64,000 bases of DNA from a virus. The notes beneath the pieces were generated by a model. It did no database searches. It saw only the letters and a list, made by a program, of their open reading frames with translations, and was not told the DNA's origin. Of this stretch, positions 1 through 64,000 are shown in pieces (position 1 is the first letter of the stretch; each line of letters starts with the position of its first letter). The stretch lies in IMG/VR virus record IMGVR_UViG_3300017991_000105, positions 1 through 64,000 of that record; one strand, written 5' to 3'. The position numbers were made by a program, and so were the translations under genes.

Positions 1-115
1 CCTTCAGCGCTTTGACCTTGGCCACTACCACAGGGCCGCTTTTCTTGGCCGCCAGTTCTTCCAGTTCATCCCACATCACTTCCAAGTGTTCCGGGTTGAT
101 GGCTTCATTCATCAT
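1..115 (-). CDS. Partial small protein, continues off the left edge
   Basis: Only the first 38 codons lie in the window. The protein begins MMNEAINPEHLEV and continues with an acidic, helical-looking stretch and then KKSGPVVVAKVKALK. The start is one of two adjacent ATG codons, 3 to 8 bases after a GGAGAACAGG ribosome site. It overlaps the last 11 bases of the gene at 105-971, so it is probably translationally coupled to the zinc-finger cluster. I do not recognise it and its length is unknown. Confidence 0.6.
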   Translation of the reverse strand, partial: MMNEAINPEHLEVMWDELEELAAKKSGPVVVAKVKALK

Positions 116-971
116 CCTGTTCTCCTATGTGTTGGACTTTCCCGATCCCGCCCAGACCGTCCGGGTGGATCACCTGTTTCACTTCTCCGCCTTCCGTCAA
201 CATCACAGTCTCCCCTTGGGCCACGTGGTTCCTGACCCTGGCCAGTAGGTCATCCATCACCGTCTTCCCTTCAGCGTCCTTCAGGGTTCTGATGAAATCA
301 GCGTCCATCCAAGGGACTGTATACTGTACCAGCTCTGGTTCAGGTTTGGGGTCTTCTTGGGCCTGGTCATGGGCCTCTTGGGCCTTCAGTTGGTCCTCCG
401 CCTGGAAGATCTCCAGAAGCGTCTTTCCCGCCTCCTTCGCCATTTCCTCCACCACTTCCTTGGACGCCTCCACCAGCTCTTCCTTCTTCGCACCAATGGA
501 ACCTGGTGGATAGGTCAGGTTCCCCAGGGATGGCTTGGGAACTGGGCCTGTCATCAGACCAGGTGTAGCGCCTTGGGTAGCCAGCGCCTTCAATACGCTG
601 GACAGGAGATCCTGGCCTTGGATCTTGTCCTTCACGTCCTTCATGACGTGGACCATGGCCAGGGTCTGAAGGATTTCCATGTCTATGTCATGGCCGTTCA
701 GGATCTTCTCCAACTGAATGAAGAAACAGTTCAGACAGACCCAGGCTTCCCATTCATTGTCCTCCGTGTAGGGCTCCAAAGACGGAAGGGAACACATCCA
801 ACAGTAGGTACGAAGACAGCCAGGACAGACGTGGCCTGGGATGGCCACGGGGTTCCCCTGGTGGATGATAGCCTTGTCTGAATTCCCTTGACAACTCTGA
901 CAGGTGGGTTCCTTCGCCGTCTGGACCCACTTTTCCCTGGCTGTGGGTGGGTTTGTAGCCGTCTGGTTCAT
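105..971 (-). CDS. Cys-rich zinc-finger-like protein, 288 aa
   Basis: The function is unknown. Residues about 24-100 carry paired cysteines: CQSC, then CPGC-LRTYCWMC, then CLNC followed by FFIQLEKIL. The same spacing (CxxC, CxxC-x4-CxxH/C, CxxCF then a helix) occurs in the next three genes upstream, so this is the most diverged member of a tandem family. The rest is long and charged: a Glu/Lys/Ala-rich region around residues 155-215 and a C-terminal domain with the motif AEGKTVMDDLLARV. It ends 4 bases inside the following gene's neighbourhood with tight coupling on both sides (968/971 and 105/115). The family resemblance suggests a treble-clef or RING-like zinc-binding fold, which is inference; no catalytic residues are apparent. 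Confidence 0.8.
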   Translation of the reverse strand: MNQTATNPPTAREKWVQTAKEPTCQSCQGNSDKAIIHQGNPVAIPGHVCPGCLRTYCWMCSLPSLEPYTEDNEWEAWVCLNCFFIQLEKILNGHDIDMEILQTLAMVHVMKDVKDKIQGQDLLSSVLKALATQGATPGLMTGPVPKPSLGNLTYPPGSIGAKKEELVEASKEVVEEMAKEAGKTLLEIFQAEDQLKAQEAHDQAQEDPKPEPELVQYTVPWMDADFIRTLKDAEGKTVMDDLLARVRNHVAQGETVMLTEGGEVKQVIHPDGLGGIGKVQHIGEQDDE

Positions 972-1294
972 CCTAACACTCCCGTGATCTGGGACGGACT
1001 CTTCTTCCTGGCCATCTTCTTATTGAACCTGGAAAACCACCCATTTAGCTGGGACAGGGCTCCGTCATCCCCCTCCAGCGCCAGGGCTATCTCCGCACAG
1101 AAACAACTGGTACAGATCCACTGACTGGCCCACAGGGACATGGACTTGTGGTCAGGACAGACCTTCTTCCCACAGGCCCCACAGGAAGTCATACTGGATT
1201 GAACGTGGGTTCCGCAAACCTCACAGGCCGCCCAGGGGTCCCCACGGGAAGCTTGGTGGGTGTAGGGTGTAGCTGGTCCGTGTCTACTTCTCAT
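968..1294 (-). CDS. Small zinc-finger-like protein, 108 aa
   Basis: This is the shortest member of the tandem Cys-rich family. Its core is CEVCG, then CGACGKKVCPDH, then CTSCFCAEIALALEG, giving eight likely metal ligands (C2, C2, C/H, C2). Outside that core there is only a short basic N-terminus and a basic tail (FNKKMARKK). The start ATG follows AGGTAAACGAAA. The stop overlaps the start of the 288-residue paralogue by 4 bases. It could be a nucleic-acid or protein adaptor; no function can be assigned from sequence. Confidence 0.8.
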   Translation of the reverse strand: MRSRHGPATPYTHQASRGDPWAACEVCGTHVQSSMTSCGACGKKVCPDHKSMSLWASQWICTSCFCAEIALALEGDDGALSQLNGWFSRFNKKMARKKSPSQITGVLG

Positions 1295-1322
1295 TTTCGT
1301 TTACCTATCGCGTAAACCATTT

Positions 1323-1691
1323 TCACGCGAAGCCCTTTTGTGGTAGGTAGGTGTAGATGATCTCTTCACCCTTCCCTCTGTTCACCAAGCGTTCCACAGT
1401 GACATAGTGACCTTCCAGGATCATGGTGATCTCCGTGATGAAACAGGTGACACACTGTTTCCCCTTCATGGGGTAGCCGCGCCTGTTCATCCTGAACAGG
1501 ATGGGGGCTCTGTGATCAGGACAGGTCAACTTCTTACAGATGGGACAGGTCTTCATCAGGGACTCCGGTTCATCAGGTCCCAGCTTCCCATAGCCGACCC
1601 CACAGAATTCACAGGGGTAGTTCTCCTGGACCATCTCCGCCATGGCCAGGACTTTGTGTAGGCCCTTGGCCCGCTTCTTCCCCGCTGACAT
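1323..1691 (-). CDS. Zinc-finger-like protein, 122 aa
   Basis: This is the third member of the family, with CEFCGVGYG, CPICKKLTCPDHRAP and CVTCFITEITMILEG in the same order and spacing as its neighbours. The spacer between the first and second pairs is longer (about 20 residues). An in-frame TTG at 1709 could extend it by six residues and overlap the previous gene, but it has no good ribosome site, so the ATG at 1691 is preferred. The N-terminus is basic (SAGKKRAKG). Function unknown. Confidence 0.8.
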   Translation of the reverse strand: MSAGKKRAKGLHKVLAMAEMVQENYPCEFCGVGYGKLGPDEPESLMKTCPICKKLTCPDHRAPILFRMNRRGYPMKGKQCVTCFITEITMILEGHYVTVERLVNRGKGEEIIYTYLPQKGFA

Positions 1692-1701
1692 GGTCCTGAA
1701 C

Positions 1702-2322
1702 TTAGACAAGGGCCATCACCACTTCATCCGCGAAACAGGACGGACACACCCGCCTGTGGGCTTGTTTGTGATCCACCCTGGGGACCTGGTGTTCCCCACA
1801 GGTGATCCGTTTACACTTGGAACAGGCCACGGTGTTGATGGCCTTGTAGTAGACCAGCTTCCCGCAGAATTCACAGTTCCCTTGACGCCTCTGATCCTGT
1901 CCTGGACCTGGTCCCAACTGGGACCTGATCCTGTTCATACTGGCCGCCATGTTGTCCACATCAGCTCCTGTCTGTCTTCCTCCAGCCACCGGTGGGGCCA
2001 CCATGTCCCCCATCAGCGTGAAGGTCTCCCCACGGGACGCGGCCTCCGCTACCGCCTTGGCGTGGATCTCCAGAGCCTTGGCGTTCTCTTCCTCTTCCTT
2101 GAAGGAGTAGGCGTGAACGTCACTGACCGGCCAAAGCTTGACCGTTTCAGGTTCTGGGGGGAGCGCTGGCCGCTGGGCCATCTTTTCCACGTAGGCTTCC
2201 AGCTTTTCCCTGTCCTTGTCCAGCTCCGCCTGGAACGCCGCCTGGTCCTGGACGGGTTCCAGCTTCTCCGGTTTCGGGGTCCTCTTGAAGAGGCCCCTGG
2301 CCATGTCAAAGATCTTTGCCAT
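1702..2322 (-). CDS. Zinc-finger-like protein with long N-terminal helix, 206 aa
   Basis: This is the fourth member of the family. The finger is at the C-terminus (residues about 150-206): CEFCGKLVYY, CSKCKRITCGEHQVPR, CPSCFADEVVMAL. The first 95 residues are charged and probably helical (VQDQAAFQAELDKDREKLE), so this member carries an added coiled segment. The ATG follows GGGAAGTCACC. The match to the three downstream genes at CxxC-x4-CxxH and CxxCF-x2-E supports duplication within the phage. Function unknown. Confidence 0.8.
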   Translation of the reverse strand: MAKIFDMARGLFKRTPKPEKLEPVQDQAAFQAELDKDREKLEAYVEKMAQRPALPPEPETVKLWPVSDVHAYSFKEEEENAKALEIHAKAVAEAASRGETFTLMGDMVAPPVAGGRQTGADVDNMAASMNRIRSQLGPGPGQDQRRQGNCEFCGKLVYYKAINTVACSKCKRITCGEHQVPRVDHKQAHRRVCPSCFADEVVMALV

Positions 2323-2728
2323 GGTGACTTCCCAAGATCTTGACCACGTCTTTGATGTCCTGGATGGACCTGGCCCGCTCTTCAGCCTGGACGCCCGTTT
2401 CCACGCCCTTGGCTCTGGACGTTTCCAGCTCCTTGGTCAAATAGCCTGTCCTGTCCTTCAGCTCCCTCTTTTCCCGTTGTAGGTTGGCCACGTGTTCTTC
2501 AAGCGTGGCTATCCGCTGACCGCGTTCATCCAGGGCCTTCAGGTGACGGTTCCTTTCATCTACCGCCGCGTCATGGTCCGCCTTCAGCCGTTCGTCCTGG
2601 TCCACTATAGACTCCATCTGTTTCTTCAGGGAGTCTATTTCTTGTTTCAGCGTGTCATTCTCTTCTCTGGCCTGGGTAGCCACCAGCTCCCAGTTCACGC
2701 CGTCATTCTTCTGTGTGTGTTCTTCCAC
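2306..2728 (-). CDS. Coiled-coil protein, 140 aa
   Basis: Nearly the whole protein reads as a continuous coiled coil: heptad-like patterns run from about residue 15 to 115 (ENDTLKQEIDSLKKQMESI, LEEHVANLQREKRELKDR). It has no cysteines and no membrane segment. The start is a GTG preceded by GGAGGCGGGCTATC, lying inside the end of the upstream gene (26-base overlap). It overlaps the zinc-finger gene downstream by 17 bases, so the two are likely co-translated. Function unknown; it may be an oligomeric scaffold for its neighbours. Confidence 0.75.
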   Translation of the reverse strand: MEEHTQKNDGVNWELVATQAREENDTLKQEIDSLKKQMESIVDQDERLKADHDAAVDERNRHLKALDERGQRIATLEEHVANLQREKRELKDRTGYLTKELETSRAKGVETGVQAEERARSIQDIKDVVKILGSHHGKDL

Positions 2729-3176
2729 GATAGCCCGCCTCCATCAGGATCTGTTCCCTGACTTCTTCGTCTGGCTCTGTGAACGCCCTGGCCAGCTCTG
2801 TGATCCTTGGGTCAACATCCTTCCCCAGCCCCTGAAGGAAGACCTCCATGACATACTGGGTGAAGCGTTCCGCCTCTTCATCACTTTCAATCCCCAGAAG
2901 GAAGGAGCCAAGAGACCCGAAGCCGAACACACAGCCCACCTTCATCATGGAGTCCGCCCTGGACAGGACGCCGCCTTCCGTGACCGCCTCCGCGAAATTG
3001 ACCGCGTGGGTTTCAATGACCTCTATCAGGTTGGCCTTGTATTCTTCGCCCTTCCTGATGTCGATGGGGAGCGCCTTCTTCGTGGACTTCTTCGTGGTCT
3101 TCTTCTTGGCCGCCTTCTTGGGGGTGGCTGGTCTGGCCTTCCCGGCCGTCTTCCGTCTGGGGGCTTTCTTTGCCAT
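2703..3176 (-). CDS. Protein with histone-like basic tail, 157 aa
   Basis: The first 38 residues are almost only Lys, Ala, Arg, Thr and Pro (MAKKAPRRKTAGKARPATPK), resembling an H1-type DNA-binding tail. The following domain (residues 40-145) is helical with a Gly-rich turn (VFGFGSLGSFLLG). That domain resembles the two genes directly upstream (3189-3614 and 3631-4107) in the pattern of a glycine-rich hydrophobic helix, a spaced acidic helix and a DPRI/EPLV/HPVI element, suggesting distant paralogy. The ATG follows AAAGGAAGCCAAC. A role in coating DNA is plausible for the tail, but is inference. Confidence 0.75.
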   Translation of the reverse strand: MAKKAPRRKTAGKARPATPKKAAKKKTTKKSTKKALPIDIRKGEEYKANLIEVIETHAVNFAEAVTEGGVLSRADSMMKVGCVFGFGSLGSFLLGIESDEEAERFTQYVMEVFLQGLGKDVDPRITELARAFTEPDEEVREQILMEAGYRGRTHTEE

Positions 3177-3188
3177 GTTGGCTTCCTT

Positions 3189-3614
3189 TCAGTTGGGTGG
3201 TTCCGCTGGGTCCGCCTGGGGCTCCTGTACGATCATGGGACCCGTCATCATCTTGATCTGGGCTTCCGTGGCCTTCTCCAGGTGGCTCCTGGCTTCTTCC
3301 GCGTCCGCCGCCATATAGGCCCTGGAAAAGTGAACCAGGGGTTCATGTTTCTCCTGGTCAATGTGTTCCAGGAAGGCCGTGTAGGCCGTGGTCACAACTT
3401 CGTCCAGCCCTTCAGCCGTCTGGACGCCCAGTCTGAAGGCCACAAACTTGGCCACTCCAAACAGTTGGCCAGACAGCCGTCCGTAGTCCATTGGGGCCGC
3501 CAGATTGTTGATGATCTGGGCTTCCTGGACGGAAAAGTCCGTCATCATCTTGAACAGTATATCCTTCAGGGCCGTCCTGGCCGCTTCTTTGTCAACTCCC
3601 TCTGGAACCATCAT
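3189..3614 (-). CDS. Helical protein of unknown function, 141 aa
   Basis: This is an all-helical, mildly acidic protein with the core GRLSGQLFGVAKFVAFRLG, an acidic middle helix and HEPLVHFSRAYMA. The order of these elements matches the adjacent genes on both sides, so the three look like a diverged tandem family. The start is an ATGATG pair after AGGAGGACAGG, a strong ribosome site. A short Pro/Glu tail ends the protein. I do not recognise a known family. Confidence 0.75.
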   Translation of the reverse strand: MMVPEGVDKEAARTALKDILFKMMTDFSVQEAQIINNLAAPMDYGRLSGQLFGVAKFVAFRLGVQTAEGLDEVVTTAYTAFLEHIDQEKHEPLVHFSRAYMAADAEEARSHLEKATEAQIKMMTGPMIVQEPQADPAEPPN

Positions 3615-3630
3615 CCTGTCCTCCTGTCCT

Positions 3631-4107
3631 TCAGTTCATGCTGGGGGTCAGTACCTGTCCTATGATCTTCCGCGTGGTCTCCTGGTCAGGTGGCCGGGGA
3701 TAGCCCGCCTTTTCGTGGATAGCGCCAGCCTCCATCATCATCACATAGATGGCCTCCTGGACAGCCGCCTGACACTCCTTGGGTTCTTTGCTGAACATGG
3801 TAGTGGCGTAGTTCAACATGTGGGGGATGACTGGATGGATGGGCCGTCCTTCGTCCACGTAGGACTGAACCACGGTCCTAACCAGGTCCCCAGGATCTGA
3901 AGCCGCCGTGTCCGTGGGGTCCATCCGCCACCGGATGAAGGCCAGGAACAGAGCCCCGCCTATCAGCGTTCCCACTTCGTAGAGCCAGGACGCCGGGTGG
4001 AGCGCTTCCCCTGACTTGGTCTGTTCCGCGTAGCTCTGATGACTCTGGGCCAGGGCCGCCGCGTAGCGTCCCAGGATCTTCTTCAGTTCATCCAGTTGGA
4101 TCTTCAT
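3631..4107 (-). CDS. Helical protein of unknown function, 158 aa
   Basis: The protein starts with an amphipathic region (MKIQLDELKKILGRYAAAL), then the glycine-rich element LYEVGTLIGGALFLAFIRW, an acidic stretch, and HPVIPHMLNYATTMFS. This order is shared with the next two genes downstream. The GGALFLAFIRW stretch is hydrophobic but too short to be confident of a membrane helix. It overlaps the upstream zinc-binding gene by 20 bases and starts after GGAGGAACGGGACC. Function unknown. Confidence 0.75.
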   Translation of the reverse strand: MKIQLDELKKILGRYAAALAQSHQSYAEQTKSGEALHPASWLYEVGTLIGGALFLAFIRWRMDPTDTAASDPGDLVRTVVQSYVDEGRPIHPVIPHMLNYATTMFSKEPKECQAAVQEAIYVMMMEAGAIHEKAGYPRPPDQETTRKIIGQVLTPSMN

Positions 4108-4564
4108 GGTCCCGTTCCTCCGCCAAACAGTTCAGACAGATCAGGTTCCCATCCACAGGAGCGTGGGGACCCCTGGGACCATTCTTGAATAGCGCGTTAT
4201 ATCGAAGCGCCACCCCGTTGGGAAGCTTGACCTTCAGCGCCTTCTCTGACTTGTCATAGCCACAGACGGAACAGGACCCGCCCAACAGGTCAATCAAAGA
4301 CAGCCACCTGTTCAGCTTGTCCTTCCGCTGGGCCGCCTGGTAACAGGACCTACAGACCTGATAGTGTTTCTGGCCGCGCCTGAATTCGTCCAGGTTCTTG
4401 TCCTCCTGACACTCCAGACACATCCTGATCCGCTCCCCCTTCACAGGGGGCTTGACGGACTTGGTCCTGGGAGCGTAGGGCTTGCAATCGGGACACACCT
4501 TCCGCGTCAAGCTGGCCAGCTTGAACTCCCGTCCACAGCGTTCACAGATAGCCATCTTGGACAT
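4088..4564 (-). CDS. Multi-zinc-finger protein with HNH-like C-terminal ribbon, 158 aa
   Basis: Three cysteine modules are visible: CERCG...CPDC (residues 7-28), CLEC...CRSC (49-74) and CSVCG...CLNC (about 96-143). The last pair frames a region (GGSCSVCGYDK to GNLICLNCLAEE) that resembles the metal-binding frame of HNH endonucleases, but I do not see the catalytic His-Asn-His set, so nuclease activity is not claimed. The ATG follows GGAGGAATAG directly after the stop of the membrane protein gene. It is distinct from the tandem finger family further downstream, though equally Cys-rich. Confidence 0.75.
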   Translation of the reverse strand: MSKMAICERCGREFKLASLTRKVCPDCKPYAPRTKSVKPPVKGERIRMCLECQEDKNLDEFRRGQKHYQVCRSCYQAAQRKDKLNRWLSLIDLLGGSCSVCGYDKSEKALKVKLPNGVALRYNALFKNGPRGPHAPVDGNLICLNCLAEERDHEDPTG

Positions 4565-4927
4565 CTATTCCTCCGTTTCTTCGTCCTCCTGGTCCTCCAG
4601 GACTGGGACTTCTATCTGGTCTACCTCCACGCCCTGGGGAAGGAACCAAACACCTGGGAACCTGGGGTCTGTGTCCACCTGGTCAGGGGTACATCCGAAG
4701 ACCAAGGTGACCGCCGCCGTGACGGGGACCGTTTCGGAAGTCAGCTCCGTGACCGTCCACAGGTCATCATTGGAGTCCCGCATGGTTTCCCCTATGATCG
4801 TGGAGGATACATAGCGCCTGTTCACGCCACACACCCAAGCCGTCAGGATCACTGTCACGATCCCCAGCGCCACGATGGCGAACAGAACCGGGACCAGTAA
4901 CGGGTTCAAGACTTCATACAGTTCCAC
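4565..4927 (-). CDS. Single-pass membrane protein, 120 aa
   Basis: A long hydrophobic segment at about residues 10-32 (VPVLFAIVALGIVTVILTAW) is followed by a Thr/Val-rich soluble domain and an acidic C-terminus ending EDEETEE. The reading frame is open further upstream, but an upstream ATG at 5020 lies inside the tRNA gene and is rejected. The GTG at 4927 has AGGGAG seven bases ahead and is the best start. Function unknown; the topology is likely N-in with an acidic exterior or periplasmic domain, or the reverse. Confidence 0.7.
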   Translation of the reverse strand: MELYEVLNPLLVPVLFAIVALGIVTVILTAWVCGVNRRYVSSTIIGETMRDSNDDLWTVTELTSETVPVTAAVTLVFGCTPDQVDTDPRFPGVWFLPQGVEVDQIEVPVLEDQEDEETEE

Positions 4928-4974
4928 CTTCTTCTCCCTTCGTGTTGGGCCTCTGGCCCGTTTCGTGTTCAGGA

Positions 4975-5047
4975 TAGCCCCAGGGGGAATTGAACCCGCC
5001 GCTACATGGGTGAAAACCATGTGTCCTATCCACTGGACTATGGGGCC
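4975..5047 (-). tRNA. tRNA-Glu (UUC)
   Basis: A 73-base cloverleaf can be folded on the minus strand: acceptor stem GGCCCCA with TGGGGCT, D stem GTCC/GGAC, anticodon stem CATGG/CCATG with loop TTTTCAC giving anticodon UUC, then T loop TTCAATT. The discriminator base is A and the CCA end is not encoded. The T stem (GCGGG with CCCCC) has one C-C mismatch at its second pair, and the acceptor ends in a G-T pair. It is embedded between small genes of the left operon, so it is probably processed from the operon transcript. It would read GAA and GAG, both heavily used in these acidic proteins. Confidence 0.85.
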
Positions 5048-5053
5048 TTGTGT

Positions 5054-5290
5054 TCACCTGTTCCATGGTTTACAGAACGATCCTGGCCAACTGGCCCAGA
5101 CAGAGTCCCCTTCTTCAAAACAGGGGTCATACACCGCCCAGCCCGTGGCGTCATCGTGGTAGAACAGTTCAGCTTCTCCGCTGATGATCTTGTCCTTCAG
5201 GTCCGGGTCCTTGTGGCTTGTGATCTGACTTTCAACGTAGACAGCCTTCCGTCCGTCCGCGAAGACCACCAGATAGGTCTTTTCAGGCAT
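5054..5290 (-). CDS. Small acidic protein, 78 aa
   Basis: This small soluble protein begins MPEKTYLVVFADGRKAVYVE and ends in a Trp-rich segment (GWAVYDPCFEEGDSVWASW). It starts at an ATG after AAAGGAGGCGGAAGG, inside the end of the 40-residue membrane peptide gene (8-base overlap), and ends seven bases before the tRNA. The fold looks like a small beta-sheet domain. I do not recognise it. Confidence 0.7.
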   Translation of the reverse strand: MPEKTYLVVFADGRKAVYVESQITSHKDPDLKDKIISGEAELFYHDDATGWAVYDPCFEEGDSVWASWPGSFCKPWNR

Positions 5291-5405
5291 CCTTCCGCCT
5301 CCTTTCCTCCGCCCCCACGCCGTTGGCGTGGAGGAATAGAAGGAGTAGGAGCCCGAAGGCCCCTACTCCAAGTCCTAGCTTGACCAAGATGATCCAAAAG
5401 TCCAC
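5283..5405 (-). CDS. 40-aa single-pass membrane peptide
   Basis: A GTG at 5405, two bases after the upstream stop, opens a 40-codon frame. It encodes one hydrophobic segment (WIILVKLGLGVGAFGLLLLL) followed by a charged tail (GAEERRRKDA). The downstream gene begins inside its last codons (ATG overlapping the TGA), a coupling pattern typical of this genome. Leucine codons in the helix are mainly CTC, CTA and CTT, never CTG before C. It fills what would otherwise be a 116-base gap. Function unknown; it may be a small membrane regulator. Confidence 0.6.
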   Translation of the reverse strand: MDFWIILVKLGLGVGAFGLLLLLFLHANGVGAEERRRKDA

Positions 5406-5406
5406 T

Positions 5407-5694
5407 TCAGTCCGCCTTGATCTGGGTTTCTTTCAGGTTGGGGAGCCTGTGGAAAGGCTTTTCCCCGCCCGCCAACATCCTGGACAGCCACCGGTATTCT
5501 TCAATGGTCCGTTCAGCCGCTACCAGCTTGGCCTTGGTGTCCCTGGCCGCCTGGTTCTCCGTCTGAAGATGGACCATCACCTGTTGGTTGGCCTCCAGGG
5601 CCTTGGCGTTGGTGTCTTCCAGCTCCTGAACCTTGGCTTCAAGCTCCTGGATCGTCTCCAATAGCTGGGCCTTGGTTTGTGTAGTGTCTGACAA
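5407..5694 (-). CDS. Small coiled-coil protein, 95 aa
   Basis: Residues about 8-70 form a clear coiled coil (QLLETIQELEAKVQELEDTN and onward), followed by a short tail (GGEKPFHRLPNLKETQIKAD). The start is a TTG preceded by GGAGAAAGGACTGACT; no ATG is available near the beginning. The gene is followed after one base by the 40-residue membrane peptide, so both may act together. Function unknown. Confidence 0.7.
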   Translation of the reverse strand: MSDTTQTKAQLLETIQELEAKVQELEDTNAKALEANQQVMVHLQTENQAARDTKAKLVAAERTIEEYRWLSRMLAGGEKPFHRLPNLKETQIKAD

Positions 5695-5734
5695 AGTCAG
5701 TCCTTTCTCCGCGTGGGGGTTCTTGGGTTTGGGT

Positions 5735-6205
5735 TTAGCTGTCCAGGCCCTGGTTCCCTACGGAAGCCTGGAACTGATCCTGAAGGGGACCGTCCACCTT
5801 CGCCTGGTTGTCAGGGAGTCCCTGGCGCTCTTCCTCCTGGGGCTCTTCAGCCTCCTGGGGCTCTTCCGCGTCCGTGGGTTCCCCCAGCTCCGCGTCTTTA
5901 TCCAGAAGGTCCTGGATGATCCCCACGATGAACTCCAGGATGTCCTTCAGGACCTCCATGTCAAAGAAGTCCTTGACATTCAAGGAGAACGCCTTGGCCT
6001 CCATGGGGGTGGCGTTGGGAAGGTCTCTGACCTCCGCCTTCAGCTCCCCCGCTCCAGCCGGAAGCGTGATCTCCAGGTCCAGATCCTTCCTGGGCCTGTC
6101 CACGTGGACCCGACATTTCACCGGGCCGCCTTGTCCGTCCGCGTGGAACGATAGTTCCACGTCTTTCCCGTCAACCGTCTTCGTGTAGCTTAACAGCTCC
6201 GCCAT
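5735..6205 (-). CDS. Acidic protein of unknown function, 156 aa
   Basis: The N-terminal half looks like a beta-rich domain (YTKTVDGKDVELSFHADG, then VDRPRKDLDLEITLPAGAG). The middle is a helix (FFDMEVLKDILEFIVGIIQD), and the C-terminus has an imperfect AEEPQEAEEPQEEE acidic repeat. The ATG follows GGAAAGGAAGACCAC. There is no membrane segment and no recognised family. Confidence 0.7.
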   Translation of the reverse strand: MAELLSYTKTVDGKDVELSFHADGQGGPVKCRVHVDRPRKDLDLEITLPAGAGELKAEVRDLPNATPMEAKAFSLNVKDFFDMEVLKDILEFIVGIIQDLLDKDAELGEPTDAEEPQEAEEPQEEERQGLPDNQAKVDGPLQDQFQASVGNQGLDS

Positions 6206-6254
6206 GTGGTCTTCCTTTCCGTGTTCGTTTCAGTGTGACGTGTGACTAGGGTGT

Positions 6255-6428
6255 CTATGAAGACTGGTGTGGGTCTAGCTCTTCCAATGCCTCCATGATC
6301 TGAGGGATCAGCCGTAGGTCATAGGGGACCCCGTTTCCCTTGGTTTCGTAGTCAGGAAGGGGGTAGTCCTCCAAGAGCGTCCCGTTCTCCAGGGATGTTT
6401 TAACCTGTTCAGTTGTGGGAAGTGACAT
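6255..6428 (-). CDS. Small protein, 57 aa
   Basis: An open frame of 57 codons fills the space between two longer genes. It begins MSLPTTEQVKTSLENGTLLE and ends EALEELDPHQSS. Its ATG lies inside the last codons of the upstream 71-residue gene (20-base overlap). Composition is soluble and acidic. Coding support comes from the frame, the absence of GCA/TGC as elsewhere, and the overlap arrangement; there is no strong ribosome site, so confidence is moderate. Confidence 0.5.
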   Translation of the reverse strand: MSLPTTEQVKTSLENGTLLEDYPLPDYETKGNGVPYDLRLIPQIMEALEELDPHQSS

Positions 6429-6624
6429 GTTGGCCCCTTTCGGTTCTCTGGTCTAGCGGAAGGTCACACCTTTCATCATACCGCTTGACCTTGACGAAGG
6501 GTAGACAGGACGGGTCCGTCCACGCCAGGACCTCCTGGAGATGTTGCTGGCGTGAAGGGATGTTCCTGTTGATCTTGGCTACACAGCGCCCGTCATCTGT
6601 TCTACATCCAATACGTTCACACAT
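6409..6624 (-). CDS. Small Cys-containing protein, 71 aa
   Basis: The start ATG overlaps the stop of the XRE repressor gene by 8 bases (ATGTGTGA arrangement), indicating coupling. The protein begins MCERIGCRTDDGRCVAKINR and contains five cysteines and several Arg/Lys residues. It is too short to place in a family. It is probably expressed with the repressor from promoter A. Confidence 0.55.
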   Translation of the reverse strand: MCERIGCRTDDGRCVAKINRNIPSRQQHLQEVLAWTDPSCLPFVKVKRYDERCDLPLDQRTERGQHVTSHN

Positions 6625-6994
6625 TGTCCTTCCCCTTGGTGGGTTTCCTGATGACCCGCCGCTTGGGCCTCTTCTCTTCTGTCAGTAGCTGGGACCGTGA
6701 AATGGTCCTGGAGAACTTCTTGGGTGGTTTCACGCCTGAAGCCTGGTCTACAGGAACTCCAAACAGTTCATCCAAGGAGATCTCCAGCGCGTCCGCTATC
6801 TGGAGCGCCATGTGGATGTTCATCAGTGAACCCGTCTTCAAGCCCTTGGTGACAGAGCCATAGCTGACTCCCACGATCCGCGCCAGCTCCGCCTTGGTAC
6901 TGATCCCCACGTCCATCATGGCCTCTTCCAGCCTGTTGACGTAGCGCCTGTTCAGGTCTGACCGGATCTCCTTGAAGCTTGGGGTCTTCGCCAT
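6617..6994 (-). CDS. XRE-family helix-turn-helix repressor, 125 aa
   Basis: Residues about 15-80 fit an XRE/Cro-type HTH: KAELARIVGVSYGSVTKGLK forms helices 2 and 3, followed by IADALEISLDELFGVP, the usual end of the domain. The C-terminus is basic (RPKRRVIRKPTKGK) with no peptidase (LexA-like) domain, so cleavage-based induction is unlikely. It is the first gene after promoter A, and a perfect inverted repeat overlaps that promoter's -35 box, which fits autoregulation. It probably controls the left operon of small proteins. It could equally be a Cro-like regulator; nothing in the window proves lysogeny. Confidence 0.85.
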   Translation of the reverse strand: MAKTPSFKEIRSDLNRRYVNRLEEAMMDVGISTKAELARIVGVSYGSVTKGLKTGSLMNIHMALQIADALEISLDELFGVPVDQASGVKPPKKFSRTISRSQLLTEEKRPKRRVIRKPTKGKDNV

Positions 6995-7034
6995 GTAGAC
7001 GTTCCTTCAGTGTAAAATTTCGTCTTATGTCACT

Positions 7035-7063
7035 ACTATAGCCCGGGGCGGAAATCTTGTCAA
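7035..7063 (-). promoter_or_regulatory. Promoter A, sigma-70 type
   Basis: On the minus strand a perfect -35 TTGACA (7058-7063) is separated by 17 bases from -10 TATAGT (7035-7040), with the expected start near 7028, about 34 bases before the XRE start codon. The -35 is preceded by CTTTTTCC, the same module found at promoters B, C and D. Confidence 0.85.
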
Positions 7064-7082
7064 GGAAAAAGAGACAAGATTT
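7052..7082. promoter_or_regulatory. Perfect inverted repeat, candidate operator
   Basis: AAATCTTGTC and GACAAGATTT are perfect 10-base inverted arms separated by 11 bases, so their centres are 21 bases (two helical turns) apart. One arm overlaps the -35 box of promoter A and the other touches the stop codon of the methyltransferase gene. This fits an operator for the adjacent XRE protein. It lacks a T tract, so a plain terminator is less likely. Confidence 0.6.
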
Positions 7083-8386
7083 CAGGATTTTCTGGCCACC
7101 AGGACCATCTCCGTGGGGTAGGTCTGGCTGGCCCCTGGCCTGGCCTTGGAGAACCGCCCCGTCTTGGGGTTCCTGGTGGACGGGAGAAGCTTGGAAGGGA
7201 TCTCCCGCTTGAAGACCCTGACCAGCTCCATGGCCGCCAGGTCTTCTATCATCTCACAGAACACAGCCGCGTTCTGGATCTTCACTCCCTTCAGCGTGGT
7301 GTCACCTATGACTATGACCATGTGGCCGCCCCGCTTCAGGATGTGGGACATGGCCAGCCAGGTCTCCCACATGTCCAGGTAGTATTGGGACACAGCCTGG
7401 GACGTGTGAACATGTTTGTCCTTCAGCCTCCTGACTATCAGCCGCGCCAGGGAACTGTTGGGCTTCATCGTGGACGTGACGTTGGGCCGACAGTTGGACC
7501 CAATGTAGTGGGCCTTGGCCTGGGAGTCCGTCCCGCTCAGATCCAGCCAGGCTATGGATAGCTGGTGGATGGACAGATAGTCATAGGACGTACAGTAGGG
7601 AGGAGATGTCACGATGGTGTCCACCCGCCCCTGGGGCCAGCCCGTCAACCAGGGACTCTTGGGGATGGTCTGGTAGGCCCCAAGGTGACCCGCCCGGAGC
7701 CCCGAAGGGAGCGCGTCCCAGTAGGCCGCCATCCCCGCCTCCATGTAGTCCAGGTGTTTCAGGAACAGCTCTTCCGCGTTCCCTATCCGCTTCTCCTTGT
7801 CCTTCACTGGCTTGGTGGAACTGTTGGACCACCTGGACGCTGGTTTCAGGATGTGGCTGAAACAGACCTTCAAGAACATCTGGATCTCTGGGTCATCCAC
7901 AGTCATGATGTTCCCAAGAAGATGTCCCAGCCTGTAGATGTTCTCCTGGGGGAACCATCGAAGGATCAGCTCTTCATGGCGTTCTGGAATAATGGGTGAC
8001 GGGGACGGACGCCCCACCCAACCTCTGACCTTCTTCAACCGGTGGTTCAGCTTCTCTGGATCTATTGGCCGCGCCTTGACTTCAGTGATCAGCGTGGCCA
8101 AGGGGTTGATGTCCGCCCCCGCCGAAAAATAGCCCTTCAGGAGCCCACAGACCAAGGTGGTCCCGCTCCCACAGAAGGGGTCAAATATCAGAGCCGCCCT
8201 GTTCCCAGGGCCGTAGTCTTCCAGGGCTTTGTCTACCAACTGGGGGATGAACTTGGCTGGGTATCTGTGGAACCCGTGGGTGTAGGCTGACCGCTCCTTC
8301 CGCGTGGCTCCCGCGAAGGTCCAGTCAGGGTCCACCACAGCCCCGTCCACCAGGTTGGCGTAGTAGGCCGTCTTCCTGATAGCCAT
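7082..8386 (-). CDS. Site-specific DNA methyltransferase (N4-cytosine or N6-adenine type), 434 aa
   Basis: The SAM-binding motif I is DPFCGSGTTLV (about residue 70), preceded by a motif X-like HGFHRYPAKFIPQLV, and the catalytic motif IV is TSPPYCTSYDY (about residue 265). SPPY in place of NPPF/Y suits N4-cytosine or N6-adenine methylation rather than C5. The middle (about 120-240) probably holds part of the target recognition region. It is the last gene of the promoter B operon that also carries the DpdA-like protein, so both may shape DNA modification. The ATG at 8386 is preferred over the GTG one codon earlier. No restriction enzyme is adjacent, consistent with a solitary phage methylase. 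Confidence 0.88.
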   Translation of the reverse strand: MAIRKTAYYANLVDGAVVDPDWTFAGATRKERSAYTHGFHRYPAKFIPQLVDKALEDYGPGNRAALIFDPFCGSGTTLVCGLLKGYFSAGADINPLATLITEVKARPIDPEKLNHRLKKVRGWVGRPSPSPIIPERHEELILRWFPQENIYRLGHLLGNIMTVDDPEIQMFLKVCFSHILKPASRWSNSSTKPVKDKEKRIGNAEELFLKHLDYMEAGMAAYWDALPSGLRAGHLGAYQTIPKSPWLTGWPQGRVDTIVTSPPYCTSYDYLSIHQLSIAWLDLSGTDSQAKAHYIGSNCRPNVTSTMKPNSSLARLIVRRLKDKHVHTSQAVSQYYLDMWETWLAMSHILKRGGHMVIVIGDTTLKGVKIQNAAVFCEMIEDLAAMELVRVFKREIPSKLLPSTRNPKTGRFSKARPGASQTYPTEMVLVARKS

Positions 8387-8703
8387 CACTGACCGCCTTC
8401 CGTGGGGGCCGGGGATGGCGTGGTGATGTCCGCCACCTGTTCATCCAGTAGCTCTTCCGCCGTGTATTGGTCTTTGATGGCAATTTCCGCCCCGCCGTCC
8501 TGGACCGCGTTGATCAGGAGCGCCGTGGATAGCTGGACCTGGTCCCAGGGCTCCAGCTCCCAGGGAAGAAGGATCTGTGTGTGAAGAGCCTTCCGCCCAG
8601 CGTATTTCATCCCGCCGTAGAACCCGGCCGCAAATACCGCCAACACCGCCAGCGTGATGGCCACGCCTAACACCGGCCCCATGGGCCGCCTGTCCTGTGT
8701 CAT
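8386..8703 (-). CDS. Single-pass membrane protein, 105 aa
   Basis: After a short basic N-terminus (MTQDRRPMG) comes one membrane helix (VLGVAITLAVLAVFAAGFYG), then a soluble acidic domain ending TTPSPAPTEGGQ. The start chosen is the ATG at 8703, six bases after AAGGAGG; the open frame extends upstream without a better start. The pattern is that of a type II membrane protein, facing the periplasm or cell exterior. Function unknown; a spanin or membrane regulator are possibilities with no specific support. Confidence 0.7.
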   Translation of the reverse strand: MTQDRRPMGPVLGVAITLAVLAVFAAGFYGGMKYAGRKALHTQILLPWELEPWDQVQLSTALLINAVQDGGAEIAIKDQYTAEELLDEQVADITTPSPAPTEGGQ

Positions 8704-8713
8704 CCTGTCCTCC

Positions 8714-8908
8714 TTACTGTCTACGTGTCTGGATGTAGTCTTCCACATCCGTCTGGGAGACCCTGATGTTCTTCTTCCCGATCCTGAAGGATGGAATGTC
8801 CCCGCGTTTGACCATCCTGTAGACGGTCATCTTATGGACGCCCATCTGGTCAGCCGCTTCCTTCAGGTTCAGAAGCTTGGGTCCGTGTTGTGTGTTCGTT
8901 TCTTCCAT
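8714..8908 (-). CDS. Excisionase-like MerR-family HTH protein, 64 aa
   Basis: The core LLNLKEAADQMGVHKMTVYR followed by MVKRGDIPSFRIGKKNIRV is the standard helix-turn-helix plus wing of excisionase-type (HTH_17) proteins, and the length is typical. The ATG at 8908 is preferred (AAGG site) since the upstream frame overlaps the phosphoesterase gene. It lacks an adjacent integrase, so a transcription-factor role is more likely than excision. Confidence 0.8.
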   Translation of the reverse strand: MEETNTQHGPKLLNLKEAADQMGVHKMTVYRMVKRGDIPSFRIGKKNIRVSQTDVEDYIQTRRQ

Positions 8909-8918
8909 GTCTGGCCTT

Positions 8919-9716
8919 CTACGCCGCCGCCTGAAGCCGCTGGGCTTCTTCAAAGGTCAGCGTTTTTCTGAACTGGTTGGTCTGGTCAATGTCCCCTAGA
9001 CCGTTGAACCTGTAGACGTGGTCCGTGTCCAGGTCCACGAAATAACAGGCTTCCCTGGTCCAGCCTCCTGGGTTCATCATCCGCTGGCCCTGGGGGAACA
9101 CGAAATCCCAGACTTCATGTGTGTGGCCACAGATGTAGCCAAAGTAGCCTTCCGTGAACTTCTCCATGGCCGTCCTGGCGTAGTGTTCCCAGGTCAGCCG
9201 CTCCCCACAGGGGAACACCTGGTCCACCATCCAGTTGGCCAACTGAACCGCCCGCTGGTCCAACATGGGGAAGAGCGTTTCCAAAGCTACCGCCGTGGAC
9301 AGGAACGCCTGGGCCGCCTTCAGGCCCTTGGAGGTGTTTACGTCAAAGACGCCGCCAGCTCCCCAGATCGGGTCCCTTTCGTGGCCGTGTTCCCTCCACC
9401 ATCTCCGCCCCTGGCTGTCAATGAACTCCCCTGGCTCCGTGATGTCCCACATGAACAGCCTGTCCAGGTGGGTGATCCCGAAGTCATGATTTCCAGGGAT
9501 GAAGTCCACCTGGGACGTGGCCAACAGGTGGAAGGTTTCTTCATATTCCTGGAGCGTCTTGACGTAGGTGTGGGGGAACAGGTCAAACACGTCCCCCAGG
9601 AGTCCCAGACGGTGGCCTTCAGCGTGGACCCACTGACAGAAGTCAAGGGCCAGGGGGTTCTGATCACTGGCCCGCTTGAACCCCTGGAAGTGTAGGTCCG
9701 CCGCCTGGACGTTCAT
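8919..9716 (-). CDS. Calcineurin-like metallophosphoesterase, 265 aa
   Basis: The family's metal-binding blocks appear in order: DLHFQG (a variant of the usual DxH), GDVFDLF, GNHDFG, HGHE and GHTHE. The spacing is close to UDP-2,3-diacylglucosamine hydrolase-like and other bacterial enzymes of this superfamily. The substrate cannot be told; nucleotide or nucleic-acid phosphoesters are likely in a phage. The start codon lies in the upstream gene's last bases (GGGAGTCAGTC ahead of ATG). It sits two genes from the DpdA-like enzyme in the same operon. Confidence 0.85.
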   Translation of the reverse strand: MNVQAADLHFQGFKRASDQNPLALDFCQWVHAEGHRLGLLGDVFDLFPHTYVKTLQEYEETFHLLATSQVDFIPGNHDFGITHLDRLFMWDITEPGEFIDSQGRRWWREHGHERDPIWGAGGVFDVNTSKGLKAAQAFLSTAVALETLFPMLDQRAVQLANWMVDQVFPCGERLTWEHYARTAMEKFTEGYFGYICGHTHEVWDFVFPQGQRMMNPGGWTREACYFVDLDTDHVYRFNGLGDIDQTNQFRKTLTFEEAQRLQAAA

Positions 9717-10462
9717 GACTGACTCCCGTTGAAGATGACAGGGTTGGACCCCAGTTGGATCTCCGGATAGGCTCCCGTGTCACCCCGCTGGTTCCAGCGC
9801 CACAGCTTGACGTGTAGCTGTTCTCCCGCCTTGGTGATCAGGCCCACATAGCCCGTCCCCCGGTGGTTCGTGGCCCTGTATTTCACGTAGACGTTCCAGG
9901 AGCCTGAATGGGGCATTGGGACCCAGATCAGACCGCGCATAGTCCCGTCAGTTCCCGCTTCCTTGGCCGCCACCCTGGTGATATACAGGTAGGGTTTCTT
10001 CTCCCCTGGGTGGTCCCCGTTGTCCGTCCAGTTGGTGGCCCCGTTGGGTCCAACACAGTAGGGCTGATCAGGACTCTTCTGGGTGTTCCTGGGCTCCAGG
10101 TGTTTGTAGTCCACCAGCATGACCTGACCCGTGGAAGGGTTGACAAACTTGACATGAACGAAGGACAGACCCGCGCCTTTATCCCGTCCGTTGATGTAGC
10201 CCGCCACGTAGTTCTCCGTGGCCAGGATGAAGCCTGGGTGTCCCTCCGTCAGGGCCGCGCCGTCATAGACAGGTCCTTCAGGGGGGTAGAATTCGATAGG
10301 ATCAGGGGGGTGGTCCTTGGTCCGGTGGTCCTTGGACCCACAGACTTCACAGGGTTCATATTTCTCCTGTTCCTTCTCCAGCCACTTCTTCAGCCAAGGG
10401 ATCAGGTAGTCACCCACAGCCTTCAGAAGCTTTCCCATGATGTTCCTGTTGAATAGACCCAT
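9713..10462 (-). CDS. Unknown protein with zinc-knuckle-like N-terminus, 249 aa
   Basis: The N-terminus has an amphipathic helix (YLIPWLKKWLEKEQEKYEP) followed by CEVCGSKDHRTKDH, a C-x2-C-x4-H-x4-H pattern like a zinc knuckle. The remainder is beta-rich with many aromatics and Gly (WVPMPHSGSWNVYVKY, then GTGYVGLITKAG), more like a carbohydrate- or virion-type beta domain than an enzyme. The ATG at 10462 follows GGAGGGATGATC and is favoured over one two codons earlier. It directly follows the DpdA-like gene. I do not recognise it. Confidence 0.7.
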   Translation of the reverse strand: MGLFNRNIMGKLLKAVGDYLIPWLKKWLEKEQEKYEPCEVCGSKDHRTKDHPPDPIEFYPPEGPVYDGAALTEGHPGFILATENYVAGYINGRDKGAGLSFVHVKFVNPSTGQVMLVDYKHLEPRNTQKSPDQPYCVGPNGATNWTDNGDHPGEKKPYLYITRVAAKEAGTDGTMRGLIWVPMPHSGSWNVYVKYRATNHRGTGYVGLITKAGEQLHVKLWRWNQRGDTGAYPEIQLGSNPVIFNGSQS

Positions 10463-10464
10463 GA

Positions 10465-11640
10465 TCATCCCTCCAGTTCCTCCCAGGTGGTCATGGTGAC
10501 CTCCTGGGTCTGTGGCTTCCGCTCTTCCAGCGTAGGGACCAGAAGCCGCTTCCGTAGTTTGGGCTTTAGAGCGCCATTCATCTTCATGATCACCCGGGGG
10601 GTGATCTCTTCTATCTTCTGTTCCTGTAGTAACCAGGCTACCACAGAACAGACATCTTCATCATCCCAGTCCACGGGCTTCTGGCCGTTCTGAAGAGCCT
10701 GGATGATCTCCACGTAGGCCCGCCGCTGTTCAGGGTCCTTGACCGCGTACCAGCGGAACTTGGACGCCCATTCATAGACTTCATCATCCGTCAGGGGGCC
10801 TGTGGGAAGCCTGAACTCCCAGTAGGGTGTGGTGACCCGCTGTTCATCCAACCAGTGTTGGAGTTTTGTGTAGGCCACCAGGGCCGATCTGGACAGCGCC
10901 GCCTTCTCCCTGTTGGCTATCTTGGCCCAGTCCAGCCCTTCCTCTTCCAGCTCTTCCTTCATCAGGACCCAGTCATCTTGACGGTGTCTGGACAAGGTCT
11001 TGACCTTCTCTTCCCCATCGTGCCAGTAGTACAGACAGCCCCAGCGTTCCGTGGTCTTCCAGGTGGTGGAGTCCGTGGTGTAGTAGTAGCCCTTCTTCAG
11101 GGACCAGTCATCCGTGATCCCAAAGCCGTGGACCTTCGTCAGGAAGGCCCGCGCCACGGTCATCAGGTTCTCCACGTCCGCCCGGTCCAGGCCCTTGGTC
11201 AGCCCCACGTAGGGGAACCGCTGACACATCATTTCCCAGACCGCCATCCCCCGCTGGGGGTGGAACACAGGGATGACCGGGATCTTCAGGTGGGTGTAGG
11301 TGTCCCACCATTCCATGACCTGGTCCAGGCCCACCCATTCCTCCACGTCCAGCTCCACAGCCGTGTAGATGTAGTCCTGGTATTTCTCCAGCCAGGACAG
11401 ATATTCATCATGGTAGGCTTTGAAGTCATCCGTGTCTAACTCCCGCCCCTTCTTCTGGAACGTGTAGGCCCCGGAGTCCACCATGAAGTCCACGTCTGGG
11501 TTGGCTTCCTTACGCTGGACTATGATGTCCGGTCTTTCCCTCATCTTCCAGTAGCTGACCAGGACCGCGTCCACCCTGTACTCCGTCACCAGGTCAAAGT
11601 AGAACTTTTCATCACACCCGCCAAAGAAGATCCGCGTCAT
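10465..11640 (-). CDS. dpdA: DpdA-like DNA 7-deazaguanine transglycosylase, 391 aa
   Basis: The protein resembles the tRNA-guanine transglycosylase superfamily in its phage DpdA branch, which exchanges guanine in DNA for a 7-deazaguanine. Visible blocks are FMVDSGAYTFQKKG (about residues 52-65), TAVELDVEEWVGLDQV (about 92-107), IPVIPVFHPQRG, YVGLTKGL, KVHGFGITDD and TTDSTTW (about 195). The classical TGT zinc site (CxCxxC plus His) is not visible. The C-terminal 190 residues are helical and less conserved. QueC and QueD, which make the base precursor, are encoded 6 kb away at 17150-18399. It could act on RNA, but phage context and the DpdA-like blocks favour DNA. Confidence 0.75.
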   Translation of the reverse strand: MTRIFFGGCDEKFYFDLVTEYRVDAVLVSYWKMRERPDIIVQRKEANPDVDFMVDSGAYTFQKKGRELDTDDFKAYHDEYLSWLEKYQDYIYTAVELDVEEWVGLDQVMEWWDTYTHLKIPVIPVFHPQRGMAVWEMMCQRFPYVGLTKGLDRADVENLMTVARAFLTKVHGFGITDDWSLKKGYYYTTDSTTWKTTERWGCLYYWHDGEEKVKTLSRHRQDDWVLMKEELEEEGLDWAKIANREKAALSRSALVAYTKLQHWLDEQRVTTPYWEFRLPTGPLTDDEVYEWASKFRWYAVKDPEQRRAYVEIIQALQNGQKPVDWDDEDVCSVVAWLLQEQKIEEITPRVIMKMNGALKPKLRKRLLVPTLEERKPQTQEVTMTTWEELEG

Positions 11641-11649
11641 GTTCCGTCC

Positions 11650-11841
11650 TCAGTTGGCCAAGGGATGGCTGATGGTTTCAGGTTGGGTGTCTTCGTCCTC
11701 TTCTTCCTCCAGGTCCACGCCCGCCATCATGGCCAGGATCTTCAGGAGTCCCACACCAGCCGTGATACAGAACGCCATCACCAGGCCAGTGATGAAGATG
11801 GCACAAATACACAGACACAGCTCCAAGATCATTCTGTCCAT
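11650..11841 (-). CDS. Small membrane protein, 63 aa
   Basis: Residues 5-38 are strongly hydrophobic (LELCLCICAIFITGLVMAFC and onward) and could form one long or two short membrane helices. The tail is very acidic (DLEEEEDEDTQPE). The ATG follows GGAGGACTGA. It sits between a Cys-rich small protein and the DpdA-like gene. Function unknown. Confidence 0.65.
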   Translation of the reverse strand: MDRMILELCLCICAIFITGLVMAFCITAGVGLLKILAMMAGVDLEEEEDEDTQPETISHPLAN

Positions 11842-12219
11842 TCAGTCCTCCGTGTCTTCGTCAATCAGTCCGCCCATCTTCACCAGCCGCTTGGAACAGC
11901 GTTCCACACAGACCATGAAATGGGTAGGTTTCCAGTCCACGCCCGCCTTCTTCAGCTTTCCGTCAGGGATGTAGAAGGCGTTCACCCACACCCGCTCCAG
12001 GGAGTTGGTGGGGACTCCGCACATCTCACAGCATAGGATGGAACCGTCATTCTTGGAGTCCCAGCGTGTAGTAGTCTTCTGGGTCTTCTTCGCCCAGGGG
12101 AACGTCCGTCCCCGCTGGTCCCTGGCCCGCCTGACGTATTTCATCCGCCTGGGCCTGGGTTTGGGGGTCTTCGCTTTCGTCTCCGTTTTCACCTTGTCCG
12201 CCCACAACAGAGGGGTCAC
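11842..12219 (-). CDS. Basic protein with a zinc-binding C-terminus, 125 aa
   Basis: The first half is highly basic (KTPKPRPRRMKYVRRARDQR). The second half has CCEMCG and, after about 34 residues, CVERCSKRL, which may bind one zinc ion. The start is a GTG in a GTGA overlap with the upstream stop; an internal ATG (MKYVRR) is an alternative. The charge suggests nucleic-acid binding. It belongs to the MoxR-vWA operon but no functional link is proven. Confidence 0.65.
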   Translation of the reverse strand: MTPLLWADKVKTETKAKTPKPRPRRMKYVRRARDQRGRTFPWAKKTQKTTTRWDSKNDGSILCCEMCGVPTNSLERVWVNAFYIPDGKLKKAGVDWKPTHFMVCVERCSKRLVKMGGLIDEDTED

Positions 12220-13184
12220 TTCTTCGCCTTTCTGACTTCTGTTCCTGTCTTGTGTAGGACATCACGGAATTCATTGAATTCTTGGGGGGTCAGCCCGCGT
12301 GTCAGTTGGACCAGCTCTTCCTCCTTCTGTTTGGTCTGTCCTTCTACTACCAAAGCTATGGACGCCTCCATGACCTTCTTCACCTTGGGGGACATCTTGA
12401 TCCCGTTCATGGTGGCCGTCCGTAGATCGTCAGGGGTGGCTCCAGCCTTGGGGGCTGGGTCCGCCTTCTTGGGCTCCTTCTTGGGCTTTGGTGGATCAGG
12501 CTTGGGCTCTTCTACCTTGGGCCGCTCCACTGGAGCCCCGGCCTTCCGCCGCCTCCGCCTGGTTGGGAAAGCGTGGTCCTGGGTCACCCCGTCCACCACT
12601 TTCCAGTAGTGGGCCGCCAGGGCTTCAGGACTGTCAAAGACCTCCGCGTCCGCGTCCTTCAGGGACTCCAGGAAGGAGTCAAAGTCCACGTTCACGTCCA
12701 GGTTGAACAGGGACATGGCCTGGAACTCCTTGGCTTCAGGGACCCCGTCCAAGATCATCCGCCGCCTGTTGGGGTTGTAGAAGTCCAAGACCAGACCGTT
12801 GGTGTCCACGATCTTCAGGAGCGCGTCCCCTGTGTCTTCGTCCTTTCCTAGCCAGTTCTTCCCAGCGTTGGTCCGCCGCCAGTTCTTGTCAATCTTCCAT
12901 CCCTGGGCCATGGCTCCCATGGACATGGTTTCCCCCATGGCCATCAGAATGTCCCGTTCACAGAAGATCTTGTCCACAGTGAACAGCCTGTCATCCATGG
13001 TTGGGTTCCGCCCTGGGTGAAAGACGTAGCCCTTCCCCTTCTTCTGGAAGGCCGCCCAGGAGTCCGACAGGTCCCGGCCGACCACAGCCCGCCTGACCTC
13101 CTGAACGTCAGACAGGTAGGCCGTGGCCGCACAGAAGACGCCCGCGCCCTGGTTGGTTCTGATCTTGGCTAGTGTAAACAACAT
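12216..13184 (-). CDS. Unknown protein next to the MoxR-vWA pair, 322 aa
   Basis: The N-terminal 220 residues form a mixed domain with no motif I recognise (starts MLFTLAKIRTNQGAGVF; includes NPNRRRMILDGVPEAKEF). Then comes a basic Lys/Pro-rich linker (RRRRRKAGAPVERPKVEEPK onward) and a short helical C-terminal domain (LTRGLTPQEFNEFRDVLH). It starts two bases after the vWA gene stop and is followed by a 4-base overlap. The position suggests it could be a partner or substrate of the MoxR-vWA machine, which is inference. Confidence 0.7.
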   Translation of the reverse strand: MLFTLAKIRTNQGAGVFCAATAYLSDVQEVRRAVVGRDLSDSWAAFQKKGKGYVFHPGRNPTMDDRLFTVDKIFCERDILMAMGETMSMGAMAQGWKIDKNWRRTNAGKNWLGKDEDTGDALLKIVDTNGLVLDFYNPNRRRMILDGVPEAKEFQAMSLFNLDVNVDFDSFLESLKDADAEVFDSPEALAAHYWKVVDGVTQDHAFPTRRRRRKAGAPVERPKVEEPKPDPPKPKKEPKKADPAPKAGATPDDLRTATMNGIKMSPKVKKVMEASIALVVEGQTKQKEEELVQLTRGLTPQEFNEFRDVLHKTGTEVRKAKK

Positions 13185-13185
13185 G

Positions 13186-14784
13186 TCAGTCCCGTCCCTT
13201 CACCGTGGTCACAATGTCCGCCAGGTCAGACGTGGCGGAATTCATGATGGAGTAGCTGGTGGCCGCGTTGAACAGCGTGTCATCCACCCAGTCTTCCTCC
13301 CCTGTGTGCCAGGTGGCGTCAGACATCTGAATGACGTGTAGTTCTATGTCCTTGAAGTCAGGAAGCTGTTCAGGCCGTAGCCCCTGTTCCGCGTCCGTCA
13401 ACAGAAGGATCTTGGCCCGCCCCAGGTCAGAGTCTTCTTTTTCCCTGGCCTTGGTGATGTCCTTGACCGCCCGCTTCAGCGCCGTGTCTATGGCCGTCCC
13501 GCCTCCGTTGAAATCTGACAGCCCAAGGAGCCGCCCAATGTGAGAGAAGCCCGCTTCCGTCTTGGCCTTGTAAAGCTTCCCAGGGCTCCCCGCGAAAGTC
13601 CGAAGGAAGGCCACGCCGTCCTTCTCCTGGATGTCCGCCAGGAAGGCCAGGGAGAACGCCGTAGCAAAGCCGCCCTTTGACAGGGTCCAGCCGCCCCGCT
13701 GTTGGCGTGTCTTCACAGAGATGGAGTCCATCATGGACCCTGACACGTCCACCAGAAGATAGAGTAGGGGCCTTCCCACGTTCTCCTGGTGTTCGTTCAC
13801 CATCAGGGTCCCGTCAGCTATCTTCTGGAAGAAGACATCATCATCCATAGCCTGTTCCCTGGGGAGCGCGTCCACAGCCTGGGAGATGTCCGTGATGGTG
13901 GTCACATCTTCATCATCCGCTGGCGTGGGGGTCCTATTCCGCTGGGTGTCTTCGTGACTGTTCAGAACTCCCTTGACGAAGGTCACTATATCCAGGATGG
14001 ACAGGATCTTGGCGTCCAGCCTGGCCGCCACCCTTTCCACAGCTCCCAGGAAGGACGAACCCGTGAACGTAGCCGGGGCCTTCCCTTTTCCAGCCGGTCC
14101 TCCGCCGCCAAAGCCTCCAGGCTGGCCCTGATCTTCGTCATCACCGCCCTTCCCGACCCCAAACAGCTCCTTCAGCTCTTCTTCCACCTTGGGGTCCATG
14201 GGAGCGTTGACGCCTCCTGGAATGATGGCGTCCAGGATCTTGGTGGGCTGGACCTTCGCCGCGCCTCCAAGGAAGCCCGCCTGGGCCGCGTTGGAAAACA
14301 GTTTGTTCAGGTAGTCAGCCCCGTAGCCCACCAAGGAGATCAGGCCCTTTGACGGGGGGTCCGGACAGTCCTCATGAACCAGCTTGTCCGGATAGGTGGT
14401 GTCATCCAGCCGCGCCACAGCTATGTGGGCTCCGAAAAGACAGTGATGTTGAAGGTTACAGCTTTCACAGGTCTTGATCCGCCTGATCTTGGACAGGGTC
14501 AACATGACCCCTACAAGCTGTTCAGCTTCGTCCAGGATGGAGTCAGAACTGACCTTGTCCCAGTAGGGGGTTTCCTCCAAGGATGAAATCAGCTCCCGCC
14601 GCTGACAGTATTCCGTGAACTGGGGTCCCATGAAGACGCCCAGTTCCTGGCTGGACTTGATCCGTTCTCCACGCCTGTAGTTCAACAGGTCAATGAACAA
14701 AGATCCTTCCACGCCGTACTGAACGCCTAACTCTTCCGCTTTTTCCTGTTCCTGTGGGGTGGTCTGTCCGTCCACTATTTCCAT
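13186..14784 (-). CDS. vWA-domain protein (ViaA/CobT-like partner of MoxR), 532 aa
   Basis: The C-terminal part (about residues 345-530) is a von Willebrand A domain: YLLVDVSGSMMDS gives the DxSxS metal-site motif, GGGTAIDTAL supplies the conserved Thr, and ILLLTDAEQG the second Asp. The N-terminal 330 residues include CESCNLQHHCLFGAH (possible metal site), a Gly/Pro-rich linker (GGFGGGGPAGKGKAP), and helical segments. vWA proteins paired with MoxR ATPases, as in RavA-ViaA or CobS-CobT, act as adaptors for protein remodelling. The start ATG overlaps the MoxR gene by 95 bases with AAAGGGTGACCC ahead. Its target here is unknown. Confidence 0.85.
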   Translation of the reverse strand: MEIVDGQTTPQEQEKAEELGVQYGVEGSLFIDLLNYRRGERIKSSQELGVFMGPQFTEYCQRRELISSLEETPYWDKVSSDSILDEAEQLVGVMLTLSKIRRIKTCESCNLQHHCLFGAHIAVARLDDTTYPDKLVHEDCPDPPSKGLISLVGYGADYLNKLFSNAAQAGFLGGAAKVQPTKILDAIIPGGVNAPMDPKVEEELKELFGVGKGGDDEDQGQPGGFGGGGPAGKGKAPATFTGSSFLGAVERVAARLDAKILSILDIVTFVKGVLNSHEDTQRNRTPTPADDEDVTTITDISQAVDALPREQAMDDDVFFQKIADGTLMVNEHQENVGRPLLYLLVDVSGSMMDSISVKTRQQRGGWTLSKGGFATAFSLAFLADIQEKDGVAFLRTFAGSPGKLYKAKTEAGFSHIGRLLGLSDFNGGGTAIDTALKRAVKDITKAREKEDSDLGRAKILLLTDAEQGLRPEQLPDFKDIELHVIQMSDATWHTGEEDWVDDTLFNAATSYSIMNSATSDLADIVTTVKGRD

Positions 14785-15910
14785 GGGTCACCCTTTCACG
14801 GAGCGTGTCCGTGGCTTTTTCTCTCAGTTTCTGGATGGTGTCCACGATGGCCGCCACCCGTTCATCCAGTTCAGGTCCCAAAGACTGGGCCGCCAGTCCA
14901 GAGTAGTAGGCTTCCAGCCTGACCAGGTTCTGGCTGACTTCGTTCAGCCACTTGGGGTCAGCTTTGTGGGTAGCGAAGGAGCGCCTAAACTTCCCCAGAA
15001 GGCTTTCCGCGCCTCTGACATTGTTGTAGACCTTGTCTTCCGCGCCCATCTTCTTGGCCACGGACTCCAGAAGCTTCCAGAAGTCCGCCGTACTACCTCC
15101 CATTGGAACGATGGCGTGACAGAGCGCCGACAGATCCACGCCTGTGACCACGTTGTCACCACGGAGCCAGGCGTGGGCCTTCATCAGGTCCAGACACCAG
15201 ACTCTCCGCCTGGGGGAGATCACCTGGTAGGCGTCCTGACACCTGTCCAACAGCTCCGCCACGTGGTTCATGGTGAACCTGGACAGGTGAACCTTTTTCA
15301 CTGACGCCCTGGCCGCCTGGAACTGTCTGAAGGACATCCGCTTCATGGGCCTGTGTTCCATAGACTGGGCCATCATCTTGACCTGGTCCGTCCTGGACAT
15401 CTTCCCATCCACGGCTATCCTGATCAGGAACCGATCCATGACCGCGTCCGTGGCCAGCTCTGGCTTGTAGTAGTTGGTAGTGGCCAACACAGAGATCAGG
15501 GGACACCTGATGACCCGCCCGGTGTTTCGGCTGAAGGTCCGTTCATTCAGGACCTCCAGGATGGACCGAAGGAGGCCCGGGTGTGCGTCAAACAGTTCAT
15601 CCAGAAACCCAAAGTCACAGTCCACCAGGGTCCCCGTGGTGTTATGTTCCACAGTTGCCTGGGTCCTGTATTTCTGAAGATCCATGGGTCCAAACACATA
15701 GTCAGGACTCATGTCACGCGCCAGTTGAAGCTTGAACACTGACGCGCCCTTGATCCCCCCAAGGACCAGGGAAGCCAACATGGACTTCCCGATCCCCGGG
15801 GGGCCTTTCAGGAGGATGTGTTGTCCGGCCAACATCGCCAGCCCCATCTGGTTGACGATCACCTGTCTGTTGACCATCCGTTCAGATACATCCGCCAAAA
15901 ACCGCTTCAT
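14690..15910 (-). CDS. MoxR-family AAA+ ATPase, 406 aa
   Basis: Walker A is GPPGIGKS (about residue 36), Walker B is GFLDELFDA (about 100), sensor 1 is SVLATTNYY (about 140), and the arginine-rich VISPRRRVWCLDLM fits the helical lid of MoxR proteins. The family forms hexamers that remodel proteins together with vWA partners. The vWA gene directly follows and overlaps by 95 bases, so the C-terminal 31 residues (starting around GKSGRVRRSVRR) are encoded in DNA shared with the next gene and are probably not part of the fold. The gene starts after GGAGTAGGTC immediately downstream of the acidic protein. Confidence 0.88.
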   Translation of the reverse strand: MKRFLADVSERMVNRQVIVNQMGLAMLAGQHILLKGPPGIGKSMLASLVLGGIKGASVFKLQLARDMSPDYVFGPMDLQKYRTQATVEHNTTGTLVDCDFGFLDELFDAHPGLLRSILEVLNERTFSRNTGRVIRCPLISVLATTNYYKPELATDAVMDRFLIRIAVDGKMSRTDQVKMMAQSMEHRPMKRMSFRQFQAARASVKKVHLSRFTMNHVAELLDRCQDAYQVISPRRRVWCLDLMKAHAWLRGDNVVTGVDLSALCHAIVPMGGSTADFWKLLESVAKKMGAEDKVYNNVRGAESLLGKFRRSFATHKADPKWLNEVSQNLVRLEAYYSGLAAQSLGPELDERVAAIVDTIQKLREKATDTLRERVTHGNSGRTDHPTGTGKSGRVRRSVRRGRIFVH

Positions 15911-15913
15911 GAC

Positions 15914-17032
15914 CTACTCCACCGGGACCACTTCGTCCACAGTTCCGTCCGCCGTCACCACGAAATACTGGGTCCCGTCAGGGCCTTCTGTCTGTCCAAC
16001 ATAGGCCGGATCCGGTTTCCCGTCCTTCCCTTCTTCCTTCCAGACAAAGGGACCTTCACTCTGGGGTTCGTCCAAGGGGAGACCGTTGGCAAACCCACAG
16101 CCGTTATGAAGGTATCCCTCCCCCCAGTCATGGCGGAGTCCGCTGTCATCGTAGAACGCCGCTTCAAACCTGATGACCAGGTCTTTGTCAGACAGCGCCT
16201 TCATGTCTTCCTGGATCACGTCAGGAAGGGAGGGGACCCACCATTCCTTGGCCTCTTCCAGGGAGTCCTTGAAATCATCCGTCACCATGGCCTTGGCCAT
16301 GTCCAGGAAGGGGGACCAATCGAAGGCTAGACGGATGTCGTCTTCTTCATCGTCCTCTTCCTCTTCATCGTCCTCTTCTTCATCGTCCTCTTCTTCATCT
16401 TCTTCTTCATCCCCGGACCCCTCTTCTTCCGGGTCTTCCTCTTCTTCGTCATCCTCTTCCTGATCTCCGTCTTCAGGGTCTTCTTCGCCAGAGGTTTGGT
16501 CCCCCTCCGTTTCTTCCTCTGAACCTTCCTCCGCTTCGCCGTCCGCCCCTTCAGCGCCTCCATCATCCTGTCCAGGATCGTCTTCTTCATCTTCTTCTTC
16601 ATCCTCCGTGTCTGGCTTCGTCACCGTGGAACCGTCCGCCAGGATCTCCCCAAGCCTGGAAGAGATCTCTGACAACAGGAACGTCATGTCCGCGTCCTCC
16701 AGCTCCACACCAACCAGCTCCCCGGCCTCCTTGGCGTCCGCCTCTTCCGGGTCAAAGTCAAGGTCCGCTTCATAGGCCCCCACCAGGACGCCCAGAAGCT
16801 TCTTCATCTTGGGGACCTTGGTCTTGGGCTTGAACTGGAACCCCAGTCCGGCCGCCAGGTCAACCAGCTCCGCCTTCTTCATCTTGGTCAGCTCTGACTG
16901 AAGAGGAAGAACCCGTAGTTTGTCCCCTATAGCCTTCTCCGGGGACACGTGGTCCCCTGTCAGGACATCTCTGGCCTTCGTCAACATCCCAATGGCGTCA
17001 TCAATCAGACCTACCGCTTCTTCTGGCTTCAT
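15914..17032 (-). CDS. Strongly acidic protein, 372 aa
   Basis: The N-terminal 140 residues are a mixed helical domain (VGLIDDAIGMLTKARDVL; LTKMKKAELVDLAAGLG). Residues about 140-233 are an almost pure Asp/Glu low-complexity tract interrupted by Gly. The C-terminal 135 residues form a compact domain with aromatic residues (DSLEEAKEWWVPSLPDV, GLRHDWGEGYLHNGCGFANG). It is the first gene after promoter B, with an excellent AAGGAGG site. DNA-mimic or ion-binding roles are conceivable for the acidic tract, without further support. It may be the partner or client of the MoxR-vWA pair. Confidence 0.8.
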   Translation of the reverse strand: MKPEEAVGLIDDAIGMLTKARDVLTGDHVSPEKAIGDKLRVLPLQSELTKMKKAELVDLAAGLGFQFKPKTKVPKMKKLLGVLVGAYEADLDFDPEEADAKEAGELVGVELEDADMTFLLSEISSRLGEILADGSTVTKPDTEDEEEDEEDDPGQDDGGAEGADGEAEEGSEEETEGDQTSGEEDPEDGDQEEDDEEEEDPEEEGSGDEEEDEEEDDEEEDDEEEEDDEEDDIRLAFDWSPFLDMAKAMVTDDFKDSLEEAKEWWVPSLPDVIQEDMKALSDKDLVIRFEAAFYDDSGLRHDWGEGYLHNGCGFANGLPLDEPQSEGPFVWKEEGKDGKPDPAYVGQTEGPDGTQYFVVTADGTVDEVVPVE

Positions 17033-17081
17033 CTTTCCTCCTTGTGTGGGAAGCCCACTTTTTCGGAACTCTTGTTAACAG

Positions 17082-17110
17082 ACGATAACACAGGTATACA
17101 CTCCTGTCAA
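17082..17110 (-). promoter_or_regulatory. Promoter B, sigma-70 type
   Basis: -35 TTGACA (17105-17110), 17-base spacer, -10 TATCGT (17082-17087), minus strand. The module GTTTTCCC precedes the -35 as at the other promoters. The predicted start near 17075 lies in the palindrome TGTTAACA (17073-17080), a possible regulator site. The first gene begins at 17032. Confidence 0.8.
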
Positions 17111-17147
17111 GGGAAAACTGTCTTCAGGGTTTTCCCCGCTGGGAAAA
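17111..17147 (-). terminator. Overlapping alternative hairpins upstream of promoter B
   Basis: Three related arms follow the queD stop: GGGAAAAC (17111-17118), GTTTTCCC (17129-17136) and GGGAAAA (17141-17147). The middle arm can pair with either neighbour, giving an 8-base stem with a 10-base loop or a 7-base stem with a 4-base loop (17130-17147). They could end the queC-queD transcript; the T tract is short, so termination strength is uncertain. Confidence 0.45.
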
Positions 17148-17149
17148 AT

Positions 17150-17650
17150 TCAGTCTGGGGGGTCTTCAGGATGGAACCACTGACGGAACCCGTGGACCAT
17201 CTGTTCCGTTTCATTCCTGAACGCCTGGTTCTCTGGGGCCTCCCCGCCGAAGGTGGCCCCTGTGGTGGGGGACTCCCAGACCGTGACTTCATGTCCAAGA
17301 ACATCCTGAAGCTTCACCGCCCTGTAGGCGTACCAGAAATAGCGGGCCAGGTTCTCCACTGTGGGAGGCCCTGGGATCAGGAACAGGTCATAGTCCTCCC
17401 CGTCCAGGTGGGTCTCCAGCGTGTCAACCAGGGGGTCAGCGTAGTCCAAGACCAGCCTGTGATCCATGGCCCACCTGTTGAACGTGTCCAGGTCACGAAG
17501 GTCTCCGAAGTCCACCACAAAGTCAGAGTCCGTTGGTCCGTGGATCGTCACGTCCACCCTGTAGGTGTGACCGTGGATCATCTGACAGCCTGGGACATCC
17601 TTCAGTCTGTGGGCCGCCGCTATGGGTTTCAGGTGTTTGAAGATCTTCAT
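17150..17650 (-). CDS. queD: QueD, 6-carboxytetrahydropterin synthase, 166 aa
   Basis: QueD converts dihydroneopterin triphosphate to 6-carboxytetrahydropterin, the second step to the 7-deazaguanine preQ0. The zinc-binding histidines appear as AAAHRL and MIHGHTYRV, then VVDFGDLRDL, MDHRLVLD, GPPTVENLARYFW and TVWESP, all in the family order. The length is longer than the usual 120-150 residues owing to a C-terminal tail. The ATG at 17650 follows GGGAGAACCAGAC and overlaps the QueC stop by 4 bases. The other pathway enzymes (FolE, QueE) are not in the window and may come from the host or elsewhere in the phage. Confidence 0.9.
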   Translation of the reverse strand: MKIFKHLKPIAAAHRLKDVPGCQMIHGHTYRVDVTIHGPTDSDFVVDFGDLRDLDTFNRWAMDHRLVLDYADPLVDTLETHLDGEDYDLFLIPGPPTVENLARYFWYAYRAVKLQDVLGHEVTVWESPTTGATFGGEAPENQAFRNETEQMVHGFRQWFHPEDPPD

Positions 17651-18399
17651 GTCTGGTTCTCCCATATGTCTACGCCGCGTTCCTCATTTCGGACCTTGAA
17701 CAGCTCCCACCCGTGGCTCCTGATCTGGCATGACTCACAGGTCCCACAGCCGCGCCCCCATTCATGCTTGGTCATGTCCAGCTTTCCGCTGATGTGGTAA
17801 GACATACAGGACACCGTCTTCAACACCGTCTTCAGAACCCCAATGTAGTGGGCCGCGTCAAACAGGTCCGCCTTGGAACAGCCCCAGACGTTGGACGTGA
17901 CACTGAATTCCACGCCTATCCCCTGACTGATGGCGTCCCTGGCCGCCTCCATGAAGTCCTCTGACTGATCAGGATAGACAGGGGCTTCCGTGTCTGGTGT
18001 GTCATCCTCCAGGTGAACCGCCATGACTATGTCTTCCGCCTGGTATCTGGCCGCGAAGGTGGACGCGATAGCCAGATAGACCAGGTTCCTTCCCAACATA
18101 GTCCCGTCAGACATCCCATATTCTTCCGTCAGCCGCCTGGTATTGGACCCGCGCCAAAGATCGGAGATCCTGACCGTTTCCAGCTTCATGGTCCGTTCAT
18201 CCGTGGACCACATAGCCTTGGAGATCTTCTTGGCCTCCTTGACCTGGCCCATGGCTATCCGCCGGAACTCCCCCATGGCCTGGCCGTGTTCCACGTATAC
18301 GCTGACCACGGAATGTCCGCTGATGGCCAGTTCAAACAGCGCCACAGCGCTGTCAAGTCCCCCCGATAGTAGAAGGATGGTGTCCACTGGTCTCTTCAT
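17647..18399 (-). CDS. queC: QueC, 7-cyano-7-deazaguanine synthase, 250 aa
   Basis: QueC makes preQ0 from 7-carboxy-7-deazaguanine with ATP and ammonia. The PP-loop motif LLSGGLDSAVAL is near the N-terminus, TMLGRNLVYLAIA and DTPDTEAPVYPDQ follow, and the zinc site is a distal Cys (about residue 203, after TV) plus GCGTCESCQIR near residue 220. No glutamine amidotransferase domain is fused, so this is plain QueC rather than the Gat-QueC form. With QueD next to it and the DpdA-like enzyme in the following operon, the likely product is incorporated into phage DNA. Confidence 0.92.
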   Translation of the reverse strand: MKRPVDTILLLSGGLDSAVALFELAISGHSVVSVYVEHGQAMGEFRRIAMGQVKEAKKISKAMWSTDERTMKLETVRISDLWRGSNTRRLTEEYGMSDGTMLGRNLVYLAIASTFAARYQAEDIVMAVHLEDDTPDTEAPVYPDQSEDFMEAARDAISQGIGVEFSVTSNVWGCSKADLFDAAHYIGVLKTVLKTVSCMSYHISGKLDMTKHEWGRGCGTCESCQIRSHGWELFKVRNEERGVDIWENQT

Positions 18400-18431
18400 C
18401 GTGTGTTCCTTTCGTGTCTTCGTGTGGGAGC

Positions 18432-18463
18432 GGGGGAAGGACGCCCGGAAGCGTCCTTCCCCC
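18432..18463. terminator. Perfect 13-bp hairpin in the 18400-18478 gap
   Basis: GGGGGAAGGACGC and GCGTCCTTCCCCC flank a 6-base loop CCGGAA. It lies between the basic protein gene (18479) and queC (18399). There is no T tract on the minus strand, so it may be an RNA processing or stability element, or a weak terminator. It does not resemble a preQ1 riboswitch to my eye. Confidence 0.55.
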
Positions 18464-18478
18464 TATGGAGTGAACATC

Positions 18479-18982
18479 CTATGACCTTTTCTTCTTGGCC
18501 TTCGCCCGCCTTTCCCTCTGGAGCCGCATCTTCCGCCGTTTCGGGGGCTCCTTCTTGGGGTTCTTCTTGTAGTAGCTGTCCCAGCGCTTGACCGCCGCCT
18601 TCTTGGCCTGGGACTTCCGCTGTTTGGCTGACTTCTTCTTGGCCTTCTGTTTCCGCGCCTGTTCCCTGATGGCCCGCTTCACCGCCGCCTGTCTCTGTCT
18701 GGCCGCCACGTTCCCGATCTTGGGAAGTCCACGGATGGCCCGCTGTTTGTTCTCCTGGCGTGTCTTCCACGCCAGCTTCCCCTTCTGGCTGGCGGACAGG
18801 TGGCCTGTGGGAACTACCGTGACCAGCCTGGCCTGTTCCACCTTCTTCATGACATCCGAAGCCGCCCGCTCCACGTCAGCCCTGGTGATCACATCCCCCT
18901 GGCCCGCCGCTATCTTGGCCGCCTGGACAGCTCCCGTCATCCCCATGAAGATGTTGGCTGGAAGTGTCGCTGTTCTACCCAT
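18479..18982 (-). CDS. Very basic protein, 167 aa
   Basis: The C-terminal two thirds are dominated by Lys and Arg (for example QARKQKAKKKSAKQRKSQAK and KRRKMRLQRERRAKAKKKRS). The first 60 residues are less charged (LPANIFMGMTGAVQAAKIAA). The amount of charge points to nucleic-acid binding, perhaps DNA compaction, or to counter-ions for packaged DNA. It overlaps the SpoVS-like gene by 8 bases. No family is recognised. Confidence 0.7.
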   Translation of the reverse strand: MGRTATLPANIFMGMTGAVQAAKIAAGQGDVITRADVERAASDVMKKVEQARLVTVVPTGHLSASQKGKLAWKTRQENKQRAIRGLPKIGNVAARQRQAAVKRAIREQARKQKAKKKSAKQRKSQAKKAAVKRWDSYYKKNPKKEPPKRRKMRLQRERRAKAKKKRS

Positions 18983-19334
18983 CGTTCACTCCTTGATCCA
19001 ATGGAATGGCCCGCCACACAAAGGCGTCCTTGACGTAGGACTTCCCTTCTTCATCTGGCTCCGTCTTCACCATGACCCGCATGGGAACGAAGGCCACCAT
19101 GATGTTGAACAGCTTGGCCAGCTCCATCATCATGGCGTGGACCGCCTTGTCCGCCTGTTGACCAGCGTTCCCACCCAGGTAGACAAAGTCAACAGGCCGC
19201 TTCCCTGACCTCCAAAGGTTGGCCGCGTAGCGCCCCGCTGAATGTGACTTGGTGGTTCCACTAATCTTCAATGATCCTCTGTGAAACTGGTACAGCTTCA
19301 CATCATCCACTTGGACTTCCTCTTCCTTGGGCAT
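18975..19334 (-). CDS. SpoVS-like (Alba superfamily) protein, 119 aa
   Basis: The central block LKISGTTKSHSAGRYAANLW, then VYLGGNAGQQADKAVHAMMM, matches the layout of SpoVS: a beta strand, a helix starting with a small-residue run, the Gly-Ala/Asn-x-Gln-Ala-x-K-A motif, and a final strand (IMVAFVPM). SpoVS proteins are small Alba-like regulators of sporulation or development in bacteria. The ATG at 19334 follows GGAGG by nine bases; the frame extends upstream without a better start. A C-terminal acidic loop (KTEPDEEGK) and strand (DAFVWRAIP) are additional. Nucleic-acid binding is a reasonable guess. Confidence 0.65.
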   Translation of the reverse strand: MPKEEEVQVDDVKLYQFHRGSLKISGTTKSHSAGRYAANLWRSGKRPVDFVYLGGNAGQQADKAVHAMMMELAKLFNIMVAFVPMRVMVKTEPDEEGKSYVKDAFVWRAIPLDQGVNDG

Positions 19335-19722
19335 TAGTTGGGACCTCCTGTTCTGTGTCTTCGTCCTGAAGGGCCTGTTCAACCAAGTCAAGAGCCCGGT
19401 TCATCCTCATGTTGATGACCCGCGTGACCAGTTCATCCAGGTCCTTCTGGCGTAGTACCAGGAAGAAGCCAGGTTTCCCCTTTTCCACCAATGCTAGGAG
19501 CGGAAACTTCTTCTCTTTATTCGCCTTCTGTAAAACGTCACGGAACAGCGTCAAGACGCTGAACCTTTGTCTGTATTTTACTTCAATATAGAATTCTTCG
19601 CTATCCGTGTCTGAACTCGTGTGGGCCTGTTGGTTGTTTGACCCTGATAGGGAGATCCTGACAGCGTCAAACCACTTCGCTACCGTCCGTTCAGCCCGCT
19701 TCCAGTTGTCAGACGTAGCCAT
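19303..19722 (-). CDS. Predicted PD-(D/E)XK nuclease, Holliday-resolvase-like, 139 aa
   Basis: The pattern WKRAERTVAKWF (catalytic Glu region), SGSNNQQAHTSS, then TDSEEFYIEVKYRQR (Asp-x-n, Glu-x-Lys), and LLALVEKGKPG fits a small PD-(D/E)XK fold such as the archaeal-type Holliday junction resolvases. Size is right for that family. The C-terminal part overlaps the SpoVS-like gene by 32 bases. It lies in a block with RecA and two other such nucleases, so a recombination or repair role is likely. Confidence 0.6.
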   Translation of the reverse strand: MATSDNWKRAERTVAKWFDAVRISLSGSNNQQAHTSSDTDSEEFYIEVKYRQRFSVLTLFRDVLQKANKEKKFPLLALVEKGKPGFFLVLRQKDLDELVTRVINMRMNRALDLVEQALQDEDTEQEVPTNAQGRGSPSG

Positions 19723-20093
19723 CAGCGTGAACTCCAGTAGACCCTTGGACCTGGTCTGATGTCAACATGGACGTGGGACAGGTAGAAACCCAAGCCTGTG
19801 AACCTGGGTTCCAGAAGACAGTAGCGCCAAAGCGTGACCACGTCCCAGCCCTCCACGTTGATGTCCGCCGCCCGTCCCAGTAGGTGTTGGGATCGGGAGG
19901 ACGATCTGGGAAGGGAAGCGTTATACTCCAGACACCTGATCCCGCCGCCCTGGGAGATGTAGATGGGACGCCCAATGTCATAGCGCATATCCTGAAGAAC
20001 CCTGACCAGGTCCAGGGACACAGACCACAGTCCACATCCACAGGGACAGGTGAACTCTTCAACCGTGAAATTCTCCGTCCAATAGGTGGGCAT
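19722..20093 (-). CDS. M15-type peptidase, probable endolysin, 123 aa
   Basis: The zinc-ligand signatures of the M15A D-Ala-D-Ala peptidase family are present: SQHLLGRAADI (His and Asp ligands) and SHVHVDIRPG (second His). NFTVEEFTCPCGCG at the N-terminus resembles the usual F..EF.C.C.C opening of phage and bacterial members. The single compact domain without a cell-wall-binding module is typical of small Gram-negative phage endolysins. It is oddly placed among recombination genes rather than next to the holin-like gene at 61753. It starts directly after the previous stop. Confidence 0.8.
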   Translation of the reverse strand: MPTYWTENFTVEEFTCPCGCGLWSVSLDLVRVLQDMRYDIGRPIYISQGGGIRCLEYNASLPRSSSRSQHLLGRAADINVEGWDVVTLWRYCLLEPRFTGLGFYLSHVHVDIRPGPRVYWSSR

Positions 20094-20608
20094 TATTCCG
20101 CCTGATAGAAGGTCTTTCCCCTTCTGGTCATCTCCCGTGACAGGGTTCCATAGTTGTTATCAAACCGCCTGACCATGGTGGCCATCATCGCCTTGGTGGC
20201 CTCCGCCACGTCCAGGTTGAACTTCCTGGCCTTCCATGTCTTGTCCGCGTGTATCAGCCTATCAAACTTCCACTTGTCCCTGGTGTCCGCCTTCTCCATG
20301 GTCTTCAGTAGCTGGGCTTCCCGCTCCTTCAGAGCCGTGGTAGCCGTCTTCACCTTGTCTGACGCCTCCGCCAGCCTGGTCTCCGCGTAGGTCAGCCACC
20401 CTGACATGTAGGCCGCCCTGTCCCCCAGCTCCTTGTAGGAAATCCCAGTCAGATCCTGGGGAACATCTTGCCAGGTGTTGTCACCGTCAGGCTTTAGGGG
20501 CAAACAGAAGCCGTCTTTTCCGACCTGTACCAGAACCCTTTCGTGTATTGGATCTTGACCTGGACTGGGTGTGTTTGGTCCTTTGGGTGGTCTTTTCAGG
20601 AAGGCCAT
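20093..20608 (-). CDS. Unknown helical protein, 171 aa
   Basis: After a Pro-rich start (MAFLKRPPKGPNTPSPGQD) the protein is mostly charged helix (RLAEASDKVKTATTALKERE; DKTWKARKFNLDVAEATKAM). It has a strong GGAGG site nine bases before its ATG, yet that start lies 122 bases inside the upstream Cas4-like gene in another frame. Coiled-coil content suggests oligomerisation. It may be a partner of the nuclease upstream. Confidence 0.7.
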   Translation of the reverse strand: MAFLKRPPKGPNTPSPGQDPIHERVLVQVGKDGFCLPLKPDGDNTWQDVPQDLTGISYKELGDRAAYMSGWLTYAETRLAEASDKVKTATTALKEREAQLLKTMEKADTRDKWKFDRLIHADKTWKARKFNLDVAEATKAMMATMVRRFDNNYGTLSREMTRRGKTFYQAE

Positions 20609-21449
20609 TCAGAAATTCCTCCAGCTTGTCTCCGCCCCTACAGAGATATTCATATTCACAGGTGAAACAGTAGGCTTTCTTGGGCTTGGGTGGGAACGCC
20701 CTGTTCCCCACCATGGCGTTGAACTCCCTGGTCAGTTCTACCGCCCGCTCCAGCTCCACCGGATCGTAGACTACCACTTCATCATGGGGCTTCTGGTTGT
20801 CCTTGTTTTCGTAGAGTAGAATTCCCTCTTCCAGGCCAAGAAGGTGGAGATATACCTGTAGCTGGAGCCTGTGGAACTGGTCCTTGGCTCCGCCCGCCTT
20901 CATACAGAAATTCTTGTTATTGGCGGACTTGATCTCCAGAAGGTAGCGCTTCCCGTGTTCCCCCCGGAAGGAAGGCCAGGTTCCCTTCTTGACTTTGATG
21001 ATCCCGTCATAGCGCCCGCTGTAGGCTACGTCATCCACGTAGCCCTGGGCTCTGTCTTCACAGGACTCCAAGATCCCCATCCTGTGAAGGATGGACTGGA
21101 GCCTGATGTGGGTGAAGGTCCCATTCTTCATCCTCATAAGCCCTTCAGCCAACTGGGGGGACCGTCTCATCTTCTCCAGATCGGGGGGAGCCTGGAAGGC
21201 GTCAAAGAAGATAGACCTGGGACAGGCCCCCAGACGGGACGGAGAAAACCCCTTCACCGTCTTGGGGGTCATGTTCTCTTCCGCGTCCAAGATGGCCCTG
21301 ATGGACGCCAGCTCTTCCTGTTCATTCTGTTGTCTGGTGATGTCCCCTGTCTTCAGGGCTATTTCATTGTCCACCATGAACTGGGCTATGGCCGGTGATA
21401 GTAGGCTTTCCGCCGCCGTGGCCACAGCCAGACGTTCCTTCAGTGACAT
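20487..21449 (-). CDS. RecB/Cas4-like PD-(D/E)XK nuclease, 320 aa
   Basis: Motifs in order are GACPRSIFFDAF, AYSGRYDGII (catalytic Asp), YLLEIKSANN (Glu-x-Lys), QLQVYLHLLGLEEGILLYEN, and CFTCEYEYLC. The Cys in GACPR with the three later cysteines would form a Cas4/AddB-type 4Fe-4S site. Such enzymes resect DNA ends for recombination, and RecA is encoded nearby. The nuclease fold should end around residue 280; the last 38 residues are basic and encoded in DNA that also codes for the start of the next gene. No CRISPR array is present, so no Cas role is suggested. Confidence 0.8.
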   Translation of the reverse strand: MSLKERLAVATAAESLLSPAIAQFMVDNEIALKTGDITRQQNEQEELASIRAILDAEENMTPKTVKGFSPSRLGACPRSIFFDAFQAPPDLEKMRRSPQLAEGLMRMKNGTFTHIRLQSILHRMGILESCEDRAQGYVDDVAYSGRYDGIIKVKKGTWPSFRGEHGKRYLLEIKSANNKNFCMKAGGAKDQFHRLQLQVYLHLLGLEEGILLYENKDNQKPHDEVVVYDPVELERAVELTREFNAMVGNRAFPPKPKKAYCFTCEYEYLCRGGDKLEEFLNGLPEKTTQRTKHTQSRSRSNTRKGSGTGRKRRLLFAPKA

Positions 21450-21459
21450 CCGTGACTCC

Positions 21460-21714
21460 TTACATGTTGACGGGGAACTGGGGCTTGGCCTTCGTCTTCG
21501 TGATCCTGGCCGCCTTGATCCTCCGCTTGATCAGTGACTTGGTGTTTCCGTGGTGGTCCACCCAGATCTTCCCAGCCTTGTCTTCATAGACAGAGACCTT
21601 CCGCCTGACCGTCTTGGCTGAACCCTTCTTCCCCTTCACTCCCTTCTTGGTGTAGGTGATGGTGACCTGTCTTCCTTCCCTGGCCGCTTTCCTGATCTCA
21701 CGTAGTCCCGCCAT
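21460..21714 (-). CDS. Small basic protein, 84 aa
   Basis: The protein begins MAGLREIRKAAREGRQVTIT and has alternating Lys/Arg-rich strands (KKGVKGKKGSAKTVRRKVSV) and a final KSLIKRRIKAARITKTKAKP. Its pattern of a strand, a basic loop and a strand ending with xIKAAR vaguely recalls WYL or SH3-like nucleic-acid-binding folds, which I cannot confirm. The ATG at 21714 is favoured over a GTG one codon earlier. It overlaps the nuclease gene upstream by 17 bases. Confidence 0.65.
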   Translation of the reverse strand: MAGLREIRKAAREGRQVTITYTKKGVKGKKGSAKTVRRKVSVYEDKAGKIWVDHHGNTKSLIKRRIKAARITKTKAKPQFPVNM

Positions 21715-22021
21715 CACCGTCCCTCATTTCCAAGAAGTCCTCTTCAGGGATGATCACATAGCTGAACTCCCTGTTCCCTTCACAGAAGGTGACCAGGAAG
21801 ACGGGAGACTTCTTGTGGATCAGCGCTTCCTGGCCGATCTTCCGAAGCTCCGCCAGCTTCAGCTTGTAGCTGGCCTTGTCCGTGTATTTCAGTTCATACA
21901 GGTGGGGCTCCGTCTGACCGTCACCCTTCCAACCTGGTAGCGCCCCGCTGGCCGGGTTTCGCCGCCCGCCGTGGCGCTTCATCACCTTGTCTTCATGTTT
22001 CCGTGACCTGGACGGGCTCAC
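21698..22021 (-). CDS. Small PD-(D/E)XK endonuclease, 107 aa
   Basis: HGGRRNPASGALPGWKGD provides the catalytic Asp, and HLYELKYTDKASYKL provides Glu-x-Lys. The following KLAELRKIGQEALIHKKSPV and FLVTF complete a pattern common in small phage PD-(D/E)XK enzymes of the resolvase type. The GTG start overlaps the RecA stop (GTGA). The position directly after RecA supports a recombination role. Confidence 0.7.
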   Translation of the reverse strand: MSPSRSRKHEDKVMKRHGGRRNPASGALPGWKGDGQTEPHLYELKYTDKASYKLKLAELRKIGQEALIHKKSPVFLVTFCEGNREFSYVIIPEEDFLEMRDGDGGTT

Positions 22022-23094
22022 TGTCTGAACCTTTCGACCGCCACAGCCATCAGAGCGTTCCTGACTTCCGCGTAGACCTTGGGATCTGTCCGGAGTAGTT
22101 CCTTGAACGCCTTCTGGGTGTGTGACTTTCCCTGGAACTCCAGCTTGGAGGCCACCTTGGCCAGGACCCCGTAGTAGAGCCCGTAGTCAATCAGGTCCGT
22201 GATGTTGTCTATGGTCCCGCTGGGGTTCCCGTCTCTGGGCTTCGTGTGGAACCTGAACCCGCCGCGTTCGTCCTGGGGTCCGCCCGCTTTGTTCTTGGAC
22301 ACCGTGAACTTGATCTTCAGGCCAATGGTTTCCTGGATGTCCTTCTTCTGGGGGGTCTGAACCTTCTTCCTGACGAAGGCTTCCCGCGTCAGCTTGACCT
22401 GTTGGGACACGAAGAACTCCCGCGCCCGTCCGCCCGTCCCGATCTCTGGACTTCCGAACATGACCCCCACCCGCTCCCTGACCTGGTTGATCAGAAGGAG
22501 CGTGAACTGTGGGTTCTCTTCCATCAGGTCCTGGCGTAGCTCTGACAGAACCTTTCTACAGAACTTGGTCACCAGCTTGGCGTGGAGCCCTGGTTGGCCC
22601 CAGTCCATCCCTTCCTCCGTCTCCTTGGTGGGAACCATGGCCGCGATAGAGTCAAGAACAGCCAAGACTGGGACGTTGGTGTTCCGTAGGTCCCGTAGGA
22701 TCTCCACCATGGCGTCCCCAGCTTCTTCACCGCCCGCTGGCCGTACCAGGACGAACCTGTCCAGGTCCCCGCCCAGCTTCTCCAGCCAGACCTTGTCACA
22801 GGACCCTTCCAGATCCATGTAGACCGCGAAGGCTTCAGGATACTTCTTCATGAACTCCACACAGGCCAGCGTGGCCAATGTGGATTTACAGGTGGAGAAG
22901 GCCCCCATGATTTCAATCATCCGACCTTCCGCCCACCCGCCACACAGGGCAAAGTCCAGAGCCAGACAGCCCGTGGGAAACCGCCTGATGTCCAGGCTGA
23001 CAGCCTTGGACGCCTGGACCAGGACGCCCCGTCCATAGCGCTTCTCCATGTTGGCCAGAAGGCCCTGGATGGCGTTGTCAGTTGATTTCTTCAT
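22018..23094 (-). CDS. recA: RecA-like recombinase with altered Walker A, 358 aa
   Basis: The overall layout is RecA: ANMEKRYGRGVL near the start, CLALDFALCGGWAEGRMIEI, the nucleotide site, VYMDLEGSCD (catalytic Glu kept), VLDSIAAM (Walker B), and LLLINQVRERVGVMFGSPE with GTGGRAREFF. The P-loop reads GAFSTCKST, so the usual Gly before Lys is Cys; the Lys and Ser/Thr remain. The ATG at 23094 (GGAT site) is preferred over GTG at 23127; both overlap the HTH gene. It would form filaments on ssDNA for strand exchange. The C-terminal domain is longer than a typical phage UvsX-like protein's but near bacterial RecA size. Confidence 0.9.
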   Translation of the reverse strand: MKKSTDNAIQGLLANMEKRYGRGVLVQASKAVSLDIRRFPTGCLALDFALCGGWAEGRMIEIMGAFSTCKSTLATLACVEFMKKYPEAFAVYMDLEGSCDKVWLEKLGGDLDRFVLVRPAGGEEAGDAMVEILRDLRNTNVPVLAVLDSIAAMVPTKETEEGMDWGQPGLHAKLVTKFCRKVLSELRQDLMEENPQFTLLLINQVRERVGVMFGSPEIGTGGRAREFFVSQQVKLTREAFVRKKVQTPQKKDIQETIGLKIKFTVSKNKAGGPQDERGGFRFHTKPRDGNPSGTIDNITDLIDYGLYYGVLAKVASKLEFQGKSHTQKAFKELLRTDPKVYAEVRNALMAVAVERFRQ

Positions 23095-23407
23095 ACAGGT
23101 CATCCATCTTACATCCGAAGATTTCACACAGGATCAGAGCCATGGGAGAAGACAGGAAGATTTCCCCTTCTTCCAACTGGAAGATGAACTGACGCCTGAC
23201 GCCGATCTGGCGGGCCAGGTCCACCTGTTTCATGATACCAGCTTTTTCCCGCTCTTCCTTGACCCGGCACCGGTAGCGGGCCTTGACTTCAGACGTGGGC
23301 CTGGAGTCCTCCGCCGTGGTCTTCTTCTTGGGTAGGATCTTCTTCTTCTTGCTAGGCCGCTTCAGCGCCTTCTTCTTGGTCTTCTTCACGTCCTTCAGCT
23401 TCAACAT
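23078..23407 (-). CDS. XRE-type HTH protein with basic N-terminal tail, 109 aa
   Basis: Residues about 50-109 match an XRE domain: CRVKEEREKAGIMKQVDLAR, QIGVRRQFIFQLEEGE, then ALILCEIFGCKMDDLYEE. The first 40 residues are nearly all Lys, Arg, Pro and Thr (KKTKKKALKRPSKKKKILPK), which would add non-specific DNA affinity. The start lies 56 bases inside the polymerase gene after GGAGCTGACTGAAG, and the end overlaps recA. It could regulate the replication operon. Confidence 0.8.
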   Translation of the reverse strand: MLKLKDVKKTKKKALKRPSKKKKILPKKKTTAEDSRPTSEVKARYRCRVKEEREKAGIMKQVDLARQIGVRRQFIFQLEEGEIFLSSPMALILCEIFGCKMDDLYEEIN

Positions 23408-25307
23408 CTTCAGTCAGCTCCTTCCAGTTGGGTCCCAGCTCCGCGTTCACTCTGATGGGGACAGGGAGATCCCTGACGCCTTCAGGAGCCTGAACCATCA
23501 GGTCCACGATAATGTCCCGCGCCTCCGGCGCCACGTCTTCAGGGGCTTCAAACAGTAGTTCATCATGGACCTGGAGAAGTAGGTGGGTGTCCAGCTCCCG
23601 GAGCCGCCTGTCATGGTGACAGCGGATCATGGCCTGTTTGATCCAGTCTCCCACGGAGCCCTGGATGGTGTTGTTTATCAGTTCACGTTCAGCCCCTAAC
23701 CTCTTGTCCTGGGAACGTGACTCCAGGTTCTCCACGGACCTGGGCCGTCCAGTGATCAGCGGAACGAACCCGCCAACCTTGTGAAATTCAATCCACTCCC
23801 GCCGCCAGGTCCTGACGCCGGAGTAGGTTTCAAAGAACCGTTCTATGTATTGCTTGGCCACCATCTCTTCCGTGGGCTCCCCCTCCACGGTCAGGGTCAT
23901 GGCCAGGTTGGCCGGTCCCAGCCCATACATCAGGCCAAAATTCAGGGCCTTGGCCACGGGCCTGGACACATGACATTCATCCGCTGTCATCTGGTGGATG
24001 TCCCCGTCCGTCTGGTAGACCTCCACCAGCCTGGCGTCCCTGGAAAAGATGGCCATCATCCTCAGTTCAAACTGGGAGTAATCCACATCTATCAGCGTGT
24101 ATCCTGGCCGCGCCCTGAAACAGGACCGGATGGAGACGGAGCCAATGTCCGCCCGCTTGGGAATGTTCTGAAGGTTGGGGTTTGAACTGGAGAACCGGCC
24201 CGTCACCGTCCCCACAGGGTTTAGGGACGTGTGAAGGACGTTCCCGTCATCCGTGTAAGACAGAAGCCCCGTCTTGGTGTTGACGTAGGTGTTGTAGAGT
24301 TTAGACAGGGCCGCGTGTTCCAGGATCTTGGGGATCATGGGGTGATATTCCTGGATCAGGGCCAGGGTCTTCTTGTCAACCTTCGCCTGGCCTTTGTCCG
24401 TCCTGGCGATACAGGGGAGCCCTAGCCCCTTCTTCCGTCCCGTCTCCCAAGGCTTCCTGAATTCACCAAACAGGACGTTTCCTAGCTGTTGGTTGGACGC
24501 CACGTTGAAGTGACCGCCCGCCTCCACCAGGATGTCCCCGTGTAGTTCCTCCAGTTTGTTCTCCATCTCCCAGGCCGCCCGGCTGATCTTGACATCATCC
24601 AGCATGATCCCCCGCCGCTCCATGGTCTGGACCACTTCCAATATCTGGGACTCCTGGCCCCTGAAGAACTGTTCCCTGACGGAAGTGTTGGGTCCGCCTT
24701 TCCTGGGGATGAACCCCACTGGGGTCAGCTTCAAGTGTTTCACGTCCTTCACTGGGGACGTTCCTTCCGTCAGAGCCTTGTATAGCTCCCAGGTGATGAC
24801 CGCGTCCAGCTCCGCGTATTCGGACAGCTTGTCCACATTCTTGAAGTCCACAGCCCTGGTCTGGGTCTGGTAGCGCCCGACCAAGGGACCCATGGCCTTC
24901 AGACCTTTGGGCCTGTTTTCATTCTGGCACCAACAGCCCACCATGGTGTCAAAGATCCTGACCAGGGGGACCCTGTGGTTCCCCAGGACGTAGTTATCAT
25001 AGTTGGAATTGTGAAGAACCTTCAGAACTGTGGGGTCCCCAAGGAACGGACCTAGAACCTCCAGGACCGCGTCCGTGGTAAGGAAGCCGGGGAACTGGAC
25101 CGCCAGGGGGATAGCGTATGAATGATATTCAGGCCCGTCACCCCAACACAGGGAGACCATGTTAAGACGCGCCCTTGGTAGCATCCTGGCGTCAGATCTC
25201 TTCCCTGGGATGGTGATGGGGAAGGTCTCTGTGTCGATGGAGAACGCGGGCTGGTCTTCCAGCCGCTCCCGGAGATCCCACAGTTCTTCAGGTGTTTTGA
25301 TGATCAC
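23352..25307 (-). CDS. polA: Family A DNA polymerase with 3'-5' exonuclease, 651 aa
   Basis: This is the phage replicative polymerase. The exonuclease motifs are FSIDTETF (Exo I), KVLHNSNYDNYVL (Exo II) and YAELDAVITWELY (Exo III), all with their acidic residues. Polymerase motif A is DYSQFELRMMAIF, motif B is RPVAKALNFGLMYG, and motif C is LLLQVHDELLFEAPE. There is no 5'-3' exonuclease domain. The GTG start overlaps the previous stop (GTGA). The C-terminal acidic tail (GREEDQEEGAEAA) is encoded in the overlap with the next gene. Confidence 0.95.
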   Translation of the reverse strand: MIIKTPEELWDLRERLEDQPAFSIDTETFPITIPGKRSDARMLPRARLNMVSLCWGDGPEYHSYAIPLAVQFPGFLTTDAVLEVLGPFLGDPTVLKVLHNSNYDNYVLGNHRVPLVRIFDTMVGCWCQNENRPKGLKAMGPLVGRYQTQTRAVDFKNVDKLSEYAELDAVITWELYKALTEGTSPVKDVKHLKLTPVGFIPRKGGPNTSVREQFFRGQESQILEVVQTMERRGIMLDDVKISRAAWEMENKLEELHGDILVEAGGHFNVASNQQLGNVLFGEFRKPWETGRKKGLGLPCIARTDKGQAKVDKKTLALIQEYHPMIPKILEHAALSKLYNTYVNTKTGLLSYTDDGNVLHTSLNPVGTVTGRFSSSNPNLQNIPKRADIGSVSIRSCFRARPGYTLIDVDYSQFELRMMAIFSRDARLVEVYQTDGDIHQMTADECHVSRPVAKALNFGLMYGLGPANLAMTLTVEGEPTEEMVAKQYIERFFETYSGVRTWRREWIEFHKVGGFVPLITGRPRSVENLESRSQDKRLGAERELINNTIQGSVGDWIKQAMIRCHHDRRLRELDTHLLLQVHDELLFEAPEDVAPEARDIIVDLMVQAPEGVRDLPVPIRVNAELGPNWKELTEDVEAEGREEDQEEGAEAA

Positions 25308-25570
25308 GGTTTATGAACCTTCAGCCCAGGGATGGCTCCCTTGACAGGAATGACCTTCCCTTTGGGGGCTCCGCCCTGACCCTTGGCGCTGGACAAGATC
25401 ATGTCCTTGACCACGTCCAGAAGTAGGTTCAGAAGACCCAAGTCCTGGATGTTGGTCTTGAACGCCGTGGTCCCCTTTGGTGACTGGGAGACCACGATGA
25501 ACTTCTCCACGTCCTTGGCCAGGTTCTCCACCTGGCCGTGGTCATGTGTGATCTGGATGGTGATGGCCAT
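25304..25570 (-). CDS. Small protein between SSB-like and polymerase genes, 88 aa
   Basis: The protein begins MAITIQITHDHGQVENLAKD and continues with a helical hydrophobic region (DLGLLNLLLDVVKDMILSSA), then a Gly/Lys/Pro-rich tail (GGAPKGKVIPVKGAIPGLKV). It overlaps the polymerase start by 4 bases. It may be a polymerase accessory factor by position only. Confidence 0.6.
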   Translation of the reverse strand: MAITIQITHDHGQVENLAKDVEKFIVVSQSPKGTTAFKTNIQDLGLLNLLLDVVKDMILSSAKGQGGAPKGKVIPVKGAIPGLKVHKP

Positions 25571-25572
25571 GG

Positions 25573-26511
25573 CTAGACATCCTCCTGTTCCGCCACGTTC
25601 CCAGCCAGTCCAGCCTCCGCTATCTTGGCCAACTGTTCCGCCTGGGACAGGGGCTTGTAGAATTCGCCCAGGTTGTCACGAAGCCTTGGGGGAATGTCCA
25701 TCCCATCAGGAACTTCAGGGGACTCTTCCATGTCAGGGACCAGAACATACTGGGCCTGTTGAACGCCGTTCCTGGTGATCTCGAAATCCCGCCCAGTCAA
25801 AAGGCCCTTGTCAGCGAACTTCTGAATGTTCTGGTGAAGCTTCTGAGTGGTTTCAAACAGCCTGGGGGTGTGACAGTGTGTCTGTCCGTCCTTCTTGGAA
25901 GTCCACTCCGTCCGGTCAATGACTTCATAGACCGCCCTGACGGACCTGTTGACTCCAGCCGCACAGAACGCACAGGTGACCGCCTCCGCGTCAGGAACCT
26001 CCACGCCTTCACCACAGACGAAATAGAACCAGCGCCCCTTGATCTGGATGGCGTGGTAGTAGACCCCTGTGATGTGGGTGTTGTCCCTGAACCTGACCGT
26101 CTTGGAGTCCCCGTCTTTCAGGTAGAGCCTGGGGACGTAGCTGGTGGAAGCGTTCTGGGCCGCCTCCGCCTGTTTGTCCAGGGCCTTCTTCAGTTGGTCC
26201 GCGTTCAGAAGGTAGGACGGCTGATCCCCGCTGGGAGCCGCTGGGGCCTGGGTTTGTTCCGCGCCGTTCCCGTTCTCTTCCTCTTCCTCTTCTTCGTCCG
26301 CCGTGAAGCCGATAGCTTCCGCCACGCCCTTCAGGTCATCCGCCAGCTTTTCATAGGCGTCTTCGTTCTCCGCCAAATGGGCCAGCGCCTTCTCCGCCAG
26401 CTTGGTGGCGTCATCCTTCTTCATGACCTTCAGGTCCATGGCCCTGACCAGCTTCTTCAGTTGAAGCCTGGTCTGTCCTTGGAAGGTGGTGTCCTTCACA
26501 TCCTGTGACAT
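25573..26511 (-). CDS. Putative single-stranded DNA-binding protein, 312 aa
   Basis: The central domain (about residues 125-270) has VPRLYLKDGDSKTVRFRDN, aromatic strand VYYHAIQIKGRWFYFVCGEG, a zinc-like CAFCAAG with preceding and following Cys/His (VTCAFC; THCHT), and VRAVYEVIDRTEW. This arrangement resembles gp32-type phage SSBs with a metal-stabilised OB fold. An acidic linker (DEEEEEEENGNG) separates it from an N-terminal helical region. It is the first gene after promoter C and is followed by the polymerase. The acidic tail normally at an SSB C-terminus is modest here (NVAEQEDV). Confidence 0.6.
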   Translation of the reverse strand: MSQDVKDTTFQGQTRLQLKKLVRAMDLKVMKKDDATKLAEKALAHLAENEDAYEKLADDLKGVAEAIGFTADEEEEEEENGNGAEQTQAPAAPSGDQPSYLLNADQLKKALDKQAEAAQNASTSYVPRLYLKDGDSKTVRFRDNTHITGVYYHAIQIKGRWFYFVCGEGVEVPDAEAVTCAFCAAGVNRSVRAVYEVIDRTEWTSKKDGQTHCHTPRLFETTQKLHQNIQKFADKGLLTGRDFEITRNGVQQAQYVLVPDMEESPEVPDGMDIPPRLRDNLGEFYKPLSQAEQLAKIAEAGLAGNVAEQEDV

Positions 26512-26537
26512 CGTGGTCTCCTTTCGTGTGGGATCGT

Positions 26538-26559
26538 GTGTAGAACGTATTGTCTACAC
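26538..26559. promoter_or_regulatory. Inverted repeat over the promoter C start, candidate operator
   Basis: GTGTAGA (26538-26544) and TCTACAC (26553-26559) are perfect inverted arms with an 8-base spacer. They cover the end of the -10 box and the predicted transcription start, so a protein bound there would block promoter C. The binding protein is unknown; the XRE proteins at 6617 and 23078 are candidates. Confidence 0.5.
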
Positions 26560-26586
26560 TGTAAACCTATTCCTTGGCACTGTCAA
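26558..26586 (-). promoter_or_regulatory. Promoter C, sigma-70 type
   Basis: -35 TTGACA (26581-26586), 17-base spacer, -10 TACAGT (26558-26563), minus strand. The shared module ATTTTTCCC precedes the -35. The predicted start near 26551 leaves about 40 bases before the SSB-like start codon, with AAAGGAG as ribosome site. Confidence 0.8.
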
Positions 26587-26597
26587 GGGAAAAATGT

Positions 26598-27524
26598 CTA
26601 TAGGCCAACCAGCCGGGCGGATTTCAGTGAGCCCTGGAACTGGTCTTCCGTCATGTCAGCCGGGTCCTTGACGCCTTCTGGGTAGTCCACCTTGAACAGC
26701 CTGGTCCTCCTTCCTATCCAGCCGTCCACTGTGGTGATCATCTGTTCCCCGCCTGGGTCATTGTCAAACATCAGGACCACCCGCTGGCCGTAGTCAACCA
26801 TCAGGTCCGCCTGTTTTCTACTGGGAGCGCCACCCGTGGACACCACGTTGGGGTAGCCAAAGGAAGCCACCTTCAAAGCGTCCAGCTCCCCCTCTGTGAC
26901 TATCAGGGGCTCCCTGGTCTTGGACTCACAGGTCAAGGGTCTGAAGAGCGCCAGGCCCCTCTTGAACCCGAAGTAGGGAAGAGTCTTGGGTTCCACCAGA
27001 CTCTTCCTAGCCCGGCCCGTCATCCCGTGAAGCCGCTTCCCTCCGTCCTCCCACCAGGGATAGATCACCCTGTCCTGTTTGGGATCATAGCCCAGCCTAC
27101 AGTCCCCCGCCACAGCCAGGGACACACCGCGCTTCACCAACCAGAACCCCGCCTTCTTCTGGTGGACTTCAAAGGGACGAAACAAGGACGCCGGAGTGAA
27201 CTGGACTTCTTCGTTCATCCATCTCCGTTCAAACTCTGGGATGTCCCCTGTGAATTCCGGAACCGTGTAGGAACCGAACTTCCCGATGAACTCCAGCGCC
27301 CGTTCTTTCGTGGTGGCCATGACCTTCTGAACCAACCAGATCAGGGTCCCCTTGGCCCCGCATGAATAACAGTTCCATGGGTGGAACTGTTTGGTGGTGG
27401 AGATCCCCCAAGAAGGACGCCGTTCATGGTGGATAGGACACAGGCCCGTGATGTTGGTGTGTCTGGGGGTCAGCCCTTCCACGCCGATGGCTTCACACAG
27501 GTGGAGAAGCTGTCCCGCCGTCAT
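26598..27524 (-). CDS. DnaG-like primase, zinc finger plus TOPRIM, 308 aa
   Basis: It makes RNA primers for replication. The N-terminal CHC2-type finger is CPIHHERRPS followed by CYSCGAKGTL. The TOPRIM domain has LIVTEGELDALKVASFG (catalytic Glu), NVVSTGGAPS and VVLMFDNDPGGEQM (DxD). At 308 residues it lacks the DnaG helicase-binding C-terminal domain, as many phage primases do. It follows the DnaB-like helicase with a 4-base overlap. Confidence 0.9.
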   Translation of the reverse strand: MTAGQLLHLCEAIGVEGLTPRHTNITGLCPIHHERRPSWGISTTKQFHPWNCYSCGAKGTLIWLVQKVMATTKERALEFIGKFGSYTVPEFTGDIPEFERRWMNEEVQFTPASLFRPFEVHQKKAGFWLVKRGVSLAVAGDCRLGYDPKQDRVIYPWWEDGGKRLHGMTGRARKSLVEPKTLPYFGFKRGLALFRPLTCESKTREPLIVTEGELDALKVASFGYPNVVSTGGAPSRKQADLMVDYGQRVVLMFDNDPGGEQMITTVDGWIGRRTRLFKVDYPEGVKDPADMTEDQFQGSLKSARLVGL

Positions 27525-28852
27525 GACTGGGCCTCCTTCTTCTTCCTGAACTCGTTTTCAATCTTGACCGCCACTTTGTCCGTCCTCCGCTCTTCCTCTG
27601 GCTTGATCTCCCCTGGCGGGACTTCATCGAAACATGGGGGGTCAAAGGTGAACCTGACGTGGAAGCCGCCTATCCCTGAATTCCTGGACTTCTCCACGTT
27701 GAAGGTCCTGACCGGGTCCTTCCTGACGCCCGCCAGTTCAAAGACATAGTCAGAGTGATGGGTGATAGCGTCAGCGTAGTAGACCGTGGCCAGGCCGCCG
27801 CCTGTCTTCCCACCCTTCTCTTCCCCGCCTTCCCTCCGCTCCTGGAAGGTCTGAAGGATGAACACGTTCTTGGCCTTGGCCACCCGCTTCATCATCCTGG
27901 CCACCTTCACGCCCGTCTCTGACAGGCCGACCTTGGACGCCCCAATCAGGAGATCCGCGCCGTCAATGATGACCACGTCCGGTCTGTATTCCTGGATCTT
28001 GGACACCACAGACTGGACCCCCACAGCTTCGTCCAGGTCTTCGTCATCCACAATGATGAAGTCAGGAAGGTTCTGGCTCTTCATCCGTCTGATGGCCGCC
28101 TTCAGCTTCCGTTCCTCTTCCGCCTTCAGTTGGCCCCGCGTGTAGCGTGTATAGGACAGACCAAAATTCATACAGTCAGCCCGCTGGGCTATCTCTTCCG
28201 CTCCCATCTCCTTGGAGATGTAGACCACCCGCGCCCCCTGTCTCCACCAATGGAGTCCGAAGACCAGAGTCATCCAGGTCTTCCCCACTGATGTCCTGGC
28301 TATGATGGTGGCCAGTTGTTTGGGTTTGAACTTGGGGGCCATCTTCGCCAGCGTAGGCCAAGGGGAAGTCAAACCGTCCGTCTTCAGCTCCGCCTGGAGC
28401 CTTTCGTAGCTGGACCACTTGTCCTCCTTCTGGGCTGACCAGTCCAAGTCCGCCCTGGTGTCCCAGACATTTTGAAGACTGGTGACCGCGTCAAATATCT
28501 TCTGTGTGGCCTTCGTGGCCGCGTCTTCATCCAGGGACTCCAGGTCCACCCTGACCTCCCCCACCAGGTCCCTGACTTTGTTGAACTTCTCCCGTTCAAA
28601 CAGTTGGTCCGCCCAGTAGGACAGGGGGTCCGTCTCCGTGGGGAACTTGGGGGCCAAGGACGGGAAGCTATTCAGGAACAGCCGCTTGGAAGGGATCGTT
28701 CCGTGGTCCTTCCAGAAATTCCTGATCCACGTCCATTCCGTGATCCTGGACTTGAACAGGTCCAGCCCTTGACACCCCATCAGAAAGGATGTCCGTTCAG
28801 CCTGGGAACTATCGTAGAAACTCGCCAGCGCTTCCACTTCCATGTCAGCCAT
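27521..28852 (-). CDS. DnaB-like replicative helicase, 443 aa
   Basis: The RecA-like core begins about residue 180: QLATIIARTSVGKTWMTL is Walker A (Ala in place of the first Gly, frequent in DnaB), VVYISKEMGAEEIAQR follows the DnaB pattern, and RPDVVIIDGADLLIG is Walker B. FILQTFQERR corresponds to the segment where DnaB has its glutamine motif, and VEKSRNSG is near the arginine finger. The N-terminal 170 residues are a helical domain not clearly like DnaB-N. It sits between uracil-DNA glycosylase and primase genes. Confidence 0.88.
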   Translation of the reverse strand: MADMEVEALASFYDSSQAERTSFLMGCQGLDLFKSRITEWTWIRNFWKDHGTIPSKRLFLNSFPSLAPKFPTETDPLSYWADQLFEREKFNKVRDLVGEVRVDLESLDEDAATKATQKIFDAVTSLQNVWDTRADLDWSAQKEDKWSSYERLQAELKTDGLTSPWPTLAKMAPKFKPKQLATIIARTSVGKTWMTLVFGLHWWRQGARVVYISKEMGAEEIAQRADCMNFGLSYTRYTRGQLKAEEERKLKAAIRRMKSQNLPDFIIVDDEDLDEAVGVQSVVSKIQEYRPDVVIIDGADLLIGASKVGLSETGVKVARMMKRVAKAKNVFILQTFQERREGGEEKGGKTGGGLATVYYADAITHHSDYVFELAGVRKDPVRTFNVEKSRNSGIGGFHVRFTFDPPCFDEVPPGEIKPEEERRTDKVAVKIENEFRKKKEAQS

Positions 28853-29528
28853 TAGCTTCCTCCTTCTTCGTCTGGATCAGTAGGGGAAGGTCATAGACAT
28901 CCGGTTCAGGCCGTGGATGGTTGGCCGCCGTACAGTCCAACAGGTCCTTGGAAATCTGGTTCCACAGATGAACATCATCCTCCAGTGACTTGGTGTTCCG
29001 TAGGTAGGCCGCTGGGTGGGTGACTTCGTAGAGTAACACCCCACGGAGGACCATGGGGTAGGTGAAGCCGCGCCGTCCGACTATGGCCGCTTCAGAGATC
29101 CGCCCAAGCATGATCAGGATGTTGGGCCTGATGTGGCGTAGGGTCTCCACCAACCAGGGCCGACACTCCAGAACTTCTCCCGCTTTGGGGGCTCTGTTTC
29201 TTCTGTTCTGACGGGGGTTACACTTGACCACGTTGGTGATGAAGACCCGCCGGTTCTGGGGAACCTTCTTCCCCGAATACTTCAGACCCAGATGGGCCAG
29301 GATGTCATCCAAGACCTTCCCAGCCGGTCCCACGAATGGGACGCCGCTTTCATCTTCCTGGGCTCCTGGGGCTTCGCCAATGATGACAGCTCTGGCGTCC
29401 TTGAACCCCTTCCCGAAAACCACATTATTCCGGGCCTCTGATAGCCCGCATCTGGCACATGAACACGTCTTCTCCCTTAACTGTGGCCAAGAGATCCGCC
29501 TGTTTGATGGCGGTTTCAGGATCTTCAT
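28845..29528 (-). CDS. Family 4-type uracil-DNA glycosylase (Fe-S), 227 aa
   Basis: The catalytic block GEAPGAQEDESGVPFVGPAG (about residues 51-70) and the substrate motif THPAAYLRN (about 169) are intact. Four cysteines, CARC near residue 24 and the pair in KCNPRQNRR and ECRPW, would hold the 4Fe-4S cluster. It removes uracil from DNA. The N-terminal Cys pair requires the ATG at 29528 (GGAG site), which makes a 104-base overlap with the upstream gene. A degenerate relative lies at 31962-32564. Confidence 0.88.
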   Translation of the reverse strand: MKILKPPSNRRISWPQLREKTCSCARCGLSEARNNVVFGKGFKDARAVIIGEAPGAQEDESGVPFVGPAGKVLDDILAHLGLKYSGKKVPQNRRVFITNVVKCNPRQNRRNRAPKAGEVLECRPWLVETLRHIRPNILIMLGRISEAAIVGRRGFTYPMVLRGVLLYEVTHPAAYLRNTKSLEDDVHLWNQISKDLLDCTAANHPRPEPDVYDLPLLIQTKKEEANG

Positions 29529-29886
29529 AACCGTTCACTCCGTTCATACACACGCCCCACGTCTGGGGAAGGTTGGAAATGACCAGACAGCCTCTGAACA
29601 TGGTCATCCATTCCTTCAATGCCTTCTGGTCAGGGATGACCAGGTAGTCCGTGAAGAAGAGCGTTGGCCCCGATTTCTGGAGCCGGGATTTCATTCTATC
29701 ATCCGTCACCAACAGGAAGACGGAGTAGAAACTGGAAGCGTCAAACAGCCACTGTCTGACGAACATGGGGACTTCATAGCTGACCCGCCGTAGGACCTTG
29801 GACTTCTTGGGTGTGAAGACCACACCAATGGCGTCCACCATGATCACAGGCTTGGGGTGGATGTTGTCCCAAGGATCGTCAGCCAT
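29425..29886 (-). CDS. Unknown protein, 153 aa
   Basis: The sequence starts MADDPWDNIHPKPVIMVDAI and continues GVVFTPKK, which faintly recalls the DxDGV opening of HAD enzymes but lacks the second Asp, so that is not claimed. Further on are FYSVFLLVTDDRMKSRLQKS and CLVISNLPQTWGVCMNG. The ATG at 29886 has GGAGGGTCAA ahead. Its last 35 codons overlap the glycosylase gene in another frame. Function unknown. Confidence 0.65.
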   Translation of the reverse strand: MADDPWDNIHPKPVIMVDAIGVVFTPKKSKVLRRVSYEVPMFVRQWLFDASSFYSVFLLVTDDRMKSRLQKSGPTLFFTDYLVIPDQKALKEWMTMFRGCLVISNLPQTWGVCMNGVNGYEDPETAIKQADLLATVKGEDVFMCQMRAIRGPE

Positions 29887-30520
29887 TTGACCCTCCAAGG
29901 TTAGCCACCAACTTCTCCCTGTAGCCTTTGGCGTCCCCGCATTTCACGATCTGGAACAGGTCCGCGATGGTGACACCAAGACGTTCCCCCACCAGGTCAG
30001 CCAAACTAGACCCACCCGTTCCCAGGGTCATGGGAGGAAGGTGGGACAGGATGACCGTGGACCTTCCGTCTTCAATCCTCCGAAGGATGACCTTCTGTAG
30101 GATGTGCCAGCGCCAGTCTTTGGCGTCAGCTACTTCCACCAGGTCAAAGACAGCCAGGTCCACTTCTTCGTAGTGACTGACCACCAGGTCATTGGGGGTG
30201 AACTCCGATGGCCTAACAGACCCGAAGACCTCCGTCAACATGGACATGGGGGAGATGAATTTGGCCGTCATGTCCATAGCCAACACAGCCTTCACCATGG
30301 TGGCTCCCAATAGCCTGGTCTGGGCCAACAGTCCACCCTGAAGATAGATGTGTTGACCAACAGCTTCCACTGGGTCCTTCTGAAACAGACCCACGAACCT
30401 CCCCACCTTCCCCGCCGCCTTGGGCGGCCCGGAAAACGCTGGCAATGAAGGCGTGTAGAACTCCGCTGGAATTCCCGCTTCCCTCAGTTCAGCGAAGGTG
30501 ACAGTCTTGGCTTCCTCCAC
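29879..30520 (-). CDS. DnaC/IstB-like protein lacking Walker A, 213 aa
   Basis: The pattern HIYLQGGLLAQTRLLGATMV, KFISPMSMLTEVFGS, YEEVDLAVFDLVEVADAKDW, VILRRIEDGRSTVILSHLPP and DLVGERLG follows the AAA+ helicase loader DnaC/IstB block by block. However the P-loop G-x4-GK[ST] is replaced by GGLLAQTR, and the Walker B acidic pair is DLVE. It therefore probably cannot hydrolyse ATP. It is encoded directly upstream of the DnaB-like helicase group and after a candidate origin, so an ATP-independent helicase loader is a sensible guess. The start is a GTG after AAAGGAG. Confidence 0.6.
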   Translation of the reverse strand: MEEAKTVTFAELREAGIPAEFYTPSLPAFSGPPKAAGKVGRFVGLFQKDPVEAVGQHIYLQGGLLAQTRLLGATMVKAVLAMDMTAKFISPMSMLTEVFGSVRPSEFTPNDLVVSHYEEVDLAVFDLVEVADAKDWRWHILQKVILRRIEDGRSTVILSHLPPMTLGTGGSSLADLVGERLGVTIADLFQIVKCGDAKGYREKLVANLGGSNG

Positions 30521-30564
30521 TTGGGTTCACTCCTTTCACTTTTTACTTGACGCCTGGCTATAAA

Positions 30565-30586
30565 GGTTCTTCCTGACGGAAGAACC
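30565..30586 (-). terminator. Hairpin in the 30521-30717 gap
   Basis: GGTTCTTCC and GGAAGAACC form a perfect 9-bp stem with a 4-base loop. On the minus strand TTTATAG follows, a weak T tract. It may terminate the transcript arriving from promoter D, or may be an origin structure. Confidence 0.5.
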
Positions 30587-30717
30587 ATTGTAGGTACTTA
30601 CCAGCCCTATCCGGGTCTTTAGATATTCAGGATCTATAGATACCCATGAACGTCCATGAACGCTAATAAGCGCTATCGCGCCCGCGCCCGTGCGCGTACA
30701 TATATAGGGCCAGAAAT
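30587..30717. other. Non-coding gap with repeats, candidate replication origin
   Basis: This is the largest gap in the window. It holds two CCATGAACG repeats ten bases apart (30644-30652 and 30654-30662), the palindrome ATCTATAGAT (30632-30641), a CGCT-AATA-AGCG stem (30661-30672), an alternating GC tract (30673-30697) and a TATATA run (30701-30706). It lies between a winged-helix-like gene and the DnaC-like gene. A frame of 61 codons across it was rejected as coding. Confidence 0.4.
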
Positions 30718-31341
30718 TCACAGCGCCTCCTTGGCCAGGACTTCCATGATCCCCTGGTGTTTTTCAAACAGCTCCCGGATGGTGTAGTCCTGGACGCCCA
30801 GGGTCTCCCCGTCCATCATGAAGGCGCTGATCCCTTTGTGGACCACGAAGGCCCCGAACGTCCGGACCATGTGTTTGATCCGGATGTGGTCCTTCTTCTC
30901 CGCCTTATACCTGAACCCACGGACCTCCTGATGGACCGCGTAGAAGAACTTCAGAAGATCCGTGGGGTTCATCTTGTCCGCCGGTTTCCCGCGTGGCTTC
31001 AGCTTGGCTTCTGGCTTGTGGACCCCCTGGCGCTTCAGCGCTTCAAAGTCCACGTCCGCCAACCTGTCCACGCCCTGGGCCTTGGCCAAGGCGTCAGGAT
31101 TGTAGGTGAACATCCGCTTGACTTTGATGGTGGGGGTCTTCAGAAGAACGTCCGCCTGGACCAGCTCCTTCATGTGGTTCCTGATGGTGTCTGTGTCCGT
31201 CTCCCGAAGCGTGGACAGCTCTGACGTGGACGGAAGCCGTCCGTCACTGAAATGGGGGATCATCTCCATCAGCGTGACTTTGGCTCCGTCCGTCAGCTCC
31301 GGGTGTCTGGCTATCAGTAGGAGAAGAATGTAGTCCATCAT
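30718..31341 (-). CDS. Winged-helix replication-type protein, 207 aa
   Basis: The N-terminal part has a helix-turn-helix of the winged type: LPSTSELSTLRETDTDTIRN, HMKELVQADVLLKTP. A basic linker (KPEAKLKPRGKPADKMNP) leads to a second helical domain (TDLLKFFYAVHQEVRGFRYK; HIRIKHMVRTFGAFVVHKG). Two-domain proteins like this resemble phage replication initiators, though a regulator is possible. The candidate origin lies directly downstream and the DnaC-like gene follows. The start overlaps the previous stop. Confidence 0.55.
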   Translation of the reverse strand: MMDYILLLLIARHPELTDGAKVTLMEMIPHFSDGRLPSTSELSTLRETDTDTIRNHMKELVQADVLLKTPTIKVKRMFTYNPDALAKAQGVDRLADVDFEALKRQGVHKPEAKLKPRGKPADKMNPTDLLKFFYAVHQEVRGFRYKAEKKDHIRIKHMVRTFGAFVVHKGISAFMMDGETLGVQDYTIRELFEKHQGIMEVLAKEAL

Positions 31342-31628
31342 CTGACCTGTAGGTTCTGGGCCAGCTCCGCCACTTCCGCCAGCTTGGGGACCAACTGTTC
31401 ATCCACCATGTTCCACGCCTCCTTGAACGTGTCACTGACCTGGTGGCGTTCACATGGTAGCTGACAGGCCGCTGACGCCCCTGTCCCGTACAACATGACC
31501 GACACCTTGACCTCCACAAACCCAACTTCCTTCTTCCCCTCTGTGGTCTTCACAGGGGCCTTCCTGGACTTGGTTGATTTCTTCGTAGCTTTCTTAGATT
31601 GGGGACGCAAGAGCCGTGATTTTGCCAT
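31338..31628 (-). CDS. Small protein with basic N-terminus, 96 aa
   Basis: The first 32 residues are Lys/Arg/Ser/Thr-rich (RPQSKKATKKSTKSRKAPVK). The remainder has a strand (VGFVEVKVSVMLYGTG), CQLPCERHQ with two Cys and a His, and a helix (TFKEAWNMVDEQLVPKLAEV). GGAGGTCAAAA precedes the ATG. Function unknown. Confidence 0.65.
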   Translation of the reverse strand: MAKSRLLRPQSKKATKKSTKSRKAPVKTTEGKKEVGFVEVKVSVMLYGTGASAACQLPCERHQVSDTFKEAWNMVDEQLVPKLAEVAELAQNLQVR

Positions 31629-32004
31629 TTTTGACCTCCGTCTTCAGCCGCTTCACTTCCAAAGCGGCCCGCTGTTTGAACCGTGTACTTTCAATGGATT
31701 TCCCGGACTTCTTCAGCCGTCCGTCAGAGCCTGTTCTGTTCAGTCCTTCCTGTTCCAGTAACATCTTGAAGATCCGGATTTCCTGGGCCGAATACCAGCG
31801 CCGTCCGTCCCGTAGCTTGAAGATGGGTTCAGGAAGAACTCCCTTCTTGTCCCAAGCCCTGATAGTCCTGACAGTCCGGCCCAGGGCCTGGGCCACCACA
31901 AACCTGGAGTAGACCGTGAACTGGGTCCCCCCAAGGGTCACCCACTTCTCCTTCCGTTTGTCTATCTTGCTTTCTGTCTGGGCCGTGTCTGTAGCTCCCG
32001 CCAT
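31594..32004 (-). CDS. MerR-like HTH protein, 136 aa
   Basis: VAQALGRTVRTIRAWDKKGV then LPEPIFKLRDGRRWYSAQEI is a MerR-type helix-turn-helix and wing. A basic coiled C-terminus follows (RFKQRAALEVKRLKTEVKNG). No metal- or drug-sensing domain is present. It overlaps its neighbours by 43 and 35 bases. It likely regulates phage transcription. Confidence 0.7.
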   Translation of the reverse strand: MAGATDTAQTESKIDKRKEKWVTLGGTQFTVYSRFVVAQALGRTVRTIRAWDKKGVLPEPIFKLRDGRRWYSAQEIRIFKMLLEQEGLNRTGSDGRLKKSGKSIESTRFKQRAALEVKRLKTEVKNGKITALASPI

Positions 32005-32564
32005 AACGCTTCAACCTTTCGTAGGTGATCGGAGAACAGTTCACCCGCCGCTACTTCATCTTCAAAACTGAGGATGAAGGATGGACTCCTGATCACGATG
32101 AAGGGGGTCAGGTATCCCTTCACAGCGAATTCATCAGGAAGGATGAACTGTCCCGCCAGGGTTCTGATGTCAGGGGGACTGACGCCGTGTCCCAGTAGAT
32201 ATTTAGCCGCTTCCTTCCCCACTACCACCACCAGGTTGGGACAGAAGGCTTCCAAGATGTCCTGAAAGACTTCTTCACAGGCCCGTAGGTTGGCCACCCG
32301 TGGGGTGTGTGGGAACGAACACAGCGGAAATGAAAAAGCCACCACATCTTGGGGGAACCTCCACCCAATGTCCTTCCATATGGGTTCAAAGAAGGACAGG
32401 TCTTCCATGAAGGCGTCAGGGCTGAACACCATGAACGTCTTGGGGTTCTTGGATCTCCATTCCGCCCGCTGTTGGGTGTTTTCCGGACACAGGCTACAAA
32501 CAGGACCACCTGTGTTTAGAAGATCACTTCTTTCCTTTTGAAGGATCTTTGACGTAAAGAGCAT
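31962..32564 (-). CDS. Degenerate uracil-DNA-glycosylase-like protein, 200 aa
   Basis: The four Fe-S cysteines of family 4 enzymes can be placed (VCSLCPENT; FPLCSFPHTPRVANLRACEE), and CPNLVVVVGKEAAKYLLG matches the family's strand-helix pattern. The catalytic GExPG block is replaced by FSPDAFMEDLSFFEP and the terminal His motif by RSPSFILS. It probably keeps the fold and cluster but not uracil excision. The true enzyme is at 28845-29528. Binding to uracil-containing or modified DNA is possible but unproven. Confidence 0.6.
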   Translation of the reverse strand: MLFTSKILQKERSDLLNTGGPVCSLCPENTQQRAEWRSKNPKTFMVFSPDAFMEDLSFFEPIWKDIGWRFPQDVVAFSFPLCSFPHTPRVANLRACEEVFQDILEAFCPNLVVVVGKEAAKYLLGHGVSPPDIRTLAGQFILPDEFAVKGYLTPFIVIRSPSFILSFEDEVAAGELFSDHLRKVEALWRELQTRPRQKAR

Positions 32565-33021
32565 AGCTGGTCTCCTTGGTCAGTAGCCGTCCCAGGTCCG
32601 CGTCAGAGATTTCTCCCAGTTCATGAAGGGCTTCAATCTTGGCGTCATCTATGACCTGACTGGTGGCCTTCTCCCAAACACCCAGAGCCATCAGGATGTC
32701 CTCCGCTTCGTCCACGTAGCGGATGGAAACCCGCGCCGTGTAGTCCACCTGGAGCCCGTCCACACTGGCGTGGAAGGAGCCTTTTTCATCCTTCACGCCT
32801 TCCGCCTGGACCCGCTCCGTGATGGCCTTCTTCAGGCTGGACACCCCGTCATTCAGAAGCTTGATCTGTTTCTTCAGGTCCATGTAGCGCTTGGCCATGA
32901 AGCCCAGGGTCTGTTCCGCCGGGTTCTCCTTCTTAGGGGTCCCCTTGGGATCTTCCGTGGTGTCCGTAGCTGGGGGTGATGTGTCTGTATCTGTCCGTTT
33001 CTTCAGTAGTCTTTTGGCCAC
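32524..33021 (-). CDS. Unknown protein, 165 aa
   Basis: A basic, Thr/Pro-rich N-terminus (LLKKRTDTDTSPPATDTTED) leads to a helix (AKRYMDLKKQIKLLNDGVSS), a beta portion (GSFHASVDGLQVDYTARVSI) and a helical end. The pattern recalls phage proteins in which a coiled helix packs on a small sheet, but I cannot name a family. The start is GTG after AAGGAGGACAGA. It overlaps the next gene by 41 bases. Confidence 0.65.
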   Translation of the reverse strand: MAKRLLKKRTDTDTSPPATDTTEDPKGTPKKENPAEQTLGFMAKRYMDLKKQIKLLNDGVSSLKKAITERVQAEGVKDEKGSFHASVDGLQVDYTARVSIRYVDEAEDILMALGVWEKATSQVIDDAKIEALHELGEISDADLGRLLTKETSYALYVKDPSKGKK

Positions 33022-33031
33022 TCTGTCCTCC

Positions 33032-34474
33032 TTATGTCAGAGACATGTTCTTGAACTTCTCCAGCCCGAAGCTGGCGTAGACCGCCCGCCGTCTCTTGAA
33101 ATGGTTCCACATGACCGGGTTGGAGTCCACGTAGTCATAGATCACAGCGTCAGACTTCCATGGAGCCGCCCGCCTGATCCTTCCAGCCACCTGTTCCGTG
33201 TCCTTTCTGTTTCCCACTGTTCCCGCCAGGAACAGCCTGTCCAAGGGATTGATGGAAGCCCCGGTCTTCGTCAGTTGGATGGTCCCAACAGCCACCTTGA
33301 CGCGCCTGTCTATCAGGGCCTGTTCTGTCTCCGCTATCTGTTTCTTGGTCCGTCCTCCTTCCAGGGGCTCCGCGTAGACCTTCGCCCGCCGTAGTAGGTC
33401 AATCAGTTTGTAGACGTGAACCTTCCTCCGGCACACCACCAGACAGGAGTGGCCCGCCAGGGCTTCACGTTTAACGTCCTCTACGATCATGGAATTCCGT
33501 TCAGTGTTTTCCTGAATGGCCTTGTCTATGTCGTAGATTTGGATCAGGGTTCCGCCTTTCTTGTCCGTCAGCTCCAGACCCGTGGTCCTGACTATCACGT
33601 CCGTGATGGGCTGGGCCGTCTCTGACGCCACGTTCCCCTTCACCTTGAAGAAGGGGTCCCCGAAGGTCAGGAAGATCACTTGGTCCAAGCCGTCCCCACG
33701 TTCTGGGGTAGCCGTCAAGCCGATCCTGAACCGCGCTGGCCAGGTGTCCACTACCTGGTGGAAGGTCTTGGCCGGACACAGATGACATTCATCAAAGATG
33801 ACCGTCCCAAACTCCCCCTTCAGTTCCTCCAGAACGTCCATCTTCTTCTTGAACATGGACTGAAGGTAGGCCACAGTGAACTGGTCCCCCAGGTGGGTCT
33901 TCTTGCCCTGGATGGTTCCAATGTCAGAGTCCTGGAACCCGTAGGTCTTCACCAGGTCCCGCCGCCAGGAATTGGCCACCAGTTGACGGTGTGTCAGTAC
34001 CAGGGTCTTCTGGCCCATCATGGAGGCCGCCATGGCCGCCAGAACCGTCTTCCCCGTGGCCGTGGGTAGAACCAGGAGGAAATTGGGGAAGGGCCGTGTG
34101 GGCCGTTGTAGCTCCCCCTCCAGCTTCATCAGCGCCTGGTTCTGGAGATCGTTGGGAGTGATCTTCCAGGAAGGGAAGTCCACGGGAGCCGTGACCGTGT
34201 CATCCACGATCCTGAACCCGTGGGTCTCCAGCTTGTCCAGTCCTCCCATGACCCCAAACCCGTAGCCCCTGGGAACAGACAGTGACCCGTCCGTGTTGAA
34301 CTTGGCCATCTGGATCTTGGGCTTCACATAGAAAGGGATGTCATATGGGGAATACTTCTCCAGGTCCCTGTAGGTGGGGTTATCTACTGACGTGTCATCC
34401 ACCAACCGCCGCTTCAAGGGGGTGGATAGTGGCTTCAGGGTCAGCCTGTCCCTGACCGTGACCGTCTTGTCCAT
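33032..34474 (-). CDS. Superfamily 2 DNA helicase, UvsW-like, 480 aa
   Basis: Motif I is LPTATGKTVLAAM, Ia VLTHRQLVANSW, II VIFDECHLCPAKT (DECH box), III IGLTATPERGDG, and later motifs include VGTIQLTKTG and EQVAGRIRR (motif VI). The order and size fit phage UvsW/RadD-type helicases that act on branched recombination intermediates. An N-terminal region of about 110 residues precedes the core. It starts after GGAGGAACCCACGG and overlaps the small gene upstream by 80 bases. Confidence 0.88.
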   Translation of the reverse strand: MDKTVTVRDRLTLKPLSTPLKRRLVDDTSVDNPTYRDLEKYSPYDIPFYVKPKIQMAKFNTDGSLSVPRGYGFGVMGGLDKLETHGFRIVDDTVTAPVDFPSWKITPNDLQNQALMKLEGELQRPTRPFPNFLLVLPTATGKTVLAAMAASMMGQKTLVLTHRQLVANSWRRDLVKTYGFQDSDIGTIQGKKTHLGDQFTVAYLQSMFKKKMDVLEELKGEFGTVIFDECHLCPAKTFHQVVDTWPARFRIGLTATPERGDGLDQVIFLTFGDPFFKVKGNVASETAQPITDVIVRTTGLELTDKKGGTLIQIYDIDKAIQENTERNSMIVEDVKREALAGHSCLVVCRRKVHVYKLIDLLRRAKVYAEPLEGGRTKKQIAETEQALIDRRVKVAVGTIQLTKTGASINPLDRLFLAGTVGNRKDTEQVAGRIRRAAPWKSDAVIYDYVDSNPVMWNHFKRRRAVYASFGLEKFKNMSLT

Positions 34475-34637
34475 CCGTGGGTTCCTCCGTGTCTTTCAGT
34501 TTAGCTGTAGCCGTGTCCTGGTCATATTCCCGCCGGTCATAGAACTCTTCCTTCTTCCCTTTGTTCCACTGTTCCACGGGCCTGTAGTAGCCGACCACGC
34601 GGGAATAGACTTCAGTTTTGCTTCCACATCTGTTCAT
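34395..34637 (-). CDS. Detached NrdD C-terminus-like small protein, 80 aa
   Basis: Residues 3-38 (CGSKTEVYSRVVGYYRPVEQ then WNKGKKEEFYDRREY) match the glycyl-radical end of class III ribonucleotide reductase, where a zinc ribbon is followed by SRVxGYxRPVxxWNxGKxxEFxxR. The catalytic body is absent, and only one of the ribbon cysteines remains. The last 38 residues lie in DNA shared with the helicase gene and look unrelated. The ATG at 34637 follows GGAGG by seven bases; it is the first gene after promoter D. Confidence 0.65.
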   Translation of the reverse strand: MNRCGSKTEVYSRVVGYYRPVEQWNKGKKEEFYDRREYDQDTATAKLKDTEEPTDGQDGHGQGQADPEATIHPLEAAVGG

Positions 34638-34649
34638 TCATCTTCCTCC

Positions 34650-34678
34650 AAATTACCATGGAAATTCTCATAGGTCAA
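34650..34678 (-). promoter_or_regulatory. Promoter D, sigma-70 type
   Basis: -35 TTGACC (34673-34678), 17-base spacer, -10 TAATTT (34650-34655), minus strand, preceded by TTTTTTCC. The predicted start near 34643 leaves only about six bases before the ATG and would fall just after the GGAGG site, so it may give a leaderless transcript. Confidence 0.6.
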
Positions 34679-34707
34679 GGAAAAAATGAACCCCAGTTTT
34701 CAGGGGT
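34679..34707 (-). terminator. Terminator of the late operon
   Basis: Minus strand ACCCC...GGGGT stem (34690-34707, inner G-C pair after a T-T mismatch) followed by TCATTTTTT. It sits just after the stop at 34711, and its T tract runs into promoter D, so it separates late from early genes. Confidence 0.7.
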
Positions 34708-34710
34708 GAT

Positions 34711-35625
34711 CTAAAGCTTGATCAGCCAGATGACCAAGGTCCCGTCCCCTCTGTCAAAGGGAGCTATCCCCACGTCAGCCCAACCCACTGGGATGGGGTT
34801 GGCGCTGGGGTAGAAGATCATCCCGTCCTGGGGGATCACCTGGGTGGCCTGTTCCGCGCCCCCCGCGTAGACCAAGGGCCGCCTGTCAAAGACTTTGTCA
34901 TCCTCCACTGGAAGGATGGTTCCCGCCGCGCCTGACCCGTCATCCTGAACGTGGATCTCCGCCAGGATCACGTGGTCATAGTATTGGCCTTCAAAATTCT
35001 CCGTGAAATTGAAGTCCTGTTCCGTCCCCTGGTTCAGCCCCTCCACTATCACGAAGTCCCCGGCCTGGTCCACCATGATCAGAACAGGCATCCAGGAATT
35101 AGGGGTCATGGCTGACAGAAGGTAGGGGAAGGACGTGAAGTCCATGGCCGTGGGTGGGATGACCACGGGGATCTTGGGTCTGATGTAGACCGTCCCGCCC
35201 GTGATCAGGACGCCCGCTGACGCCGGGTCCGTCTGGGTGACCAGGCCCGCCAGCGTGACCAGCGTCTTCTGGCCCCAGTATTGGGTCCGCCCTATGGAGT
35301 CGTAGATTTCGTTGAAATCATGAGCCCGAAGCCCAGAGCCCAGGCCAAGGTAGGACACCGTCACCGTCTTCCCGGAGTCACCCGTGTAGAACAGGATCTG
35401 GCCCGTGTTGTAGTTCACGTAGAACTCCCCGCCCGTGGTGGGACTGTAGTCTACCTCCGTGAACGTGATGGAGCCTGTGACCCCAACAGAGCCAGGTTCA
35501 GGAGCCTCCACCAGGTAGACCGTGGGGTCTGTTGGAATGACGTGTTCTTCCACCTGGGACACAGGGGAAGGCCGCTTGTCTACTTTGTCAGTGAATACAT
35601 CTAGGTCATCTGGAAACACCGTCAT
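34711..35625 (-). CDS. Tail-tip or receptor-binding protein, 304 aa
   Basis: This is a beta-rich protein, with GSITFTEVDYSPTTGGEFYV, NYNTGQILFYTGDSGKTVTV and a C-terminal part with PRPLVYAGGAEQATQ-like and GDGTLVIWLIKL strands. It is the last late gene before the terminator. The ATG at 35625 is chosen to limit overlap; a start at 35691 would add 22 residues but has no ribosome site. No enzymatic motif is visible, and the role is inferred from position. Confidence 0.6.
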   Translation of the reverse strand: MTVFPDDLDVFTDKVDKRPSPVSQVEEHVIPTDPTVYLVEAPEPGSVGVTGSITFTEVDYSPTTGGEFYVNYNTGQILFYTGDSGKTVTVSYLGLGSGLRAHDFNEIYDSIGRTQYWGQKTLVTLAGLVTQTDPASAGVLITGGTVYIRPKIPVVIPPTAMDFTSFPYLLSAMTPNSWMPVLIMVDQAGDFVIVEGLNQGTEQDFNFTENFEGQYYDHVILAEIHVQDDGSGAAGTILPVEDDKVFDRRPLVYAGGAEQATQVIPQDGMIFYPSANPIPVGWADVGIAPFDRGDGTLVIWLIKL

Positions 35626-36433
35626 CCTCACTTTCTCGCCATTCAATCTGACCCACGCCAGTGATCTCCCCTGGTACGTTGGCCAGGTCATCCGGGTGTA
35701 GGACGTAGACTGGGATCAGTAGGTCAAAGCCGTTCACGATCCGCTCCACGGGAGACATGGTCCATCCGAAATTGGCCCCTTCACCCATGAATGAACCGCC
35801 GATGAAGGAAGGGCCGTCATCCGCCGTGAAGGTCAGAACCAACATGACCTGACCTCTGGACTCCGCCGTGACAGGAGCCTGGAACCCAATGGTGACATCC
35901 AGGTAGCTGTCAGAGTCCATGTAGCCCAGCTCCAGCCCTGAAGGGATGAAGTCAGGCGTCCCTGTTCCTGCTATGAAATACTGGGCCATCTCTGACCCTT
36001 CTGGGAGCGTGGCCCCTGTGGGTTCACAGGACAGCGTCAACCCATAAAGGTCCTCCGCGTCCGGGTGGTCTTTGTTCCACCAAAGCCTGGCCGTCAGCTC
36101 CCGCGTGGTTCCAAGGACGTAGAAGTAGAAGGGGATGGAAGGGACCAGGATGTCATCATCATAGAACCCCAGGAACTTGGTCTGGTCATCCACGTCAGGG
36201 AACAGGGGGATCTCCAGCGTGGCCGGTTCTATGTTCCTGAAGTAGCCCCATTCAAAGATGGCTTCCGTGTCATGTCCTCCGCCCAGGGGGATCAGGACAA
36301 ACTGTCCGAACTGGAAGATGGGTTCTCCCTTGAAGAGCCCAGGAACCTCTGTCCAGACGTTGTATCCTTCCCAAATGTGGACCGTCTGTCTGGTTCTGTT
36401 CACGTCATAGACGTGTCTGATGGCGTGTTTCAT
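35606..36433 (-). CDS. Probable tail or baseplate protein, 275 aa
   Basis: A beta-rich protein that begins MKHAIRHVYDVNRTRQTVHI and contains GGGHDTEAIFEWGYFRNIEP, TRELTARLWWNKDHPDAEDL and VMLVLTFTADDGPSFIGGSF. It overlaps the next upstream gene by 4 bases. Composition and position suit a tail-tip component. No family recognised. Confidence 0.6.
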   Translation of the reverse strand: MKHAIRHVYDVNRTRQTVHIWEGYNVWTEVPGLFKGEPIFQFGQFVLIPLGGGHDTEAIFEWGYFRNIEPATLEIPLFPDVDDQTKFLGFYDDDILVPSIPFYFYVLGTTRELTARLWWNKDHPDAEDLYGLTLSCEPTGATLPEGSEMAQYFIAGTGTPDFIPSGLELGYMDSDSYLDVTIGFQAPVTAESRGQVMLVLTFTADDGPSFIGGSFMGEGANFGWTMSPVERIVNGFDLLIPVYVLHPDDLANVPGEITGVGQIEWRESEDDGVSR

Positions 36434-37407
36434 CCCGCCCCCACTACCAGGTCAAAGTGAAGCCCGCTGGCCTGGGGGGAGCCCGCGTCCACGGTCCTCC
36501 GGAGCCAGATGGTGGCCACCTGTTCTTCCGTGTCTACTTCCAGGTCCAAGGGTTCCGCCTCCGTGGGGTGGAACAAATTGACACCCAGGGGGCTCTGGTC
36601 ATCCGCTGGGATCGTGGAGGCCGGGTAGCCTTCCGTCCCTACGTCCACAGACGTGTAGAAGGAGATCACGTCCCCAACCATACCGCCTCCGCCGCTGTAC
36701 GATGGAACAAAGAAGGAAGTGTCTGTCTTGGAAGAGTAGACCAGGTTATGATCCCGCGTTTCATTCCTGATGACCCCCTGGGGAGGAAAATTCACCGTTG
36801 ACGCCACGTAGACCGTCAAGGGTCCCGTGGTGGGGTAGCCTTCCACGTTGGACACCGTGGTGGGGAGAACATTGTTCTCCATCCAAATCTGGGCCGTGGC
36901 CATGGGGGTGGTCCCGATATTCCGGAGGAACAGACAGCGATAGTCAAAGATCCCTTCTTCCGCTTCTATGGCCGTGATGTCATCAAAGATCCCGTTCAGT
37001 GTTGGCCGTAGGGTTATGGGGTAGGGCTGACCAGACACCGCCGGAAGAATGTCATGTCTGACGATCACGCGGACCACTTTGTCAGGGTCTTCTCCGTCTT
37101 CCAGCCGAAGGTGGGAGTGTTCGTCACCCAGGTAGTCAGGCGGAACCGCCTGATAGGCTCCCGCCGTGGAAGAGCCAGGAGCCCGCCAGGCCAAGGACTT
37201 CCCGTCCACCAAGATAGTCCCGACCCGTCCCAGTCTCATGTTCCTGGGGGAAGCGTCCACCAGCCAGACACCTGTCAGAGCGTGGGGGATGTCCCCTGTC
37301 ACGCCAGGGATTTCCACGCCTGTGTAGACCCCGCCCAACATGTCCCACTCCAGAAGTCCAGGGTCTTCCCCCAGACTGTAGCTTCTGACAAACCGAAGGT
37401 CCAACAT
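36430..37407 (-). CDS. Tail protein, paralogue of 39756-40763, 325 aa
   Basis: The segment IFDDITAIEAEEGIFDYRCL, then NETRDHNLVYSSKTDTSFFV, GDVISFYTSVDVG and PADDQSPLGVNL lines up with LFDNVDADESEVGDVEYRGF, NETTGEWYYYASKTQDNEKL, DDVISYRAAISLG and TAEDQAPVGVAF of the other protein. The two are therefore diverged duplicates. Both are beta-rich with no enzymatic motif. A structural role in tail tip or fibre attachment is inferred. Confidence 0.65.
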   Translation of the reverse strand: MLDLRFVRSYSLGEDPGLLEWDMLGGVYTGVEIPGVTGDIPHALTGVWLVDASPRNMRLGRVGTILVDGKSLAWRAPGSSTAGAYQAVPPDYLGDEHSHLRLEDGEDPDKVVRVIVRHDILPAVSGQPYPITLRPTLNGIFDDITAIEAEEGIFDYRCLFLRNIGTTPMATAQIWMENNVLPTTVSNVEGYPTTGPLTVYVASTVNFPPQGVIRNETRDHNLVYSSKTDTSFFVPSYSGGGGMVGDVISFYTSVDVGTEGYPASTIPADDQSPLGVNLFHPTEAEPLDLEVDTEEQVATIWLRRTVDAGSPQASGLHFDLVVGAG

Positions 37408-37889
37408 CAGATCCCCGTCCTTGCTGTGGTGGTGATGGTGAATTCCTTGAAGACGGTTCCGTCAGGTCTGAAGAACCGAAGCGTGGAACCGTCCTTCTCC
37501 CAGTCCGCCGTCATCATGACCGCCAGGAACTGGGCCAGGGAGCCCGCTATGTTCTTGTGATCATCCACAGCTTCTCCCAGGACCGCGTCCGCTATCTCCG
37601 CCGCCGTGATCCCCAGGGAAGACAGGGGAAGATCCAGGTTGAAGTCATAGGGGTGTAGGTGGATCGGGATGTAGCGGTCCCTGTTGTCCAAGACATCCCC
37701 TCCGTCCATGACTCCCACGATGGGCTCCGCTACCGTCAGGTCAAACTTGTAATGTCCCCCGCCCACTTCGTCAATGGTTGGCTGGACCACGTCCACGCCC
37801 GTAGACACTACCTTCAGACTCTCGAATTCTGGAGTCAGCCCTTCACGGGGAATTCCCGCGCTCTGGAAGTATAACGTGTAGATACTCAT
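37407..37889 (-). CDS. Probable tail-tip protein, 160 aa
   Basis: A small beta-sandwich-like start (MSIYTLYFQSAGIPREGLTP; VGGGHYKFDLTVAEPIVGVM) is followed by a helix typical of phage tail proteins (GITAAEIADAVLGEAVDDHK) and a final strand (FFRPDGTVFKEFTI). Similar layouts occur in baseplate and receptor-binding adaptors. The ATG is one base away from the upstream stop. Confidence 0.55.
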   Translation of the reverse strand: MSIYTLYFQSAGIPREGLTPEFESLKVVSTGVDVVQPTIDEVGGGHYKFDLTVAEPIVGVMDGGDVLDNRDRYIPIHLHPYDFNLDLPLSSLGITAAEIADAVLGEAVDDHKNIAGSLAQFLAVMMTADWEKDGSTLRFFRPDGTVFKEFTITTTARTGI

Positions 37890-38209
37890 CTAAAGCCCCT
37901 TCTGGTTTTCCAAGGGCTCCCGCCCTGGACTGATCCCTGGCCTTCCCACGCGCCTGGTGGCTTCCCGAAGTCAGACCGTGGACCCGTGTGTCCGTTTACG
38001 TTGTAGGGTAGGATAGCTTCCGCTTCCAGCCTGTTCCCTTCTATGGCCCACTGACCGAAGAAAGCCGTCCGAAGCCTACCGTCAATCAGGTAGGTGTCTA
38101 TGAACGCCCGCCGTCTTCGCCGTCCCGTCAGAAGACCCAAAGGGGTCCAGGTCTTTCCTGGAACCGTCTGGACTCCGAAGGGAGTGATGAATACTTGATC
38201 ATCTGACAT
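37886..38209 (-). CDS. Small tail-region protein, 107 aa
   Basis: Begins MSDDQVFITPFGVQTVPGKT and has a basic patch (GLLTGRRRRRAFIDTYLIDG) and a Gly/Pro-rich C-terminus. The stop overlaps the next gene by 4 bases. No family recognised; context suggests a tail or fibre accessory protein. Confidence 0.55.
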   Translation of the reverse strand: MSDDQVFITPFGVQTVPGKTWTPLGLLTGRRRRRAFIDTYLIDGRLRTAFFGQWAIEGNRLEAEAILPYNVNGHTGPRSDFGKPPGAWEGQGSVQGGSPWKTRRGFR

Positions 38210-38210
38210 G

Positions 38211-39746
38211 TCAGAACAGCCTTGGAATGGGGTCTATATAAATACTCTTCCCTGGTGAAAAGGTGGACAATACCACCCTGATAGGGACTCTCTGGTTCTC
38301 TGGTCCTAAGTGAGTGAACGCTATAGGAACATACATGACGAACGGAACATAGGCCCCCTGATTTTCCCACGTGGATGTGGCGTCAGCTACCAGGTCTACT
38401 CTGTCCTGGGCCGCGTTAGCTATGGGCCGACCTGACAGAGTAAAGCGGACCCCTGGCTGAAAGGCGCTAATGTCTCCGTGGTCTATCTCCGCCCAGATCG
38501 TTCCCTGGTGGAGTGTAGCCGCTGGCCAATTTTGGTGAAGACCGTGAACAGCCACCCCCAAGACACTGGTGGTCCCTGGCGGGAAGTCCATGTAGGTCTG
38601 TTCCAGGCCCCACAGGTTCAGGATCAGTCTGGCCGCCCTGTCTGGTGGGTTCGTGTTAGGGTCCAGCCTGTAGGACAGCGGGAAGGACCCGTGTCTGTAG
38701 ATGGTCTGGTCCGTGGTGATTTCCCCGCCCCACTGGAACGCCCTGTAGGCCAGGGGGTCCTGTTGGTATTCAGACATGTTCAGTTTGTGATAGTTGATGG
38801 GCTCCCAAGTCCCAGAACCCGGAGAGAATTCTATGGTTTCGTGGACCAGCTCCACTCCCCTACACTGGACAAAGGCCCCGTAGTTCTGAATTCTTAGGTC
38901 ACTGACCGATCCGTCAAGCTGGGAGTCCGTGACACTGACAGCTCCCCTACAGTTGATCAGGTTCAGCCCATAATTCCCGGAGTAGTTCTGGACATTGTTC
39001 AGGTGGACGTGGGAAGAGTCATCAAAGGTCAGCTTTGGCGTGGAACAGGCTATGACCTCCACAGAAGAACACTGGTCAAAATTCCAAGGATAGCTGGTAG
39101 GGTTACTCTGGCATTGTTGGAACCTGATGTTGTGTGACCTGAAGGCGTCAATTTCCAAAGTCCCGCCGCCCCCGGTCTTGGCGAATTCACAGGCGTAGAA
39201 CTGAACGTCCCTGGACTGATTGATGTAGACAGTCCCGTCAAACTGACACTGAACAAACGTGTTCCCTGTGGGTGTGTTTCCAGTTCCTTCTGATCCTGGA
39301 AGCTCCACGGTTCCTTGGAAGTGACACCTGTCAAACCTGGTGTCCGCCTGGGAGTCATCCGCGTAACAGTCCGCTTGACACTTAAACCTGAAGAAGCGCT
39401 GGTTGGACCCCCAGTAGATAGACAAGACTTCCACGTGTGTGTAGGTTAGAACGTCAGGGTCCCAGTCAACTCTGACCTGTCCCGCTGGTCTGGCCGTGAA
39501 CAGTTCATCCCCGGACTCTGGCCACCCTATCCACTTGACGGTCCTGTCCAAATATTGCATGAAAATCTGTGATTTCCCAACCTGGTAGGCCGTCCTCCTG
39601 ACCCACACGTTGTCCCCGTTGGACAGGGCCGTGTAGACCACGCCGTCCACCTTATTCCAGGCCCCTGGCTGGGTGTCCGCTGAAGCTTGGGTGTGGGACA
39701 GGCCGTCCCCGTGAAAGGTGGCCGTGAAGTCAATGTAGTAGTCCAT
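38211..39746 (-). CDS. Beta-helix tail protein, 511 aa
   Basis: Residues about 140-300 show short repeats of the form xxFxxCxFxGTVxI (FDRCHFQGTVELPG; FVQCQFDGTVYINQ; VQFYACEFAKTGG; IRFQQCQSN), the signature of a right-handed parallel beta helix with stacked Cys/Phe positions. The C-terminal 150 residues form a separate beta domain. Such proteins are tailspikes or fibre parts that bind or degrade surface polysaccharide. No catalytic residues can be assigned. The ATG follows AGGAGACCCCC. Confidence 0.7.
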   Translation of the reverse strand: MDYYIDFTATFHGDGLSHTQASADTQPGAWNKVDGVVYTALSNGDNVWVRRTAYQVGKSQIFMQYLDRTVKWIGWPESGDELFTARPAGQVRVDWDPDVLTYTHVEVLSIYWGSNQRFFRFKCQADCYADDSQADTRFDRCHFQGTVELPGSEGTGNTPTGNTFVQCQFDGTVYINQSRDVQFYACEFAKTGGGGTLEIDAFRSHNIRFQQCQSNPTSYPWNFDQCSSVEVIACSTPKLTFDDSSHVHLNNVQNYSGNYGLNLINCRGAVSVTDSQLDGSVSDLRIQNYGAFVQCRGVELVHETIEFSPGSGTWEPINYHKLNMSEYQQDPLAYRAFQWGGEITTDQTIYRHGSFPLSYRLDPNTNPPDRAARLILNLWGLEQTYMDFPPGTTSVLGVAVHGLHQNWPAATLHQGTIWAEIDHGDISAFQPGVRFTLSGRPIANAAQDRVDLVADATSTWENQGAYVPFVMYVPIAFTHLGPENQRVPIRVVLSTFSPGKSIYIDPIPRLF

Positions 39747-39755
39747 GGGGGTCTC

Positions 39756-40763
39756 CTATGCGTCAATGGACAGTCTGACGGAGAACTTCTGGTCTGTGAT
39801 GGGCCTGGACGAAGGGTTGACCCAGCGTTCTACCCACAGGCCGTATTTGTTTCCGTCCACGTCTGGCGTGGCTGGGGCCAGGTTCCCAAGAGTCAAGGCC
39901 GCTCCTTGGGTAGCGTAGCTGAAGGCCACACCAACAGGAGCCTGATCTTCCGCTGTTATCTCTGTGATGGCGTTCCCCACCACTGGGTCCTTCCCCAGAC
40001 TAATGGCGGCCCTGTAGCTGATCACGTCATCCACGGAACCCGCCGCCGGTGTGGTTCCTCTGGCTCCGCGCCCCACGGCCGGGATAACCAGCTTTTCATT
40101 GTCTTGGGTCTTGGAAGCGTAGTAGTACCACTCCCCCGTTGTTTCGTTCTCCAGGAACCCGTTCAGGGGGTATTCCGTCACGTCTCCGGTGTCCAGGTAG
40201 AACGCGCCTGAAGAGTCATGGCCCGCCAGAAGCGCCTGGGCAGGAACGTCTGATGTGTCAATGTAGGCCCTGACGTTGGTCATGATGTCCAGACCTATGT
40301 TCTTGACCACGAACCCCCTGTATTCCACATCCCCCACTTCACTTTCATCCGCGTCCACGTTGTCAAACAGGACGTTTGAAAGATAGCCCAAGGTGATGTC
40401 CTGGTCCACGTCTCCAGCCGGGAGCCCCGCCGCTGTCACATCTAACACGATATACTTGGAGTCCGTTTCCCCGTCATAAACCGTGTAGACCCCGTCTCCT
40501 GTGATGGGAACTTCCAGACCAAACTGGCCGCCAGGGGCCTTCCACTGAAGGGACGCCGTGGCCACGATGAACCGAAGGGTCCCCTGTGGATAGCTGGCTA
40601 CATCATAGGCGTTAATGGCCGCCACGTCTGTGATGGTCACGCCGCCGATGGTGGAAGCGGTCCAGGAAATCATGTCACTGTTGGCTATCTGGGTGACCAG
40701 GACAGCTCCGCCCAGTCCGCCGTTATCCGTCCGAAAGAAAGCTAGGTCCGCCGGGTTCGCCAT
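39756..40763 (-). CDS. Tail protein, paralogue of 36430-37407, 335 aa
   Basis: Beta-rich protein, with FVVKNIGLDIMTNVRAYIDT, YPLNGFLENETTGEWYYYAS, VPAVGRG-like loop and LWVERWVNPSSRPITDQKFS at the end. The match to 36430-37407 extends over the C-terminal 200 residues. The two copies flank a beta-helix protein and two small genes, so they may form attachment modules for different tail-tip parts. Strong AGGAGGACCCC site. Confidence 0.65.
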   Translation of the reverse strand: MANPADLAFFRTDNGGLGGAVLVTQIANSDMISWTASTIGGVTITDVAAINAYDVASYPQGTLRFIVATASLQWKAPGGQFGLEVPITGDGVYTVYDGETDSKYIVLDVTAAGLPAGDVDQDITLGYLSNVLFDNVDADESEVGDVEYRGFVVKNIGLDIMTNVRAYIDTSDVPAQALLAGHDSSGAFYLDTGDVTEYPLNGFLENETTGEWYYYASKTQDNEKLVIPAVGRGARGTTPAAGSVDDVISYRAAISLGKDPVVGNAITEITAEDQAPVGVAFSYATQGAALTLGNLAPATPDVDGNKYGLWVERWVNPSSRPITDQKFSVRLSIDA

Positions 40764-40772
40764 GGGGTCCTC

Positions 40773-43286
40773 CTATACCGTGAAGGCTTCGCCTCCTGTT
40801 TCCAAACAGTTCTCTTCTATCTGTGTTCTGTAGGCGTCTCCCGCCCAGTATCTATACAAGCAAAAATGTTTCAATCCTACTTCTTTGGCCGTTCTGACCC
40901 TGTCTTGGGTTCCGTGTGTGTAGAAGGAGTTATAGTAGCCGTCATTGGGAACGTCAATCCCCCAATGACCTGATCCGGACTCTGACGTGTCACTGACCCA
41001 CGCCACAGGGGTCACTCCTATAGAATAACATTCTCCCCCGTAGATGTTGTAGGGGATCTCCACGGTCACTTCATCGTTCCACGTCAGCCCCCGGACAGCC
41101 AAGGCGTCATGGAGATCATGGTAGGGTGTGGCCCAATACCAGAAGTATGGATAGATGTTGTCAGGGTCCCCTGGTTTCTGGTAGCCCCAGAAATTCCTAA
41201 GCTTCTCCTGGATGATCCCTGATGACCAGGTGGTTCTGGCGTGGGTGAAGGATTTGTTGAATTCTTCGCTCCATGGTTCGTGCATCCACAGCGCTATGTA
41301 GACATCTTCCTTCCCCGCCAGTAGCGTGTTCAGTTTCGATATGACAGAGTCCACCATGGTGGACGCCAGGTTGATGTTTTCAGGAAAGTCCCGTAGGGTT
41401 GGGTCCAGGAACCGAAGGGCTTTATAGTCAGCGGAAACATACATTCTGATGTGGCCGTCACTGACGTTCAGGGGGTACAGTTCATCAAAGGAGATGTCCT
41501 GGGGGCCAAAGATGTGGCGTCCTATCTTTCCTGTTCCGCCCACCCATGGCGCTATTCCTTCCTGATAGTAGAGCCTGGACCCCATCTCTTCCAGGGACTC
41601 CGCCCAGGTGACCTCCACTTCAGGGTCCTCTTCAGGTTCCTCTGGTGGGATGGGGATGGACCGGCTGGGGAAGGGGACTTCATCCGCCTGGGACGTGACG
41701 TTCCAGAACCTCCCTTCCGAATACTTCCAGTCAAGATATTCATGAAGGGATCTGATCACCGTGGCCTTCTTCGTCAGACCGTAGTCCTGGCCAGCCATGG
41801 TCAGACAGCCCCTGTCAATCATGTCCACGATACATTCCCGGGCTTCCCTGAAGTAGTCCGTGAAATTACAGGCCACGCCCTTGGTGTGTGCTACGCCAGA
41901 GAAGCCCGCGCCATACGGGCCGTCAAACATGAATTCAGACTTCTCCCCCGTGTAGAACTCCACCTTCCTGGCCGCCCAGTGTCCCACTTCTGTGGGGCCA
42001 TGACGCGGCCTGACACGAACCTGGGACGATCCTTCAGGACCGAAGACCAGATACTTGGTCAATGGTGGAAGCGTTATGGTGGACGCCATGTCAGGGTCTA
42101 TCCCGTAGTCATAGGTCCCCACGTCCCCGTTCATGGGGTAGGCCACATCCCGGTAGCTGTAGATAGGGTGAAGCTCCGGATCATTCTGGATGAAGGTGAA
42201 GTCAGGTAGGACTTCCGTTGACAGGGTCTCCGCCAGGAACCCGGCCGTCTGTGGCATATGGGGATCATCCCCTATAGATCCAGACTCTATTGGATAGTCA
42301 GGATCTTCCGTCAGCCTCCAGAACCAGCGCCGTTCACCCTTCAACTGTCTGAACCCGACGAAGAAAAGAGCCGCGCCGTTCTCCGGGGCCGCGTTGATGG
42401 TGATGGACATGGTCTTCCCAGCATACTGGCCGTCAATCGTGTAGACAGGGATTTCCTGGGGTTCGTCAGAGATGTCCACTTCTGTCAGATAGGCTGACCG
42501 TCCTTCTGTGGAGCCGTGGTAGCCGCCAAAGAAGTCCCCGTTCCCGTAGTATCTCCACTGGTCTTCCCCTCCGCTCCTGGACGGGTCCAGGTAGGGGATG
42601 AAGTATTGGCGCTGGTTCTCCGTGTAGACCGCCGTGTCAAAGCGTTCACTGACCCCGATGAAATGACGCGCCCGGCCTCCAGCGTTCATCCTGGTGTAGA
42701 ACACGATAGACTCCCAGATGGGAGACATGTTCCCCTTGATCCCGTGAACTTCTATTTCCGTGGGTATCCCTGGGACAGCGTCAAACCTCTTCACCTTGAA
42801 GTCATTGGGGAAGCCCACAGGCCGACAGATCCAGGGGGATTGATGGTGTTGAAAGTGTTGGTTTCCAAACCCGTAGGGCTTCCCGCCGACCCCAACCCAG
42901 TAGAACCTGGCCGTGGACACAGGGAACGGGACCGTCTCCATGACCGCCAGCGTGTAGTCATTGAACCCAAGGCTGAAGAACTGTCCTATAGGGAAGGTGA
43001 AGTGTTCTTTCTTACAGAAGGGAAGCCGCTGGGTCTTGGACAGGTAGACGTGGAAGTCCCAGTCATCCAGGCCGTTGAAGAACCGGATGTCATTGTGATA
43101 GTTGAAGATGGTGTTGAAGTGAGCGTCATACATTCCAACCGTAGCGTGGGGCCAGTAGGAGTCAGAAGAGCCGCCAAATTCAGGGTCCTGGTCCACTGTC
43201 ACCTGTATGGGGTCTTCAATGTAGAGCCCGCTCTGGGTTCTGTTCCGTCTGAACCTGACCGGTGGTGGAAGAAAAACGTAGCCCAT
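40773..43286 (-). CDS. Large tail-tip protein, 837 aa
   Basis: A long aromatic-rich protein (MGYVFLPPPVRFRRNRTQSG onward). The middle has Asp/Glu/Pro linker PIPPEEPEEDPEVEVTW. The C-terminal 240 residues (DVYIALWMHEPWSEEFNKSF; FWYWATPYHDLHDALAVRGL; VGLKHFCLYRYWAGDA) contain Trp, His and Glu patterns that recall glycosidase-like barrels, but no family can be named. The ATG at 43286 overlaps the previous stop by one base. It is a candidate host-range or surface-degrading protein. Confidence 0.65.
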   Translation of the reverse strand: MGYVFLPPPVRFRRNRTQSGLYIEDPIQVTVDQDPEFGGSSDSYWPHATVGMYDAHFNTIFNYHNDIRFFNGLDDWDFHVYLSKTQRLPFCKKEHFTFPIGQFFSLGFNDYTLAVMETVPFPVSTARFYWVGVGGKPYGFGNQHFQHHQSPWICRPVGFPNDFKVKRFDAVPGIPTEIEVHGIKGNMSPIWESIVFYTRMNAGGRARHFIGVSERFDTAVYTENQRQYFIPYLDPSRSGGEDQWRYYGNGDFFGGYHGSTEGRSAYLTEVDISDEPQEIPVYTIDGQYAGKTMSITINAAPENGAALFFVGFRQLKGERRWFWRLTEDPDYPIESGSIGDDPHMPQTAGFLAETLSTEVLPDFTFIQNDPELHPIYSYRDVAYPMNGDVGTYDYGIDPDMASTITLPPLTKYLVFGPEGSSQVRVRPRHGPTEVGHWAARKVEFYTGEKSEFMFDGPYGAGFSGVAHTKGVACNFTDYFREARECIVDMIDRGCLTMAGQDYGLTKKATVIRSLHEYLDWKYSEGRFWNVTSQADEVPFPSRSIPIPPEEPEEDPEVEVTWAESLEEMGSRLYYQEGIAPWVGGTGKIGRHIFGPQDISFDELYPLNVSDGHIRMYVSADYKALRFLDPTLRDFPENINLASTMVDSVISKLNTLLAGKEDVYIALWMHEPWSEEFNKSFTHARTTWSSGIIQEKLRNFWGYQKPGDPDNIYPYFWYWATPYHDLHDALAVRGLTWNDEVTVEIPYNIYGGECYSIGVTPVAWVSDTSESGSGHWGIDVPNDGYYNSFYTHGTQDRVRTAKEVGLKHFCLYRYWAGDAYRTQIEENCLETGGEAFTV

Positions 43287-44110
43287 TATGGTAGCCCCTC
43301 TTCCCACCCGTCTTCATCATCGTGATTTTCGTTGTAGGACAGGAACCTGGGAAGACCCATTCCACCAGCCGCTCCTATCATGATCAGGTGTTGGGAGTAA
43401 AGGTCCCCGCTGGAACTCCGGTGGAAGCCCGTCAGACCCAGGTTCACAGACCCGAAAGGATAGGACGCCGTTTCCAGCGTGAACCCGCCTGGTGTTGGAA
43501 ACAAGATCCGACCCGCCAAGGATCTGGGGTTGTCTTCGTCTTCGTCATCCACTTCATGGGAGTAGCCGTAGCAGATCCCGCCGACCTGGACCAACCATAG
43601 GTCATTTTCTAGTTTCGCCGTGACGATCCCCATGGACCCAAACGTGTAGCCTACCAGGTCTCCTAGTTCATTTTCATCAGACAAGAAGGCTTCTTCTCCG
43701 GGTAGGGTGTGTTGAAGACACCGACCTACCCCGCCCTGGTAGACCCCACGGACTATCACGCCAGCGTAGGCTGGGAGCGTGGTTTCATCCCCGTCATACT
43801 GACAAGGAAGGTATACAGGCGGAGCCCATCCGTGGTTATGTTTTCCGTATAGATGGGGGACGAAGGGAAGCATGACCTGACCTTCACGGGGGATGTGGGT
43901 GTCCCCTATCAGGTCCGTGGCCATCTCCACAAAGCCCTGGTCAGTGATGACAGGGGACTGGCCGCCTTCGTCCACCTGGACACCTGTGGTCCCGCCCTGG
44001 TTCGTGGTGGCGTGTTCCACAGCGTACAGGCCGCGCCCGTAGTTCAGGTTGGTCCGTCCCTTGGAGTCAGCTTTTCCGCTGAACATGGCTATGATCTTGT
44101 CCCTGATCAT
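43286..44110 (-). CDS. Probable tail protein, 274 aa
   Basis: Begins MIRDKIIAMFSGKADSKGRT and contains Gly-rich strands (YAGVIVRGVYQGGVGRCLQH; GDLVGYTFGSMGIVTAKLEN) and an acidic C-terminus (NENHDDEDGWEEGLP). The strand-turn pattern with MGIVTAKLENDLWLVQVGG looks like a baseplate-type beta domain. Function inferred only from context between tail genes. Confidence 0.6.
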   Translation of the reverse strand: MIRDKIIAMFSGKADSKGRTNLNYGRGLYAVEHATTNQGGTTGVQVDEGGQSPVITDQGFVEMATDLIGDTHIPREGQVMLPFVPHLYGKHNHGWAPPVYLPCQYDGDETTLPAYAGVIVRGVYQGGVGRCLQHTLPGEEAFLSDENELGDLVGYTFGSMGIVTAKLENDLWLVQVGGICYGYSHEVDDEDEDNPRSLAGRILFPTPGGFTLETASYPFGSVNLGLTGFHRSSSGDLYSQHLIMIGAAGGMGLPRFLSYNENHDDEDGWEEGLP

Positions 44111-44298
44111 TCAGTGTCCCCTTTCAACATGGGGACCCGTCCCCGCTCTTCACTGGCTATCACCTTGACCAATGGTCCGTCCCTCTGGATCACGATCTTC
44201 CCAGACATCTCTTCCTTGGAGATGACCACAGCGCTTCCCGTACAGATGAAGATCCCCCGCTGGCCGTGGGTGTTCAGAACTTCAAACCTGTCCTTCAT
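44107..44298 (-). CDS. Small protein, 63 aa
   Basis: Sequence MKDRFEVLNTHGQRGIFICT followed by GSAVVISKEEMSGKIVIQRD reads as a small beta domain. It overlaps both neighbours by 4 bases (ATGA type). It may be a minor tail component. Confidence 0.6.
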   Translation of the reverse strand: MKDRFEVLNTHGQRGIFICTGSAVVISKEEMSGKIVIQRDGPLVKVIASEERGRVPMLKGDTE

Positions 44299-44492
44299 AA
44301 GATCACCATCTTATGGCCGCCCGCGATGGGGAGCGCCACACGATGGTTCCCCAGATGTCCCGCCTTTCCGGTGGGGCCGATCATGACCGCCATGTGGCCG
44401 CCGCCCGTCAGGCCGTAGGACCTTTTCCGCTGGACCGCCTGGGTCCGTCTTCGTAGTGTGATTTCTATGGGTTCAAACCCGTGTCTTCTCAT
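44295..44492 (-). CDS. Small basic protein, 65 aa
   Basis: The ATG at 44492 lies five bases after the tail hub stop (GGGTGACAAC ahead); an upstream in-frame ATG would overlap that gene by 89 bases and is not used. The protein is basic (RRRTQAVQRKRSYGL) then Gly/His-rich (TGGGHMAVMIGPTGKAGHLG). Function unknown. Confidence 0.55.
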   Translation of the reverse strand: MRRHGFEPIEITLRRRTQAVQRKRSYGLTGGGHMAVMIGPTGKAGHLGNHRVALPIAGGHKMVIL

Positions 44493-44496
44493 GTTG

Positions 44497-46602
44497 TCAC
44501 CCGTAGCCAATGACCACCAGCGTGGTGGTGGCGTTTCCTGATCCATCGTAGACGTGGGACCAGCCTTCCACCCTGGCCCTGTCACCGTAGCTGACAGGCG
44601 GGAAGTCCTTCATGGCGTCCTGGACTGATCCTGTGATCCTGGTTCCTATCGGAACCGTGACTATCCCCTTCAGGGTCACCGTGGTTCTGATCTGTTTGGA
44701 GGACTGGACCGTGTTGTCCCTGACGAAGTCCGCCAGCCTGTAGGCGTCATCCCAGTCTACCACCAAACCCATGGACACCGAAGCCATCCCCAGGTCACTG
44801 TCTCCGCCTGGGAGGTTTCTGTAGACTTTGATGGGCATTCCCCGCCGCTTGGACCAGGTGGTGGGGACCTCCGCCGCCGGGATCTGGGTGATGGAAGCGT
44901 TGGTCTTGTAAAGCGTGTAGTTCCAGGAAGCCTTCTGTCCCCTGGTGTTGGGTGGGGTCAGGGTCTTGGTGGGGTCCAGGACGGAACTGTAGGTGACCTG
45001 TTGCGCGTGTCTGTAGGACAGCTCCCTGTAGACCTTCTGGAATAGCCTGATCCTCCACAGGGGCTTGGAAGGAAGGGCCAGACTGTTGGTGACCTCCGTC
45101 CGCTCCAGGTCCTTCAGGGGGTAGTAGAACAGGGGGCCGTGTTTCCAGACGTACTTATTCCGCTGAAGGTTCCCGTCCTTGTCCCGTAGTAGCTGGTCCG
45201 TGAACACCAGCCCCCACTCCTGTGTGACTGACTCTTGAAGCCGTCCGCCATAGGTGTCATCTTCATAGATGTGTTCCGTCTTCTCCAGACTCCCCTTGTT
45301 TGTCCAGACTCCCGCGTAGTCCAGGGAATGTTCCGCGCTGGTGTTCTGGAGCCCGCCAGGAAGGCCAGCTATCCAGGAATATTCCACAGTTCTGGGGAAC
45401 CCGCTGGGGATGTAGAGCGTTTCGTCAGGGGCTGGGACGGACGCCTTGGGGAAGTAGAGATAGCGGAGCCGTTCTGTGTAGGTCCTGACCAAGATGGGCC
45501 TGTCAAAGACCACGCCTGTGTTCTTGTAGCTGTTGATCACGAATTCCACGGACTCCAGCTTGTGACGGTCAGGGCTGACGTTCAATGTGGGTCTGGTGGT
45601 GTAGACGTTGTATTGGAGATTTTCAACGTCCCCTATGGAATTCACGGACAGGGGCTCCCAGCGTTTGTAGACCTCCGTCCACTGGTAGGCCAGGTGGGAC
45701 ACGTCACCAAATGGGGTCTTCGCGTATAGCTGATAGACCAGGGTCAACTGGTCATTGTCTGACGTGACCGTCCATCTGTCATCCCATCCGCCTGGGCTGG
45801 TGATCTGCCAGTATTTCCCGTAGAAGTAGACCCGCCTGGCGCTGGACGCCCCGCCTTCCCATGGTCCGTCCCATTCGTTCTCCTGGAACTCCCCTTCTCC
45901 GCCTGTGAACTTCAGTTCCGCCGGGAAGGCCACATAGGACCGCTGACTGGACACCGTCTCCGCGTCCGTCAGGTTCAGGCTTCCGGAGTAGACGTTAGAA
46001 GAGCCTTGGGAAAACAGATAGACCGTGGACCCCTGAACTGTGACCTGGGGCTGGAGCGCCGTGACCCCGCTGAAGATGGACTGGAACAGGGGGACAGCCT
46101 CCTGGACCTGGTACTGTTGGACCCAGAAATTGGGGACCCCATACCACAGGTTCAGCCCCAAGACCTTGGAGAACATGTCAGACATGATGTCCTTCATGGT
46201 CCAGCCGCCCACACCGAAGTCATCCCCTTCCCGAAGGAACAGGATGGTGTTGTCATCCGTGTCTTCCTTCATGTCATCCCAGAAGACCCTGGGAGCCGAC
46301 ACAAACAGGTAGTTTTTCTTGGGGGCCTTCACCAGCATGTTGGACAGCCAGTCTCTGAAATTCACCGTTGTAGAAGGTTCCCCTTCTATCCCCTGGCTGT
46401 TCATGTTCACGTCCGCTATCCGACCTGACCGGCCGTCCAGCGTGGTCTGGTCCCCCGCGTCATAGCCGTCATAGATCCCTTCCAAGTCCAGCGTGATCCG
46501 TTCAGACAGGTCTCCCAGGGACCTGGCGAAGGTCACAGTCTTGACCCTTCCAGGGACCCCGGCCTTGGCTGAAACTGTCTTGGTGGTGTCTATGTATCTC
46601 AT
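44497..46602 (-). CDS. Tail hub or baseplate-type protein, 701 aa
   Basis: The position directly after the tape measure and the opening (MRYIDTTKTVSAKAGVPGRV, FARSLGDLSERITLDLEGIY, then DAGDQTTLDGRSGRIADVNM) resemble phage tail hub proteins, which begin with a T4 gp27-like domain where a small field is defined (DLSERI...GDxxxL). The middle has LFQSIFSGVTALQPQVTVQG-type strands typical of hub domains. No peptidase or lysozyme motif is visible. The assignment is from order and pattern. Confidence 0.55.
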   Translation of the reverse strand: MRYIDTTKTVSAKAGVPGRVKTVTFARSLGDLSERITLDLEGIYDGYDAGDQTTLDGRSGRIADVNMNSQGIEGEPSTTVNFRDWLSNMLVKAPKKNYLFVSAPRVFWDDMKEDTDDNTILFLREGDDFGVGGWTMKDIMSDMFSKVLGLNLWYGVPNFWVQQYQVQEAVPLFQSIFSGVTALQPQVTVQGSTVYLFSQGSSNVYSGSLNLTDAETVSSQRSYVAFPAELKFTGGEGEFQENEWDGPWEGGASSARRVYFYGKYWQITSPGGWDDRWTVTSDNDQLTLVYQLYAKTPFGDVSHLAYQWTEVYKRWEPLSVNSIGDVENLQYNVYTTRPTLNVSPDRHKLESVEFVINSYKNTGVVFDRPILVRTYTERLRYLYFPKASVPAPDETLYIPSGFPRTVEYSWIAGLPGGLQNTSAEHSLDYAGVWTNKGSLEKTEHIYEDDTYGGRLQESVTQEWGLVFTDQLLRDKDGNLQRNKYVWKHGPLFYYPLKDLERTEVTNSLALPSKPLWRIRLFQKVYRELSYRHAQQVTYSSVLDPTKTLTPPNTRGQKASWNYTLYKTNASITQIPAAEVPTTWSKRRGMPIKVYRNLPGGDSDLGMASVSMGLVVDWDDAYRLADFVRDNTVQSSKQIRTTVTLKGIVTVPIGTRITGSVQDAMKDFPPVSYGDRARVEGWSHVYDGSGNATTTLVVIGYG

Positions 46603-49175
46603 CCTGTGATGGCTCCAAAGTCCTTCAGTCTGTTGGCCGCCGCCAGCCCGTCATCCTTGGACGGGGACACAGGGTTCCTTCCTTCTTCCATGGTCTTTTC
46701 CAGGATCTCCCTGGCCCGCTTGGCTTCTTCCGCCTGGACCCGCCCCAGCTCCACCAGCTCCGGGTTGGTCTGGTACAGGCTCCCGTATTGGTTGGCCGCG
46801 AAGCCTGGTCCAAGCGTGGGTGGTGGCGTGGTCAAGGGGATGGCTGGATTGTCCATCCGCCGGAGAACATCCAGGCCGCCCAGCTTGGTCATTCCTTCAG
46901 TGACCGTGTCAAAGAACAGACCCAAGGCTTCCAGCTTATCCTTCTGGAGCCCGAAGCGTTCCAGACTATCGTTCAGATCGTTGATCATTTCAGGCTTGAA
47001 ATTCTCGCCCATCTTGTCAGCGAAGGTTCCAATGGCTGTCAGGGCCTCCGTCAGTCCTGTGGACTTACTGGCTACATCCTGCTGGGCCTTGGCCATCTTC
47101 TCCGCTGTTTCCGCGACAGTGACCGCTGTGGCCTTCTTCATCTCTTCCAGGAGCGCCCCGTAGGCGCTGAAAAGCTGGTCCTTCAGACCTTCCATGGGTC
47201 CGCCATAGCCCAGCTCCGCCCGTTCACGCTGTAGCTCCGCCAGCCTCTTGGCCGCGTCCATCTGGATCATGGGGTCCTGGGTGAAGAACTCCGCCGCTTT
47301 GTTCCCCGTCAGCCTTTCGTAGACATCCGCGCCCACAGCCTGGGGACCTTCAGATATAGCCCGAAGCTTGGCCTCTTCTTTGGCCATGTCCGCCAGGATC
47401 TTCTCTATGTTCAGGTAGGCTTTCTTCTGGCCTTCCAAGTCATCAGACTGTTGGGCCAGGGACAGAAGCTCCGCCTGTCTGTTCAGACCCTTGGCGTTCT
47501 TCTCCGTGTCGGACATGAGCCCTTCCGCTTCCTTGAACCGGTCAATCATGTCTTCCAGGCCGTGGTTTATGGAGACCTGTTCTTCCATGATCCCGCGCCA
47601 TTCTTTCCTGATCTTTTCCAGCGTGTCCAAGGACTTGGACAGGGCCTCCTGGGCTCCTATGATCCCCTTTCGATAGTTGATGTATTCCTGGGTCTCCGCC
47701 GCCGTCATCCCCGCCCGTTCCTGGATGGAAGCCGCCAGCTCTTCAGAGATCCCCAACTGTTCCGCCATGGCGGACGTGGTCCCCTGGACCAGCTTCTTTA
47801 TAGCGCCCAGGCCGGACTCCGCCGGGTCAATGTCATTCGCCACACCTTTGATGATCCCCTGGAACTCCGCCGCCGCGTCAATGATTTCATTCCATACGGA
47901 CCCCGTCTCCTTCTCTTCTTCTGTCAGGTCAGTGAAGGACCCGGTGATGGCCGCCAGCTTCCTGTTCACCAATTCGATGATCCCAGAAATCCCTTTCATA
48001 CTATCCATCATCTTGTCAAAAACCCAGGAGAAGGCCCGCCCAATCAAGGCCGCCACTCTGACCGTGTCTCCGCCGCTGGTCTGGACAGACCTGAACACGT
48101 CAAGAGACCGCTTCTGAAGAACGTAGAACAGGTAGATCAGCCGCCCGATGGTGGAGATCAGCTTGAACGCCCATTTGTAGATTTCACGGAAGGGGGCTCC
48201 CATGTTCCACATGATCATGGCGAACTTGGTTCCCGCTGATATGATCTTCTTCAACATGGACCACAGAGCGCCAAGGACCCGCCCGCCCAAGGGGGCCAGG
48301 CTGGACAGACCCGCCACTATGATCTTGAAGGTGGACCCTATTTCCCTGGCCCACTTCTGGCCCGTGTCACCCTTGAAGAACTTTTCCAGAGCCTGGAGCG
48401 CTTCGTTCAGGACCCCTACCAGGGCTTCACTGACGCCGCTGGTGTAGATCAGGTCCTTGAACTGGGAGAACTGGTCCGCGATATTGGAGATCTTGACCTG
48501 GACCGTTTCGGACATGGCCTCCATGGTCCCGCCAAATTGAAGCTGAATGTATTTCCTGATGGTTTCCAGCGCCCGCGTGGGGTTGGACAGATCTGGGGTG
48601 ACGTTGGCCGCTTCCAAGGTGGACATGATCTGGTCCTTGGAGATACTGAAGCGCATCATGAGGGAACGCCAGTTCCCTTCCGCCGCCGCTTCTTTGATGG
48701 CCCATTGTGCGTCCTGGAGGGACCGGCCCATTCCAAAGGCCAGGTCCGCCATGTCCTCCATGACCACCTTCCCGTTCAACATGGCCGTGGGGTCAAGCCC
48801 TACCGCCTTGAAGGCCCCGAACACGTCCACCACGTCCTGGACCTGGAACGGGGTTCTGGCCGCGATAGCCACAGCTTCATTCATGGCTTCCGTGGCCAGG
48901 GTTATGTCCTTGTAGAGCGCTTTGAACTTGGCTCTGAAGCTATCGAAACTCTGACCGGTCTGTAGGATGGACCGCCCGATCTTCACGATGGCGAAGGCCA
49001 GACCTCCGAAGACACCCGTCAGCGCCAGCGCTATAGGGGACAGTTTACCCATGGTAGATCCGACCTGACCCAGTCCTTGGACTAGACCACCGGCCGCTTT
49101 CCCGATACCAGCCAGGGCTCCAAAAACCTTGGAGGCCCCACTGGTTAAAAAGCTAAGAACTACACTAGCCGCCAT
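46599..49175 (-). CDS. Tape measure protein, 858 aa
   Basis: It determines tail length. The N-terminus has Gly/Ala-rich hydrophobic segments (ASVVLSFLTSGASKVFGALA; ALALTGVFGGLAFAIVKIGR), followed by NEAVAIAARTPFQVQDVVDV, a pattern found at the start of many tape measures (TxFxxxDV.F). Further membrane-like helices occur around residues 290-370 (LISTIGRLIYLFYVLQ) and long helical stretches with EEMKKATAVTVAETAEKMAK. It follows the chaperone genes and precedes the hub candidate, as expected. At about 1.5 angstrom per residue the tail would be roughly 130 nm. Confidence 0.88.
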   Translation of the reverse strand: MAASVVLSFLTSGASKVFGALAGIGKAAGGLVQGLGQVGSTMGKLSPIALALTGVFGGLAFAIVKIGRSILQTGQSFDSFRAKFKALYKDITLATEAMNEAVAIAARTPFQVQDVVDVFGAFKAVGLDPTAMLNGKVVMEDMADLAFGMGRSLQDAQWAIKEAAAEGNWRSLMMRFSISKDQIMSTLEAANVTPDLSNPTRALETIRKYIQLQFGGTMEAMSETVQVKISNIADQFSQFKDLIYTSGVSEALVGVLNEALQALEKFFKGDTGQKWAREIGSTFKIIVAGLSSLAPLGGRVLGALWSMLKKIISAGTKFAMIMWNMGAPFREIYKWAFKLISTIGRLIYLFYVLQKRSLDVFRSVQTSGGDTVRVAALIGRAFSWVFDKMMDSMKGISGIIELVNRKLAAITGSFTDLTEEEKETGSVWNEIIDAAAEFQGIIKGVANDIDPAESGLGAIKKLVQGTTSAMAEQLGISEELAASIQERAGMTAAETQEYINYRKGIIGAQEALSKSLDTLEKIRKEWRGIMEEQVSINHGLEDMIDRFKEAEGLMSDTEKNAKGLNRQAELLSLAQQSDDLEGQKKAYLNIEKILADMAKEEAKLRAISEGPQAVGADVYERLTGNKAAEFFTQDPMIQMDAAKRLAELQRERAELGYGGPMEGLKDQLFSAYGALLEEMKKATAVTVAETAEKMAKAQQDVASKSTGLTEALTAIGTFADKMGENFKPEMINDLNDSLERFGLQKDKLEALGLFFDTVTEGMTKLGGLDVLRRMDNPAIPLTTPPPTLGPGFAANQYGSLYQTNPELVELGRVQAEEAKRAREILEKTMEEGRNPVSPSKDDGLAAANRLKDFGAITG

Positions 49176-49182
49176 TATTCAG

Positions 49183-49878
49183 TTACCCCTTTTTTGGTTT
49201 TCCCAAGACATCCGTGGCGTGAAGCCCGGACTTGGTGGCCGAAAACCCACAAGCCTGGTTGAAGTCATTCAATAGTTCCGATAGTCTCCCTTCGCTGAAC
49301 AGGTTCTGACCGTGCCACATGGGAACGGTATCAGCGCCCGCTGTCACTGGTGGCTCCTTCGTCTGGTAGCCCGCCTTCCGCTCCAGCTTCTGGCGGGTCC
49401 GGATCTCCGTGTCTGTGGGGAATAGCTTGAAAGCCGCCCAGTCCATCCTGACACATTGAAGTAGGATCTCCTTGGTGGGTTCACAGCCGTTCCTTTTCAG
49501 TCTCTGGTAGATGGCCCACAGTTCCGACCTGACCGCCGCCCGCTTGGCCAAGGGGTCTTCCCCTTCCAGGGCCGTCTTTCGTTCTGTGGTCCATAGTGTG
49601 TCCAGCTCCTTCTGTGTCAGGGGCTTCCCGATCTTGGCCGCTTCGTCCTTCAGTCTTTCGTGGGCCTGGATCATCCGGTCCACGTCTTGACTCTTCAGGA
49701 TGGAGAAGTCAACGTCATGTGGGAAGTCCCTGAACGGGTCTTCAATATACTTCCTGGCCATCTGTTCCTTGACCTTCCCCTTCCGTGAAGTGACAGGTTT
49801 GTCCGTGTCACCCGCGTCCGGGTCTCCGCCGTGGAGCCTGACCTGGAAGTCAATTTCATCCAGTCTACTTTCTACCAT
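49183..49878 (-). CDS. Second tail-chaperone frame, probably a -1 frameshift product, 231 aa
   Basis: Two frames lie between the tail tube genes and the tape measure, the usual place for the tail assembly chaperones. This frame is open continuously upstream of its first ATG (49878) through the end of the previous gene (reading IHGLTAKQFKVYAAAM), and the ATG has no ribosome site. It is most likely made by -1 frameshifting from the upstream gene. The protein is charged and helical (DRMIQAHERLKDEAAKIGKP; RAAVRSELWAIYQRLKRNGC). Confidence 0.7.
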   Translation of the reverse strand: MVESRLDEIDFQVRLHGGDPDAGDTDKPVTSRKGKVKEQMARKYIEDPFRDFPHDVDFSILKSQDVDRMIQAHERLKDEAAKIGKPLTQKELDTLWTTERKTALEGEDPLAKRAAVRSELWAIYQRLKRNGCEPTKEILLQCVRMDWAAFKLFPTDTEIRTRQKLERKAGYQTKEPPVTAGADTVPMWHGQNLFSEGRLSELLNDFNQACGFSATKSGLHATDVLGKPKKG

Positions 49879-49910
49879 GGCCGCCGCGTAGACCTTGAAC
49901 TGTTTAGCGG

Positions 49911-50741
49911 TCAGCCCGTGGATACGTTCTCTGGCGTGGGGGTAGCCTGTGGCTCTTCCACACCTGTGTCCTTCACAGAGTCCTGGCCTGTGTCCTCTCC
50001 AGCATCGTTCACCGGTGAAGTCACATTCCCAGAACTTGGTTCCTTGGATGTATTCTCTGGTCCATCCGTAGTTCCTGGCGAAGGCTTCATAGACTCGCCA
50101 GCGCTGGAGGGAATTCTGAAACCGCGCTTCAAAGCTTCCTTCCGGATGGTCTCCAGGGCTTCCTGGCTGGATGTCTTGTGGTCCTCCAGATCCGCCAGGG
50201 TCTCCAGAGTGATGTCCAACATCTCCTGGGTGGGGTTGGGACCCTTCGCCAGGTTGATCCCGAACACCGCCAGGAAGCCCTCCAAATTTTTTCTGATCCC
50301 TTCAGGAAGGTCCGCCATGTCAAAATTCTGTTCATACAGAACAGACAGGATGTGGACGCCCTGTTTCAGGGTCAGGTTCTTCCGTATCAGTTCAGCGTCC
50401 TGTTGAACCGCAATCCCCACGATACTGGCCACCTGGCCAGATGAAAGCATGGTCTGAAGGGTTTCCTTCACCGTGGTGATCCCCACAGCGATAGGGTCAG
50501 CCTTGGCCATGTTGGCCAGCTTCCGCTTTCCCTTCCCGTCCGGGGGAGCGGTCAAGGCGGAAGCGATAGCCGCCGCCGCCTGACCAAACAGTTCCCCGAT
50601 TTCGGACCACAGCGCTTCATATTCCCCTTCAGTCAGGGGGAGGATTTCGTAGGCTTCAGAACCTATGATGATCGTTCTTTTGACAGTTTCAGGTAGGAGA
50701 TACCGGTATTGTTCCGGAACCTCCGCCAACTTCTGGGACAT
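49911..50741 (-). CDS. Tail assembly chaperone, upstream frame, 276 aa
   Basis: The protein begins MSQKLAEVPEQYRYLLPETV and has LPLTEGEYEALWSEIGELFG, then helical segments (DLEDHKTSSQEALETIRKEA) and a Ser/Thr/Pro/Glu-rich tail. It lies between the tail tube candidate and the tape measure. Near its end, the minus strand reads GCTACCCCCACGCC; slipping back one base on the C run would join it to the next frame. The C-terminal tail is disordered-looking, typical for a region of frameshifting. Confidence 0.65.
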   Translation of the reverse strand: MSQKLAEVPEQYRYLLPETVKRTIIIGSEAYEILPLTEGEYEALWSEIGELFGQAAAAIASALTAPPDGKGKRKLANMAKADPIAVGITTVKETLQTMLSSGQVASIVGIAVQQDAELIRKNLTLKQGVHILSVLYEQNFDMADLPEGIRKNLEGFLAVFGINLAKGPNPTQEMLDITLETLADLEDHKTSSQEALETIRKEALKRGFRIPSSAGESMKPSPGTTDGPENTSKEPSSGNVTSPVNDAGEDTGQDSVKDTGVEEPQATPTPENVSTG

Positions 50742-50783
50742 CGTGACCTCCTGGGTTCGTGTGTTCGTGTCAGTGATCAGTCA

Positions 50784-51722
50784 TTATGTGACAGTAACCG
50801 CCACAGGCGTGGACGGATCACTGGGGACGCCGGAATAGGACGCCACGTCCGTCAGAGCCGTGACCACAGCGTAGTAGGTCCCCGCGCCAATGGTGTCACC
50901 GCCGCCCGCTATCGCGCCTCCGCCGTACTGGGTGACGTTCACAACAGCTTCCCCGCCGGAGAAGGCCGTGGGAAGAACCAGAGCGTCAGGGACCATGTCC
51001 GGGGTGATGGCCGTGGGCCTGGTGGAACGGATGTAGACCTGGTAGGCCACCACAGCCAAGTCCGTGGACTCTGTGATGGTGACATCTACCTGACCCGCGC
51101 CGCCAACCGCCGAAGCCGTGGGGGTGGTAGGCTGTTCCAACTGGGCCTTCAGACCTAGCTGGCCTTCATCCCCAAGATTGGAGTCCACCTTGACCTTGGA
51201 AAGGTTCACGATGATAGAGCCCTTCAGGAACGCCAGGTTATTGTCCGCGAACGTGGGGACCGCGCCGTTCACGATCCGCTGAAGGCTGACCGTGAAAGGT
51301 CCGCTTCCGGCGATCTCATGACAGACAAAGCGCCTGAACGTGTTGGCTGACAGAAGGTCCGTCCTGTGGTCCACGGAGAAGTCCGTCATGATCAAGATGA
51401 AGTCCCCAGCTTCCAGGTTCAGCTTCTCCAGCGCCGTGGCGGACAGGCTGATTGACGGATCTGACACGTCAAACAGATCTTCCAGGAAGGCGTAGGGGTA
51501 CAGGTTGGAAGACTTGTTTGGGGCTCCGTCCAGAAGGTCTTGGACCAGCTCCGTGATCTCCTTGAAGTAGGTCAAGCCGCCCGCCGTGGCCTTCAGGATG
51601 GCCACGTCCACTTCCTGGCCTTCCTTGTCCACCCGCGTTCTGTCCACGGACACGTTGACATTCTGTTCCTGTTGGGTCTGGTCATTGGCTCTTGTGTACC
51701 TCTGACGGATTGCAATGGACAT
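50784..51722 (-). CDS. Putative major tail protein with Ig/FN3-like C-terminus, 312 aa
   Basis: The N-terminal 200 residues (ADVSVDRTRV-type strands, then DFILIMTDFSVDHRTDLLSA, HEIAGSGPFTVSLQRIVNG) fit a tail tube or tail-fibre-type beta domain. Residues about 215-312 read as a fibronectin-III-like domain (VAYQVYIRSTRPT; GAGTYYAVVTALTDVASYSG). Tail tube proteins with such extra domains are common in siphophages. It is encoded just upstream of the chaperones, the right place for a tube protein. AAGGAGGATCAC site. Confidence 0.55.
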   Translation of the reverse strand: MSIAIRQRYTRANDQTQQEQNVNVSVDRTRVDKEGQEVDVAILKATAGGLTYFKEITELVQDLLDGAPNKSSNLYPYAFLEDLFDVSDPSISLSATALEKLNLEAGDFILIMTDFSVDHRTDLLSANTFRRFVCHEIAGSGPFTVSLQRIVNGAVPTFADNNLAFLKGSIIVNLSKVKVDSNLGDEGQLGLKAQLEQPTTPTASAVGGAGQVDVTITESTDLAVVAYQVYIRSTRPTAITPDMVPDALVLPTAFSGGEAVVNVTQYGGGAIAGGGDTIGAGTYYAVVTALTDVASYSGVPSDPSTPVAVTVT

Positions 51723-51734
51723 GTGATCCTCCTT

Positions 51735-52028
51735 CTAAATAGGTGTCCTCTTCATCCCTGTGGCGGAGATATTGAACAGCCTAACTCCAGGCTGAACCTG
51801 TTTTATGTCTGGCTGGCCGTCCATGGTGAAGCCGCCGTCTCCACCCGGAAAGACCTCTTCCAGCCTTTGAAGCCCATACTCCAGCGTGGTCCAGTCTATC
51901 TTCCACTGTTTGACCGTCACCAGAGCATTTCTGACCACTGTCCCCACCCCGCCCACAGAACAGGAAATGATGTTCTCTGGGTAGGAGTAGGTCAGTTCAT
52001 CTTCATAGTGTAGCGCTTCTCCAGCCAT
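51735..52028 (-). CDS. Small tail-region protein, paralogue of 52033-52359, 97 aa
   Basis: The C-terminal half, GFTMDGQPDIKQVQPGVRLF, lines up with YAMDGEPDVSEISPETRIYN of the adjacent protein. Both read as small beta domains ending NISATGM or NVKVMGR. A tail terminator or tail tube cap role is possible from position. No ribosome site of note, but the start is five bases from the preceding stop. Confidence 0.6.
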   Translation of the reverse strand: MAGEALHYEDELTYSYPENIISCSVGGVGTVVRNALVTVKQWKIDWTTLEYGLQRLEEVFPGGDGGFTMDGQPDIKQVQPGVRLFNISATGMKRTPI

Positions 52029-52032
52029 TTGT

Positions 52033-52359
52033 TTAGCCCGTGGGGGCTATGGTGGTTCCCGTCTCTTCCAGGTCAGGAAGAAGAGGGGATGTCCCAAACC
52101 CACGCCCCATCACCTTGACGTTGTAGATCCGTGTTTCTGGACTGATTTCAGACACGTCCGGTTCTCCATCCATGGCGTAGATCCCTTCATCTTCATTGAT
52201 GGCTTCATCTATGAAGGGCTGGATCTCTTCTCTGGACAAGAACATCCCAGTCACCTGGATCATGTGGATATAGCCGCGAAGCCGCCCCACGTTGGACCCT
52301 GGGGTGGTGGACGTGTTCTTGTAAACAGGGATGGAGTACCGGAGAACGTGTCTAGCCAT
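52033..52359 (-). CDS. Small tail-region protein, paralogue of 51735-52028, 108 aa
   Basis: Begins MARHVLRYSIPVYKNTSTTP and includes REEIQPFIDEAINEDEGIYA and AMDGEPDVSEISPETRIYNV. The shared DGxPD-x5-P-x-x-RxxN block with the neighbour indicates a recent-to-old tandem duplication. Function unknown; position suggests tail assembly. Confidence 0.6.
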   Translation of the reverse strand: MARHVLRYSIPVYKNTSTTPGSNVGRLRGYIHMIQVTGMFLSREEIQPFIDEAINEDEGIYAMDGEPDVSEISPETRIYNVKVMGRGFGTSPLLPDLEETGTTIAPTG

Positions 52360-52361
52360 AA

Positions 52362-53081
52362 TTACGCGGGCCAGACGCCAGCTCTGGCCGTCCCAAAGTG
52401 TTCTTCAACCGTGACTTCAGCCGTGGCCCAAGCCTCCGCGCTGAACGTGGTGGTCCTGGAGATGGTGAAATTCCCCGCCAGGACCTGGGGTGGGATCGTC
52501 ACGCCCTGGACCAGGTGGGTGGCTCCCGTGCCATCGTCCTGGGGAACGATCTTCCGTAGTTCAAACGTGAACTTGTGCCAGTCTGTGATGGACCTGTCCT
52601 GTCTGGGGTTGATCAGGATGGCGTCTTCGATCTCCACGAACACCGAACCGTCCCCAGGGATGGCCGTGGCCAACTGGAGATCATAGCCCGGGGTTCCGTG
52701 AAGGTCTTCCGTGTAGCCATCAGGAAGATCCCCAAACCCGGTCACGGACAGCGTGACTTCCTTGGACAGGATCAGGAACCCGTCAATGTAGACAAGCTTG
52801 TCCACGCCTGGCGTGTTCCCGTCAATGTAGGCTTCATGGGTGGCCACGTTTTCAGACTCCGTCAGCGTGACCGTTTCAAGGGTTTGACCCAGGGCATTGA
52901 CCAACTGGGGAGCCAGTCCCCACGCCAGGTTGGTGATGTCCGTGGTGGTCTGTGAGACCGTCCCAGACTCCATCCTGTAGACCAAGTCAATGTCCAGCCC
53001 GTCTCTGAATTCAATCAGATCCGTGGTCCTGGCCAAAGACAGGGAGTCAAGCCCAACTGTACCAAATCCAGGTAGTGGCAT
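52362..53081 (-). CDS. Putative tail tube-type protein, 239 aa
   Basis: Beta-rich with LDSLSLARTTDLIEFRDGLD, TESENVATHEAYIDGNTPGV, YIDGFLILSKEVTLSVTGFG and a C-terminal FTISRTTTFSAEAWATAEVT. It is placed after the tail terminator-like gene, where the tube protein of siphophages often lies. It competes with 50784-51722 for that role; the sequence alone does not decide. AAGGAGGAAATC site. Confidence 0.5.
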   Translation of the reverse strand: MPLPGFGTVGLDSLSLARTTDLIEFRDGLDIDLVYRMESGTVSQTTTDITNLAWGLAPQLVNALGQTLETVTLTESENVATHEAYIDGNTPGVDKLVYIDGFLILSKEVTLSVTGFGDLPDGYTEDLHGTPGYDLQLATAIPGDGSVFVEIEDAILINPRQDRSITDWHKFTFELRKIVPQDDGTGATHLVQGVTIPPQVLAGNFTISRTTTFSAEAWATAEVTVEEHFGTARAGVWPA

Positions 53082-53091
53082 GATTTCCTCC

Positions 53092-53589
53092 TTATAGGAT
53101 CACATTTGGCCGTGGGACATAGACATAGTATGTCAGGGGGACGAATTCCACCCCGTCCATGGCCCCTTCATTATCAGGTCTGGCCATCCCAAGAGCGGAC
53201 TGAAAAGGTCCGCGCTCTTCAAACCGGATAGCCATGTCCAGTTCTTGACCGTTGAATTCCACTGGGACAGGAGTCTCTGGGTTTGTGAAGTCAAGGAAGG
53301 GAATGGCCCTGACGTTCAGGGCTCCCCGTAGCCGTGTGATCATCTCTTCTAGCCGTCTTCCCATTGGGTCATCCACAGGTCTGTTGAAACAGCGGATCAT
53401 CACCGTGTTGGTGGTGTAGGGGCCGCGTCCAAAGGAGATCCAGTGAAGGTCCACCCACACATCCATGGACGTAGGGTTGAACTTCACGTCCCCGTAGTTC
53501 ACAGGGTAGCCGTGAACGTCAGAGAACTGTTCCTGGATGACCTTCTGAAAGCTGGCCTTAATGTTCAGATCAGACTGGTCCGCGCTCAT
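53092..53589 (-). CDS. Putative tail terminator, 165 aa
   Basis: The start is the ATG at 53589 in an ATGA overlap with the upstream gene. The protein begins MSADQSDLNIKASFQKVIQE, a short helical opening, followed by VHGYPVNYGDVKFNPTSMDV, WVDLHWISFGRGPYTTNTVM and IRCFNRPVDDPMGRRLEEMI. The layout (helix, strand, helix with a variable loop) and position after the HK97 gp10-like gene fit siphophage tail terminators. Confidence 0.5.
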   Translation of the reverse strand: MSADQSDLNIKASFQKVIQEQFSDVHGYPVNYGDVKFNPTSMDVWVDLHWISFGRGPYTTNTVMIRCFNRPVDDPMGRRLEEMITRLRGALNVRAIPFLDFTNPETPVPVEFNGQELDMAIRFEERGPFQSALGMARPDNEGAMDGVEFVPLTYYVYVPRPNVIL

Positions 53590-54065
53590 TTCAAAGTTTT
53601 CTTTATTCCGGTTTTCAAGGCCAAGGGGATATACCACCTGGCCCGTTCATTCGCTTCTGGGAGCGTGGACTTCACGATCCCCAGGGGTTTGGTCCCTGGG
53701 TGATGAACCCACGCCCGTAGTGATATGTCCGACAGAGGAACCAGGGGTCCCATGGCGCTGTCCTTGGGCCAGACAGTCAGGGCTCCCTTCCTCCGCGCCC
53801 GTATGATGTGGGGCCTGGTTCCATACTCCAGGTAGTCCGCCACCTTGGACGTGTTGTAGACCCTGAACCCTTTTTCCGTGGGCCGATACATCCGAAGCCG
53901 CCACTTGGACCGGGTCACGCCCAGCCGCTTGGGGGTCTTCTTCTTGACCCGCGCCAGGGTCCACTTCCCCAGTTCACGGACAGCCCGGCGAAGCTCCCGC
54001 CGTTCATTCCGCTCCAGCTTGGAGATCCACCTGAACCCCTGGAACACCGCCTTCATGGCCATCAT
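53586..54065 (-). CDS. HK97 gp10-like neck protein, 159 aa
   Basis: The protein has a helical basic start (NERRELRRAVRELGKWTLAR), VKKKTPKRLGVTRSKWRLRM, a characteristic YNTSKVADYLEYGTRPHIIR block and AWVHHPGTKPLG. The YLEYGT-x-P-H-x-I and HPGT motifs are typical of HK97 gp10 tail-completion proteins at the head-tail junction. It overlaps the previous stop. Good family match by eye. Confidence 0.75.
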   Translation of the reverse strand: MMAMKAVFQGFRWISKLERNERRELRRAVRELGKWTLARVKKKTPKRLGVTRSKWRLRMYRPTEKGFRVYNTSKVADYLEYGTRPHIIRARRKGALTVWPKDSAMGPLVPLSDISLRAWVHHPGTKPLGIVKSTLPEANERARWYIPLALKTGIKKTLK

Positions 54066-54493
54066 CAGCCCACCCCCGTCTTCTGGGGACGTAGCTGTAG
54101 CTCACAGCGTCCGCTGGGTTTGTGGTAGGTCTTCCGCTGGATGGACCAGTAGTTCCCAGAATTCACTTCCATCTGAATGATGTCCGTGTCCTCCGGGTCA
54201 AAGTCATAGATGACCACCAACTGGTCCGTGGACTGGATCAGCCCCCCTGAATTCATGATCTTGTGTTCCGTGTAGTCCATGAACGTACAGGGGAACGGAC
54301 CCAAGGTGTCCTCCGTCACGGTCCCTTCATGGGCCGCGTGGGGGATGGAGTCCGTCCGTGTAGTCCTGTGGATCGTCAGGAAGGGGTGGTCAAGCCGGAG
54401 CCTGTCCGTGGCCCAGATGACCTTCTGATCCACTTCATGGATGAAGTCAACGTGGAACTGGTTTATGGGGGTGGTCTTTGGAGCCCGGATCAT
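54065..54493 (-). CDS. Putative head-closure protein, 142 aa
   Basis: Small beta-rich protein beginning MIRAPKTTPINQFHVDFIHE and including GGLIQSTDQLVVIYDFDPED and SGNYWSIQRKTYHKPSGRCE. Its place between the connector candidate and the HK97 gp10-like gene is that of the head-closure (stopper) protein in siphophages. No decisive motif. 4-base overlap with the previous gene. Confidence 0.5.
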   Translation of the reverse strand: MIRAPKTTPINQFHVDFIHEVDQKVIWATDRLRLDHPFLTIHRTTRTDSIPHAAHEGTVTEDTLGPFPCTFMDYTEHKIMNSGGLIQSTDQLVVIYDFDPEDTDIIQMEVNSGNYWSIQRKTYHKPSGRCELQLRPQKTGVG

Positions 54494-55302
54494 AGTGGAG
54501 CCTCAACTTCATCAGAAACAGCTATCTTCCCGTTGATGTCCTCCGTGACTACCACGAAATACCAGGAACCCGTTTCCAGGTCACTGATCCTGATGGAAGT
54601 CTTATGGCGTTCTTTGATGGTCTTCAACAGCTCCGCGTTATCCTTGACCCCCTTGAAGGTGGCGTCAGGATTGTTCAGAGTAGTCAGGTCCTCCAAGCCC
54701 GCTTCATCACTGACGTAGACGTAGTAGGCGTTGAAGTCCGTGTCCGTATTTTCAGACCAGACAAGATCACAGGAGTCCGGTGGGTTCAGAGCCGCCACAG
54801 ATAAAGCTGAAGCTTCCGGGCCTTCTTGAATAGACAGCGGGGTGATGTTGTCCCACAGGTCATCATAACTGACCAGAGTCCCCATGGTGACAGTCTCCCC
54901 AACCTTGGCCCCAATTTCCAAGTCTTCACAGACCTGGTCATACTCCATCCCCAACTTCTCCGCCAGCTCCATCTGATACTTGAACCGGATGGAAGGGTCA
55001 GCTTCCCCCTGTTGTCCTTTCACAGGAAACTGAAGGGAGACCTGGGTGGCCCGCCACAGACAGATGTCCTTCCATGCCAGAAGCATGACAGGCGCTTCTT
55101 CCGCCCGTGGGAGCGTGTCCCAGGTGTAGTCAGGGTTATGACGTAGTAGGGCCTCTTCCAGGAACGTGGACGCCTCCGCGCTTGAAATCTCGAATTCATC
55201 CAGTTCCTTCACCCGCGCCCGGGTGACCAGCCGACTGGTCAAATTGACCAGCCGACTGGACCCAGTCACAGAGGAAACGTCAATCAGCTCCACTAAGGGC
55301 AT
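54490..55302 (-). CDS. Putative head-tail adaptor with Ig/FN3-like domain, 270 aa
   Basis: The N-terminal 165 residues are helical (VTRARVKELDEFEISSAEAS; AEEAPVMLLAWKDICLWRAT), like the small all-helical connector proteins found right after the capsid gene. Residues about 170-270 read as a fibronectin-III-like domain (NTDTDFNAYYVYVSDEAGLE; DLETGSWYFVVVTEDINGKI). An adaptor with an appended Ig-type domain is unusual. GGAGGCTAAGTC precedes the ATG. Confidence 0.55.
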   Translation of the reverse strand: MPLVELIDVSSVTGSSRLVNLTSRLVTRARVKELDEFEISSAEASTFLEEALLRHNPDYTWDTLPRAEEAPVMLLAWKDICLWRATQVSLQFPVKGQQGEADPSIRFKYQMELAEKLGMEYDQVCEDLEIGAKVGETVTMGTLVSYDDLWDNITPLSIQEGPEASALSVAALNPPDSCDLVWSENTDTDFNAYYVYVSDEAGLEDLTTLNNPDATFKGVKDNAELLKTIKERHKTSIRISDLETGSWYFVVVTEDINGKIAVSDEVEAPL

Positions 55303-55305
55303 GAC

Positions 55306-55863
55306 TTAGCCTCCGAACGCTGAACCGTTCGATATGAGGACGCCAGCCACATTCTGGGGAACCAGGTAGATCTGACCTTCCTGACAGTGTGGGAATTCCG
55401 CAATCCACCGGAACGTGAAGCTCTTGGACTTCATCATTGGCGGAGTCAGAAGGGTCTTCAACATCCTGATGGGGACGTAGCCCGCCGCCTTGGACGCCGC
55501 CGCGTCCGGGGCCGACCTGGGGAAGACGGGGGACTGGTTGGAAAGCTTGACCATGATGTCCTTATTCAAAGACTCACAGATTTCCGCTTCCGCCACCTGT
55601 TCTTCCGCCGCCGCGCTGTCCCGCCCGTCCGCCTCTTTAGCGGGGGCCGTTGGCGCTGGAGCGGTTTCTTCCGCTTCGCCATTGGGTTCATCCTCCACGA
55701 ACGCCGGGGGCTCCACAGCTTCCGCCACGTCTGGCGTGACTTCTTCCGTAGGTTCCGCCGGAACCTCTTCAGGCGTGTTGACCGCCTCTTCCTCCACAGC
55801 TTCTTCCACCTGGATGGGATCTTCCGTGGGTGTGTTCTTTGGTTGTCTCCTGGATTTCGCCAT
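55306..55863 (-). CDS. Acidic linker protein after the capsid gene, 185 aa
   Basis: The first 110 residues are low-complexity Glu/Pro/Ala (for example VEEAVEEEAVNTPEEVPAEP). A short folded-looking C-terminus follows (FTFRWIAEFPHCQEGQIYLV). The ATG at 55863 is eight bases after AGGAGGT. It lies immediately after the capsid gene, where capsid decoration or neck proteins are often found. It could be a head decoration protein with a disordered arm; not proven. Confidence 0.6.
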   Translation of the reverse strand: MAKSRRQPKNTPTEDPIQVEEAVEEEAVNTPEEVPAEPTEEVTPDVAEAVEPPAFVEDEPNGEAEETAPAPTAPAKEADGRDSAAAEEQVAEAEICESLNKDIMVKLSNQSPVFPRSAPDAAASKAAGYVPIRMLKTLLTPPMMKSKSFTFRWIAEFPHCQEGQIYLVPQNVAGVLISNGSAFGG

Positions 55864-55912
55864 TGTGCTGACCTCCTGTAGTGTCAATGGACCAGGAAGG
55901 CCCGCCTATCTA

Positions 55913-56884
55913 TTAGGCGGACTCCCCGATGACCACATGACCACCTTCGATCAGCCCCACGCCCCAGATCCCGTACCACGCCAGCTTGTGGCGTCTTCCG
56001 AAATCATGGACTCCGTCATCCCTCAGTTCCGCCTCCAGTGAGACAGCCAGGCCGATGGAGTGATCCCCCACCATGATGGCCCTGTAGACATCTTCTGTCT
56101 GACCGGCTGTCACGTCATCCACGCCCGTGTCCAGGCCGTCAGCCCAGACGTTCCCTGACGCGTCGATGTAGGGGATCATCGTGGTTTCGATGAACCTAAC
56201 ATCTTCGTAGCGCCCGATCTCCCCACGGAAGATCTGGTCAGGAGCGCCGTAGTGGCTGGCGTCAACCCAGTGTTCATCATCACGGAGCCTCCGCGCCTGA
56301 TGGGGGTGGATGAAACAGATGTAGGCGTCCCCGTTGATCTTGGGGGCCTTGTTGGTGGCCAAGATTTCGACCATGTCCTTGACCATTTCGGTATCGAAAT
56401 AGTCAGTTGCGCCGATGGAATCCCTTCCCGTGGCGATCCCGGCGTAGACCACGTTGGACGCGGTCAACAGTTCATCCCTGATCATCCCGTCCCGATACTT
56501 GGCCATGTGATGGCCCAGCATGGTGGCGGAGTCAGAAAGGATGTCCGTGAAGGCCGTCCGGAGCGCGAACTCCGTCACCTGAAGGGCCTTACCATGTTCA
56601 GACACTGTGATCTGGATCTGGCTGGCCGTCAGGTTATCGGTTTCCATGTCCACGTTTTCCACCAGCGCCGCGTCCCCGGTCAGGGCCGCATAGCGGAGGA
56701 AATTGATGGTCCGTCCAGGCATGACAGACAGCTCTTCCTTTCGGGAAGCGATCTGTTCAAACCTCAGAAGAGGCTGGGCCTGGAAAAGGATTTCCCGGCT
56801 GTAGACTTCGATGATGGCCGGAGTGATGGGAACCGCGTTGGGGGTTCCGCCACTAGCTACCGCAGAGGTGATGTTGTCAGGCAT
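55913..56884 (-). CDS. Major capsid protein, N4-gp56-type, 323 aa
   Basis: The features of the N4-gp56-type capsid family are visible: YSREILFQAQPLLRFEQIAS, an early RTINFLRYAALTGDAALVEN strand, NLTASQIQITVSEHGKALQV, then the helix FTDILSDSATMLGHHMAKYR with DGMIRDELLTASNVVYAG. The C-terminus has a P domain-like YICFIHPHQARRLRDDEHWV and RYEDVRFIETT. It follows scaffold and portal and precedes connector genes. AGAAGGAGTTAGTCA precedes the ATG. The density of GCA/TGC is higher here than elsewhere (at least four). Confidence 0.82.
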   Translation of the reverse strand: MPDNITSAVASGGTPNAVPITPAIIEVYSREILFQAQPLLRFEQIASRKEELSVMPGRTINFLRYAALTGDAALVENVDMETDNLTASQIQITVSEHGKALQVTEFALRTAFTDILSDSATMLGHHMAKYRDGMIRDELLTASNVVYAGIATGRDSIGATDYFDTEMVKDMVEILATNKAPKINGDAYICFIHPHQARRLRDDEHWVDASHYGAPDQIFRGEIGRYEDVRFIETTMIPYIDASGNVWADGLDTGVDDVTAGQTEDVYRAIMVGDHSIGLAVSLEAELRDDGVHDFGRRHKLAWYGIWGVGLIEGGHVVIGESA

Positions 56885-56934
56885 TGACTAACTCCTTCTC
56901 TTGTGTGTTCGCTCTTCACTCCGGCCGTCAAGCT

Positions 56935-57783
56935 TTACTGGTTGGGATGTCTCCGTCTCAGTTCAGCCTTCAGATTTCCGCGTGAAGCCGCGAACTCTTC
57001 AGGTGACATTGACCGGACCTTGGCCGCCATGGCCGAGTCAGCGTCCGCCACTCCTGGCTGGAATTCGCCGTGTCCCGTCCCAGGACCAGCCGCTGGAGGC
57101 GGCCCGCCGTTGGGAGGGGGTGGCCCGGTCTGTTGGGTTTCTTGTCCGTTCACGCTGTCAACCGTCTTTTGCCAGACAGAACGGGCTTTAGCGTAGGAGT
57201 CATCAATTTCCTGTTCCGTGTTCCCTGTGACCAGCTCTTCAATGATCTGGCCCTGGGCCTCCTGTAGCTTCGCCGCCCTGTATTCCGCCAGGTCCTTCTG
57301 TCTCAGTGTTTCCCGTAGGGACGCCGTCTCTGAAGCGTGTTCCGTCTTCATGGCTTCCATCTGACTGGTGAACTTCTCCGTCAGCTTGGTAGCCACTTCT
57401 GTAGTGGCCGCTTCAATTCTGGCGTCCACGTCTTCCGTCTTAGACTTGGACTTGGTGGGTTCAGGTTCCTTCTTGTCTGGTTCAGGTTGACTTCCTTTTT
57501 CAAGGTCCGCCAGACGGGACTTCAAAGCTTCGTTCTCACTGGACACAGCCGCCGCTTTGTCTTCCAAAGCCGCCGCCCTATCCAGTTGACTCTGAAGCTT
57601 CGTCCGCTCTTCCATTCTGACCTTGTCCCTGAACTTGTCTATGTCCTGGGGAACCTTGGGCTCCTGGTTCTGGGCCGCCTGGGCCGCCGCCTGGGGGTCC
57701 TGGTTTCCCTGGGACTGGTTCTGACCCTCTTGGGTCTGTTGGGTCTGGTCTCCCTGACCCGCGTTGTCCTCTTGGCCTTCCAT
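56935..57783 (-). CDS. Scaffold-like protein, 282 aa
   Basis: A highly charged helical protein with a Gln-rich start (GDQTQQTQEGQNQSQGNQDP), a central coiled coil (LQSQLDRAAALEDKAAAVSS; EKFTSQMEAMKTEHASETAS) and a C-terminus rich in Pro/Gly then basic (KAELRRRHPNQ). Such a protein between portal and capsid genes is typical for the assembly scaffold. The C-terminal basic segment would bind the capsid. No protease domain seen. Confidence 0.7.
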   Translation of the reverse strand: MEGQEDNAGQGDQTQQTQEGQNQSQGNQDPQAAAQAAQNQEPKVPQDIDKFRDKVRMEERTKLQSQLDRAAALEDKAAAVSSENEALKSRLADLEKGSQPEPDKKEPEPTKSKSKTEDVDARIEAATTEVATKLTEKFTSQMEAMKTEHASETASLRETLRQKDLAEYRAAKLQEAQGQIIEELVTGNTEQEIDDSYAKARSVWQKTVDSVNGQETQQTGPPPPNGGPPPAAGPGTGHGEFQPGVADADSAMAAKVRSMSPEEFAASRGNLKAELRRRHPNQ

Positions 57784-57836
57784 TCCGTGTCTCCTTTTCA
57801 GTGTGAATTAGTCAGAGGATGGTTGAAGTCTTTGAT

Positions 57837-58073
57837 CTACCAGATCTTCTGTCCCTGGGGACCCTTGGGCCTGTTGGACCAATAGGTTCCACGCCGGACA
57901 GGCTGGTTCATTCCCTTACCGGTGAACTCTGAATGGCGCATGGGCTGATGTTTGGAACCCTTCATCTTCTGGTTCCTACCAGCCGAAGTCCTGAACTTTC
58001 CAGCCAGGGGGCCGGTGTTCTTGGGGAACTTCCCCGCCATTCCTCTTCCCTTCGCTGTTCCTAGCTTTGGCAT
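57837..58073 (-). CDS. Small basic protein, 78 aa
   Basis: Lys/Arg/Gly-rich protein (MPKLGTAKGRGMAGKFPKNT onward; SAGRNQKMKGSKHQPMRHSE). It is encoded between portal and scaffold. It could be a head-associated DNA-binding protein. No family recognised. Confidence 0.65.
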   Translation of the reverse strand: MPKLGTAKGRGMAGKFPKNTGPLAGKFRTSAGRNQKMKGSKHQPMRHSEFTGKGMNQPVRRGTYWSNRPKGPQGQKIW

Positions 58074-58082
58074 GATAGCCTC

Positions 58083-59816
58083 CTATTCTTCTTCCTCTTC
58101 TGGTTGGGCCTCTTCCTCTTCTTCATCTTCCTGTGGGGTCTCCGTGTCTTCCTTGGCTTGGGCTTCCTGTTCAGCGACAGAAGCCACCTTCTCTTCAATC
58201 TGGGAGACAGTGTCCGCGTTATCCAGGACGATCTTGTCCAGGTCTTTCCACATTTCCATCAGGCCGGTCAGAAGGGATAGTGACCCAAGAGACAAGGCCC
58301 GAAGGTTGGGGATAGCTCCGGAAGAAGCTTTGGCCCGTTCCACATCCGTCAGTAGAAGCTCCCTGTTGTCTGCTATCAGCTCCAGGGCCTTCTGTGGGAT
58401 GTTCTGGACGCCCAACTTCTCCAAGGCTCCCAGCTTGGACTCCAGGCCCATGTCCATGAGCCTCTGAAGGATGTCTAGCTTTTCGCCTTGGTCCTGTGGG
58501 AGGGGTGATGGGAATTCGACTGTGAACCGCGTGGCTTTCGCGGGATCGTCAATGTTGGACGTGATGGGGATGTCAAGAAATCCCTCCGCTATCCGTATTA
58601 TAGTACCAGCCGTCTCCAAAAGTCCACCCCCATAGGTCAACTCCTTCCGCTGGGCCTTCTCTATCGAAGGCATGAACAGAGTTTTCAGGGCCGCTTCTGA
58701 AGTGTTGGCCAAGCCTGGGATCTCTGACAGGGCCGCCATAGGCGTGTTGGAAAACTCGCCAAGGGACAGCTTGATCTGTTCCAGGTATTGGTTGGCTATG
58801 GTCAGCTCCCCCTGAAGCTGTAGGTTCTCCACCCTGGCGTCAGCGGGAAGACACCAAAGCCTATAGGCCGCCTTTTCCAACTGGCTGGCCCTGGCCCCGA
58901 AGATCAGCGTGACAGGCTTGGCGTGGTAGTCCATGATTTCTCTGACGGAAGTCATGGCCGTGTTCAGATCCTGGTTCAGTTCTTTGATGGGGTCAATGTC
59001 CGCGAAGCCAAAGGCGGACGTGGCCAGGGGAAGGTTGGCAATGTGAGCCACGCCGATCTCCCGCAGGATGTTTTCCCTGGGAGACCCTGGGACCTCCGCC
59101 CTGTTGATCCATTCCCTGATTTCATACGGGGTGATGTAGAGACTGTATAGGGCCTTTTCCCTGTTCACCGCGTCCGGGTCCGTGGCAATGACCAAGGGGC
59201 TGGCCGTGCTGATGGGGTACTGGATCAGACAGGCTTCCATCCTGGTGTAGTCAGGATTGTAGATGGGGTAGACGTAGTGGGAATTCACGGACCTGACAGA
59301 GATCCACCACTTATCCTTGGGAAGCTCCGTCCGTTCACCTGTGACAGGGTCCAGGGTAGACGTGACCAAGGTGGTCTGAAGGTAGGCGTCCCCCGAAACA
59401 GACCCGATCTGGAACAGGTCATAGACCATCCTTGGATAGTCATTCATGTCCAGGACCAGGTTGACCACGTCCGCCGCGTATTCATTCCCAGGGGGAGCCT
59501 TGATCACCGGAGGGGTGGCCGCCATCCAGTCCACGGACTTGTCCACGATGGTCCTACAGTAGTTCAGGACCATCTTCTTCTTCCCGTCCTTCGTCATCTG
59601 TTGGAACTGGTCTCCACGATAGAACGCCCAGTTCTCCCTGTACCTGTAGAGCCGCTGGATGGCCGCGTTTCTCCAGTCCAGCTCCAGGAACCCATCATAG
59701 GGTTCAAAGACAGCTTCTCCCATGATGGCGCTGGTCAGGTAGACATCAGACCGCCCCGTGTAGCTGTTCCTCCTGAACCCTTGAACCACTGAATTCACCA
59801 TAGACCTGACTGACAT
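58083..59816 (-). CDS. Portal protein, 577 aa
   Basis: Located between terminase and scaffold genes. Features match phage portals: YRENWAFYRGDQFQQMTKDG, VLNYCRTIVDKSVDWMAATP (the N/RxVDxxVxxxxG-like portal element), GDAYLQTTLV, DIDPIKELNQDLNTAMTSVR, and a long helical C-terminus with an acidic end (ETPQEDEEEEEAQPEEEEE). It forms the dodecameric ring for DNA packaging. Confidence 0.88.
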   Translation of the reverse strand: MSVRSMVNSVVQGFRRNSYTGRSDVYLTSAIMGEAVFEPYDGFLELDWRNAAIQRLYRYRENWAFYRGDQFQQMTKDGKKKMVLNYCRTIVDKSVDWMAATPPVIKAPPGNEYAADVVNLVLDMNDYPRMVYDLFQIGSVSGDAYLQTTLVTSTLDPVTGERTELPKDKWWISVRSVNSHYVYPIYNPDYTRMEACLIQYPISTASPLVIATDPDAVNREKALYSLYITPYEIREWINRAEVPGSPRENILREIGVAHIANLPLATSAFGFADIDPIKELNQDLNTAMTSVREIMDYHAKPVTLIFGARASQLEKAAYRLWCLPADARVENLQLQGELTIANQYLEQIKLSLGEFSNTPMAALSEIPGLANTSEAALKTLFMPSIEKAQRKELTYGGGLLETAGTIIRIAEGFLDIPITSNIDDPAKATRFTVEFPSPLPQDQGEKLDILQRLMDMGLESKLGALEKLGVQNIPQKALELIADNRELLLTDVERAKASSGAIPNLRALSLGSLSLLTGLMEMWKDLDKIVLDNADTVSQIEEKVASVAEQEAQAKEDTETPQEDEEEEEAQPEEEEE

Positions 59817-59825
59817 GGCGTTCTC

Positions 59826-61529
59826 CTATACAAACAAGAAATTTTCCTGGTGGACCTCCACCATGGATCCGGTGGGTGGAGTGTTGGCCGCCAGGTTCGC
59901 CAACATGGCGCTGTCACAGTAGTCATCCCTGGCCGTCTTTTCATCTGGACAGTGACACTTCATCAGGTCCCCTGTGTAGGACTTCTGAAGGTCCAACATC
60001 TGATGAACAAAGCGCTTCCAGCGTTTGTCCGTCTGGGCTTCCGTCCCCGCCGGATACTGGAACCGCCCGCTGACTATGTCCGTGTGGAAGATCTTGTAGG
60101 CTTCGCTCTTCTTGGGAGCCGTCAAGACCACGCCTTCTATCTCCACGTCCGCGCCTATCTCCGTGATCAGACGGTCCAGGAGAACAGCGCCCAACCCCGT
60201 GGCGTCCACACACAGCCGCTGAAGGTTGGGGATCTTCTGAAGGTAGTCCACGATGGCCGCAAACTGGATTTCATAGTTGTCTCCCTGGATCTCCAGCCAG
60301 TCTATGATTGACTTGGTGTAGGCTTCAAAGTAAGCACACCCGTCAGAAGAGAAGGACTCTACTTCCTGACAGATCGTGGGGTCATCCCAGTCCACTTCCA
60401 CCACAGTGACCACTGTGGAGGACTGGCCCTTCCCAAAGTCAATTCCCGCCGCCTGGTATAGGTTGGCGTCCGCCTTCCCCAGAAGGGAGTAGCGCCCGCT
60501 CTTTATACAGACGATAGGCGCGAAGATCTGATCAGGCGTGACAAACTGACCGCGTTCCAGGACCCATTCACATTCATAGGCCATCCGGACTTCATCAGAG
60601 TCCGCGCCGTAGTGTTCAATCTCCTGTTTGACGAAGTCACCATAGAGTGAATTATAGGCCGCCGCCGTCCGCCAGTTGTATTCAAAATGGTTCTGTTTTC
60701 CGCCCTGAAGGCGCTTCTCCATGTTGGACTTGATCGTGGCGTGGAACTCCCCCTTCTGGGTGGTGGCTGTTCCTACCGCCATGGTGGTCCCCTTGGTGGC
60801 CGCTATCATGGGACGGAGGGACTTCTTGATCTTTCGGCTGGAGATGTCCTGGGCCTCTTCCAGCGCCAGGATGTCATGGGTGGAGCCTTCCACCTTGGAC
60901 TGTTCACTGGCGGAACAGGCCCTGATTTCTGACCCGTTGGTCAGCCTGATGGTGTCCCTGTTCCAGGTGTCCACTTCAATTCCCAGTTCATCCAGGACTT
61001 CCATGGCCGTGTTCGTCTTCAGGTCCTTCATCAGCCGTCTGAACTGGATCTGGGCCTGTTCCAGCTTGGGAGCATAGATCCCGATGGAAACGCCCTTCTT
61101 GAAGCCCCTGTAGCGTCCCTGTTCATCCGTAAGGTTGAACCGCCAGTCCCGTTCAAACTCCTGGTCATTGGCGAAGGTTGGAAGAAGGATGGCCAAGGCC
61201 GCCAGGATAGCCGCCGTCAGCTCCGTCTTTCCGGACTGACGGGAGAACAGGGCCGTGACTGTAGCGCCTTCATGAAGAAGGACGGACTCCACCAGCCTGG
61301 CCGCTGGGGTGATCTGGTAGGGGTAGAACTGAACTTCACTGATCAGTTGGGCCGTCTGAACGATGACCTGGACCAAGTATTTGGTCTCCACCTTGGCGTC
61401 CGCCTGGGACGTGAGGGGAGTACAAACAGGACACAGGCCGTCAGCCGTCTGACCGCCTGTAGCCCGTTTCCGCCTGGCCCTTCGCTTCTTGGCCGGTTTA
61501 ACCTGTTCTTCTACTTGGATCTGGGACAT
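59826..61529 (-). CDS. terL: Large terminase subunit, 567 aa
   Basis: The packaging motor. Walker A is SRQSGKTEL (about residue 95), Walker B ILALEEAQDIS with the catalytic Glu (about 223), and motif III-like VGTATTQKG. The nuclease domain has GIDFGKGQSSTVV, LCVDATGLGAVLL and RDDYCDSAMLAN, containing the three acidic residues. The N-terminus is basic with a CPVC pair. There is no small subunit gene visible upstream in the window. Confidence 0.93.
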   Translation of the reverse strand: MSQIQVEEQVKPAKKRRARRKRATGGQTADGLCPVCTPLTSQADAKVETKYLVQVIVQTAQLISEVQFYPYQITPAARLVESVLLHEGATVTALFSRQSGKTELTAAILAALAILLPTFANDQEFERDWRFNLTDEQGRYRGFKKGVSIGIYAPKLEQAQIQFRRLMKDLKTNTAMEVLDELGIEVDTWNRDTIRLTNGSEIRACSASEQSKVEGSTHDILALEEAQDISSRKIKKSLRPMIAATKGTTMAVGTATTQKGEFHATIKSNMEKRLQGGKQNHFEYNWRTAAAYNSLYGDFVKQEIEHYGADSDEVRMAYECEWVLERGQFVTPDQIFAPIVCIKSGRYSLLGKADANLYQAAGIDFGKGQSSTVVTVVEVDWDDPTICQEVESFSSDGCAYFEAYTKSIIDWLEIQGDNYEIQFAAIVDYLQKIPNLQRLCVDATGLGAVLLDRLITEIGADVEIEGVVLTAPKKSEAYKIFHTDIVSGRFQYPAGTEAQTDKRWKRFVHQMLDLQKSYTGDLMKCHCPDEKTARDDYCDSAMLANLAANTPPTGSMVEVHQENFLFV

Positions 61530-61683
61530 TTCCGCCTGGTGTCTTTCTGTACCTGTCCTGGATGGACATAGCTTCAGAAGAACTTAGGCGTGTGGGGGGT
61601 GTGTCTGTGGGTGGTGTTTTCGTGATGTTCTTCTTGATCGTGGCCCGCGTTGGGACACTGTATCCTGGCTTGAATTTAGCCAT
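61498..61683 (-). CDS. Small protein upstream of terminase, 61 aa
   Basis: MAKFKPGYSVPTRATIKKNI followed by a Thr/Pro/Ser-rich tail (TPPTDTPPTRLSSSEAMSIQ). The ATG overlaps the poly-lysine peptide stop (TGATG), and the end overlaps the terminase start by 32 bases. It is placed where a small terminase subunit might be, but is far too short and lacks a visible HTH. Function unknown. Confidence 0.55.
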   Translation of the reverse strand: MAKFKPGYSVPTRATIKKNITKTPPTDTPPTRLSSSEAMSIQDRYRKTPGGNVPDPSRRTG

Positions 61684-61751
61684 CAGCGTCTCTTCCTGGA
61701 CTTCTTCTTCTTTTTCTTCTTCTTCTTCTTCTTCTTCTTGGAACAGGCCAT
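61683..61751 (-). CDS. 22-aa poly-lysine peptide
   Basis: An ATG at 61751, eight bases after GGAGG and three after the stop of the holin-like gene, opens a 22-codon frame: MACS, 13 consecutive Lys codons (12 AAG, one AAA), then SRKRR and TGA overlapping the next ATG. The placement and ribosome site argue for translation. It could act as a nucleic-acid or membrane-binding cation, or as a translation-pausing leader for the downstream gene. Confidence 0.5.
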   Translation of the reverse strand: MACSKKKKKKKKKKKKKSRKRR

Positions 61752-61752
61752 G

Positions 61753-62061
61753 TCATGATCCTCCGTTTCCTTGGCTTCTTATGGCCCTCTGGGCCTCTTC
61801 AAGCTGTTGGATCAGTTCCGTGACTTTGGTCTGGAGATCTGGGACAAGACACTGTCTCTGACTTAGGGCCGTGACTAGACTGACCACAGCCTGTCCCAAT
61901 GTAACCACGGAAACACTGTTCTTGTCCACAGCCCTGGCCATGGTCTTCAGCGCTTCGTTCTGGTCCTCCTGTTGGGACCTAGTCCACTTCAGGATCAGAA
62001 AGACCGCTATCAGGACTATTCCCGCCGTTCCAAAGTCAGCCAGCCAAGTCAGTTCATTCAA
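61753..62061 (-). CDS. Holin-like or membrane protein, 102 aa
   Basis: The TTG at 62061 lies five bases after AGGAGG and is the best start; an ATG at 62094 would be inside the previous gene without a site. One membrane helix (ADFGTAGIVLIAVFLILKWT, about residues 8-27) is followed by a helical charged domain (RSQQEDQNEALKTMARAVDK and QTKVTELIQQLEEAQRAIRS). This resembles single-pass phage holins of the BhlA/UviB type. The only peptidase, at 19722, lies far away. Confidence 0.6.
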   Translation of the reverse strand: MNELTWLADFGTAGIVLIAVFLILKWTRSQQEDQNEALKTMARAVDKNSVSVVTLGQAVVSLVTALSQRQCLVPDLQTKVTELIQQLEEAQRAIRSQGNGGS

Positions 62062-63283
62062 TGTAGCCTCCTGATCCGGTCCCTTCTGGACCATTCGCGC
62101 CCGTCAGACCGTGACCGCTGGCCGTAGAAGCCGAAGACGCCCGGCTGGCGTAAACGCCCCACTTTTCGTTGGTCAGTTTCACGGTTCCATCCGCTGTTCC
62201 TGACGTGACCTGGCCCGCGCCATTGATGTCAAAGTAGTCCACGCCTGTGGCCACCACTTCATAGGTCCCGTCCGTGATCCCAGTGTTCCCAAGGATTTCC
62301 ACCCATAGGGTATGATCCAGTTCATTCTGGGTCAGGGCCGCCCTGGACACCCGCCAGACATCCCCGCCCTGGTCTACCACGCCGGTGATGTTCTCCGCCG
62401 CTCCGCTGGTCACGTTGGCTTCCACAGCCACGTAGCTGGAATGACGGGTCTGGACGCCGCGTTTGTTGGAATGGACCACACAGTTCTCCACGGAACCCTT
62501 GGAATTCCCCACCAGATAGATCCCAGCTTCACATCTGGTGAAATGGCCTCCTGTGATGACCACGTTCCCCGCTTCCATGACGTAGATGGCGGACGTGTTG
62601 TTGTTGTAGTTGTTGTCCGTGATGTCACAGTTCAGGACCTTCACGTCATTACACTGGAGGATGGCCAGACCCGCGCTCGTGGCGGACACCTTGTCAATCA
62701 GAAGACCGTCCAAGATGACACCGTTGGACCGCGCCACAGCTATCCCACAGGTTCCTGGAACGGAGGTCTTTTCAATCTCCGCCCCGTGTAGGTTCTCTGA
62801 CTTGACCCGAAGCTTCCCCGTCCCAAGACAGGTCACGCCGTCAATGGCCAGGTAGGCCGGGGTCTGGACGGTTCCGAAACCTGGCGCTGTCATCTCCAAG
62901 GTGACAGCGTTCTGGTCATAGATCCCGTCAGCCAGTTGGACCGTGACTTCACAGTCCGCTATGGCCTTCCCTTCAATCAGAGTCAAGGCCGCGTTGGGGG
63001 ACAGGAAGGGGTTGGCCGCCGTCCCGTCCCCGGTTTCGTCGCTTCCCGTGGTGGCCACGTGGATGGTCAGGGGCCAGGTGATGACCTCTGGTTCCAGCCT
63101 CATTTCCAGCCACTTGGCGTCAGACACGTAGGACAGGCCGCCGCCAGACGTGGTCAGCTTCCAGTCCCCCGTGGTCCCGATCTTGGTAGCGCCGTCTCCT
63201 GGAGCCTGGAGCGGATGGCGGAGAACTTCCGTCTCTTCATCCGCTACCAGTTGGACCGCGCTGATGACATCCTTTATATTCAT
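62054..63283 (-). CDS. Pectate-lyase-like beta-helix protein, 409 aa
   Basis: The N-terminal segment reads ATTGSDETGDGTAANPFLSP, the usual opening of tailspike and pectate-lyase-like beta helices (xxGxDxxGDGxxxxPFxSxxxA). Repeats of about 22 residues follow (GVILDGLLIDKVSATSAGLA; DVKVLNCDITDNN; NVVITGGHFTRCEAGIYLVG; KGSVENCVVHSNKRGVQTRH). The C-terminus is Gly-rich (GLTGANGPEGTGSGGYIE). It is probably a tail or head fibre protein that binds surface glycans. It starts after AAAAAGGAGACGGAC. Confidence 0.75.
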   Translation of the reverse strand: MNIKDVISAVQLVADEETEVLRHPLQAPGDGATKIGTTGDWKLTTSGGGLSYVSDAKWLEMRLEPEVITWPLTIHVATTGSDETGDGTAANPFLSPNAALTLIEGKAIADCEVTVQLADGIYDQNAVTLEMTAPGFGTVQTPAYLAIDGVTCLGTGKLRVKSENLHGAEIEKTSVPGTCGIAVARSNGVILDGLLIDKVSATSAGLAILQCNDVKVLNCDITDNNYNNNTSAIYVMEAGNVVITGGHFTRCEAGIYLVGNSKGSVENCVVHSNKRGVQTRHSSYVAVEANVTSGAAENITGVVDQGGDVWRVSRAALTQNELDHTLWVEILGNTGITDGTYEVVATGVDYFDINGAGQVTSGTADGTVKLTNEKWGVYASRASSASTASGHGLTGANGPEGTGSGGYIE

Positions 63284-63296
63284 GTCCGTCTCCTTT

Positions 63297-64000
63297 TTAG
63301 GTCTCTATCTGGCCGCCCGCATTGGTTCCAGTTTCGCCCAGCTCACATCTGACCAGACTATTTTCAGGGAAGTAGTAGGCTGTAGCGTTGTAGTCCGCCA
63401 GGACCCCGTATTCCAGGTTCCCCACTGAAATGTTTCCGCCTCCGGCTGGTCTAGTGGTGAAGGACCCGCTGGATCTTTCAATGTCCACGTAGTATCTACC
63501 GCTTCCGCCGTCATAGCCGTAGGCCGTAGCTACCCATGACCCGTTATTACTGGACGCGGAAGATCCGGTCAGCCTGATGATCAGACCATAAGCCTTCTCC
63601 AGATCCGTGAACTGGGTTCCAGCCGGGTCCAAGTGAACCCTGGCCGTCCCTCCACCTGTATCTGTGATTTCGGCAATGTCAGGAAGAGGGTTGACAGGGT
63701 CAGCGTCATAGACCCACCTGGCGGACGCGCCACTACAGTGTGTTGACCTCATGGCCGTTCGACACCCGAAGATCCGCGAATTGGACACCGTCACCACAGA
63801 ACAGGCGAACGCCAGAACCCCGAAGGGAGACCCCGAAATCAGACAGGTGTCTATCCCAACCATTTCAGAAGACTGAATGTAGATGGACGGAACAATCCAG
63901 AACCCTGAAATCCCTTCTCCTGGGACTCTGGTGTTGAATATACAGTTGGTCAGGGACACCTTGGAACTGGTGGAGACAGCTATTCCGCCGCCTACCACGC
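63297..64000 (-). CDS. Partial beta-helix or fibre protein, continues off the right edge
   Basis: The frame is open to the end of the window, so only the C-terminal 233 residues are seen. The first part has beta-helix-like repeats (KVSLTNCIFNTRV; VGIDTCLISGSPFGVLAFAC; VVTVSNSRIFGCRTAMRST). The middle (TDTGGGTARVHLDPAGTQFT; DLEKAYGLIIRLTGSSASSN) is a separate beta domain. It is similar in kind to the following gene and likely a fibre or spike component. Confidence 0.65.
   Translation of the reverse strand, partial: VVGGGIAVSTSSKVSLTNCIFNTRVPGEGISGFWIVPSIYIQSSEMVGIDTCLISGSPFGVLAFACSVVTVSNSRIFGCRTAMRSTHCSGASARWVYDADPVNPLPDIAEITDTGGGTARVHLDPAGTQFTDLEKAYGLIIRLTGSSASSNNGSWVATAYGYDGGSGRYYVDIERSSGSFTTRPAGGGNISVGNLEYGVLADYNATAYYFPENSLVRCELGETGTNAGGQIET

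Follow-up and report, generated by a model that had tools for sequence, protein, structure and literature searches.

A putative reduced 7-deazaguanine DNA-modification pathway with a divergent QueC in a phage clade that avoids GCA/TGC

Gene content and organization of the locus

The window analysed here is a 64,000-nucleotide stretch of the virus record IMGVR_UViG_3300017991_000105 (G000; 67,900 bases, 57% G+C). Open reading frames for dpdA-like, queD and queC-like genes are found on its minus strand, with the same coordinates as in the original prediction (Table 1), and queD and queC overlap by 19 nt. A consensus scan of the region found nine promoter-like sites against 3.5 expected. One of them is situated just after queD, which fits the original prediction that queD and queC close one operon and that dpdA is carried by the next, but falls short of proof. 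The description of the set as split likewise holds in part: intervening genes do separate its members, but relatives run the same block in one direction and in the same order.

Table 1. Features of the region carrying dpdA, queD and queC
Feature	Position	Strand	Size	Evidence and context
queC-like gene	17647..18399	-	250 aa	Pfam QueC E=3.8e-26; PDB QueC 2pg3 6.3e-9; motif table against ~55 phage QueCs
queD, 6-carboxytetrahydropterin synthase-like	17150..17665	-	171 aa	Pfam PTPS E=5.7e-22; alignment
Promoter-like TTGACA-17-TATCGT, extended -10 TG	17082..17110	-		After queD, before the dpdA-carrying unit; consensus scan only, 10/12 matches
Acidic protein	15914..17032	-		First gene downstream of the 17082-17110 promoter-like site; partial relative between queE and dpdA in G002
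MoxR-type AAA+ ATPase	14690..15910	-		Between queD and dpdA; Pfam bpMoxR 7.1e-35
vWA protein	13186..14784	-		Between queD and dpdA; Pfam VWA_2 0.001
dpdA, phage DNA guanine transglycosylase-like	10465..11640	-	391 aa	PHROG 887, alignments, AF2, Foldseek, tree
Protein without assigned function	9713..10468	-		Directly after dpdA; order kept in G001, G003 and G002
Calcineurin-like phosphoesterase-like gene	8919..9716	-		Weak Pfam Metallophos_2 match, 0.0047
SPPY-class DNA methyltransferase	7082..8389	-		Last gene before the next promoter; Pfam N6_N4_Mtase 3.9e-12; PHROG 18146 4.5e-45

To tell true gene absence from fragmentation, relatives of the window phage were located via capsid and polymerase. 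The sister genome G001 (99,864 bases) has 91% identity to the window in the capsid, ~74% in the polymerase and 79% in DpdA. The window bridges its end and its start, all but ~0.5 kb being accounted for, so that it is nearly complete. A third member of the clade, G003 (23 kb), carries the same QueC and QueD. G002 and G004 are more distant relatives from IMG/VR that share the gene order around dpdA with the window. The portal and other genes are related between the window and a group formed by G002, G004 and Bacteroides phage BS162P1. The order of dpdA and the two genes that follow it (9713 and 8919) is kept in G001 and G002, and the methyltransferase has 69% identity to its counterpart in G001 and is missing from G002 and G004. 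A tRNA-Glu gene is present in both G000 and G001. The MoxR ATPase and vWA pair (13186..15910) is found in G004 too and is missing from G002. The window phage also encodes two members of the uracil-DNA-glycosylase superfamily, at 28845-29528 (Pfam UDG 1.1e-28) and 31962-32564 (7.5e-6).

The DpdA-like protein groups with phage DpdAs

The DpdA-like protein matches PHROG 887 (queuine tRNA-ribosyltransferase) over residues 2-312 with E=1.7e-35, at sequence level a match far above chance, and gives no match to Pfam TGT. We aligned it with the DpdAs of 9g, CAjan, Dp-1, actinophages and others. All invariant residues of this alignment (L27, D55, S56, A58, L97, D98, H127, H171, T176, D190 and S191) are kept, most of them also hold in a second alignment of 31 further relatives, and W194 is likewise among the conserved positions. 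AlphaFold2 places a TIM barrel at residues 1 to ~267, with pLDDT of 87-97 by block over residues 1-260 and poor confidence in the C-terminal tail. The top PDB match of the model in Foldseek is the archaeosine TGT 1iq8 (E=7.5e-5), and the BFVD matches with a named function are mostly phage transglycosylases, phage DpdAs and the nt-1 DpdA2 included. In the tree, the window DpdA joins that of G001 and then the copies of G002 and G004 with SH-aLRT of 98-100. Because the predicted structure and the tree both place it inside the phage DpdA family, 10465-11640 falls within the TGT superfamily, as the original prediction had proposed for a gene accompanied by QueC and QueD. By the features tested, we therefore count it as a member of the phage DpdA family. 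Insertion of 7-deazaguanines into DNA has been demonstrated for the 9g and CAjan enzymes (PMC6884629), and the catalytic residues of the CAjan DpdA are identical to those of the window protein.

Bacterial and archaeal tRNA-guanine transglycosylases (TGT, ArcTGT) have the TIM-barrel fold in common with the window DpdA, but the latter is without their zinc motif and below Pfam TGT detection. The missing zinc site was thus correctly read from the sequence. As a sign of new specificity, however, it carries little, since the CxCxxC...H motif is found in none of 80 related DpdAs and in neither 9g nor CAjan. The long C-terminal extension, the other feature put forward as novel, has counterparts of similar or greater length in the wider DpdA group, where related proteins reach 617 aa. 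The DpdA of BS162P1, which alignment and tree assign to the same wider subgroup, is without this tail, unlike the window DpdA. In seven other loci (L017, L018, L020, L036, L076, L077 and L094), DpdAs of ~500-617 aa have a C-terminal region rich in cysteines; the window tail differs from it.

FolE and QueE are absent from the window clade

The original prediction noted that the FolE and QueE steps are missing from the window, and extending the search to the whole 67.9 kb record and to the near-complete G001 found neither. Pfam searches for FolE and radical SAM gave no match in G000, G001 or G003 and did match in G002, G004 and the control genomes. A missing piece of the genome can be rejected as the cause, with G001 (QueC, QueD and DpdA, no FolE, no QueE) lacking both genes as well. 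A hidden non-orthologous QueE or FolE was also rejected: there is no Pfam match, and the CxxxCxxC motif occurs in no ORF of at least 120 aa in G000 or G001. The window phage accordingly does not carry all four preQ0 genes next to DpdA, FolE and the radical SAM enzyme being missing. Since G002 and G004 retain both in the full QueC-FolE-QueD-QueE...DpdA order, which would be ancestral, loss of FolE and QueE in the window clade is most likely.

The arrangement resembles that of CAjan and Rosebush in the preQ0 group (Hutinet et al. 2019), whose DpdA is likewise accompanied by QueC and QueD; these phages, however, encode FolE and QueE, and the window clade has neither. Among the published groups compared, we did not find an altered QueC together with QueD and DpdA but without FolE and QueE.

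QueC departs from the canonical enzyme at conserved positions

QueD keeps its zinc and catalytic motifs in the alignment (AHRL, CxxxHGH with the catalytic Cys, DHR and the Glu). QueC keeps the P-loop SGGLDS, GRN, the zinc motif CGTCESC, R99, Y131 and YPD, and so has SGGxDS, RN, YPD and the zinc cysteines in common with the canonical QueC (cluster 1, PMC13329287). It differs from the canonical enzyme in the change of Y35 to H, VP to ML (MF also in the clade), C134 to Q and Y189 to M (CY to CM). In place of the canonical YxQxHxxE, VPxRN, YPDC and Y189, the window QueC thus reads HGQ..., MLGRN, YPDQ and CM. The same study lists the canonical motifs and reports that the E. coli enzyme loses activity on alanine substitution of Y35, R99, Y131 or Y189 (PMC13329287). 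Among ~55 QueCs from DpdA loci, a histidine at position 35 is found only in the window clade and G002, with other departures from Y35 in L039, L076, L045 and L016. Y189 is changed only in the window clade, G002 (N) and L039 (H), and the QueC of CAjan is canonical, in contrast to that of the window clade. Because G002, with its full pathway, is also altered at both positions, the Y35 and Y189 changes probably predate the gene loss.

Both genes are genuine, as originally predicted. That they supply preQ0 is less secure, since the departures at several conserved catalytic positions make the canonical QueC step doubtful. Between G000 and G001, dN/dS (NG86) is 0.23 for DpdA, 0.33 for QueD and 0.37 for QueC, similar to the other genes tested, and the three frames are intact in both genomes. 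By this measure the three genes are under purifying selection.

A reduced pathway and its alternatives

We consider it probable that the locus encodes a reduced 7-deazaguanine DNA-modification pathway, made up of a phage DpdA, QueD and a divergent QueC, with the FolE and QueE steps taken from the host. An ancestral QueC-FolE-QueD-QueE...DpdA block would have lost FolE and QueE, leaving the host to provide the product of FolE and to carry out the QueE step. QueD would make CPH4 and the divergent QueC would act on CDG, both raising flux, and DpdA would exchange guanine in the phage DNA for a 7-deazaguanine base. This base may be preQ0 or, given the altered QueC, another product such as ADG, and it would protect the phage DNA from restriction. 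We thus infer a pathway that works in altered form and need not yield preQ0. FolE is an enzyme of the folate pathway, and QueE is encoded by many hosts as part of queuosine synthesis (see also PMC6884629). Host supply of the two steps is plausible, the presence of QueE in this host being our assumption; genome contigs searched for a host, using the capsid and the methyltransferase as queries, gave no match. Import of preQ0 by YhhQ was considered and rejected, the transporter having been looked for and none found. A DpdB-like partner of the ParB family was also sought, with no PF02195 match in G000, G001, G002 or G004. In G003, dpdA (L123 496-1593) has a 75-nt deletion that removes the D98 region and an in-frame TAA; therefore either dpdA may be dispensable or the G003 contig is faulty. 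The loss of Y35 and Y189 in QueC, the interrupted dpdA of G003 and the lack of YhhQ and of a ParB-like DpdB all count against the reduced pathway.

The QueC changes could instead mean that the enzyme has been repurposed, coupling CDG to another nucleophile such as a protein or small molecule (cf. Cap9/QatC) or stopping at the amide ADG, so that the base, if any, would not be preQ0. The positions Y35/H39, VP, C134 and Y189 are indeed changed across the clade and partly in G002, QueCs of the CAjan and actinophage type retain Y35 and Y189, and Y35A and Y189A abolish activity in E. coli (PMC13329287). However, SGGxDS, RN, YPD and the zinc cysteines are still present, natural replacements may be compensated, and in G002 a QueC of this kind accompanies a full FolE-QueD-QueE set. 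We regard repurposing as possible but rather doubtful. Less probable again, and on balance unlikely, is that the set is a decaying remnant, defunct after the loss of FolE and QueE: two genes are gone and dpdA is interrupted in G003, but between G000 and G001 the three that remain have dN/dS values of 0.2-0.4, similar to those of the other genes tested, and intact frames. A role in tRNA, in which QueC and QueD would raise the queuosine level of the host and the substrate of the DpdA-like protein would be tRNA rather than DNA, follows a published suggestion for phages that have preQ0 genes without DpdA. It is very improbable for a protein that groups with phage DpdAs, is without the zinc site of the tRNA TGTs and has no Pfam TGT match.

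Under the reduced pathway, a phage lineage would have pared down a DNA-hypermodification pathway and changed its QueC along the way; it should then rely on the queuosine enzymes of its host and might use a different base. The genomes of its sister and cousins provide a natural experiment.

GCA and TGC are almost lost from the clade

The near-total loss of GCA/TGC is more surprising, and is the strongest unexplained fact near the locus. With both strands counted, the record contains GCA 128 times, and TGC equally often, where 1736 would be expected (ratio 0.07). Both complements are avoided in every codon frame, at 0.04-0.17 of synonymous shuffles in the two codon-junction frames. The avoidance is a double-strand-level effect. 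Avoidance of GCA in mRNA, as RNA-cutting toxins might impose, was rejected, since coding strands are depleted of TGC as well as GCA, whatever the frame. Protein sequence itself is bent by the loss. Dipeptides whose codons cannot avoid GCA or TGC (Met or Trp before His or Gln, Met before Pro) reach 0.23 of expected in G000 and 0.17 in G001; the reversed pairs stand at ~0.9, and the values for G002 and G004 are 0.92 and 1.12. GCA ratios are 0.06-0.12 in G000, G001, G003, L099 and L100, 0.85 in G002, 0.95 in G004 and 0.80 or above in ~90 other DpdA loci. For any triplet, the lowest ratio in 86 other loci of at least 8 kb is 0.36.

The original prediction suggested a link between the enzyme set and this avoidance. 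Comparison across relatives and ~90 DpdA loci shows the avoidance to be confined to the window clade. That DpdA itself is the cause, its target triplet having been purged from the phage genome, would agree with the loss of GCA and of FolE and QueE on the same branch, and with the prediction that dpdA is transcribed together with the methyltransferase specific to the clade. Yet G002 and G004 keep FolE and QueE without avoiding GCA, so that, with the other DpdA loci free of it, DpdA and a full pathway are not sufficient. The avoidance also persists in G003 despite its interrupted dpdA. CAjan modifies GA and GGC (PMC10002423); GGC is its most depleted triplet, but only down to 0.67, with 1071 GGC/GCC sites retained. 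We give causation by DpdA very little weight. The link to the DpdA set is thus unsupported; as a single branch, one event, carries both the avoidance and the gene losses, it is unproven rather than excluded. The SPPY methyltransferase, found only in members of the GCA-avoiding clade, is an equal candidate for the cause.

As a long shot, the altered QueC might make a base new to DNA and DpdA might act at GCA/TGC, perhaps jointly with the methyltransferase encoded near it, the phage having purged its own genome so that these enzymes mark or poison host DNA. If true, self and non-self would be told apart by triplet content and the phage DNA spared.

The GCA-avoiding clade is also low in CGA/TCG (0.30), TAA/TTA (0.34) and GAG/CTC (0.43). 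In a DpdA-bearing virus represented by L088 and L087, GAG/CTC (0.36) and GAC/GTC (0.44) are both low.
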